Source of the DNA: a virus
DNA: 33,263 bases
Strand: one strand, 5' to 3'
IMG/VR virus record: IMGVR_UViG_3300049893_000685
Location: 1-33,263 of that record
Below are positions 1 to 33,263 of this stretch, in pieces (within the stretch, counting starts at the first letter, position 1; each line of letters begins with the position of its first letter). The notes under the pieces were generated by a model. The model saw nothing but the letters and a program-made list of their open reading frames with translations. It did not search any database and was not told the DNA's origin. A program made the position numbers and the translations under genes.

Positions 1-26
1 AGTAAAAAAATTAACACTACTATTAT

Positions 27-713
27 ATGCAAAAGGAAATTAGTTTAAAGATACCAACATCTTATGAGGATATCACTCTTAAGCAATGGTTAGAATTACA
101 AAAGGAATTAAAGAACTATGAAGAGGATGAAGAAGCAACTACTGCTGTCCTTCTATATCACCTATGTGGATTATCGCCTGAATGGTTAACAGGTATATCA
201 GTAGATGATTACAATATGTTGAAAACAGAATTAGCCGGTTTCATTTCTAAAACAGATTTAGATTTACAAAGATTTGTGCAGATAGATGATGTAGAATACG
301 GATTTGAACCTAACTTATCTAACATTGCTTATGGTGCTTACGCAGATATAACTAAATTCGGACAAATAACAATAGATGAGAATTGGTCAAAGATAATGGA
401 TATACTATACAGACCCGTTGAAAGTAAAAGCATGGGCAAATATAGAATCAAAGCATACACAGGAGAAATCCATCCAGATAAATGGTTAGATGTGCCTATG
501 CATATACACTTTGGAGCACTTTTTTTTTTATTCAATTTATTAACGGACTTACTGAGCGCTACCCTGAAATCTACGATGGAGGAGGAAGTGAGTCCCAACA
601 TCAAGCCAATTTTGCAAAGAAGTGGGGAAGCTATGCTACAATTATTGAGCTCGCAGCTGGTGATATCACCCGTATCAACATTATCACTGCCGAACCCCTT
701 GAGAAATGCCTGA
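27..713 (+). CDS. Tail assembly chaperone, short (0-frame) product
   Basis: A 228-aa protein as read in the 0 frame. The N-terminal part (about residues 1-160, with a GFEPNL / YGAYADI stretch and an LYRP motif) resembles a family I recognise from Bacteroidota phages that precedes virion genes. This is a recollection, not a search result. After the T10 run at 520-529 the 0-frame sequence turns into low-quality Leu/Ser-rich protein, while the -1 frame (521-796) becomes protein-like and stays open for 89 more codons. That is the pattern of lambda gpG/gpGT-type chaperones, where a minority of ribosomes shift -1. In lambda the two products help the tail tube polymerise round the tape measure. The gene is not next to the tape measure here (20344-22230), which is unusual and leaves the exact role open. 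Confidence 0.6.
   Translation: MQKEISLKIPTSYEDITLKQWLELQKELKNYEEDEEATTAVLLYHLCGLSPEWLTGISVDDYNMLKTELAGFISKTDLDLQRFVQIDDVEYGFEPNLSNIAYGAYADITKFGQITIDENWSKIMDILYRPVESKSMGKYRIKAYTGEIHPDKWLDVPMHIHFGALFFLFNLLTDLLSATLKSTMEEEVSPNIKPILQRSGEAMLQLLSSQLVISPVSTLSLPNPLRNA
520..529 (+). promoter_or_regulatory. T10 slippery run, probable -1 frameshift site
   Basis: Ten consecutive T residues, read in the 0 frame as CTT TTT TTT TTA. It contains the canonical X XXY YYZ heptamer T TTT TTT. A -1 shift leaves the 0 frame, which ends at 713, and enters the frame open to 796. A near-identical run (also ten T, flanked by C and A) occurs at 11740-11749. Confidence 0.6.
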
Positions 714-796
714 TGTATTTGGCATATAGAAGTGATAAGAATTTAGTAGAACAATTAATACATAAAGAATCTCTGGCAAAGCTAGATAGGAGATAA
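521..796 (+). CDS. Tail assembly chaperone, -1 frame extension (gpT-like part)
   Basis: Second part of a probable frameshift fusion starting at 27. Reading L-F-F in the 0 frame and slipping back one base on the T10 run gives ...GALFF-FIQFINGLTERYPEIYDGG..., then an 'FAKKWGSYATIIELAAGDITRI' segment and an 'EPLEKCLMYLAYRSDKNLVEQL' helix. The last two are typical of a small-protein family that I associate with Bacteroidota phage tail genes. The only ATG of this frame (482) lies inside the upstream gene before the slip site and would give an unnatural N-terminus, so translation by frameshift is preferred over independent initiation. The fused protein would be about 256 aa. Transcriptional slippage on the T10 run is an alternative route to the same product. 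Confidence 0.55.
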   Translation, partial: FFFIQFINGLTERYPEIYDGGGSESQHQANFAKKWGSYATIIELAAGDITRINIITAEPLEKCLMYLAYRSDKNLVEQLIHKESLAKLDRR

Positions 797-814
797 CGAT
801 AAGTAGGAATAACT

Positions 815-831
815 TTGTTATTACTATAAAA
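815..831 (+). promoter_or_regulatory. Putative late promoter motif
   Basis: TTGTTATTACTATAAAA in the 42-nt gap between the chaperone and the next gene, eight bases before its ATG at 839. It matches the motif at 6601, 9030, 20205 and 32478. A CGAT element lies about 18 nt upstream, compared with 14 nt upstream at 6601 (as GGAT) and 9030. Confidence 0.45.
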
Positions 832-838
832 GTATCTC

Positions 839-1114
839 ATGCCTAAATGGAGTAATAGCAGAAACGGAAACCTTCGTTATTCTGTAAATAGAGAAAACAA
901 TAGTGGAATATTCATTGGACCAACATTAGGATTGAGTTCACCAAAGAATAGCAGAAGAGCATGTCTATGTTTGGACTCTAATACCTATGATGTGAAGTGC
1001 TGTCAGGGATACTTAATGAATCAGGGTATTGGAGTAATTGAATCACCACGTAGAACAAAAGGTGGAGCATTCTCTGATGGTTACTCTGATGGATTTGATA
1101 TAATATTAGATTAA
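839..1114 (+). CDS. Small Cys-motif virion-region protein, unknown function
   Basis: A 91-aa protein with a polar, Asn/Arg-rich N-terminus and a central cysteine cluster, CLCLDSNTYDVKCC, followed by a QGIG turn. I recognise the pattern C-x-C-x(5)-Y-x(3)-CC-x-G...QGIG from short proteins in Bacteroidota phage structural clusters, but no function is known to me. The cysteines might bind metal or form disulfides. A Gly/Asp-rich tail follows. It starts directly after a late-type motif (815-831) and is 12 nt upstream of the giant fibre gene, so it is probably co-transcribed with it. It may be a small adaptor for the fibre, but that is inference from position only. Confidence 0.6.
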   Translation: MPKWSNSRNGNLRYSVNRENNSGIFIGPTLGLSSPKNSRRACLCLDSNTYDVKCCQGYLMNQGIGVIESPRRTKGGAFSDGYSDGFDIILD

Positions 1115-1126
1115 AAATAACATAAT

Positions 1127-4100
1127 ATGTCTGAATTAAGCAAACAGGCCTTAAAGGTTCAAAACAATACAGAATTTCCAAACAATAATGCCGGATTAAT
1201 TACACCTTCTAAATTAAGAGGGTTTAATACGGACATGATTGATTCTTTGGTAGATGAAATTTCATATAACGTAGATAGTGCAAGTTGGAATCAGCAAATA
1301 GATTCATTAGAAGGATTTACTGCATCGCTTGCAAATACATTTGTAAACACAGCATCTTTTAATGCGTATACACAATCTAATGACCAAAGAGTAACTTCAT
1401 TGGAAGTAAATAGTGCAAGTGTAAATGTATCTATTACTAATATAAACTCTTTTACTTCATCACAACAATCTTTTAATGCTAGTGCAACCGCATCTATCGT
1501 TGAATTATTAAACTTATCATCATCTTTAAGTGGTGGATATGTAACGCAAGGTGAATTAGCAGATGCGACTGGTTCTCTAATTAATAGTATCAATACAAAG
1601 TTAGATACCGCATCATTCAATTCATATACTGCATCTACGGATTCATCTATATCTCAATTGAATGCATCATCTGCATCACAACAGATTAGTATAAATGCTT
1701 TAAATACAAATAGTGCATCTGTAAATACTTCAATAAGTAATTTAAATTCAGCTACGGCTTCTCTATTCACATCAGCTAGTTTAGGATTAACAACTGCTTC
1801 ATTTAATAATGGTACAAGAGACCTTACATTCAGTAAAGGTGATGGAACACAATTCGCAGTAAATATACCAGATGTATCAGGCAGTGCAGGCAACTTTGTA
1901 ACTACTTCTTCATTCAATGCATACACACAATCTAATGACCAAAGAGTGAGTTCATTGGAAGCAAATTCTGCATCAGTTAATACATCTATAAGTAATTTAA
2001 ATTCAGCTACATCATCTTTATTTACTTCTGCAAGTTTAGGATTGACAACTGCATCGGTAAATCTTAATGTACTTACACTTCGTAAAGGAGATGGTACAAC
2101 TTTTAACTTAACAGTTGACACAGGATCAGGGCAAGCAGTACCACAGGGAACAATATCTTCTTCTGCACAAATAACCGCATTAGGATTTGTTTCTTCATCT
2201 GTAACTGCTTCATCTTTGATTACTGCAAGTATTTCAGGTCAATTAATCACATTTACAAAAGGTAATGGTAATACATTTAATTTAACTTTACCATCATCTT
2301 CTACATCATTAGTAACTTCATCTTATGGAGCATTTAGTGATACAACTACACAATCAGGTAGTGCGAATACAGCATATCCATTTAAATTCAATTCAGTTGA
2401 TATTATAGATGGTGTGACACTTTCAGGTAGTACTGGACTGCAAGTTGATGCAAGTGGTGTTTATAATATTCAGTTCTCTGCACAAGTAGTTCAAGGTTCT
2501 GGCGTAGGTATCACAAATATATGGTTTAGAAAAAATAATGTTGATATTCCAAATTCAGATACATCAATAACTGTTGGTTCAAATAGTAGATTGGTTGCAG
2601 CATGGAATATATTCTCTACTGCATCAGCAGGTGATAATTTTGAAATCATATGGAAATCAGATAGTGCAAATACTACATTCGCATTTATTAGTGGTTCGGG
2701 TACATCTCCAAACATTCCATCAATCATAGCAACTGTAAACAGAATTGATATTGGTGGTAATGCACCTACACCAGCAGGAACAGTTTCATCTTCTGCACAA
2801 ATACTTGCTTATGGTATATTCGCAACTACTGGAAGTAACACATTCAACGGAACACAAACTGTAACAGGTAGTGTAAACGTAAATAACGATATTAAAGCAA
2901 ATGGATATGTTTCAGCATCCGTATTTCAAGGACCTGATGCAAACTTAACACAGGCAACAATCGGAACTCTTAACGCTGGTAATGGTGTTGTTAGTTCATC
3001 TGCACAAATTACAGCATTAGGATTTGTAAGTTCTTCTGTTACTGGTAGTTCATTAGTAACTGCATCGGTAACACTTAATACAATTACATTTACTAAAGGT
3101 GATGCAAGTACATTCCAATTAACCGTTGATACAGGCTCTGGCGGTGGAGGAACAGCATTTGCAAATCCATCGGTTGAATCTATTTCAGGTAGTTTGGTAA
3201 TTACAGCAAATACATTCACATCAGGAGCAGCAAATCTAACTCACATAAGTGCATCAGCACAGAATCAAGCGAATTTAGTATTCAAAAATAATAATAATAC
3301 AGCTTCTACAATTGTAAGCGGAAGCAATAACATATATGTTAATCCACAAACAGTTGCTGCAGGTAGAATAAACTATATAGGTGGAACAGGTAATATAATT
3401 TTAACTAATGTTCTTCCAACAATTACAGGTAGTGCAACGAGTGTAAGTGGAAACAGACCTACAATGAATAGTAACATTTTAGGTAATGCTGGAACTTGGA
3501 CAATAAATCAATCACTTAATCCTGGCACACACGCATATAGTGGAAATATTATTGAGGGTGGAAGTGCTACATTTAATATGTTAGGTAATACAGGTAATGT
3601 AACATACTCTAATAATATTGCTTTAGGTGTAGGTCTAACTCTTAACTCACCTTCTCGTTCCATTGCGGAAATAAATGCAGGAGCAAGTGGCAGTAATGCA
3701 TTAAATATACAGTCAAATTTAATACAGGGAACATTTAACTATAATGGACCTGTGAGTTCATCTACACATACAGTTAGTAATAATGCAATTGCAGGAGCTA
3801 TAAACCTTAATATTCAATCAGGAAGTAGAGGATATACTATTATACAAAATAATATAAACGGAAATTTTGCTATAAGTGATAATACTGTTAACGCACCAAC
3901 ATTAGGTTCAACCCATACATTTAATAATAATATTGTAAACGGAACAGTAATTTATAATAATAGAGCTTCATCATCATTCCAATCAAATTCTAACATTTGG
4001 AATGGAATGACTGTAAGTTCTGATTGGGATGGTTCTGCTATAACAACTGCAACTTTAAGACTTTTATCTGTAAACCAAAATATTGGATTCGGATTAGGTA

Positions 4101-5056
4101 ATAATATATACGCATCAGGTAGTCAGGGAGCAATTGCGACTAGAAGAGTAGCACTTTATAACTTAATCGGAGGTGAATTTATTTCAGCTTCATTAGTTGG
4201 TGATGGCGAAGGTAAATCAATGATAGCAACTACTATATTAGGAGCAGGATTAAATGTTTCAGGTAGTTCTACAATTTACAACGCATTATCAGGACAAAGT
4301 TATGGTTCTGCTTTCTTTGGTAGATGGAATGCGGAAGATGGTAATAGAGCAAAGACTGCAGAAACGATATTCGCAGTAGGAACAGGTAACTCTGGCTCCG
4401 CAGGTATTGTAAGAAAGACCGGTTTCTTAATTGATTCAGGCTCTAATACATTCATTGAGGGAACTCTTAATGTATCAGGTAGCACATCATTTACCGGTTC
4501 TGCTCCAAGAATATTGAGTGGTTCATTCTCTGGTAGTTTGATAACTAACTTAACCGATACTTACACAGATGTATCAGCAGTAAATCAAATTGTAACTCTT
4601 ACATCTGCATCTTACGCAGCATTAGTAACAGGAAGTTTAACTAATCCAAATACACTATACATTGTAAGCGGTTCTACACAAGTGAATCCGACATTCCCTT
4701 ATACAGGTAGTGCGATAATCACAGGTAGTTTAGTATTGACTGGAAGTGCACAAGGTAATGTTGTATCAGCAAGTATTAGTTCAAATACAGCATCAATTGA
4801 TTTTAATTTAGCTAACTATTTTGAATTAACATCATCTGTGACTCCGTTGCATTTGAATATAACAAATCCAAAACCAGGAACTACATCTACTTTAATCATA
4901 AGTGCATCAGCAAGTTCATCAATCACATTCTCACCAAACGTAGCACAACCTTCAGGCAGTGCATACTCTGGAAGTTTGGGAAGTATTGATATTCTTTCAT
5001 TGGTAGCATTTAGTACATCTAAAGTAAACGTAGTATCAACTAAAGCATTAGTATAA
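1127..5056 (+). CDS. Giant repetitive tail fibre protein
   Basis: A 1309-aa Ser/Thr/Asn/Gly-rich protein. Residues about 1-90 form a non-repetitive head (possible attachment region). Residues about 60-300 carry repeats of the 'TSFNAYTQS..RVSSLEANSASVN' type with heptad-like spacing, suggesting a trimeric coiled shaft. 'SSSAQITALGFVSSSV' units recur near residues 340 and 620. Residues about 398-540 look like a C1q/TNF-type jelly-roll (YNIQFSAQVV, IWFRKNNVDIPNSD, FEIIWKS). The middle (about 700-950) is Asn/Gly-rich and probably beta-helical. The C-terminal 100 residues (ISSNTASIDFNLANYFELT...) match the C-terminus of the fibre at 12131-13540, so the two share a terminal module. It is followed, with TAATG overlap, by two lectin-like genes. 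It probably forms a host-binding fibre. Fibre identity is good; domain borders are approximate. Confidence 0.75.
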   Translation: MSELSKQALKVQNNTEFPNNNAGLITPSKLRGFNTDMIDSLVDEISYNVDSASWNQQIDSLEGFTASLANTFVNTASFNAYTQSNDQRVTSLEVNSASVNVSITNINSFTSSQQSFNASATASIVELLNLSSSLSGGYVTQGELADATGSLINSINTKLDTASFNSYTASTDSSISQLNASSASQQISINALNTNSASVNTSISNLNSATASLFTSASLGLTTASFNNGTRDLTFSKGDGTQFAVNIPDVSGSAGNFVTTSSFNAYTQSNDQRVSSLEANSASVNTSISNLNSATSSLFTSASLGLTTASVNLNVLTLRKGDGTTFNLTVDTGSGQAVPQGTISSSAQITALGFVSSSVTASSLITASISGQLITFTKGNGNTFNLTLPSSSTSLVTSSYGAFSDTTTQSGSANTAYPFKFNSVDIIDGVTLSGSTGLQVDASGVYNIQFSAQVVQGSGVGITNIWFRKNNVDIPNSDTSITVGSNSRLVAAWNIFSTASAGDNFEIIWKSDSANTTFAFISGSGTSPNIPSIIATVNRIDIGGNAPTPAGTVSSSAQILAYGIFATTGSNTFNGTQTVTGSVNVNNDIKANGYVSASVFQGPDANLTQATIGTLNAGNGVVSSSAQITALGFVSSSVTGSSLVTASVTLNTITFTKGDASTFQLTVDTGSGGGGTAFANPSVESISGSLVITANTFTSGAANLTHISASAQNQANLVFKNNNNTASTIVSGSNNIYVNPQTVAAGRINYIGGTGNIILTNVLPTITGSATSVSGNRPTMNSNILGNAGTWTINQSLNPGTHAYSGNIIEGGSATFNMLGNTGNVTYSNNIALGVGLTLNSPSRSIAEINAGASGSNALNIQSNLIQGTFNYNGPVSSSTHTVSNNAIAGAINLNIQSGSRGYTIIQNNINGNFAISDNTVNAPTLGSTHTFNNNIVNGTVIYNNRASSSFQSNSNIWNGMTVSSDWDGSAITTATLRLLSVNQNIGFGLGNNIYASGSQGAIATRRVALYNLIGGEFISASLVGDGEGKSMIATTILGAGLNVSGSSTIYNALSGQSYGSAFFGRWNAEDGNRAKTAETIFAVGTGNSGSAGIVRKTGFLIDSGSNTFIEGTLNVSGSTSFTGSAPRILSGSFSGSLITNLTDTYTDVSAVNQIVTLTSASYAALVTGSLTNPNTLYIVSGSTQVNPTFPYTGSAIITGSLVLTGSAQGNVVSASISSNTASIDFNLANYFELTSSVTPLHLNITNPKPGTTSTLIISASASSSITFSPNVAQPSGSAYSGSLGSIDILSLVAFSTSKVNVVSTKALV

Positions 5057-5799
5057 TGATATTTCAGAACTTCGGTTTTAATAGACAAATTGTAAAAGTG
5101 GCAGCAGGTGGAAATACTTTTAATTATCCATCTGGTGCATTTGCTATATACGATTTCGGAAATCCTTCTTCTTATGGTGGTAGTGGAACAACTGTAAATG
5201 ATGTAAGTGGTAATGGTAATAATGGTACTTTGGTTAATTCGCCGACATGGAGTTCAACAAATGGTGGTATTTTACAATTAGTTCAGGCATCATCACAACG
5301 TATTGATTATACGGGAACATTTACGCCTGATGGGACTTATGTTTTTATTTGGAAAAATACGGATAGTACATTTCAAAAAGATACAGGTTTCCCAACTTTT
5401 AGAGCTGCATATGGTGGTATATATGCACCATTGGGAGGAAGTAAAGGTTATGCACCAATTCCTGCTGATAATAGTACTGGATTTAGTACATTCTTTGGTG
5501 CAACATCAACACCATCAGATATACAAATTTGGCATCAATACGCTACAACAGTTGATTCTATTTCATCAACATCTACAACCTGTACAACTTATTTAGATGG
5601 AAATACAAGTTCAGCAAGTGAAAATAAATCATTTGATAGAACTGGTACTTCTAATTCAGGTACAACATATATAGGTTGGGATAATGCAGTAAGTGATAGA
5701 TACGCTAATGGATACCTTATGGCTTATTTACATTATAATAGTGTATTGACAACTACTCAATTAACTGACATTTACAATAATTTCTCAAATAGATTTTAA
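5056..5799 (+). CDS. LamG/concanavalin A-like lectin protein
   Basis: A 247-aa protein. From about residue 25 it reads as a concanavalin A-like (LamG) jelly-roll: SGAFAIYDFGNPSSYGGSGTT, DVSGNGNNGTL, GGILQLVQASSQRIDY, then 'DIQIWHQYATTVDS', 'TTYLDGN', 'TTYIGWDNAVSDRYANGYLMAYLHYN' and a closing NRF. The 'D.SGNGN.GTL' and 'G....YLHYNSVLT..QL..IY' signatures are standard for phage LamG proteins that bind glycans. Its start overlaps the stop of the fibre gene (TAATG) and its stop directly abuts the next LamG gene in the same frame. It is clearly homologous to the C-terminal half of the product at 13543-15135. It is probably a receptor-binding or decorating subunit of the first fibre cassette. Confidence 0.7.
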   Translation: MIFQNFGFNRQIVKVAAGGNTFNYPSGAFAIYDFGNPSSYGGSGTTVNDVSGNGNNGTLVNSPTWSSTNGGILQLVQASSQRIDYTGTFTPDGTYVFIWKNTDSTFQKDTGFPTFRAAYGGIYAPLGGSKGYAPIPADNSTGFSTFFGATSTPSDIQIWHQYATTVDSISSTSTTCTTYLDGNTSSASENKSFDRTGTSNSGTTYIGWDNAVSDRYANGYLMAYLHYNSVLTTTQLTDIYNNFSNRF

Positions 5800-6576
5800 A
5801 TGATATATTTAGGAAACACACAAATTGGTAACGGAAATTATTTAGGTAATATGTGGATGCCTGATGGTAACATTTTTATGTCACAATCAGTAGCACCTGC
5901 AGGTGGAGTTGTGACAACAGATTTATTAGCATATTATGATGCAGGTAATGCTTCATCTTATCCAGGTAGTGGCACTACTCTTTATGATTTGAGTGGTAAT
6001 GGTAGAACTGCTACATTAGTTGGAAGTGGACTTGCCTATTCAGGAAGTAATGGTGGTGTTTTCTCAAAAAATACAGCAATAGCTTCATATATTCAAGTTC
6101 CAACTGCTGTAGCAACAGGTATGAATGGTGGAGATACTGCAACAATTCAGCAATGGATAAGAGTAAAACAATCTCCTCCACCAAATGTGAACGAAGTTGG
6201 ATTTATCTATATGACTAATATGACAAATGGAATAGGTGGTGGTTATCCTTATACTGATAATAACATTTATGTTAATGTATTGAGAAATGATAGACCAAAC
6301 TATGGAACACCTGTTATCAATTTGGAACAATGGCATGTATGTACAATCAGAACATCATTTGGAGCAGGTTGGGAGATGTTACTTAATACAACAACGCAGG
6401 GAACAGGCAGCGGTGTAACAATTAATTTATTTAATAATTGGATTTACATAGGTGCTGCAGGTGGTGGATTAGAACCATTAGTTGGTGCATTAGGCCCTAC
6501 ACTTATTTACAATAGAAGATTATCAGATTCGGAATATCAACAAAATATTAATTACTTTAGTAATAGATTTCCATAA
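5800..6576 (+). CDS. LamG/concanavalin A-like lectin protein, second copy
   Basis: A 258-aa protein whose first 35 residues (YLGNTQIGNGNYLGNMW) look like a beta-structured virion anchor. A LamG domain follows: DLLAYYDAGNASSYPGSGTT, YDLSGNGRTATLVG, NGGVFSKN, a WIRVKQ strand, 'WHVCTIRTS', 'NNWIYIGAAGG' and 'GPTLIYNRRLSDSEYQQNINYFSNRFP'. It is paralogous to the product of 5056-5799 but diverged. It starts immediately after the previous stop (TAAATG) in the same frame, so translational coupling or rare read-through is possible. It is the last gene before a late-type motif at 6600, hence the end of the first fibre cassette. Confidence 0.7.
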   Translation: MIYLGNTQIGNGNYLGNMWMPDGNIFMSQSVAPAGGVVTTDLLAYYDAGNASSYPGSGTTLYDLSGNGRTATLVGSGLAYSGSNGGVFSKNTAIASYIQVPTAVATGMNGGDTATIQQWIRVKQSPPPNVNEVGFIYMTNMTNGIGGGYPYTDNNIYVNVLRNDRPNYGTPVINLEQWHVCTIRTSFGAGWEMLLNTTTQGTGSGVTINLFNNWIYIGAAGGGLEPLVGALGPTLIYNRRLSDSEYQQNINYFSNRFP

Positions 6577-6599
6577 AAATTACTACGGATAAACAAATC

Positions 6600-6618
6600 A
6601 TTGTTATTATTATATAAT
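6600..6618 (+). promoter_or_regulatory. Putative late promoter motif upstream of scaffold and capsid genes
   Basis: ATTGTTATTATTATATAAT in the 59-nt gap after the LamG gene and 17 nt before the scaffold ATG. It is identical over 19 bases to the copy at 9029-9047. The two are otherwise in unrelated sequence, which argues for selection. A GGAT element sits 14 nt upstream of TTGTTA, as CGAT does at 9016. Confidence 0.55.
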
Positions 6619-6635
6619 TTAGAAAAAACTCAATT

Positions 6636-7385
6636 ATGAACGCAAAACAAGTATTAAGCAAGATAATGACACTTTTAAACAAAGATGAAGTGGAATTAAC
6701 ATATGCAAAATTAGCAGACGGAACAATCGTAGAAAGTCCAACTTTTGATGTTGGCGAAACCCTTGATGTAGTTTCAGAAGATGGAACTAAATCACCAGCT
6801 CCTAACGGATTTCACGACCTTAAATTAGAAGGTGCAGAAGGTGAAGAAGTTTACATCAAAGTAAAAACTGAAGATGGTAAGATTGTTGAAAGAGAAAATG
6901 TAGAAATGGCTGCGGCTGATATTTCTACTGAAAAAGTAAAAGACCTTCCTGAATCAGGAACTTACACAAAAGATGATGAAGTTGCTGACCCAGCAGGTTC
7001 AGAAATCAAAGGTAGTTTAAAGATGGCTGAAGAAACTGAAAGTGTAGAAACACTTCCAGAAGATGCAGGCGAAGATTTAAAACCTGAAGATGAAAAGCCT
7101 GAAATTGAAATTGAATTAGGTAAGAAAATGGAAGAGATGGCTTACAGAATTGAAGAGATGGAAAAGAAGATGGCTAAAATGGAAGCGATGATGCCAGCAC
7201 CTGATGAGAAGGTAGCACAAGAAGTTGAAGAGCAAATGGCTAAAGTTGAGGAAGAAGAACTTCCAAAGTTAGATGGTGCTCCGGTAGATGAAGCGATGAA
7301 ATTCTCTATTGAAACAAATAAGAAAAATTTCGGTAAGAAGGTTGTAAACTCACAATCTAATTTCTTATCAAAACTCTATAAATAA
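6636..7385 (+). CDS. Putative head scaffolding protein
   Basis: A 249-aa very acidic protein, rich in Glu, Lys and Met. Residues about 15-90 form a small beta-like domain (TYAKLADGTIVESPTFDVGETLDVV). Residues about 100-150 are a disordered acidic linker, and about 155-215 a long charged coiled coil (GKKMEEMAYRIEEMEKKMAKMEAMM). A short basic C-terminus (KKNFGKKVVNSQ) could contact capsid subunits, as in known scaffolds. It lies 29 nt upstream of the major capsid gene, the usual place for scaffold. No protease domain is visible in it. The prohead protease candidate is far away at 22262. The scaffold call rests on composition, coiled coil and position. Confidence 0.6.
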   Translation: MNAKQVLSKIMTLLNKDEVELTYAKLADGTIVESPTFDVGETLDVVSEDGTKSPAPNGFHDLKLEGAEGEEVYIKVKTEDGKIVERENVEMAAADISTEKVKDLPESGTYTKDDEVADPAGSEIKGSLKMAEETESVETLPEDAGEDLKPEDEKPEIEIELGKKMEEMAYRIEEMEKKMAKMEAMMPAPDEKVAQEVEEQMAKVEEEELPKLDGAPVDEAMKFSIETNKKNFGKKVVNSQSNFLSKLYK

Positions 7386-7414
7386 AATTATTAACCCTAT
7401 TAAAAAAGGAAAAA

Positions 7415-8380
7415 ATGAAAGCTAAACAAAATTTCGCACTTCCTACAATCACCACAACATACGCTGGTGAGGCAGCATCAGGCTACATAGCAGCTGCTTT
7501 ATTGAGTGCAAACACTTTGGATAAGAAGCTTGTAACTATCATGCCAAACGTGAAGTTCAAATCTGTAATCCAAAAATTAGACGTTTCTGGCATCGTTCAG
7601 GACGCATCATGTGATTTCGTAACTAGTGGTTCAGTTGCGATTTCTGAAAGAATCCTTGAACCAAAAGAATTGCAAGTTAACTTACAATTATGTAAGCAAG
7701 AATTTGTTGACTCATGGGAAGCATTACAATTAGGTTTCTCTGCATTTGACGAAATTCCAAAGAACTTCAATGATTTCTTAATCTCTTATGTTGGTGGTAA
7801 AGTTGCAGAAGCAACTGAACAAAACATTTGGCAAGGAACTAACGTAAACGGTCAATTCGCAGGTTTCCAAACAATCCTTTCTGCATCTATTGCAGCAGGT
7901 GGTTCTACTGCAGTATTGGCAGCAAAGAGTGGTTCAATCGTAATCTCTGGCTCTGTAACTTCAGCAAACGTATTAGACAAATTAAATTCTGTTGTTAATA
8001 CAATTCCTGATACAGTTTATGGTAAGCCTGATGTATTGTTATATGTTTCTACAGACGTAGCAAAAGCATATCAGCAAGCATTATCAGGTGGTGCTATCGG
8101 AGCAAACGGATGGAACAACCAAATGAACGTTGGTGAAAAACCATTCAACTTCAATGGTATTGAAATCGTATGGTGCCCAGGTATGAGTTCTTCTAAAATC
8201 GTTGCAGCACAAAAATCTAACTTATTCTTCGGAACTGGTTTGATGAGTGATTACAATGAAGTTAAAGTTCTTGACATGGCGAACATTGATGGTTCTCAAA
8301 ATTACAGAATTGTAATGAGATTTACATCTGGTGTTCAGTTCGGTATCGGACAAGACATCGTTTACTACGGTGCATACTAA
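7415..8380 (+). CDS. Major capsid protein (HK97-fold type)
   Basis: A 321-aa protein of typical length for a HK97-fold capsid subunit. Features are an Ala/Gly-rich N-arm, a central 'ATEQNIWQGTNVNGQFAGFQTIL' segment (E-loop/P-domain style), 'VLDKLNSVVNTIPDTVYGKPDVLLYVSTDVAKAYQQAL' (A-domain helix and strand) and a terminal 'RIVMRFTSGVQFGIGQDIVYYGAY'. It is preceded by one of the few good ribosome sites in the window (AAAGGAAAAAATG), and its codons look smoother than its neighbours', both consistent with very high expression. It follows the scaffold and precedes a probable tail tube protein, with a strong terminator beyond. I see no maturation cleavage site with confidence. Confidence 0.75.
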   Translation: MKAKQNFALPTITTTYAGEAASGYIAAALLSANTLDKKLVTIMPNVKFKSVIQKLDVSGIVQDASCDFVTSGSVAISERILEPKELQVNLQLCKQEFVDSWEALQLGFSAFDEIPKNFNDFLISYVGGKVAEATEQNIWQGTNVNGQFAGFQTILSASIAAGGSTAVLAAKSGSIVISGSVTSANVLDKLNSVVNTIPDTVYGKPDVLLYVSTDVAKAYQQALSGGAIGANGWNNQMNVGEKPFNFNGIEIVWCPGMSSSKIVAAQKSNLFFGTGLMSDYNEVKVLDMANIDGSQNYRIVMRFTSGVQFGIGQDIVYYGAY

Positions 8381-8411
8381 TCATTAACTAACTTAACAAA
8401 AATTAAAGTAT

Positions 8412-8948
8412 ATGGCTTGTAATTTAACTCAAGGACGTCAGGAAGTTTGTAAAGAAAGTATCGGTGGTTTAGCCGGTGTCTACTTTATCAACTACACTAC
8501 TGGCTCCTTTACAAAAAACGGAAGTGGTCAAGTTACCGCTTTACCTTCAGGTAGCACAGTATATTACTATGAATTGAAGGGAAACAGCTCATATACTGAA
8601 ACTGTAAACTCCTCAAGAGATAATGGAACTACATTCTTCTCACAAGAATTAGTTCTTAATCTTAAGAAATTAACAAACGAGATGACTACTCAACTTAAGC
8701 TTATGGCTTATGGTAGACCACAGATAATCGTTTGGACAATGAACGGAGATGCATTGTTGGTTGGTGAAAGAGAAGGTGCAGACGTAACTGCGGGAACAAT
8801 TCAGACAGGTGCAGCATTGGGTGACCTTTATGGTTATTCAGTAACATTCACAGGTCAGGAACAATTACCAGCAGCGTTCTTATCTGGAAGCACAACAACT
8901 AGTCCTTTCGCAGGATTAAGTGCACAACCGACTATCGTATATAGCTAA
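8412..8948 (+). CDS. Putative major tail tube protein
   Basis: A 178-aa protein, mostly beta-type. It begins MACNLTQGRQEVCKESIGGLAGVYFINY. A middle 'FFSQELVLNLKKLTNEMTTQLKLMAYGRPQIIVWTMNGDALLVGEREGADVTAGTI' segment follows, then 'LYGYSVTFTGQEQLPAAFLSG'. The closing pattern (a ligand-style strand followed by 'GYSVTFTGQE') and the position straight after the capsid gene, before an efficient terminator, fit an abundant virion protein, most likely the tail tube. A head decoration protein is the alternative. It shares a transcript with scaffold and capsid from the motif at 6600. The family is familiar to me from Bacteroidota phages but without a firm function. Confidence 0.5.
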   Translation: MACNLTQGRQEVCKESIGGLAGVYFINYTTGSFTKNGSGQVTALPSGSTVYYYELKGNSSYTETVNSSRDNGTTFFSQELVLNLKKLTNEMTTQLKLMAYGRPQIIVWTMNGDALLVGEREGADVTAGTIQTGAALGDLYGYSVTFTGQEQLPAAFLSGSTTTSPFAGLSAQPTIVYS

Positions 8949-8971
8949 TTCAGTATAGGCTAAACATATAT

Positions 8972-9001
8972 AAACCCAGCCCCGTAAGGCTGGGTTTTTT
9001 A
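8972..9001 (+). terminator. Intrinsic terminator after the capsid operon
   Basis: Stem AAACCCAGCC / GGCTGGGTTT, ten perfect base pairs, loop CCGTAA, followed by a run of T. It lies 23 nt after the stop of the gene at 8412-8948 and is the strongest rightward terminator in the virion region. Confidence 0.9.
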
Positions 9002-9028
9002 TTGCTTTTCAATACCGATAGGAAAATT

Positions 9029-9047
9029 ATTGTTATTATTATATAAT
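9029..9047 (+). promoter_or_regulatory. Putative late promoter motif downstream of the capsid terminator
   Basis: ATTGTTATTATTATATAAT, identical to 6600-6618. It lies 28 nt past an intrinsic terminator, exactly where the next unit needs a new promoter, and 9 nt before the ATG at 9057. A CGAT element is at 9016-9019. Confidence 0.6.
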
Positions 9048-9056
9048 AACGAGATA

Positions 9057-9416
9057 ATGCTAGCCTATTTCATATCACAATCTAACGATTACACATTCAG
9101 AACACAACCTACGGCAAGTTCAGAGTTTACTATGTCATTAACGGATATGACTACGTTAGAAACATTTAGAGGAACAATAACTTCTATGTCATACGAACCA
9201 TACGAAAGTTATGTTTCATTTTCTCTTGCAATAAGTGGTGCAATCGTTGGAGAAGAATATCGTGCAACACTTCTTAATTCAGGAAGTTTAGAACCCCTTT
9301 GGAATGGTTCTGTGCAAGTATACGCATCACAATCTACTGATAAATCAGTTTACGAAAACCAAAATAAACAATATATTTCTCATATAAGTGAGAACAGATA
9401 CATAATAATGGATTAA
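9057..9416 (+). CDS. Small virion-cluster protein, beta-rich, unknown function
   Basis: A 119-aa protein starting MLAYFISQSNDYTFRTQP. I chose the ATG at 9057 over an in-frame TTG at 9030, because the TTG is the first base triplet of the late promoter motif itself. The product has alternating short strands (FTMSLTDMTTLETFRGTITSM, YVSFSLAISGAIVGEEYRATLL, PLWNGSVQVYAS) and ends with a hydrophilic NRYIIMD tail. It resembles small proteins of about 110-130 aa that precede the portal gene in related phages. I do not know a function. It overlaps nothing and is one base from the portal ATG, so it is probably translationally coupled to it. Confidence 0.6.
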   Translation: MLAYFISQSNDYTFRTQPTASSEFTMSLTDMTTLETFRGTITSMSYEPYESYVSFSLAISGAIVGEEYRATLLNSGSLEPLWNGSVQVYASQSTDKSVYENQNKQYISHISENRYIIMD

Positions 9417-9417
9417 T

Positions 9418-10707
9418 ATGAAATTACAACAGAAATTTTCAGTTATCAATGTAAATACAAATCAACTTCCTATTATACAAGAGGATACTAAAACACGTTA
9501 TTCGTGGATTCCATTCGGTGTATATGGACACGATGATTTCTTTGATGCTGTCACACTTGCATACAATAACTCAACAACAAATGCTGCATGTATTGAAGGT
9601 ATTTCCGATTTGATATTTGGAAAAGGTTTATTCAGTAAGGATGAAGCATTTCAGACAGAATTAGAAAGAATATTACCACAAACAGAAACAAAAAGATTAG
9701 CATTTGATTTGAAACTATATGGTAATGCTGCTTTGCAAGTATATTGGAACGATGACCATACAAAGATAGTAAAAATGTATCAGGTGCCAGTTCAAACACT
9801 ACGTGCAGAAAAACTTTATTCTAATCCACGTATTGAGAACTATTACTATTGTGTAGATTGGAATGACCAAAAGAAAGTAAGAGATAAAAAGAAAATACCT
9901 GCTTTCGGCACATCTAATGAGAAGATGGAAATACTTTACATCAAACATTATTGCCCAGGTCTTTACTATTACGCATTGCCTGATTATGTATCAGCATTAC
10001 AATTTGCAGTAAGTGAAGCAGAATTATCTAACTTACACTTACACAACATTACAAATGGTTTCTTACCGCTTGTAATGGTAAACTTTAATAATGGAGTTCC
10101 TGCTCCTGAAGAAAGACAAACAATTGAGGATTTATTACAGGCTAAATTCACAGGAACAAATAACGCTGGTAGATTTATGTTATCATTCAATGATGACCCT
10201 GCTACCGCACCTACAATCAATCCAATCTCTATTGATAATCTGCATGAGAAGTTTCAGTATGTAGCAGAATATGCACAGGACAGAATCCTTGTTGCACATA
10301 GAATTACATCACCTCTACTTTTTGGTATTAGAACCCAAAATAACGGATTCTCTTCACAAAGTGAGGAAATGAAAACGGCATTCTCTATTTTACAAACAAT
10401 GACAATTCTACCATTCCAAAATCTTATTATAAATGCTTTAGATTATGCATTCCAAATAGGTGGATATGATAGTAAAGAATTATACTTTGAACAATTAACT
10501 CCATTAGTAATTCTTTCAACAACTGCGGAAGAAACAGGTAAGACTGTAGACCAAGTAGAAGATGAAGTTAATGATTCAATGCAAACACCGGAAGAAGGAC
10601 AAACAGATGCAGAAACAAATCCAGATTCTACAATCCCTAAACAGGATTTACAGATGAGTTATTTGAAACCTGCACATTTTGAAAAAGAATACGAAATTTA
10701 TAAATAA
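9418..10707 (+). CDS. Portal protein
   Basis: A 429-aa protein, within the usual range for HK97-type portals. Diagnostic features are the N-terminal 'YNNSTTNAACIEGISDLIFGKGL' helix typical of the portal entry region, 'YGNAALQVYW' (the 'GNAYI' strand of portals), 'VPVQTLRAEKL', a stem/clip-like segment, and the 'RILVAHRITSPLLFGIRTQNNGFSSQSEEMKTAF' crown-side helix at about residues 288-321, which in the family carries the G-x(n)-N.GFS signature. The C-terminal 50 residues are acidic and Gln/Thr-rich, a common unstructured tail. A dodecamer would form the DNA entry gate and dock the terminase (32513-33263) during packaging. It lies at the head of the connector genes that follow at 10713 and 11235. 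Confidence 0.8.
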   Translation: MKLQQKFSVINVNTNQLPIIQEDTKTRYSWIPFGVYGHDDFFDAVTLAYNNSTTNAACIEGISDLIFGKGLFSKDEAFQTELERILPQTETKRLAFDLKLYGNAALQVYWNDDHTKIVKMYQVPVQTLRAEKLYSNPRIENYYYCVDWNDQKKVRDKKKIPAFGTSNEKMEILYIKHYCPGLYYYALPDYVSALQFAVSEAELSNLHLHNITNGFLPLVMVNFNNGVPAPEERQTIEDLLQAKFTGTNNAGRFMLSFNDDPATAPTINPISIDNLHEKFQYVAEYAQDRILVAHRITSPLLFGIRTQNNGFSSQSEEMKTAFSILQTMTILPFQNLIINALDYAFQIGGYDSKELYFEQLTPLVILSTTAEETGKTVDQVEDEVNDSMQTPEEGQTDAETNPDSTIPKQDLQMSYLKPAHFEKEYEIYK

Positions 10708-10712
10708 ACCAT

Positions 10713-11231
10713 ATGGCTTACGCATTATTCATAACAAGAAATGATATAATCAAAAATTCACCTCTTCAGGGTGCAATAGATGCTGATGCACTTCTACCAT
10801 TTTGTAGAACTGCACAAGACAAGTATCTTAAAAACCTTTTAGGAACTGTGCTTTTTGAATATCTGCAAGCACAAATAGAAGCCGGAACATTCTCTACATT
10901 AAGTTCTTATTATCAGGACTTAATGGATGACCACATTAAATACACACTCCTATGGTATGCATGTGTTGAGTATATTCCATTCTCATCAGTTCAATTTAAA
11001 TCTAATGGTGCAGTAAAGCAACAATCTGAACAGGGTATTGCTCCATCTAAAACTGAAATAGATTATTTGAAAACTATGGCGCAAGCAAATGCAGATTATT
11101 ACGCATTAAGATTACAAAACTATCTTATTGCATATTCAAATAACATTCCACAATATTTGGAATCTGTTGGAAATCAAACACAGATATATCCTGACCAATC
11201 AAATCAATATTTTGGAGGTATTCAATTATAA
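10713..11231 (+). CDS. Head-tail connector (adaptor) protein, DUF6712-like
   Basis: A 172-aa mostly helical protein: FITRNDIIKNSPLQGAIDADALLPFCRTAQDKYLKNLLGTVLFEYLQ, followed by 'YYQDLMDDHIKYTLLWYACVEYIPFSSVQFKSNGAV' and a Tyr-rich C-terminal tail with QYFGGIQL. The 'AQ..YL...LG..L' plus 'LW.A..E..PF....F...N.G' pattern is that of the DUF6712-type proteins placed after portal in Bacteroidota phages. They are thought to be gp6-like adaptors that form a ring under the portal. Position between portal and neck protein supports this. The gene is separated by 5 and 3 nt from its neighbours and is surely in one operon with them. Confidence 0.6.
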   Translation: MAYALFITRNDIIKNSPLQGAIDADALLPFCRTAQDKYLKNLLGTVLFEYLQAQIEAGTFSTLSSYYQDLMDDHIKYTLLWYACVEYIPFSSVQFKSNGAVKQQSEQGIAPSKTEIDYLKTMAQANADYYALRLQNYLIAYSNNIPQYLESVGNQTQIYPDQSNQYFGGIQL

Positions 11232-11234
11232 ACT

Positions 11235-12104
11235 ATGCCAAATCAACAAATTGTACATAATACCGGTGTAAATTACTCACTTTATTACAATGTTCTCAAT
11301 TATTTTAAAACAATAATGAGAAACCATCCATCTATTCAATCTGTTACCTATGGTGACATTGATACGATTGATGATAAGCAGTATCCTGAATATCCATTGG
11401 GAAATATCTTAATAACTGATACATCTTTTGGAACTTCAACTACAAACTTTACAATTCAGTTGATTGTTGCGGACAAACAAAAGTTATTAAATAATGAATC
11501 ATCAGGTAGCACGAATGCTCAAACTATCCCGTTCTATGGAGTGGATGATATGGTTGATATACATGCAAATACACTGGCAATCTTAAATGATTTGACCGCA
11601 TATACGCAAAGAGGAGTAGCAGGATTTGAAGTTAACGATGAGATTGTTTGCACACCTTTTTCCGATAGGTTTAATAACGGACTGGCTGGGTGGTCAGCAG
11701 AGTTTACTCTAACTACTCACAATGATAAAAATCGTTGCCTTTTTTTTTTAATTAACCCTTCTGGAAGCGGATATATTATTGAAGATTGTGCGGATGGTGA
11801 AAGATATAAAGCAGTTTTAACCGAATCAGGTAGTATAGGACAGGTATTTGCAAGTAGATGGTATCCTAAATCAAATATAGACCTTACTACCTACTACGAT
11901 TTAAATTGTTATACCATAGTAGATACATTTGATGGTGAAGATGATTACGATTATGTAAACTTACCGATAATGGCTCTACCATATACAGATTTTGGAACTT
12001 GTGAGTATTGTGCATTATGGACAAACCCACAAATATGGAGTACAACTCCACAAAAATGGGGACAGGGAACAGATGTTGCATTTAGAAAGTGGCAATATGA
12101 TTAA
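11235..12104 (+). CDS. Neck/tail terminator-like protein with C-terminal extension
   Basis: A 289-aa protein. Residues about 1-172 form a conserved unit (DIHANTLAILNDLTAYTQRGVAGFEV, FSDRFNNGLAGWSAEFTLTTHNDKNRCLF) that I recognise as a stand-alone protein in other Bacteroidota phages, probably a neck or tail terminator subunit. A T10 run (11740-11749) lies exactly at the end of that unit. Beyond it the 0 frame continues for about 115 residues as a Cys/Tyr-rich beta module (YIIEDCADGERYKAVL, CYTIVDTFDGEDDYDYV, FGTCEYC) and ends 'PQIWSTTPQKWGQGTDVAFRKWQYD', which looks like another virion module. A -1 shift gives Asn then a stop, so a short product of about 172 aa is possible alongside the long one. 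Core function is by context. Confidence 0.6.
   Translation: MPNQQIVHNTGVNYSLYYNVLNYFKTIMRNHPSIQSVTYGDIDTIDDKQYPEYPLGNILITDTSFGTSTTNFTIQLIVADKQKLLNNESSGSTNAQTIPFYGVDDMVDIHANTLAILNDLTAYTQRGVAGFEVNDEIVCTPFSDRFNNGLAGWSAEFTLTTHNDKNRCLFFLINPSGSGYIIEDCADGERYKAVLTESGSIGQVFASRWYPKSNIDLTTYYDLNCYTIVDTFDGEDDYDYVNLPIMALPYTDFGTCEYCALWTNPQIWSTTPQKWGQGTDVAFRKWQYD
11740..11749 (+). promoter_or_regulatory. T10 slippery run inside neck protein gene
   Basis: Ten T residues read CTT TTT TTT TTA in the 0 frame, the same phase as the run at 520-529. A -1 shift leads to AAT TAA (stop) and a +1 shift to an immediate TAA. Slippage would therefore release a truncated protein at the end of the conserved domain, while the 0 frame makes the extended protein. 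Confidence 0.45.
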
Positions 12105-12130
12105 AATAAAAAAATGAAAAATAAAATATA

Positions 12131-13540
12131 ATGGGAAGTTTATCTAACTTATATATTTCGCAGAGTTATCAATCTTTATTGCATTTTAGCACTGATAATT
12201 CAGCATCTGCTAATCTTACTATGCTGCAGGATGGTGTAGGACAAAATTTATACACTTATGTAAATACAAATGGTGACCTTTTAACGTCGCACAGTATTTC
12301 ATCATCAATCATAGAAGCGACAAATCTTATAATTAAAAATAAAATTGAATTAACAGGTAGCATTGATATAGATGGACCTGTAACTGCATCTTCTGCATTT
12401 ATTGAAGGTAATCTATCTGTTAGCGGAACTCTTTTTGCAAATAAAGTAATAACTCTTATTGAGTCATCATCAATTATATACTCATCAGGAAGCAATATAT
12501 TAGGAGATGAGATTGGGGATACACAAACCCTCATCGGTTCAACGATAATGTCAGGAAGCGCTGCTTTAAGCGGTTCTATGGGTATTTCTGCTAACTTAAA
12601 TGTAATCGGAAACATTTCTTCTTCTACAATTAGTGGAATTGGTAATGTAACTCTGTATTCACAATCAGTAGATGCAAGATTAGATTATTTAGAAGGACCT
12701 TTTAGTACATCTGTTGATTCTCGTTTAGATATAGTTGAAGCAACTGCATCTTTATATGTTCCATTCTCTCAATCAGTAGATGCACGTTTAGATGTTGTTG
12801 AAGCGACAGCATCACTTTATGTTCCGTTCTCTACATCAGTTGATAGTAGATTGGATGGATTAGAAGCAACTGCATCTTATTTAAATACAACATTCTCACA
12901 AAGTGTAGATTTCCGTTTAGATGAATTGGAAAGTTGGAGTTCTTCTTTACAAACAACCTTTGTAACAGAAACTCAATTAACCCAAACTGCATCTTTATTA
13001 CAAAATGGAATAAATCAAAAATTAGATACTGCATCATTTAATTCATACACTCAAAGTGTAACAAATACTATTGCTACTCTTGCAACAACTGCATCTTTAA
13101 ATAGTTTAAGTTCATCAGTTGCAATTTCAATAAATAATATTAATTCTAAAACAGGTAGTTACGCAACTACAGGAAGTAATACATTTAATGGAAATAATGT
13201 ATTTTCTGGAAGTGTAAGAGGAAATGTTATTCCATTAACAATATCTTCTAATACAGCAAGTATGGATTGTAGTTTAGGAAATTTCTTTACCCTAACATTA
13301 GTTTCAGGAAGTGCTACAAGATTAATACCTACAAATATATTACCAGGAGAAACAATTACATTAAAAATATTACAAGTTTCTACAGGTAGTGTAGGTACAA
13401 TTAATTATCCATCATCTATAAAATTCCCATCAGGATTAGCATATTCTGCATCTTTTATTACAAGTTCACAAGATATAATTTCATTTGTAACTTTTGATTC
13501 AAATACTTTATTCGGGACATCAATATATAATTTACTTTAA
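12131..13540 (+). CDS. Tail fibre/shaft protein, second cassette
   Basis: A 469-aa protein. Residues about 75-110 contain the 'IDIDGPVTASSAFIEGNLSVSGTLFANKV' beta-strand motif seen in phage fibres ('G.L.V.G...A..'). Residues about 180-270 carry four tandem units of 'SQSVDARLD.VEATASLYVPF' with heptad periodicity, predicting a triple coiled shaft. Residues about 300-345 repeat 'NTFNG' and 'TGSYATTGS' elements. The last 100 residues (ISSNTASMDCSLGNFFTLTLVSG...PSGLAYSASFITSSQDIISFVTF) match the C-terminal module of the 1309-aa fibre (1127-5056). It is followed within 2 nt by a Gly-rich LamG gene, repeating the fibre-plus-lectin order of 1127-6576. It probably forms a second or alternative host-binding fibre. 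Confidence 0.7.
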   Translation: MGSLSNLYISQSYQSLLHFSTDNSASANLTMLQDGVGQNLYTYVNTNGDLLTSHSISSSIIEATNLIIKNKIELTGSIDIDGPVTASSAFIEGNLSVSGTLFANKVITLIESSSIIYSSGSNILGDEIGDTQTLIGSTIMSGSAALSGSMGISANLNVIGNISSSTISGIGNVTLYSQSVDARLDYLEGPFSTSVDSRLDIVEATASLYVPFSQSVDARLDVVEATASLYVPFSTSVDSRLDGLEATASYLNTTFSQSVDFRLDELESWSSSLQTTFVTETQLTQTASLLQNGINQKLDTASFNSYTQSVTNTIATLATTASLNSLSSSVAISINNINSKTGSYATTGSNTFNGNNVFSGSVRGNVIPLTISSNTASMDCSLGNFFTLTLVSGSATRLIPTNILPGETITLKILQVSTGSVGTINYPSSIKFPSGLAYSASFITSSQDIISFVTFDSNTLFGTSIYNLL

Positions 13541-13542
13541 TT

Positions 13543-15135
13543 ATGTATATACCTATCAGTTTTTATTCAAGTCAAAATGTTTCAGCTTCATTTGATTATC
13601 TAATAGTTGGTGGAGGAGGAGCTGGTGGTAATGATAATGATTCCGGCGGCGGAGGTGCAGGTGGATTTGTAAGCGGTAGTTTAACGTTAAGGGGTTATGG
13701 TAGTTACCCGATAGAAATAGGTTCAGGTGGAGTATCATCAGCATCATATGATGGTAATGTTGCTGGAGGTCATGGTAAACAAAGTTCTGCTTTTGGAGTT
13801 ATAGCCTATGGTGGTGGTTGGCCTGCAGCAGCTGGCGGTTCTAAAACAGCAATTGATGGTGCATCAGGTGGAGGACAACCACGTTCCGGGTCAAATGTTT
13901 ATACCGGTTCAGCTATTTATGGTGACCAAGGAAATGATGGTGGATATGCTGATAAAAGTCCTAATAATGGAATTTTTAAAGTTTATGCAAGTGGTGGTGG
14001 TGGAGGTGCTGGTCAAATTGGACAGGATTCATATCCTGCAGGTGTATATTCCGGGTCAGTTGAATGTTGGAATGGTGGTGATGGTGGTGATGGTAAAATT
14101 TGGTTAGATGGAAACTATTACGCAGGAGGTGGTGGTGGCGGTGTTCGTTGTGGTGCATATTTATATTTTATTACAGGTTTGGCAGGAGGAGCAGGCGGAT
14201 TAGGTGGTGGTGGTAATGGTGCAAATTATAATAATAATATAGGACAACAAAATGGAACTCCTAATACAGGAGGAGGTGGTGGAGGACGCCAATATCCATT
14301 CCCAGGTTATATAACTAGAGGTGGTAGCGGTATAGTTAAAATAAGATATTCTGGTGCATATAACCCAAGTTTAATAGGCGGAGTAGTATCTCAAACAGGT
14401 AGTTTCACATATCATACATTTACATCAAGTGCAAATTTAACATTTAGTCCATCAGCAACATTATCATCTAGTTTAGATATGTTTCCATCCGGTGCATATG
14501 TAATATATGATATTGGAAATAAAGCATGTTACCCTGGTTCTGGAAATAGAATTTATGATTTATGTGCAAATGCAACTGCAACATTTACAGGCTCATACGA
14601 AACAGGAAGTGGTGGAATAATAAGATTAAATAGTGCATCAAATCAAAGAATAACATATTCGGGAAGTGTAAGTCCATCAACTACCATAGTTTCAATATGG
14701 AAAAATGTTGCATCCACTTTCCCAGATTCAGCATTATGTGATGCATCATTCAACTATGGAATAAAAACCATAACACAAGCTGGTACCAAAGATTATACAC
14801 CAGCTTTATATACTACATCAGGTAATACTTATTTTAATGCTACAGTTACTCCATCAGATATTACAGTTTGGCATCAATATGCAACATCTGTATCAGCATC
14901 TGCAGGTGGAAATTCAACAGCTACATCATATTTAGATGGGACTGGTTCTATTGCTACTGAAACAAAATCATTAAATAGAAATCAAAGTGGAAATGGAACA
15001 ATATACATTGGATTTGATAGCGCAATATCAACTAGATATTCAAATGGTTGGTTAATGGCTCATTTGCACTATAATAGAACATTATCAGCTGATGAAATTC
15101 AACAAATATATTCTGTTTTTAGTTCAAGATTTTAA
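13543..15135 (+). CDS. Glycine-rich plus LamG lectin protein
   Basis: A 530-aa two-part protein. Residues about 15-275 are a glycine-rich domain (YLIVGGGGAGGNDNDSGGGGAGGFVSG..., GGGGGAGQIG, GGGGGGVRCG, SGIVKIRY) of the type used as an adhesin tip in phage fibres, where polyglycine-II-like packing is known for long-tailed phages. Residues about 315-530 are a LamG-like domain (SGAYVIYDIGNKACYPGSGN, DITVWHQYATSV, TSYLDGTG, GTIYIGFDSAISTRYSNGWLMAHLHYNRTL, closing SSRF). That half is homologous, along its length, to the product of 5056-5799. It starts 2 nt after the fibre stop. It is a probable receptor-binding tip. The very repetitive GGT/GGA codons make the Gly-rich half a hotspot for repeat-length change. 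Confidence 0.75.
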   Translation: MYIPISFYSSQNVSASFDYLIVGGGGAGGNDNDSGGGGAGGFVSGSLTLRGYGSYPIEIGSGGVSSASYDGNVAGGHGKQSSAFGVIAYGGGWPAAAGGSKTAIDGASGGGQPRSGSNVYTGSAIYGDQGNDGGYADKSPNNGIFKVYASGGGGGAGQIGQDSYPAGVYSGSVECWNGGDGGDGKIWLDGNYYAGGGGGGVRCGAYLYFITGLAGGAGGLGGGGNGANYNNNIGQQNGTPNTGGGGGGRQYPFPGYITRGGSGIVKIRYSGAYNPSLIGGVVSQTGSFTYHTFTSSANLTFSPSATLSSSLDMFPSGAYVIYDIGNKACYPGSGNRIYDLCANATATFTGSYETGSGGIIRLNSASNQRITYSGSVSPSTTIVSIWKNVASTFPDSALCDASFNYGIKTITQAGTKDYTPALYTTSGNTYFNATVTPSDITVWHQYATSVSASAGGNSTATSYLDGTGSIATETKSLNRNQSGNGTIYIGFDSAISTRYSNGWLMAHLHYNRTLSADEIQQIYSVFSSRF

Positions 15136-15137
15136 TT

Positions 15138-15563
15138 ATGGCAACACTATTACAAGTAGCACAAAAGTTAGGTGATTTAGTTTCAGTAAAAGCACCAAAG
15201 AAAACTGGTAATTTACGCAGACAATTAAAAACTGCTAATACTGGCCGAAAGATATTAGGTGGAATGAACTCTGCTCAAGCTGAAAAGCAAATCATTAACG
15301 ATTTAAAAACAGGAACATTTACTTTTGAATTTGATATAGATGTTGCACCACCAGGAGCAGAATATGGTCAATGGTGGAACTCACCTACAATTAGTAGAAC
15401 GGTTTCAAAAGGTAAAACAAAAAATATACCCGATGGAATTAACTTTGGTGAGAAAGCATATAATGACCCGCAATTTCAGGCTATATTAGATGATTACATT
15501 GATAAGTTAGGAGAGAAGATTGCGGCAAGTATTGCAAAGACAATAGATAAGGAATTAAAATAG
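15138..15563 (+). CDS. Putative HK97 gp10-like tail completion protein
   Basis: A 141-aa basic protein. It starts LLQVAQKLGDLVSVKAPKKTGNLRRQLKTANTGRK: the 'APKKTGNLRRSL' turn is the standard signature of HK97 gp10-like head-tail/tail completion proteins. It continues FEFDIDVAPPGAEYGQWWNSP, where an 'EYG.WW..PT' motif occupies the place of the family's 'YA..VE.GT'. A helix at the end (DPQFQAILDDYIDKLGEKIAASIAKTI) matches the family's C-terminal helix. The position 2 nt after the LamG gene and before the tail-tip genes is consistent. Length fits the family (about 110-160 aa). Confidence 0.6.
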   Translation: MATLLQVAQKLGDLVSVKAPKKTGNLRRQLKTANTGRKILGGMNSAQAEKQIINDLKTGTFTFEFDIDVAPPGAEYGQWWNSPTISRTVSKGKTKNIPDGINFGEKAYNDPQFQAILDDYIDKLGEKIAASIAKTIDKELK

Positions 15564-15608
15564 GTATCAATTACAGATACGAAAAAATTGGTTATTTAAT
15601 AAAAAGAA

Positions 15609-16787
15609 ATGTCAGTAAGCATTACTCAAACTCCTGCTTTAGTATCTCTAGCACAATCTCCGATTATATTCACAATAGCTGAATCTACACCCGTATATAC
15701 ATCATCTTCATTTCAATACATAGGTGATTTATATTATTGGACAGGTAGTATGCAAAATTCAGCATCACTTGCAGATTATAGTTTAGTTAAGTTTCCTAAT
15801 AATGCAAACGTAGGTATTTTTGATTTGAATAGAATAATCAATGCTACTCTTACAAGTTATGCAATACAGAATACATCAAACGTAACTTATTTTGCTGTAG
15901 ATTTCTATTGGCAATATCTTTCAGGCAGCACATATGTGACTGGTTCTCATGTCAAATCAGATACATACAAAGCATTAGATGGATATGGTGTATTTCAGGA
16001 ACCAATTGGACAAAATATTTCATCTGCATCTATACATTGGCCTTTAATGACATCAGGACCTGCAACACAATCTGCATTCTTGACTAATAAAGGATATAGT
16101 GGAGTATGGGGTGGTGCAAATGGTGGCGCACCTGTTCCAACAAAGGTTGCATATAGTGCATCAAATGGACAAACAGGAAATTACAATGTATCATTTACAA
16201 CATCATCTAATAATCAAATTCAACAATACCCTATTGGACCATCGCAAGATGATTTTCCAATTACCAATCAAATAGGGATGGAATGGTTTACAGTCCAAGC
16301 TTTTAATGGTTCAACTCCATTAGGAACTCCTATAAAATACAATATAGTATGTGAACAAAAATATCCGAATGTTCGTATTAAATGGAAAAATCGTTTTGGA
16401 CAATTTGATTGGATGAACTTTGATATGGTGAATAGACAATCTTTTTCAACAAGTAGAAAAACATATCAACCACAATTAGGAACGTGGGAAAGTTCTACAT
16501 TTGGATATCAAAATTATGATACTGCTACGCAAGCGTATATTGTAGATAGTAAACAAACAATTTCAGTAAATTCAAATTGGTTATCTGAATCATATAACGA
16601 TATTCTAAAACAATTATTAGTTTCTGATGAAATCTATTGGGTTTATGATGAAACTGATACAGGAGATATGGTAAGACCTCTTACAATTGTAACCGAAAAT
16701 ATACAATTTAAAACAGGTGTAGTAGATAAATTAATTCAATATGGATTTGAGTTCCAATACGGACAGCCATATAAACTGATAATGTAA
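15609..16787 (+). CDS. Tail tip/baseplate-type protein, unknown function
   Basis: A 392-aa beta-rich protein: MSVSITQTPALVSLAQSPIIFTIAESTPVYTSSSFQYIGDLYYWTG, 'FDLNRIINATL', then 'VRIKWKNRFGQFDWMNFDMVNRQSFSTSRKTYQPQLG' and a C-terminal 'NWLSESYNDILKQLLVSDEIYWVYDE'. I recognise the 'P....SPIIF.V.....', 'WKNRFGQFDWMNF' and 'L.SDEIYW' pattern from tail-tip proteins of Bacteroidota phages, always followed by a protein like that at 16787. Its exact job is unknown to me. It overlaps the next gene by one base (TAATG). A weak variant of the late motif (TTGGTTATTTAATAAA at about 15587-15602) lies in its 45-nt leader, but I do not score it as a promoter. Confidence 0.6.
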   Translation: MSVSITQTPALVSLAQSPIIFTIAESTPVYTSSSFQYIGDLYYWTGSMQNSASLADYSLVKFPNNANVGIFDLNRIINATLTSYAIQNTSNVTYFAVDFYWQYLSGSTYVTGSHVKSDTYKALDGYGVFQEPIGQNISSASIHWPLMTSGPATQSAFLTNKGYSGVWGGANGGAPVPTKVAYSASNGQTGNYNVSFTTSSNNQIQQYPIGPSQDDFPITNQIGMEWFTVQAFNGSTPLGTPIKYNIVCEQKYPNVRIKWKNRFGQFDWMNFDMVNRQSFSTSRKTYQPQLGTWESSTFGYQNYDTATQAYIVDSKQTISVNSNWLSESYNDILKQLLVSDEIYWVYDETDTGDMVRPLTIVTENIQFKTGVVDKLIQYGFEFQYGQPYKLIM

Positions 16788-18796
16788 TGGGAATAATTAG
16801 TACACAAGGATTTACTTTCCGATTAATTGCAAATGGAACACAGTTAGACTTATTTGATGATGAAGATATACAATTATCAAATAACGTAACAGGCCTATTT
16901 GATATTGGAGTATTACCATCGGACTTTACTCGTCAAATTACCCTTCCTGGAACAAAAGTAAATAATGCTTTCTTTGAGCATGTTTATGATATATCAATTG
17001 ATTCACCTTTCTTATTTGCAACTAATATAAAAGTTCCAGCATACTTTGATTTTGATTCTGTATATCTTTCTCAAGGATATTTACAATTAAATAAAGTAAA
17101 TGTTAGAGCAAATAAGTTTATTGAAAGTTATGAAGTAACAATATACGGAACACTATCTTCATTTGGTAGAGATATTAATAGAAACTTTCTTACGGATTTA
17201 GATTCACTTTCTCAATATAATCATACATCATCTTATGCAAATATATCAGCAAGTTGGAATGGAAACCTATTCAATGGTGATATAGTTTATCCTCTTGCAG
17301 ATTATGGAACAGGTTGGAAATATACAGCAGGAGATGTATTTTTTGGATTAGATGATAGTGAAGGTGGAATGACTGTTGCTGATTTTAAACCTGCAATAAG
17401 AATTAAGCCTGTATTAGATGCAATTTTTACTGAAGCAGGATTTACTTATTCATCATCATTTTTCAATCAAAGTTGGATTGATAATGTTTATATGATTTGT
17501 AATAATTCTCTGAAATATCCTGAATATAGTGGTATTGATTTGGAAACATATGGAGTAATTAAAATAAGTCCTTTTTCAGGAAGTAATCAAACTAATTTAG
17601 TTATAAATGATAGCACGCAAACACTTTTACCTTGGTATAATGTTGAAAAAGACCCAACAGGTTTAGTTGGTCAAAATGCAACATATACAATAGAAAAAGA
17701 AACTGCATTAAGAGGAGTTCTTAATTTAGAAGTTCAATTATCAGGCTCTCTTGGTGGACCTACAATAGAATTAAAAGTAATTAATACATCATCATTAGCA
17801 GCAGTATCTTCAACTTCATTGGTTAATTTTAATACATTTTTCAATCAAAATACTTACGCAATGTTTGCGGAAGGTGCTAATGGACAAAATAAAACATATT
17901 CATTACAAACTGAATTTAATACAGGTGTTCTAACTCCTGGCACATATTATTTTGGAATTGAATGGTTTGACCAATTTAGTGCACCATATAATAATTTTAA
18001 ATTTACATTAGACCCAGGTAACTCACCGAAATCTTATTTAGAAATAAATAAGCAATTACAAATTGCAGATGGACGTATTATGGATATTCCATCTAATATG
18101 CCCTATGGAACAACAGGGATTAAACAAATTGATTTTCTTGTAGGATTACAAAAGAAATTTAATTTGGTAATGTATCCTGATAAAACTAAAAATAATCAGT
18201 TCATTATTGAAACATTTAACGAATGGTATAATAAAGGACAGAGATGGGATTTCAACAAATATATTAATTTAGATGAAATCATTGAAGTAATTCCTGCTAA
18301 TAATCTTGCAGTAAACCAATTAAACTTTGGTGATACGCTTGACCAGGATTATATTTCTCAACAATTTAGTAAAGAAGCAAACAGAGAATATGGTAAAACA
18401 TATTATATAGATACTGAAAACTTTTTCTCACAAGGTAAGTTTGAAGTTAAAACAACTTTTGGAAATGGTCCATTAGTTAAAATTCCTGGAACAGGTTTAT
18501 CTGGCTCCGTTGGTGGTGTTAATCCGCCGGCACCTACATCAACTCAATATGTGATTGGTAATGCAGGTTGGAGTTCTGATTATGCAGCATGTTCTAATAC
18601 ATACTATTATCCAACTATTGTATATGCTGCAGAGAGTGACCCATCATTGGTAACTACATTATATACAGATGCAAATCTAACTACACCATTTGATGGCGGA
18701 TATTCTTATTGGAAATGGGGATTCCCGTATTTCTATCAAAAGTATTCTTCATTTATATTGTTTAATGGTTCAGTTCAATCATTTTTAGCTTGTTAA
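16787..18796 (+). CDS. Tail tip/hub protein, N-terminal part
   Basis: A 669-aa protein: GFTFRLIANGTQLDLFDDEDIQLSNNVTGLFDIGVLPSDFTRQITLPGTKVNNAFFEHVYDI, 'GYLQLNKVNV', 'IRIKPVLDAIFTEAGFTYSS', 'IDFLVGLQKKFNLVMYPDK' and 'YGKTYYIDTENFFSQGKFEVKTTFGNGPLVKIPGTG'. The 'VLDAIF..AG..Y' and 'LQKKFNLV..PDK' signatures belong to a Bacteroidota phage tail family that I take to be the hub or tail-associated protein. The last 85 residues (TQYVIGNAGWSSDYAACSNTYYY...TTLYTDANLTTPFDGGYSYWKW...SFLAC) form a small Cys/Tyr module that looks inserted. An in-frame TAA then stops it, two codons before the ATG of the next gene. In related phages I recall both as one chain. Confidence 0.65.
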   Translation: MGIISTQGFTFRLIANGTQLDLFDDEDIQLSNNVTGLFDIGVLPSDFTRQITLPGTKVNNAFFEHVYDISIDSPFLFATNIKVPAYFDFDSVYLSQGYLQLNKVNVRANKFIESYEVTIYGTLSSFGRDINRNFLTDLDSLSQYNHTSSYANISASWNGNLFNGDIVYPLADYGTGWKYTAGDVFFGLDDSEGGMTVADFKPAIRIKPVLDAIFTEAGFTYSSSFFNQSWIDNVYMICNNSLKYPEYSGIDLETYGVIKISPFSGSNQTNLVINDSTQTLLPWYNVEKDPTGLVGQNATYTIEKETALRGVLNLEVQLSGSLGGPTIELKVINTSSLAAVSSTSLVNFNTFFNQNTYAMFAEGANGQNKTYSLQTEFNTGVLTPGTYYFGIEWFDQFSAPYNNFKFTLDPGNSPKSYLEINKQLQIADGRIMDIPSNMPYGTTGIKQIDFLVGLQKKFNLVMYPDKTKNNQFIIETFNEWYNKGQRWDFNKYINLDEIIEVIPANNLAVNQLNFGDTLDQDYISQQFSKEANREYGKTYYIDTENFFSQGKFEVKTTFGNGPLVKIPGTGLSGSVGGVNPPAPTSTQYVIGNAGWSSDYAACSNTYYYPTIVYAAESDPSLVTTLYTDANLTTPFDGGYSYWKWGFPYFYQKYSSFILFNGSVQSFLAC

Positions 18797-18799
18797 GAT

Positions 18800-20182
18800 A
18801 TGTCACAGATAATTCCAATATACATACCGACTTATATTTCAAACGCAGGATATGCTCCATCAAGAGTATTACCTCGTATATTTTTCTATAATGGACAAAT
18901 AGATTGTGAAACTTTTTATGTAAAGAATGAAAATAATTCAGCACAAGCTGTTGATAAATTTCCATACTTTGACAACTATAATGTTGTAACAGGTAGTTTT
19001 CCAACTGACGGTAGTAAATCATTACTATTCAATAATGAAGCACCTTCGTATGGCGTATTACCTACCGCATCTCTTTATTCAGAATATTGGGATACATATG
19101 TTTCACTTCTTTATAATCCAAAAACAAGGTTATTAACTGCAAAAGCAATTATACCTCTTGCAGATTATATTAAAATGGAATTAAATGATATTGTAAATTT
19201 CAGAGGAAACTATTATCATTTAAGAGCAATTAATAATTATTCTCTTAAAACAGGTGATTGTGAATTACAATTATTAGGTCCAATTATCCCTGATACATTT
19301 AGCCGTTTACAACCAGGACCAGAACCTCCAACACCACCACCATCAGGTGCATATGCTGAAGTGAGTTGGTCATTTACTGAAACTAATGGTGCAAATGGTA
19401 ACTTTAAGATATATAAAAATGGTTCACCTGTTGTTGCTGAAACATCAACTACATCAGGTAATTTAAGAGTATCAGGCTCCGATGTAATTAATCCTGAAAT
19501 GTATCCAGTAAGTTGGACAGCAGGGACATCAATGAGTTTAAATGTAAATGGTGGAGCAACTATATCAACATCAGCAACAATAGATACAACCCTAACAGCA
19601 TCATTTACTGCACAAACAGGAAGTGTTTATTATGTTACAGGTAGCATAATATATAATTCTGCAGGTGGATGTTGCACTCCAACAATTACATCAATAACTG
19701 CATCAGGCGGAAATACTATTGATGTTTATTTTACAACAGGTAGTGGATGTGATGCATGTTCTTACACAACAATACAATCTTCAACTGATAATGTGAATTG
19801 GGGTGGAAACAATACAGGTGGTTGCACATCACCAAGAAATATAACTGCACCTACATCATCAACATATTATAGAATGTTAGTAGGTTGTGCATCAACAACA
19901 TCTTCTTATTCAGATTCAGTTCTATTTACAACAAGTTCTTCATATGATTATTATAATGCTGATTATTATGATTGTTTAGATTGTGGAGCAGGACCTGTTG
20001 GAACGATATTAGTAGGATTTGCAGCTGGAAGTTCTGTAACTCTTAATAGATTTTATATACCTGTTGGTGGACCTGATGGATTTGCATATAAAGTTACAGC
20101 AACTGATAGTCCTGGAACAGCGTATCTATTAACAACAACATATGGTTCATTTACAACTTGTGCATTAGCATGTGCAGTTTAA
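18800..20182 (+). CDS. Tail tip protein, C-terminal part with FN3-like and Cys-rich modules
   Basis: A 460-aa protein that looks like the continuation of the preceding product. Residues about 1-170 (IPIYIPTYISNAGYAPSRVLPRIFFYNGQ, LLFNNEAPSYGVLPTASLYSEYWDTYVSLLYNPKTRLLTAKAIIPLADYIKMELNDIVNFRGNYYHLRAINNYSLKTGDCELQLLGPIIPDTFS) form the conserved end of the hub family. After a Pro linker (PGPEPPTPPPSG) there are beta modules, an FN3-like stretch (about 295-375: TPTITSITASGGNTIDVYFTTG, YYRMLVG) and a final Cys module (YYNADYYDCLDC...FTTCALACAV) that could be exposed at the tail tip. It is in the same frame as 16787-18796, separated only by TAA GAT, so it may be a split gene, a coupled pair or a read-through product. 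Confidence 0.6.
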   Translation: MSQIIPIYIPTYISNAGYAPSRVLPRIFFYNGQIDCETFYVKNENNSAQAVDKFPYFDNYNVVTGSFPTDGSKSLLFNNEAPSYGVLPTASLYSEYWDTYVSLLYNPKTRLLTAKAIIPLADYIKMELNDIVNFRGNYYHLRAINNYSLKTGDCELQLLGPIIPDTFSRLQPGPEPPTPPPSGAYAEVSWSFTETNGANGNFKIYKNGSPVVAETSTTSGNLRVSGSDVINPEMYPVSWTAGTSMSLNVNGGATISTSATIDTTLTASFTAQTGSVYYVTGSIIYNSAGGCCTPTITSITASGGNTIDVYFTTGSGCDACSYTTIQSSTDNVNWGGNNTGGCTSPRNITAPTSSTYYRMLVGCASTTSSYSDSVLFTTSSSYDYYNADYYDCLDCGAGPVGTILVGFAAGSSVTLNRFYIPVGGPDGFAYKVTATDSPGTAYLLTTTYGSFTTCALACAV

Positions 20183-20204
20183 TAACTAATCCAAAAGAAA
20201 AACA

Positions 20205-20220
20205 TTGTTATTATGATAAG
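20205..20220 (+). promoter_or_regulatory. Putative late promoter motif before tape measure gene
   Basis: TTGTTATTATGATAAG, a variant of the motif at 6601 and 9030, in the gap between the tail-tip gene and the tape measure gene. The ATG of a 51-aa ORF (20213) lies inside it, so if this is a promoter it would serve the tape measure gene rather than that ORF. Confidence 0.35.
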
Positions 20221-20368
20221 AGAAATAATTGATTTACTAAACACTAACCATTTCTACGGAGTTTCAGAGAGAGTTGAGATTGCAAAAGGAAAATATGAAA
20301 TGCCTTTGACATGGAAAGAAGGTCTATATAAAATTAAAAGATTATGGCTGAGAAGAAAGTCAAAGTAA
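20213..20368 (+). CDS. Small 51-aa protein overlapping the tape measure start
   Basis: ATG at 20213, TAA at 20366-20368, 51 codons: MIREIIDLLNTNHFYGVSERVE..., ending KIKRLWLRRKSK. The first 25 residues overlap nothing and read as ordinary protein (amphipathic helix, then a 'VEIAKGKYEMPLTWKEGLYKI' strand-turn-helix). The last 8 codons overlap the start of the tape measure gene in another frame, the arrangement of translationally coupled genes. No homology is known to me. A small chaperone-like or leader role before the tape measure would be inference only. Without it the 161-nt gap would be the longest in the virion region, which favours it being real. Confidence 0.5.
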   Translation: MIREIIDLLNTNHFYGVSERVEIAKGKYEMPLTWKEGLYKIKRLWLRRKSK

Positions 20369-22230
20369 AAGTAGACGTAGAAACAAACGCAGCTGGTTCA
20401 ATTGCTCAATTAAAAGAATTAAAGAAGCAATTGAAAGAAGCAGCAGCAGGTTCTGCTGAATTTAAACGTCTTGCCAATGAAATAGATGATTTGGAAGATA
20501 AGATTAAAGGTGCAAAACAGGGTTCTGCGGATTGGATTGATACACTTGAATCGGCAGGTGGACCTGTTGGAGCATTGGGTAGTGCCTTAAATAAAGCAAA
20601 GGTAGCTACCGTATCATTCGGAACTGCATTGAAAGCAACCGGAATTGGTTTAGTTGTTGCAGCAGTTGGTGGATTAGTAGCAGCATTCAATAATGTAGAA
20701 GGTGCAGGTAAAAAGTTAGAACCTCTAATGATTGGATTAGAAAAAATCCTTGGTGGTATATTCTCTGCATTAGAACCCCTAATAGATGCATTCCTTGATT
20801 TAGCAATGAAAGCATTACCTTATGTAACAAAATACATAGGTAACTTTTATTCAGGTTTAGTATCCTTATTTACACTTGTAAAAGAAGCTGGAATAGGCGT
20901 TGGTAAAATTCTTAAAGGTATATTCACTTTGGATTTTGATGCCGTATCAGAAGGTTGGGAACAATTAACTGGCTCATGGGATAAAGCAGTGACTTCTTTC
21001 AAAGCATCAATGGAAAGATATGAGGAAGGGACACAGAAAGTAACAAAAACTGAAAAGAAGAATTTAGACGAAAGACAAAAGAATTACGATGAGGCTGCAA
21101 GAAAAAGAAAAGAAGCAGAAGAGAAAGCCAGAAAAGAAAAAGAAGAAAGGGATAAAGCAGCAGCAGATGCTGAATTAGATGCATACAAAGAAACCCTTGG
21201 TGAAAGAGAAAGGTCAGAATACGAAGCAGGTTTAAAACTTAACGAAAGAAGAGCAGCATTACTTGCAGCAGGTAAAACGGACTTCACTACGATTGAAGAA
21301 GCATACCAAAAAGAACTTGCAGCAATCAAAAAGAAATATGATGATGAAGCAGCTGAAGAACAAAAGAAGAAAGATGAGAAAGCTAAAGAAGAATTAAAGA
21401 AAAAGCAAGAGGATGAAAGAGGTATCATACTTAATGGATTGCAAGCACAATTAGAAGATTTAGATAGAAAGAATAAACAAAGTGAATTAGATTTTGAACA
21501 AGATAAAGAAAGATATAGACAACAAAGAGAATTACTTGCACAACAGGAAGCAACTGAATTACAAAATACAGAATTAACAGAGTTTCAGAAAACGGAAATT
21601 CGTAAGAAGTATGCTGATGCAAGAATAGCAATAACAGACCAAGAGATTGCTAATGAGAAAGCAGCAATGCAAGCGAAGCACGATATTAATATGGCTTACC
21701 TTGGTCTCTTTGAACAATTCGGTAGTGTATTACAACAGGTTGCAGGAAAGAATAAAGCATTGGCAATAGCAGGTGTTATCATTCAACAGGCAGCATCTAT
21801 CGGACAGATTATAGCAAATACAGGTATTGCAAATGCGAAAGCAATGGCAGCATCTCCACTTACATTTGGTATGCCATGGGTCGCAATCAACAGTATATCA
21901 GCAGGTTTAAGTATTGCAGCATCAATTGCAGGAGCAGTTAAATCTATTCAACAAATTAATCAGGCAGCTGCACAAGGTGGAGTTAAAGGTGGTGGTGGAG
22001 GAAGTGCCGGCGGAGGAGGTTCTGCACCTTCTATACCAATGCCAAAAGTTGCAGGAGCTGCAGCGCCTACAATCAATACAACAGGTGGAATGAATCCAAA
22101 TACACAAATTGCTGAAACTATTGCAGGTGCAAGAGCACCTATTAAAGCATACGTCGTTAGTGGTGAAGTTAGTTCACAGCAGGCTTTAGACAGACGTACG
22201 AGTCGTGCTGCTACTTTCACGGGTGGGTAA
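20344..22230 (+). CDS. Tape measure protein
   Basis: A 628-aa protein. Residues about 1-60 are a Lys/Glu-rich helix (SIAQLKELKKQLKEAAAGSAEFKRLANEIDDLEDKI), the standard start of tape measure proteins. Hydrophobic Gly/Ala segments (GIGLVVAAVGGLVAAF near 100-116, then about 125-195) follow. Residues about 230-450 are a very long charged coiled coil, then a second hydrophobic region (about 470-545). A Gly-rich linker and an unstructured C-terminus end it. At about 1.5 angstroms per residue, a rule of thumb from known siphoviruses, it suggests a tail near 90-95 nm. It lies after the tail-tip genes instead of before them, unlike the usual order (chaperones, tape measure, tip). Confidence 0.75.
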   Translation: MAEKKVKVKVDVETNAAGSIAQLKELKKQLKEAAAGSAEFKRLANEIDDLEDKIKGAKQGSADWIDTLESAGGPVGALGSALNKAKVATVSFGTALKATGIGLVVAAVGGLVAAFNNVEGAGKKLEPLMIGLEKILGGIFSALEPLIDAFLDLAMKALPYVTKYIGNFYSGLVSLFTLVKEAGIGVGKILKGIFTLDFDAVSEGWEQLTGSWDKAVTSFKASMERYEEGTQKVTKTEKKNLDERQKNYDEAARKRKEAEEKARKEKEERDKAAADAELDAYKETLGERERSEYEAGLKLNERRAALLAAGKTDFTTIEEAYQKELAAIKKKYDDEAAEEQKKKDEKAKEELKKKQEDERGIILNGLQAQLEDLDRKNKQSELDFEQDKERYRQQRELLAQQEATELQNTELTEFQKTEIRKKYADARIAITDQEIANEKAAMQAKHDINMAYLGLFEQFGSVLQQVAGKNKALAIAGVIIQQAASIGQIIANTGIANAKAMAASPLTFGMPWVAINSISAGLSIAASIAGAVKSIQQINQAAAQGGVKGGGGGSAGGGGSAPSIPMPKVAGAAAPTINTTGGMNPNTQIAETIAGARAPIKAYVVSGEVSSQQALDRRTSRAATFTGG

Positions 22231-22261
22231 ACATAGATTAACTTTTTAATGTTATTACATT

Positions 22262-23293
22262 ATGAAACTATATGAACTTAAAATAGAAGATGAAGGAGTT
22301 GATGAGGTATTTGCTATCTCATTAGTAGAATCTCCGGCAATAGAATCGGACTTTTTTTATTTCAATAAAGAAGAAGTTCTATTTGCAAAAATAGATACGG
22401 AACAGCGCATCCTTGTAGGGGCAGTTCTTATCCCTGACAAAAAGATATTGAGAGTAGATGCGGAAGGTAATCCTTATCAGGTATTTTTTACAAAAGAAAC
22501 TGTGAAGAAATTAGCACAGAATTACTTAATGAAAAAATATACTGATTCAGCTACATTAGAACACGATAAGAAAATAAAAGGTGTTCACCTTGTAGAGAGT
22601 TGGATTAAAGATGGCAAGTTAGATAAATCAAATGCATACGGACTAAATGTCCCTGAAGGAACTTGGATGGGTATGTTCAAAGTATCTGATGATACAATTT
22701 GGAATGATTATGTAAAGACCGGTAAAGTGAAAGGTTTTTCAGTAGAAGCACTACTAGAACAGAAGTTAGTTAAGGCATCACAGGAAATTGATTTAGAAAC
22801 GAATATAGAGGATTTATCCGAAAATGAAGCGAATATACTCCTTGGACAAATTAAAGCGATTATAAGGAAGGATAATAGGTATAAAAGCAAAAAGAGATTA
22901 GATATGGAATCTTACTCTGATTATCCTGATGGTGTGAAGGGAAATGCAAGAAGAGTTTTAGATTGGGTTGAAAAAAACGGATGGGGTTCTTGTGGAACTC
23001 CGGTTGGTAAGCAGCGTTGCTCCCAACTTGCCAAAGGAGAGCCGGTCTCGGTGGAAACTATTAAACGCATGCATAGCTTTTTAAGTAGACATGAAAAGGA
23101 TTTGGAAACATCTAAATCATATGGTGATGGATGTGGAAAATTAATGTATGATGCATGGGGTGGTAAAGCCGGACTAGGATGGAGCAGAAATAAATTAAGA
23201 ACATTAGGATTACTTACAGAAACAGAACAACCATCAATTACTTCAACATATCCAGGCGAAGTAGCTAAAACCAAAAAAGATGATAGAAAATAA
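22262..23293 (+). CDS. XkdF-like phage serine protease with C-terminal domain of unknown function
   Basis: A 343-aa protein. Residues about 1-175 resemble the XkdF-type prohead protease family: LVESPAIESDF, 'LVGAVLIPDKKILRVD', 'PYQVFFTKETVKKLAQNYL', 'ATLEHD' with His101, 'VHLVESWI' with Ser113, 'GTWMGMFKVSDDTIWNDYVKTGKVKGFSVEALL'. His101 and Ser113 are candidate catalytic residues by analogy. Residues about 213-320 (YPDGVKGNARRVLDWVEKNGWGSCGTPVGKQRCSQLAKGEPVSVETIKRMHSFLSRHEKDL...) form a domain I have seen attached to phage proteases and portals in many phages: 'R.L...+.+G.....VG...C..LA.GE..S..TI+RM.SFLSRH..D', of unknown role. It should cleave scaffold and capsid arms during maturation, although it lies 14 kb from them, after the tape measure. 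Confidence 0.65.
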   Translation: MKLYELKIEDEGVDEVFAISLVESPAIESDFFYFNKEEVLFAKIDTEQRILVGAVLIPDKKILRVDAEGNPYQVFFTKETVKKLAQNYLMKKYTDSATLEHDKKIKGVHLVESWIKDGKLDKSNAYGLNVPEGTWMGMFKVSDDTIWNDYVKTGKVKGFSVEALLEQKLVKASQEIDLETNIEDLSENEANILLGQIKAIIRKDNRYKSKKRLDMESYSDYPDGVKGNARRVLDWVEKNGWGSCGTPVGKQRCSQLAKGEPVSVETIKRMHSFLSRHEKDLETSKSYGDGCGKLMYDAWGGKAGLGWSRNKLRTLGLLTETEQPSITSTYPGEVAKTKKDDRK

Positions 23294-23606
23294 AGTTCTT
23301 AAAAACATTTATAAGTTCGCATTACCGCAGGTATCATTCTTTGAATTTATGAGAATGTTGAAATCTACGGATGCTAATAATACAATGGAGATAAAGTGGA
23401 GAACTGCAATCCCACCTACACATAGAGCAACTTATGATTTGTATTGGGGACAATTCTTTTCAGCAAGTGAACAAAGCCTGACAAAAGAAGGAGAAGGTAT
23501 GGTTAATTTAGTTGCACCAAATACAATAGAAGGTTGGAGAACACTAACATACGATAACATATCTTCATTTAAATTTGAAGGTAAAAGATATACTATAATT
23601 TATTAA
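23280..23606 (+). CDS. Hypothetical protein, overlaps protease gene
   Basis: A 108-aa protein whose start overlaps the end of the protease gene by 14 nt. The N-terminus is helical (NKVLKNIYKFALPQVSFFEFMRMLKSTDANNTMEIKWRTAIPP). The C-terminal half (EGEGMVNLVAPNTIEGWRTLTYDNISSFKFEGKRYTIIY) looks like a small beta-domain ending in a strand. I have seen 'LVAPNT.EGWRTL..DNI.S..FEG..Y' in Bacteroidota phages but do not know the function. Coupled translation with the protease is likely, and with the gene 10 nt downstream. No membrane segment or signal peptide. Confidence 0.6.
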   Translation: MIENKVLKNIYKFALPQVSFFEFMRMLKSTDANNTMEIKWRTAIPPTHRATYDLYWGQFFSASEQSLTKEGEGMVNLVAPNTIEGWRTLTYDNISSFKFEGKRYTIIY

Positions 23607-23616
23607 AACGAATAAT

Positions 23617-23940
23617 ATGCCAGTAAACATAAAGAAAGGAGAGAGTGAAGAACAATTTATCTCTCGTTGTATAGGTGAAGAAATAAGCGGTGGATATGAA
23701 CAATCACAAGCTGCAGCAATTTGCTACTCCTATTGGAGAAAAGATAAGATGAGTAAAATGGGAGATACAACATCCAAAGTAATGGCTAAAGTGAAATACG
23801 ATGCCGACTTCAAAGGAATTAATTTATTAGCAGAAGCAGGTGAGGACCCATGTTGGAGCGGCTACACACAATACGGCATGAAGGACGTTGACGGACGTCA
23901 AGTTCCCAATTGTATTCCTGACGAAAAAGAAGGAGAATAA
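23617..23940 (+). CDS. Small virion-cluster protein with CWSGYTQ...NCIP motif
   Basis: A 107-aa protein made of two short motifs I recognise from phage proteins: residues about 8-40, 'SEEQFISRCIGEEI...YEQSQAAAICYSYWRK', and residues about 84-103, 'PCWSGYTQYGMKDVDGRQVPNCIP'. In other phages either motif is often the tail of a protease, portal or scaffold-like protein; here they sit together in one small ORF beside the protease. The two cysteine pairs (C17/C36 and C85/C99) could bind metal or form disulfides, which is inference. It overlaps the next gene by one base (TAATG) and is in one operon with 22262-24349. Confidence 0.55.
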   Translation: MPVNIKKGESEEQFISRCIGEEISGGYEQSQAAAICYSYWRKDKMSKMGDTTSKVMAKVKYDADFKGINLLAEAGEDPCWSGYTQYGMKDVDGRQVPNCIPDEKEGE

Positions 23941-24218
23941 TGGAAAACATATATTCAGTAATCATAACTGCAATAACAACATTAGGTGGTGCAACTGCTT
24001 GGCGTTATTACGAAAAGCGTGCAGCAAGAAAGGATGAAGATGAAAGATTTATCCGTAATGATTGTCAAAGTAGAATATCTAAATTGGAAGCATTATTAGA
24101 AGAAGCATCCAAAGAGAAAGATGAAATGCGTGCAATCATAATTAATCTAACTGCACAAGTTGCAAGGTTAGAAACCGAAGTGAAATACTTACAACAAAAT
24201 ACACATAAAGGATTGTAA
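23940..24218 (+). CDS. Small membrane protein with coiled coil, holin or spanin candidate
   Basis: A 92-aa protein with one N-terminal hydrophobic segment (about residues 4-22, VIITAITTLGGATAWRYY) and a basic stop (KRAARK), followed by a predicted coiled coil (about 35-85, SRISKLEALLEEASKEKDEMRAIIINLTAQVARLETEVKYL). One membrane helix plus a coiled coil is the form of several phage lysis proteins (pinholin-like or inner spanin-like). No separate endolysin or second spanin gene is visible in this window, so lysis function is only a suggestion from shape and late position. A virion or tail-fibre chaperone role is possible. It overlaps by one base with both neighbours (TAATG). Confidence 0.5.
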   Translation: MENIYSVIITAITTLGGATAWRYYEKRAARKDEDERFIRNDCQSRISKLEALLEEASKEKDEMRAIIINLTAQVARLETEVKYLQQNTHKGL

Positions 24219-24349
24219 TGGCGAAGAGTAATAAGAGTGGTGGAAATACAAAGACCAGTTTCGGTAAAAGAAAAGGTGGGTCACCAAAGAAGGCATACAA
24301 TAAACATACACCTCGTCCTAAACCTTATCGTGGACAAGGACGAGGATAA
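24218..24349 (+). CDS. 43-aa very basic protein, last gene of the late operon
   Basis: ATG at 24218 overlaps the preceding TAA; TAA at 24347-24349. The product begins MAKSNKSGGNTKTSFGKRKG, is very rich in Lys/Arg/Gly and ends KPYRGQGRG. It reads as a compact nucleic-acid or RNA-binding peptide. I have seen similar 'FGKR..G...K.YNKH.P.PK.YRGQGR' peptides in Bacteroidota phages. It resembles ribosomal THX-like peptides only in composition. It is tightly coupled to the preceding gene and is followed by an intrinsic terminator 22 nt on. Possible roles, not shown here, are DNA condensation in the head or ribosome interaction. Confidence 0.7.
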   Translation: MAKSNKSGGNTKTSFGKRKGGSPKKAYNKHTPRPKPYRGQGRG

Positions 24350-24371
24350 CCATTAGTGAAAGCAAAAAATT

Positions 24372-24403
24372 AGCCGGAGTGTAGAAACACCCCGGCTTTT
24401 TTT
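24372..24403. terminator. Bidirectional intrinsic terminator between convergent operons
   Basis: Stem AGCCGG-A-GTG / CAC-C-CCGGCT with loop TAGAAA, followed by T7 on the + strand. On the - strand the same stem is followed by AATTTTTT, because an A6 run precedes it. It separates the rightward late genes (ending 24349) from the leftward early genes (ending 24420). Confidence 0.9.
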
Positions 24404-24419
24404 ACATCAACAATTAAAA

Positions 24420-25634
24420 CTATCTTCCCACTTCACCTAAATACTTTTCTTTACATTCTTCCCAACTCATACCAATTACATCTATGTAAAATAAGTGTTC
24501 AGGTTTCAATTTGTTTTCACTATGCAATTTTAGATACCTATTGATTGCTTTTGGTTTCCACCAATTCATAGTATAATCTATTCCTTGCGCAAATTTAGGT
24601 TTTAATACTAATTGGTTCTCTTCAATCTTACTACATAGGAAATCGTTTCCGTTCTCATACATCTGTGCAAAATAAACACCTCTTTGAAATCCGTGATGAT
24701 ATGCATCCTGTTTGATACCTAATTCCCTAAATATCTTTGTTAGTATTTTTTGTTTAATACCACTCACAGGTCCGTTTCTTTCATATCCCATACTCTCACC
24801 ATTTCTTGCTCTTTCTTCGGTGATTTCTTCACTATACCAATCACTACAATTTTGTTTTAACCATTGATGCCAAATGTCATAATACTTATCATCTGGCTTT
24901 ATACTGATTTTACCTTTACTCTCACCAAGGGTTTTGAAATGCGGAATACCATTATACATAGAGTGAATACCATAAAGAGAAGTTGTTCCAACACCAATAA
25001 GAACATTACCATAAGTTTCTTTCCAATGATTACGAATTTCAGGTGATGTTGTAAGTGCTGCAATTAATTTACCACCCAAAAAGTTATAACCAAAAGGTTG
25101 AGTTGATACGATTGATGTTCCAATTGTTGTGTGATTTAATTTACCATTCGTAAACTTATCATCTTTATTCCAACCAATGTAATTATCTCTTACACCTAAT
25201 GATGTAATATCACTCCCTAACGAAATTAAACCCAGCAATTTTCCACTATCTCTATCTCTTACATATACTTTTACATTCCGACCAGGATTGGGTGTAAAAT
25301 CCATTGTATGAATCATACGACGTGCGTCTGACCATTTGGATGCATCATCGGAAGTTTTGACAATCTCAATGATAGGATGTAAAGAATTTATTTCACTTAT
25401 AGTTAATTCGGTATTTGTAATATCCGTTGGTTTCCATAGGTTATCATAACATGCAGAAAACCTATGTATATTAGAATAAGATTTTTGTAGGTTTTGATTT
25501 AATTCAATCCATTTCTTATATAGTGTTTGTTCCTCAACGGACATAGATGATATGTAATCTAAATTGGATATAAGTTCACTTCGTGATTTTTCGTAATCAA
25601 ACTCTTCCGTTTGTATTTGCCAAAACTTACTCAT
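24420..25634 (-). CDS. DruA/DUF4338-like protein
   Basis: A 404-aa protein; I use the ATG at 25634 (MSKFWQ), not the in-frame TTG/GTG just upstream. Residues about 105-245 resemble the DUF4338 domain named for DruA of the Druantia anti-phage system: 'DSGKLLGLISLGSDITSLGVRDNYIGW', 'PFGYNFLGGKLIAALTTSPEIRNHWKETYGNVLIGVGTTSLYGIHSMYNG', 'LGESKGKI'. Compare the family's 'RD.(W/Y)IGW', 'LS..L...W...YG..P.L..TFV' and 'LG.T.GR'. The DUF4338 fold is thought to be acetyltransferase-like. The N-terminal 100 residues and C-terminal 160 residues are phage-specific. In a phage early cassette it could modify DNA or protein, or counteract a host system. It overlaps the preceding gene by 8 nt. Family call is from memory of motifs, so moderate. 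Confidence 0.5.
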   Translation of the reverse strand: MSKFWQIQTEEFDYEKSRSELISNLDYISSMSVEEQTLYKKWIELNQNLQKSYSNIHRFSACYDNLWKPTDITNTELTISEINSLHPIIEIVKTSDDASKWSDARRMIHTMDFTPNPGRNVKVYVRDRDSGKLLGLISLGSDITSLGVRDNYIGWNKDDKFTNGKLNHTTIGTSIVSTQPFGYNFLGGKLIAALTTSPEIRNHWKETYGNVLIGVGTTSLYGIHSMYNGIPHFKTLGESKGKISIKPDDKYYDIWHQWLKQNCSDWYSEEITEERARNGESMGYERNGPVSGIKQKILTKIFRELGIKQDAYHHGFQRGVYFAQMYENGNDFLCSKIEENQLVLKPKFAQGIDYTMNWWKPKAINRYLKLHSENKLKPEHLFYIDVIGMSWEECKEKYLGEVGR

Positions 25635-25899
25635 CACCAATACTTAATTCGTTAAGACCCATATCCATAATATCAGGCGTATCTTCTATATCGGTATGGT
25701 TATCTTCAATCCACTCTAAAAATGCATTGAGAGTTTGGAATTGGGTGAGCACAGTATCTTTCACTTTGCGAAATTCTGCTGCACTACCATACTTTAGTTT
25801 ACCTTCATTTAGTGATGTTGTTTGTAAATCCAAATTTACTGACTTCAACATTTTTACATTTGATTCTAATTGTTTTACGATTCGTTCTACTGTCATCAT
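25627..25899 (-). CDS. Small acidic protein of unknown function
   Basis: A 90-aa protein, acidic at the C-terminus (DNHTDIEDTPDIMDMGLNELSIGDE). The N-terminal half is an amphipathic helix (RIVKQLESNVKMLKSVNLDLQT). A second helix (KVKDTVLTQFQTLNAFLEWIEDNHTD) looks like it could pair with it. Start is ATG at 25899 or the next codon, 25896; both are preceded by the AT-rich ATAAATT context common to this block. It overlaps the start of the DruA-like gene and is probably coupled to it. I do not recognise the family. A small acidic protein next to a DUF4338 gene might be its partner or regulator, which is only inference. Confidence 0.6.
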   Translation of the reverse strand: MMTVERIVKQLESNVKMLKSVNLDLQTTSLNEGKLKYGSAAEFRKVKDTVLTQFQTLNAFLEWIEDNHTDIEDTPDIMDMGLNELSIGDE

Positions 25900-25909
25900 A
25901 ATTTATTGT

Positions 25910-26215
25910 TTATTGATTAATAAAATCATCATCTACACTCAATGAACTCAATTCATCTGGGAAATTTTTTGAAAGAGTAGAGTTAATCGCATCTCTTAAT
26001 GTAATAAGTTGTGATGTGGTTAACCACAATCTACACTCCTTTTCTGACAATATACTTCTTTCACTATCGGGAGATGCCAATGTTCCATTCACTATCAAAG
26101 TAAATACTCTTTCACCACTATAATGATGTGTTTGTGGTTTATCGTTTTCATCTGCGTTCCACCCCATTGAAATAAGGTCATCAATACCGAATACATAATA
26201 ATTTTTCTTTGCCAT
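25910..26215 (-). CDS. Hypothetical early protein
   Basis: A 101-aa protein. A short helical start (NYYVFGIDDLISMGWNADEND) is followed by a beta hairpin (HHYSGERVFTLIVNGTLASPDSERS) and a C-terminal helix (SQLITLRDAINSTLSKNFPDEL). It has no recognised domain and no membrane segment. It sits 10 nt upstream of the gene at 25627-25899 in the leftward operon. As with all the small genes in this block it is likely expressed early from the promoter at 27796-27827 and may act on host functions. I cannot name a function. Confidence 0.55.
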   Translation of the reverse strand: MAKKNYYVFGIDDLISMGWNADENDKPQTHHYSGERVFTLIVNGTLASPDSERSILSEKECRLWLTTSQLITLRDAINSTLSKNFPDELSSLSVDDDFINQ

Positions 26216-26226
26216 AGTTTTTGTTT

Positions 26227-26424
26227 TTAAAGAGTTATTCCTTTATTTTTTAATTCATTTTCTAATGCCCTTCTTATAAATGCTGATGCTATAATACAAT
26301 TATCATCACACCATTTTTTAAATTTTAGATAAGAATCTTCATCAAATCTTACCATAACGAGGTGATTTAATTTTTCATCTTCGTTTTTTCTTGGTCTACC
26401 AACCACTTTTTTTTCTTTTTTCAT
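26227..26424 (-). CDS. Ribbon-helix-helix type DNA-binding protein
   Basis: A 65-aa protein starting with a basic AT-hook-like patch (KKEKKVVGRPRKNEDEK). A ribbon-helix-helix core follows: strand 'LNHLVMVRFDEDSYLKFKKWCDDN', helix 'SAFIRRALENELKN'. The core matches the CopG/Arc/MetJ pattern of 'hVRh.e..h..h......S.FhR.Ah...L'. The strand residues that read DNA would be near M24-F27. It may regulate the four early promoters or the operators around the origin. That is inference from its place in the operon and small size. The family call is fairly safe because length, spacing and the GRPRK hook agree. Confidence 0.65.
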   Translation of the reverse strand: MKKEKKVVGRPRKNEDEKLNHLVMVRFDEDSYLKFKKWCDDNCIIASAFIRRALENELKNKGITL

Positions 26425-26427
26425 AAT

Positions 26428-26676
26428 TTATTTTTTATAATTCTTAATTTGTTTTTGTAACCATTCATATCTAAATTGGACTCTTTCATATTGCATTTTT
26501 TCAATATTATTTAATCCATCAAATTGTTCTTTTGCAAAATACTCATTTACTTCTAATTCTGTATCATGCATATTGATATATAACCAACTCAATAAGTTTT
26601 CTTTAGGAGTTTCATATAAGTTTCTACCATCTTTTTCATAGATTTTTGCCAATTCTTTTTCTACTTTTTTTGTCAT
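26428..26676 (-). CDS. Hypothetical helical early protein
   Basis: An 82-aa protein, predicted all-helical: KVEKELAKIYEKDG, 'ENLLSWLYINMHDTELEVNEYFAKEQFDGLNNIEKMQYERVQFRYEWLQKQIKNYKK'. It has no recognisable motif. It starts in the AAGTTATG context shared by several genes of the block and is 3 nt from both neighbours. The composition, high in Lys, Glu and aromatic residues, is typical of small phage proteins that bind host proteins, but nothing more specific can be said. Confidence 0.55.
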   Translation of the reverse strand: MTKKVEKELAKIYEKDGRNLYETPKENLLSWLYINMHDTELEVNEYFAKEQFDGLNNIEKMQYERVQFRYEWLQKQIKNYKK

Positions 26677-26679
26677 AAC

Positions 26680-27009
26680 TTATCCTTTTACTATTTGTTT
26701 ACTAATTGTTTTGAACCATCTTATCTTACCTTCACTTTGTAGTTTACTCATATTAGGGAAGATAACTTTCTCATTTGCGAAATAAAGTGCCTGTTTTTCA
26801 CTCCACGCTTTTATAGGGAACTGAATTGTTTTCTTACCCTTATCAGTTTCTATAACTGCAGATATAGTGTAGGTAGTTCCATCCCTTTGGATTTCTTCGT
26901 TCTTTTTCACTTCTATTGGTTCTCTAAAATTATCATATAAGAAACTCTCAATAGGGAAAAACCTTCTCTCTAAATCGGTAATCCTTTGTTCTAATTCTTT
27001 AATATCCAT
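26680..27009 (-). CDS. Hypothetical early protein with coiled-coil N-terminus
   Basis: A 109-aa protein. Residues 1-20 are a heptad-like helix (MDIKELEQRITDLERRFFPI). Residues about 30-75 form a beta-type region (IEVKKNEEIQRDGTTYTISAVIETDKGKKTIQFPIKAWSEKQA), and the end is helical and basic (RWFKTISKQIVKG). It may oligomerise by the N-terminal helix. No family recognised. It belongs to the closely spaced leftward cluster (3 and 6 nt to neighbours) and uses the same AATAAGTTATG start context as the genes at 26676 and 27231. Confidence 0.55.
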   Translation of the reverse strand: MDIKELEQRITDLERRFFPIESFLYDNFREPIEVKKNEEIQRDGTTYTISAVIETDKGKKTIQFPIKAWSEKQALYFANEKVIFPNMSKLQSEGKIRWFKTISKQIVKG

Positions 27010-27015
27010 AACTTA

Positions 27016-27231
27016 TTATTTTATTTCTTGAACTTTACTGATTAATCTCTCTGTTGTTCGCAATTCAATTTTCACTTCATCCATCCTTTTTCCTAAATGA
27101 AGTTTAAGTTTTCTATTACCTTTACTAACATTGTAATAATTGTCTTCTATCCCATACAACTTTTCTTTCACTTTGATTTTTTCTTCGTTTAGTATTCGTA
27201 ATACTTCTTCAATGATTAATACATTTTCCAT
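27016..27231 (-). CDS. Hypothetical early protein, basic, helical
   Basis: A 71-aa protein, mostly two amphipathic helices: 'NVLIIEEVLRILNEEKIKVKEKL' and 'LGKRMDEVKIELRTTERLISKVQEIK', linked by a basic hinge (SKGNRKLKLH). It has no recognised domain. It uses the AAGTTATG start context and has 3 nt to the preceding gene. It may bind nucleic acid given the basic hinge, but this cannot be supported from the sequence beyond charge. Confidence 0.5.
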   Translation of the reverse strand: MENVLIIEEVLRILNEEKIKVKEKLYGIEDNYYNVSKGNRKLKLHLGKRMDEVKIELRTTERLISKVQEIK

Positions 27232-27234
27232 AAC

Positions 27235-27489
27235 TTATTTGTTTTTAGATTTTAAGTAATTCTCATAATACTCTACACTATCGTAATTACCAGCATTAAT
27301 GTTAGTTAATAAACAATCATACGCTCTATACTCCCAATGGTATCGGATATAGTTTTCTCTAGGGTCTTTTAACCTAGGATTTTCTTTCACTTCTTTTTCC
27401 CACCTATCACTTTCTGATTTGTAATAATCTTTTAATTCTGTGATGTGAGTAATAATACTCTTTCTAAATTGTTCGTTGTTTGTTGCCAT
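27235..27489 (-). CDS. Hypothetical early protein
   Basis: An 84-aa protein, polar and Tyr-rich: FRKSIITHITELKDYYKSESDRWEKEVKENPRLKDPRENYIRYHWEYRAYDCLLTNINAGNYDSVEYYENYL. Probably helical. There is no motif that I recognise. The ATG at 27489 is preceded by CAAATAAA. It lies 11 nt downstream of the first gene of the operon and 3 nt upstream of the next. Predicted early and co-transcribed from the promoter at 27796-27827. Confidence 0.5.
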   Translation of the reverse strand: MATNNEQFRKSIITHITELKDYYKSESDRWEKEVKENPRLKDPRENYIRYHWEYRAYDCLLTNINAGNYDSVEYYENYLKSKNK

Positions 27490-27500
27490 TTTATTTGTTT

Positions 27501-27743
27501 TTATTGATTATCAATCATTTGAATTTTACCATATAACTCTTTATTTTTAAGAAAGGTTATATACTTTTTAATTTGTTTAAGTAATTTTTCTTTACCTGTA
27601 ATTTGATTCCAAACACCCCAATATTCTCTTTTATTTTCATCATACTTACCATTTTGGTAATCATCATACATTTGCTTTTTCAATTCTTTTAGTTCATTTT
27701 TTGTAAATTCTAAATACGAATTTAACTCTACAATTTTATCCAT
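27501..27743 (-). CDS. Hypothetical early protein, first gene of the leftward operon
   Basis: An 80-aa protein, a continuous charged helix in the first half (LNSYLEFTKNELKELKKQMYDDYQNGKYDENKREYWGVWNQITGKEKLLKQIKKYITFLKNKELYG), suggesting a coiled coil or helical hairpin. It starts 47 nt after the predicted start point of the promoter at 27796-27827 and is therefore the most promoter-proximal and earliest gene of this operon. I cannot assign a function; first genes of phage early operons often act on the host. Confidence 0.5.
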   Translation of the reverse strand: MDKIVELNSYLEFTKNELKELKKQMYDDYQNGKYDENKREYWGVWNQITGKEKLLKQIKKYITFLKNKELYGKIQMIDNQ

Positions 27744-27795
27744 AACATTTGTGAGTTTTAGGATAAACTCTTAACCTTAATTGTTGTTTAATAAT

Positions 27796-27827
27796 TAAAT
27801 ATACGAAAACTTTTTTATAATACCAAA
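27796..27827 (-). promoter_or_regulatory. Early promoter element, leftward, for operon 27743-24420
   Basis: On the - strand: TTTG at 27827-27824, 20-nt spacer, then TATATTTA at 27803-27796. This fits the Bacteroidota sigma consensus (TTTG and TAnnTTTG). The spacer (GTATTATAAAAAAGTTTTCG) is nearly identical to that of the other three elements at 28607, 28872 and 29403. Confidence 0.75.
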
Positions 27828-27836
27828 TAAAATTTA

Positions 27837-28535
27837 TTATTTACATACATCTGCTCTTTCAATAAGAACATAATCGTTATCATAATCTATGTTGTTTACA
27901 TCATAATTCATAAAAACATATGTTAGTTCACCATATGAGTTTTTTACTGATTTACTTTGTTCAACTCTAAATCCGTATCTACGAAAGAACTCCATTTGTT
28001 TTCTGATTGGTGTTGTTCTATCATTCAATTTACCTACACATTCTAAAAACATTTTTAGTTTATACCCACTCTCTAATGAAAGAGTTTCTAATATACAAAC
28101 AACTACACTCATCATAATAGAACCCATACCTTTGTAAATACTATTGACAGCGGTTATCTCTATTGAAGAACCACGTGGTGATAATGAAACGAAGTTATCT
28201 TCGTGGCCAAAGACTATAGTAATTGTTGGGTGAACTTGGATTTTATCTTTCACTATACCTTTTGAAATATGGCAAATTGGGTGAACTGCATCTTTTAATT
28301 GAGGATACCATTCAGCAATGTATTCCTTTATCTTATGTATATTATCACACACATATAAATAAAGTGGGTTTAATTCACCAGTTTCAAAATAAACACCTTT
28401 AATAACTTTGTGAGAATGTTCAAATACCGAACCATCATTTAAGATAGTTATTTTGTATTGTTTCTCATTTTGTTTGAACTTAATTCGTTCTTCGTTTATT
28501 AGTGAACGAATTTGTTTTGGATTTTCTACTAACAT
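27837..28535 (-). CDS. GNAT-like acetyltransferase family protein
   Basis: A 232-aa protein when started at the ATG at 28535 (MLVENPKQIRSLINEER). An in-frame ATG at 28577 would add 14 residues (MICVYYCLKSKTNI) that look less protein-like. Both lie downstream of the promoter at 28607. The C-terminal half has GNAT signatures: a strand 'RGSSIEITAVNSIYKGMGSIMMSVVVCILETLSLE', with 'YKGMGSIMM' in place of the acetyl-CoA loop Q/R-x-x-G-x-G/A, then 'KLKMFLECVG' and 'PIRKQMEFFRRYGFRVEQS', the usual 'FY.+.GF' ending. The N-terminal 100 residues are unassigned. It may acetylate host or phage protein, a common early take-over strategy. It is transcribed alone and leftward from beside the origin. Confidence 0.5.
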   Translation of the reverse strand: MLVENPKQIRSLINEERIKFKQNEKQYKITILNDGSVFEHSHKVIKGVYFETGELNPLYLYVCDNIHKIKEYIAEWYPQLKDAVHPICHISKGIVKDKIQVHPTITIVFGHEDNFVSLSPRGSSIEITAVNSIYKGMGSIMMSVVVCILETLSLESGYKLKMFLECVGKLNDRTTPIRKQMEFFRRYGFRVEQSKSVKNSYGELTYVFMNYDVNNIDYDNDYVLIERADVCK

Positions 28536-28606
28536 AATGTTTGTTTTAGATTTTAAACAATAATATACACATATCATAACCCATATGTATTAAGGGTGAT
28601 ACCCCA

Positions 28607-28638
28607 TAAAGATACGAAAACTTTTTTATATTACCAAA
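28607..28638 (-). promoter_or_regulatory. Early promoter element, leftward, for the GNAT-like gene
   Basis: On the - strand: TTTG at 28638-28635, 20-nt spacer, then TATCTTTA at 28614-28607. The expected start point near 28600 lies within a short inverted repeat, GGGTGATACCC (28594-28604), which may be an operator. Confidence 0.75.
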
Positions 28639-28639
28639 T

Positions 28640-28830
28640 ATATTTGTATATTATTTTATAACTCGTTGATAATCAATACTATAAAGTTATCCACATTTTA
28701 TCCACATTTATAAGCGATTGAAAATCAATGGTTTATAACTTATTGATTATCAATGAGTTATGTAAACGGTTGAAAATCAACTAATTATGCAACTAATTGA
28801 TTATCAATGACTTATGAAAGGGGGGTATTT
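28640..28830. other. Candidate replication origin with two DnaA boxes
   Basis: AT-rich, gene-free segment between divergent early promoters. It contains two perfect DnaA boxes, TTATCCACA at 28687-28695 and 28698-28706, 11 bp apart and on the same strand, set into an iteron array (28666-28807). No replication initiator, helicase or primase gene is visible in this window, so recruitment of host DnaA is plausible. Function not shown. Confidence 0.6.
28666..28807. repeat. Five palindromic 11-mers (iterons or operators)
   Basis: Copies of TTGAWWATCAA at 28666-28676 (TTGATAATCAA), 28718-28728 (TTGAAAATCAA), 28743-28753 (TTGATTATCAA), 28770-28780 (TTGAAAATCAA) and 28797-28807 (TTGATTATCAA). Start-to-start distances are 52, 25, 27 and 27, so the spacing is about 26 bp with one slot skipped, where two DnaA boxes lie. 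Several copies are followed a few bases later by TTATG or TTATAA. The regular phase (about 2.5 helical turns) suggests an initiator or repressor binding array. Confidence 0.8.
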
Positions 28831-28871
28831 TTCCCTATTTTTTACGTTTTTTTGAAAATCTTATAGTTATA

Positions 28872-28903
28872 TTTGGTAATGTAAAATAGTTTCCCTATAT
28901 TAC
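28872..28903 (+). promoter_or_regulatory. Promoter element, rightward, for the non-coding RNA
   Basis: TTTG at 28872-28875, 20-nt spacer (GTAATGTAAAATAGTTTCCC), then TATATTAC at 28896-28903. The expected start point is near 28908. No gene starts in the following 500 nt, which is why this promoter points to an RNA gene. Confidence 0.75.
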
Positions 28904-28907
28904 ACTC

Positions 28908-29384
28908 ATTAAAATCTAAACTTTGAATAAGGTATTATATAATAGAAGTAGGGTTGGAATACAACGCACTTTACCTACACACTAAATATAATAAGAAATT
29001 GAGTCACAGCGCAGTAGTTGAAATACTTAAAAGACTGGAAGGTGTCTCCTATGATAATGTATAATGGTATTCATTTGATTAGGATGTTGGTGAATAGATT
29101 GAATAAACCAAGTGTTGGCTCCGTTAGTAAGTAGTCAATGATATACTCAACACTTGATTATTATTTTTTTTAATAGTAATCACGAAAGGTGTTGTGTATC
29201 CATTAGTAAGAAAGACAGCAATGCAATAAAGAATTAATACAGGATTAAAAAATATTGTTTATATTAATAGTGAGACATAATTAATACTGCTTCAGTCGCT
29301 ATGACAACACTTATAGGCAGTGTCTCACTTTATATAATCAGGGGGATGTAGTTAGTGCCATTGCTACAATCCCCCATTTTTTTT
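28908..29384 (+). ncRNA. Large structured non-coding RNA candidate
   Basis: About 475 nt from its own promoter (28872-28903) to an intrinsic terminator (29341-29384), with no ORF above 27 codons. Visible pairings: GTAGG 28948-28952 with CCTAC 28974-28978, enclosing GTTG/CAAC; CAAGTGTTG 29109-29117 with CAACACTTG 29148-29156 (9 perfect pairs); AGTGAGACA 29269-29277 with TGTCTCACT 29321-29329 (9 perfect pairs), enclosing CTGC/GCAG and GTC/GAC. GTGTTGT 29189-29195 can pair with ACAACAC 29304-29310, inside the loop of the last stem, a pseudoknot. Two long segments repeat (see findings). It is larger than usual phage small RNAs. Large RNAs such as ROOL and GOLLD are known in phages, but I cannot match this one to them. 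Confidence 0.65.
29341..29384 (+). terminator. Intrinsic terminator of the non-coding RNA
   Basis: GGGGGAT 29341-29347 pairs with ATCCCCC 29369-29375, extended inward by GTAG/CTAC (29348-29351 with 29364-29367), followed by eight T (29377-29384). It lies just upstream of a new promoter at 29403, as expected for a separate unit. Confidence 0.9.
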
Positions 29385-29402
29385 AAAATAATTTATACAG
29401 AA

Positions 29403-29434
29403 TTTGGCAATGTAAAAAAGTTTCTGTATATTTA
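29403..29434 (+). promoter_or_regulatory. Early promoter element, rightward, for the HNH gene operon
   Basis: TTTG at 29403-29406, 20-nt spacer (GCAATGTAAAAAAGTTTCTG), then TATATTTA at 29427-29434. Expected start point near 29440, giving a leader of about 30 nt before the ATG at 29470. It is the fourth copy of the shared element. Confidence 0.75.
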
Positions 29435-29469
29435 TACTAAATGATTATATAATTTTAAAAACAAATTCA

Positions 29470-30069
29470 ATGAGCACAGAATTAATTACAGTAGAAACAC
29501 CTGAACAAATTTGTGGTAGAGAACAATTCAAACCACTATACAAAGTATTTTCAGAAACAGGTAAAGAATTAAACTTTAAAGGTAAGTATTTAGTTGGAAA
29601 CAATGGAACGGTAATCGCTTTACCTAAAAAAACAAAACATCACAATATGACCGGTTTTGTTTGTATTCCACGACCAACTAAAACGAATCACTTGCAAATT
29701 CAATTAATGAATAATGATGGTGAAAAGGTATTCGTATATATTCACAGATTAGTAGCATCAGTATGGTTGAAAAGAAAAAAGTGGCAAACTGATGTAATGC
29801 ATTTAGATGACAATCCATTAAATAATAATATCTACAATATCAAGTGGTGTACCCATTTGGAAAATATGCAAGATAAAGTTCGTAAAGGTAGACATAGAGG
29901 AAATAAAATAAAATACTCTAATGAATTATGTATGGAAGTTTACCAACAAAGAGAGAGTGGTAAATCAGTTAAGGAACTTATGGTTTTATACCCAGATATA
30001 AGTAGAACAGTACTATACCATATGACTTCAGGCCATATTCTAAAACAGAGAGGAATTATAAAAGTATAA
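29470..30069 (+). CDS. HNH endonuclease-family protein with HTH C-terminus
   Basis: A 199-aa protein. After an N-terminal segment of about 60 residues (YLVGNNGTVIAL looks like a NUMOD-type strand), residues about 86-135 carry an HNH_3-type core: 'FVYIHRLVASVWL' (His92), 'DVMHLDDNPLNNNIYNIKWCTHLENM' (His111, Asn118-Asn123), which fits the 'hHRLVA..F' ... 'V.H.D.n..NN...NL.W.T...N' pattern. Residues about 150-190 (NELCMEVYQQRESGKSVKELMVLYPDISRTVLYHMTSG) look like a resolvase-type helix-turn-helix. It may be a homing endonuclease or a phage nuclease for packaging or host DNA breakdown. First gene of the rightward early operon, with its own strong promoter. HNH identity is good; role uncertain. 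Confidence 0.7.
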   Translation: MSTELITVETPEQICGREQFKPLYKVFSETGKELNFKGKYLVGNNGTVIALPKKTKHHNMTGFVCIPRPTKTNHLQIQLMNNDGEKVFVYIHRLVASVWLKRKKWQTDVMHLDDNPLNNNIYNIKWCTHLENMQDKVRKGRHRGNKIKYSNELCMEVYQQRESGKSVKELMVLYPDISRTVLYHMTSGHILKQRGIIKV

Positions 30070-30072
30070 TAT

Positions 30073-30366
30073 ATGAAAAGAACATCAATAACCGGAATGA
30101 CAAAACATCAATTCAAAAACAAATGCCTCATCCTTTGGTGGGATTTCAGAAAACACATTCGCATTGGTGATTGGGTTGAAGCACTGATACATACAATTAC
30201 ATTAGGATATGGAGAAAGAATTGCATTAGGGATTGCAAAGGTATTCGGAAAGAAATCATGTGGTTGTTGTGAAAGAAAACAATGGTTAAACCGATTAACT
30301 AATCCAAATGCAAATGAGAAGTGTGACCAAATAGATATGGGTGGATGGTGGCCAAATTATGATTAA
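30073..30366 (+). CDS. Small Cys-motif protein of unknown function
   Basis: A 97-aa protein. A helical stretch (DWVEALIHTITLGYGERIALGIAKVFG) precedes a compact cysteine motif, KKSCGCCERKQWLNRL. I recognise 'I...G..IA..I.K..G...CGC..RK.WLN.L' from small proteins in Bacteroidota phages, with unknown function. The three clustered cysteines (C80, C82, C83) could bind metal. The N-terminal part is moderately hydrophobic, so a weak membrane association cannot be excluded. It follows the HNH gene by 3 nt and overlaps nothing if the next gene starts at 30368. Confidence 0.55.
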   Translation: MKRTSITGMTKHQFKNKCLILWWDFRKHIRIGDWVEALIHTITLGYGERIALGIAKVFGKKSCGCCERKQWLNRLTNPNANEKCDQIDMGGWWPNYD

Positions 30367-30367
30367 T

Positions 30368-30595
30368 ATGATAAAGATTATAAAAGAAATACAACCTGAT
30401 TGGTTTCTAATTCATTTAGAAGGTACAAGAAATTATCAGATATGGAATAAGTGGCAATTGTTTCAATGCTTACTTAAAGAAACGGAAACGGATTTAAACC
30501 ATCCTAAACCTCACATTAATTTATTGGATGAGGATTTCCCAATGTCAGAAACAGTTTTAAATGTAATAGTAGACGAATTAAAAAAGAAAATATGA
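30368..30595 (+). CDS. Hypothetical protein
   Basis: A 75-aa protein if begun at the ATG at 30368, which directly follows the upstream stop by one base. Upstream ATGs at 30341 and 30359 overlap the previous gene and would add 9 or 3 residues. The product is MIKIIKEIQPDWFLIHL... with a QIWNKWQLFQCLL helix and an acidic C-terminus (DLNHPKPHINLLDEDFPMSETVLNVIVDELKKKI). No motif recognised. It overlaps the next gene by 4 nt (ATGA). Confidence 0.5.
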   Translation: MIKIIKEIQPDWFLIHLEGTRNYQIWNKWQLFQCLLKETETDLNHPKPHINLLDEDFPMSETVLNVIVDELKKKI

Positions 30596-30867
30596 ATATA
30601 AAAATCCTAACAGCAGAGGAGAGTTTGGAATATTGGAATAAAGAAAAAGAAGCCAGAAGAAAATGGACAGTTCAAGAAAGAATCATTGATGCAAAATTGA
30701 TGATGAGTATGCCGGAAATGGGTAATACTAAATTTGTATTACCTGATGATAGAGAAGGGTTCTACGAATGGATACAAACAGATGAAGCGAATGAACAATG
30801 GAATGAATTACCAATGACACAACACCTAGCAAAAGTATACGCAGAAAAGATTTATAAACAAAAATAA
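30592..30867 (+). CDS. Hypothetical protein
   Basis: A 91-aa charged protein: NIKILTAEESLEYWNKEKEARRKWTVQERIIDAKLMMSMPEMGNTKFVLPDDREGFYEWIQTDEANEQWNEL..., ending in a helix with KVYAEKIYKQK. The ATG overlaps the preceding TGA (ATGA), typical of coupled genes. It is rich in aromatic residues and charge with no recognised domain. Its place in the rightward early/middle operon between the HNH gene and the sigma-like gene suggests an accessory or host take-over role. Confidence 0.5.
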   Translation: MNIKILTAEESLEYWNKEKEARRKWTVQERIIDAKLMMSMPEMGNTKFVLPDDREGFYEWIQTDEANEQWNELPMTQHLAKVYAEKIYKQK

Positions 30868-30872
30868 AAACA

Positions 30873-31145
30873 ATGGAAACAATTAAAAGTACATTATCGT
30901 TACAGCAAGACCTACCAGAAGCAGACAAGAACTCACTCTATTTCATTGATTGGACAAAAGTAAATAATGTAAATGATTTGATGATTATCATCGCATCTAT
31001 GGGTATCTCATTCTCACCTTATCACCCAGCATGGGATAGGATTAAAGCCTTTGTAGATTACTCAAACCCAATGCCACTACCAAATCAACCGAAAGCGGAA
31101 CCTATTAACTTACCTAAAATCAAAAAACCTAATGGAGCAGAATAA
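30873..31145 (+). CDS. Hypothetical protein
   Basis: A 90-aa protein. Residues about 20-70 (NSLYFIDWTKVNNVNDLMIIIASMGISFSPYHPAWDRIKAFVDYSN) look like a small folded unit ('DLM.II..MG..F....P.W..IK.F.') that I have seen in phage genomes with no function attached. The C-terminus is a Pro/Lys-rich linker (PLPNQPKAEPINLPKIKKPNGAE). It overlaps the next gene by 14 nt. Confidence 0.5.
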   Translation: METIKSTLSLQQDLPEADKNSLYFIDWTKVNNVNDLMIIIASMGISFSPYHPAWDRIKAFVDYSNPMPLPNQPKAEPINLPKIKKPNGAE

Positions 31146-31362
31146 ATACCAACCGCTCACAGAGCAGGAGTTCTTTGAACTAAAAGGTTTTATTCAGGCA
31201 TTAGGTGGATATCTGCCTGAAGATAAAGCAGGATACGTTTGGAATACATTTAATCATATTAGAGGAGAAAGAGAACCGCAGCCTTGCACCTGTGCTTCAT
31301 CCGCAGGACATTGGAAAAGAGCAGTGGACTTTCTTTGGCATTGGGTAAAAGAAAGAGAATAG
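31132..31362 (+). CDS. Small protein with CTC-SSAGHW motif
   Basis: A 76-aa protein: NKYQPLTEQEFFELKGFIQALGGYLPEDKAGYVWNTFNHIRGEREPQPCTCASSAGHWKRAVDFLWHWVKERE. The 'PQPCTC.SS..HWK+AVD.L..W' ending is a short motif I recognise from proteins encoded next to sigma-like genes in Bacteroidota phages. One or two cysteines and a histidine may bind metal. It lies one base upstream of the sigma-like gene and overlaps the preceding gene by 14 nt. It may take part in late transcription, but that is only by association. Confidence 0.55.
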   Translation: MEQNKYQPLTEQEFFELKGFIQALGGYLPEDKAGYVWNTFNHIRGEREPQPCTCASSAGHWKRAVDFLWHWVKERE

Positions 31363-31363
31363 A

Positions 31364-31921
31364 ATGATAGATTCAGGCTCAATCCAATATTGTGAATGTC
31401 AAAAGAGATTAGAAGGTTTATATATTCAATCTCACACATGGTTAGTAAGAGAAGCAAAGAAACTTACAAAGCATACTGAAGAAGCAGAAGCATTAGTAAG
31501 TGACCTGTATGTTTACCTATTAGAGAAATGTAATCCTAAAATATTTTATTCAACAAATACTTTCAACCTATTCTATTGTAATAAGTTTTTATACTCTCGT
31601 TGGATGAATAAAGTTAAGATACTCAATCGGACAAACTTGGTAGAAACAATAAATACAGAAATAGAAGAAATACCATATGACTGGGAAAGAGATACACTAA
31701 TAAATCAGACACATCAGCAAGTAATGAATGAATTACAGGCTTTAGAAAGAACAAGAATGTGGCCACAGGCAAAGATATTTCAGATATACTTTGATAGTGA
31801 AGATACAATGGAACAAACTGCAAGAAAGATAGGAATAAGTAAATCAACAACATTCCTCGCAATAAAAAAAATAAGAAGTTATCTAAAAGAAGTTATACCT
31901 AATCCAAATGAAAGGACCTAA
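31364..31921 (+). CDS. RNA polymerase sigma factor-like protein
   Basis: A 185-aa protein with the two-part layout of small (ECF-type) sigma factors. Residues about 25-56 (TWLVREAKKLTKHTEEAEALVSDLYVYLLEK) fit region 2.1-2.2, 'L...A.k.t....EAEdLV.d.f..L..'. Residues about 132-174 (MWPQAKIFQIYFDSEDTMEQTARKIGISKSTTFLAIKKIRSYLKE) fit region 4, with the helix-turn-helix at about 146-174. The part between is shorter than in bacterial sigma factors and lacks a clear region 2.4, as is common in phage sigma-like regulators. It precedes the zinc-ribbon gene and the terminase genes and is followed by the late-type motif at 32478. I infer that it reads that motif. Confidence 0.65.
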   Translation: MIDSGSIQYCECQKRLEGLYIQSHTWLVREAKKLTKHTEEAEALVSDLYVYLLEKCNPKIFYSTNTFNLFYCNKFLYSRWMNKVKILNRTNLVETINTEIEEIPYDWERDTLINQTHQQVMNELQALERTRMWPQAKIFQIYFDSEDTMEQTARKIGISKSTTFLAIKKIRSYLKEVIPNPNERT

Positions 31922-32309
31922 ACCATTTGAAGAAAGACCATGCACGGAATGTAGCACACCATACAAACACTATGCAACTACAAAGCATCATCTATGTTCT
32001 AAATGCAGAAACCGATTATATGCTAGAATGCAAAGGTTAACCCCTGAAGAAAGAAAGAAACCTTATCCACTAAACAAATCGGAAAGAAGAAGTAGATATA
32101 GAAGAATGATAAGAGAATTAAATAATTGTTTAGACAGAGGTGAACGCATAGAGCAATTAAAAAAGAATATAGATGAAATGGTAGGATTAGGCATTTGGAC
32201 ATGGTGTGAAGATGTCAGATTACCACAACCACCAAAAGGATACGATAGAGCAGGTAGACAGAAAGCACCCAAAAACGAATACCCTGATACCAGAAATGCA
32301 GAACTTTAA
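31908..32309 (+). CDS. Zinc-ribbon protein
   Basis: A 133-aa basic protein. N-terminal CTEC (residues 12-15) and CSKC (29-32) form a probable four-cysteine zinc ribbon: 'RPCTECSTPYKHYATTKHHLCSKCRNRLYARMQRLTPEER'. A long basic helix (SERRSRYRRMIRELNNCLDRGERIEQLKKNIDEMVGLGIWTWCEDV) follows and then a polar tail. It overlaps the sigma-like gene by 14 nt. A zinc ribbon plus basic helix next to a sigma-like factor suggests a co-regulator or a DNA-binding protein. Other possibilities are a terminase- or recombination-linked protein. The metal motif is clear; role is inference. Confidence 0.6.
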   Translation: MKGPKPFEERPCTECSTPYKHYATTKHHLCSKCRNRLYARMQRLTPEERKKPYPLNKSERRSRYRRMIRELNNCLDRGERIEQLKKNIDEMVGLGIWTWCEDVRLPQPPKGYDRAGRQKAPKNEYPDTRNAEL

Positions 32310-32478
32310 AATACATAAGGACAGATTATATTTTACTTTCTTATGGAGCTGGATTAAGGATAAGCAGATAATACATAGAGGGGATGAAGATAGTGGAGTA
32401 ATAATAGTATACGATGAAGATAATAGAGTTGTAGGTATGTGGGGATATGAATCAATCAATACAGAAGAAAGGCGCTAG
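32296..32478 (+). CDS. Small protein of unknown function
   Basis: A 60-aa protein when started at the ATG at 32296 (MQNFKIHKDRLYFTFLW); the longer frame from 32206 would overlap the preceding gene by over 100 nt and has a weak N-terminus. It contains 'LYFTFLWSWIKDKQIIHRGDEDSGVIIVYDEDNRVVGMWGYESINTEERR', with beta strands that recall a small five-stranded fold ('GVIIVYDEDN.VVG.E') found in many phage and toxin-antitoxin-like small proteins (DUF2283-like). This resemblance is weak. The stop is followed at once by a late-type motif and then terS. Confidence 0.5.
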   Translation: MQNFKIHKDRLYFTFLWSWIKDKQIIHRGDEDSGVIIVYDEDNRVVGMWGYESINTEERR

Positions 32479-32495
32479 TGTTATTATTATAGATT
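32478..32495 (+). promoter_or_regulatory. Putative late promoter motif before the terminase genes
   Basis: GTGTTATTATTATAGATT, 17 nt before the terS ATG and overlapping the stop of the preceding gene. It matches the motif at 6601 and 9030 through TTATTATTATA. Confidence 0.5.
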
Positions 32496-32512
32496 AAATA
32501 ACATTAAGAAAC

Positions 32513-32818
32513 ATGCCAAAAGGATTTCAACCAGGAAATAAATTAAGCACAGGTAGACCGGTAGGTGCTCTCAATCGTTCAACAGAGCAAGCTAAACTTG
32601 CAGTAGCACGATTAGCAAATAGTGGATTGGATGCACTGCGAGAAGATTTGGAAAAGATAAGAAAGAGTGACCCAATTGAAGCTGCAAAGATATACCTAAA
32701 ACTATTAGAGTATATTGTTCCAAAGAAGCAAGCAATTGAATTAAGTGGTGAGATAAACCAAAAGATACAGCAAGTCCAAATTCAAATAACCCAAAGCGAT
32801 AATGCCGGAAAGTATTGA
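32513..32818 (+). CDS. terS: Terminase small subunit
   Basis: A 101-aa protein: MPKGFQPGNKLSTGRPVGALNR, the 'F.PGN.....GRP.G..N+' start common in small terminases, followed by helices 'AKLAVARLANSGLDALREDLEKI', 'PIEAAKIYLKLLEYIVPK', and a Gln-rich tail (IQQVQIQIT). It recognises DNA for packaging and feeds the motor. At 101 aa it is short for the family. The stop at 32818 overlaps the start of the large subunit by 17 nt, which supports the pair. It is preceded by a late-type motif at 32478. Family and context agree. Confidence 0.75.
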   Translation: MPKGFQPGNKLSTGRPVGALNRSTEQAKLAVARLANSGLDALREDLEKIRKSDPIEAAKIYLKLLEYIVPKKQAIELSGEINQKIQQVQIQITQSDNAGKY

Positions 32819-33263
32819 CATACAAACAACGATAACATATTCACATTTAGAGAATGCAAATAGCAGAGTAACACAACATATAGGTGGAACTCGTTCAGGC
32901 AAAACATATTCTATTCTACAATGGTTATTAGTTCAGATGATTGCAAATGAAGGATTAAATGTCACAGTTGTGCGCAAAACAATCCCTTCACTTAAAAGGA
33001 CAGTTATTAAGGACTTCATTGATATTTTAAAATCTTTAGATATTTGGAATGAAAACGATTACAACGCTACTGACAGGATTTGGAATTACTATAATAGTAA
33101 TATTCAGTTTATTTCTACTGATGATGCTGAAAAGCTTAGAGGTATTAAAAGTGATATACTATTCGTTGATGAAGCAAGTGAGATTGATGAGGAAAGTTAT
33201 TTCCAATTATCCATTAGAACAACTGGTCGTATTATACTTGCTTACAATCCTACTGTTTCTCCT
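32802..33263 (+). CDS. terL: Terminase large subunit, partial (truncated by window end)
   Basis: Starts ATG at 32802 and runs off the right edge: 154 codons seen. The ATPase motifs are plain: Walker A GGTRSGKT (residues 28-35), the adenine/coupling region 'VVRKTIPSLKRTVIKDF' (about 56-72), Walker B 'ILFVDEAS' with the catalytic Glu (about 120-127), and coupling 'AYNP' near the end. These fit the N-terminal motor of Terminase_3/6-type large subunits of long-tailed phages. The nuclease domain would lie outside the window. The continuation does not appear at position 1, so the window is not a circular genome. Confidence 0.9.
   Translation, partial: MPESIDIQTTITYSHLENANSRVTQHIGGTRSGKTYSILQWLLVQMIANEGLNVTVVRKTIPSLKRTVIKDFIDILKSLDIWNENDYNATDRIWNYYNSNIQFISTDDAEKLRGIKSDILFVDEASEIDEESYFQLSIRTTGRIILAYNPTVSP

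Follow-up and report, generated by a model that had tools for sequence, protein, structure and literature searches.

The window, i.e. the whole stretch of DNA analyzed here (33,263 bases), is the IMG/VR virus record IMGVR_UViG_3300049893_000685, a dsDNA phage that encodes a portal, a head maturation protease, and a terminase. Its TerL gene is truncated by the right end of the window, so the record is incomplete. Relatives of this TerL occur in phages of Bacteroides and Flavobacterium, the promoters of the window are of the Bacteroidota type, and the phages carrying the sRNA family described below appear to infect Bacteroidota. A sigma-factor-like ORF (31364-31918; PHROG 1740, E 3e-7) shares an operon with terS/terL and is strongly conserved within the window's phage group, with no match among the GTDB genomes and phage isolates searched. 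The region 28662-28815, left of the RNA studied here, is origin-like, with repeats (TTGATNNTCAA/TTGAAAATCAA) and a DnaA-box-like TTATCCACA; similar repeats also occur in L007, L055, L095, and L098.

An earlier note had proposed a non-coding transcript with its own promoter (28872-28903) and a strong terminator (29341-29384) in this region, and this observation was confirmed for positions ~28907-29384. Specifically, a promoter of Bacteroidota type by sequence, TTTG-20-TATATT, runs from TTTG (28872) to TATATT (28901) on the plus strand, with a predicted transcription start at ~28907-28909, and near-copies of it lie elsewhere in the window, at 28609-28642 (minus strand) and, by eye, at ~27800 (minus strand) and 29403-29432. 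These sites and 28872 share a repeated phage promoter, TTTGGTAATGTAAAAnAGTTT..TATATTT, whose spacer is unusually conserved. The transcript ends at an intrinsic terminator, GGGGGAUGUAG..CUACAAUCCCCC-U8 (29341..29384, plus strand), made of a stem at 29341-29375 and T8, and every relative has an equivalent hairpin. The claim that no ORF exceeds 27 codons is true for ATG starts, but a frame from TTG at 28955 to TAA has 36 codons. The full 477 nt fold only weakly better than shuffles (z -1.85, and the reverse strand does the same), and 29245-29384 folds strongly better than chance (z -4.86). As folding of the whole 477 nt is no proof of structure, we searched for relatives.

About 130 loci were gathered with the TerL and sigma-like proteins; the leftward gene 27837-28577, also tried as an anchor, gave no relatives. 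BLAST across these loci found broad sharing limited to the 3' part of the transcript, and a search for the shared arrangement returned 25 real copies vs 0.65 on average with shuffled flanks. A covariance model, R1, has 39 matches in 96 sources and 52 in 70 sources, with one copy per genome except for a weak second match in G003. In L013, a second weak match to the sRNA model (6580-6672, minus strand, 28 bits) has the antisense orientation and precedes the strong match by about 120 nt. Overall, the family comprises about 48 loci from related phage contigs in the part of the collections that was scanned. The conserved unit is a core of ~85 nt plus the terminator. In the window, the core, which forms the P1-P2 hairpin, occupies 29252..29340 on the plus strand (cmsearch 65.3 bits, E 2e-12), and its conserved 5' bulge reads AUAAUUAAU (family consensus UUAAYNAAUA). 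Nine loci have exactly 9 nt between the end of the -7 box and the core, so the minimal RNA (the L085 type) would start at the core and measure ~125-150 nt; elsewhere, the core follows a stop codon by 15-16 nt or comes after a longer stretch of non-coding sequence.

Searches of Rfam at gathering and permissive thresholds returned nothing above the gathering score except one tRNA elsewhere in L085, and DNA similarity searches in phage records and plasmids gave short or unrelated matches only. The 3' third of the window transcript does belong, as the note had suggested, to a new class of non-coding RNA: a family that is absent from Rfam, has two covarying helices, and is carried by apparent Bacteroidota phages.

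The first of these helices, P1, is the stem noted earlier at 29269-29277/29321-29329; its 5' strand GUGAGAC (29270..29276, plus strand) pairs with GUCUCAC at 29322-29328, and all 7 pairs are double-changed in relatives. The 5' strand of P2, ACUGCUU (29286..29292, plus strand), pairs with 29315-29321, with compensatory GC/CG/UA exchanges in 4 of 7 pairs. MAFFT misaligned the 3' arms of the full sRNA, so the core was trimmed ahead of alignment. Because the R1 matches lean towards the structure, a second model, R2, was made from sequence alone, and its 34 matches were aligned with no structural information. Of the P1 and P2 cells in this R2 alignment (n = 34), 95.4% are paired and 107 are double-changed, vs 28-49% pairing and 24 or fewer double-changed cells in controls slid by one to three columns. 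RNAalifold recovers both helices unaided, and individual sRNAs fold with z -3.2 to -5.7, with the seed described below in a loop. Some clades are also predicted to form a terminal helix, P0, and a small helix, P3.

The intrinsic terminator that follows every core has stem sequences that are unrelated between clades. Its loop, of 10-12 nt, holds G(C/U)(C/U)A in all members (e.g. AGUGCCA, UUUUUUGUCAUUC, and UUUGCCAAU), and because it is conserved on unconserved stems we suspected a pairing seed. In the window, the candidate seed GUGCCAUUG (29355..29363, plus strand) pairs with CAAUG(A)GCAC at 29468-29477, over the start codon of an HNH gene, in a predicted duplex of 9 bp with one bulged A (-11.3 kcal/mol). 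L023, the nearest relative of the window, has a longer and unbroken match (CGCAAUGGCA against UGCCAUUGCG).

The gene in question encodes an HNH endonuclease of 199 aa (29470..30069, plus strand; PHROG 59 HNH endonuclease, E 9e-25; PF13392) and has its own promoter between the sRNA and the coding sequence (29403..29432, plus strand; TTTG-20-TATATT, 10/12 in the scan). An endonuclease gene is present in 48 of the 48 sRNA loci examined. A clade including L131 has a related endonuclease without the sRNA; there, the upstream gene is followed closely by the endonuclease gene, and neither a terminator nor an sRNA separates them. Nearly all relatives also encode, 3' of the endonuclease, a small conserved protein (IKIGDWVEALIH..CGCCERKQWLN; 30073-30366 in the window) without a match in Pfam.

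Across the family, the seed is complementary to sequence around the start codon of the neighbouring gene, be it HNH or GIY-YIG. When each of 11 near-complete genomes has all its ORF starts ranked by the energy of their duplex with the genome's own seed, the gene adjoining the sRNA comes out as the best group. Over 45 loci, matched seeds and targets average -10.07 kcal/mol vs -7.22 (sd 0.36) for permuted seeds (P ≤ 5e-5, a value that is too small because relatives share ancestry and are not independent), and the result is the same with 21 distinct seeds. Sliding along the target gene confines the effect to the start codon (z -8.8, with six of the 45 targets re-assigned by eye, a step that the permutation test did not include); at other positions, |z| does not exceed 3.3. 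Of the 30 ortholog groups compared, the two endonuclease groups, GIY-YIG and HNH, are alone in reaching z of about -3; the replication-type upstream gene (DUF1376), considered as a general target, is not among the groups with signal.

Seed and site also change together. For example, exact swaps include GUCAUU/AAUGAC, GCUAUU/AAUAGC, UGCCAAU/AUUGGCA, UGCCAUGUUU/AAACAUGGCA, and GCCAUUGCG/CGCAAUGGC, and the site moves between a position over the AUG (AUGGCA, AUGACA) and one just upstream, with complementarity kept. The signal is uneven among loci: only 17 of 45 have their own site within the top 5% when every ATG site of the locus is considered, and pairing is weak in some members (L013, L092, and L007). 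A second pairing, between the core or sRNA 5' end and the target 5' UTR, gave P = 0.08, and we make no claim of one.

Such a site could in principle be reached in cis, with a read-through RNA from the upstream promoter folding its terminator loop over the next start codon, or with the element serving as an antitermination or attenuation site. Most loci do have the sRNA and its target on one strand, 85-137 nt apart, and the homing endonucleases of T4 and Aeh1 (I-TevI, segB, and mobE) are under negative translational control by hairpins that sequester the RBS, with T4-type endonucleases repressed by cis hairpins on early transcripts (PMC2988022). The likeness is that translation of phage GIY-YIG or HNH endonucleases is held down by RNA pairing, which is predicted here; the difference is that the T4/Aeh1 hairpin lies inside the mRNA, whereas here it belongs to a separate sRNA. 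Hairpin and endonuclease start do not share one RNA in the window, where the target's promoter intervenes, nor in a divergent subgroup of five loci (L078, L084, L087, L113, and L140) that have the sRNA on the opposite strand. In this subgroup, the best or near-best sites belong to two genes, the GIY-YIG gene and the one that opens the divergent operon (in L078 and L113, with the sRNA divergent from its target, the site is the best of the locus), and given the strand arrangement the sRNA must act in trans there. In L028, L029, and L054 an extra HNH gene is inserted between the two, and it is the second gene that keeps the site. We therefore regard a cis-acting leader as improbable.

The earlier note, which mentions the large ornate RNAs GOLLD and ROOL, also placed the region in a large non-coding RNA class, perhaps a new one. 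On a reading of this kind, the full ~475 nt would act as one functional unit in a decoy or packaging role. A single transcript does span promoter to terminator, and its 5' part is structured and nearly invariant. This part, which we call module A (28935..29210, plus strand), is a multi-hairpin 5' extension of ~270 nt found in 5 of ~48 loci, namely the window, L023, L028, L100, and L031; a promoter lies at the equivalent place ahead of it in L023, L028, and L100. A pattern search for module A returned only 3 contigs, with none in the genome-contig collection. The transcript 28907-29384 is a composite of 5' module A and the 3' sRNA (~29245-29384), and the conserved unit is the latter. Most relatives lack module A, other loci carry other 5' parts, and in L100 a 69-aa ORF separates module A from the core. 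Covariance models of ROOL, GOLLD, and other large Rfam RNAs gave no match at the gathering threshold or at E ≤ 10, and no conserved unit of several hundred nucleotides emerged. We find a single large RNA very unlikely.

Within module A, support for the stem noted at 29109-29117/29148-29156 is weak: it accommodates the A-to-G changes of L023 and L028, but L100 breaks 3 of its 9 pairs. One compensatory change in L100 favours a competing hairpin there, GUUGGCU/AGUCAAU, and so supports a hairpin within the module; the branched stem at 28948-28978 hardly varies among copies. Module A is 97% identical over 160 nt to those of L023, L028, and L100, vs 41-75% identity for core and terminator; against L100, TerL is 44% and the core 41% identical. 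As such, module A has probably been exchanged between phages recently, i.e. moved horizontally.

We also find it very unlikely that a small protein of 36-41 codons at ~28955-29065 explains this 5' part. An ATG-started frame of 41 codons is present in L023, L028, and L100, but the window copy has lost the start (ATA for ATG), and all 5 differences in the frame change amino acids. A peptide search with this frame retrieved the same 3 contigs only and no codon-diverged relative, so coding by it is not supported. Least credible is a DNA-level reading, in which the complementary sites form an inverted repeat bound by the endonuclease as an operator or homing site, as in I-TevI autorepression: I-TevI binds an operator (PMC2988022), and the seed and the start site do flank the endonuclease promoter as short inverted repeats, but the repeat follows unrelated HNH and GIY-YIG families, changes freely in sequence, always lies in the terminator loop of a covarying RNA, and can have its halves more than 800 bp apart.

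We consider it likely that these loci encode a new family of phage antisense sRNAs that block translation of the adjacent homing-type endonuclease, with the window copy lying behind an acquired module A. The structure, the seed, its complementarity, and the co-variation of seed and site are demonstrated by comparison among relatives. In the proposed mechanism, the sRNA would be transcribed, in the window as the 3' end of a ~475-nt RNA with module A at its 5' end. The P1-P2 hairpin would act as a scaffold, and the terminator loop would expose the seed with its G[C/U][C/U]A core. The seed would then pair in trans with the start-codon region of the endonuclease mRNA, occlude the 30S subunit, and keep the endonuclease low or late; the position of the site points to repression rather than activation. 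Among the roles that had been listed for this RNA, regulation is the one to which the evidence points, as antisense control of the next gene, and a decoy or packaging role finds no support.

To our knowledge, few phage sRNAs have a demonstrated target, and most of these come from temperate enterobacterial phages; we know of no earlier sRNA dedicated to holding down a homing-type endonuclease. If true, our reading would make this the first known; it would also be an sRNA family that is widespread among aquatic phages, uncultivated and apparently lytic, with a structure and a target tested by evolution. The family offers a seed and a target whose pairing can be tested directly, together with a natural series of compensatory changes in the seed.

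Among known systems, the P22 sar RNA and lambda OOP RNA are small phage antisense RNAs that control a nearby phage gene and overlap their targets on the opposite strand; by contrast, the sRNAs described here do not overlap the target and offer a short seed only. In keeping with the functional class of phage trans-acting antisense sRNAs, the family has a conserved seed that co-varies with its target. The c4 RNA of phages P1/P7 (also the P4 CI RNA) is a phage structured antisense RNA that pairs with the translation start of a neighbouring gene (PMC12197685). Like it, our sRNAs are phage-encoded, structured, and made beside the target whose start they are predicted to pair with. The c4 RNA is cut out of its target operon's leader, and the gene under its control encodes an antirepressor for lysogeny, whereas the sRNA family has its own promoter or a 3'-end origin, a seed in the terminator loop, and as target an endonuclease of apparently lytic phages. 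Promoter and terminator suggest that the sRNA is not processed from the target operon's transcript, and the C4 antisense RNA covariance model gave no match at gathering or at E ≤ 1-10. In function, the c4 RNAs of phages come nearest to the sRNAs described here, and we do not claim common family membership. The CfrI antisense RNA of cyanophage S-PM2 adjoins a homing endonuclease gene and runs between psbA and that gene (PMC12197685); no scaffold and seed arrangement like the present one is described for it.

More speculatively, and we think this rather unlikely, the locus may be a modular RNA-controlled cassette. Unrelated endonucleases landing behind the sRNA would gain a seed-matching start site, the sRNA would also shut off endonucleases with a matching site in co-infecting phages, thereby serving as an RNA antitoxin or as immunity against homing, and the mobile 5' modules, A and others, would be cargo RNAs swapped at the same site. 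The site upstream of the core is a slot for exchangeable non-coding modules. L005, L009, and L016 have a different, GC-rich 5' module there (GTAGGGAAACCTATGGGGGCTCTG...GGTAAGGGGGGTGTAAG), whose location between promoter and core was read in L005 and L009, and L035 carries yet another 5' module ahead of the core.
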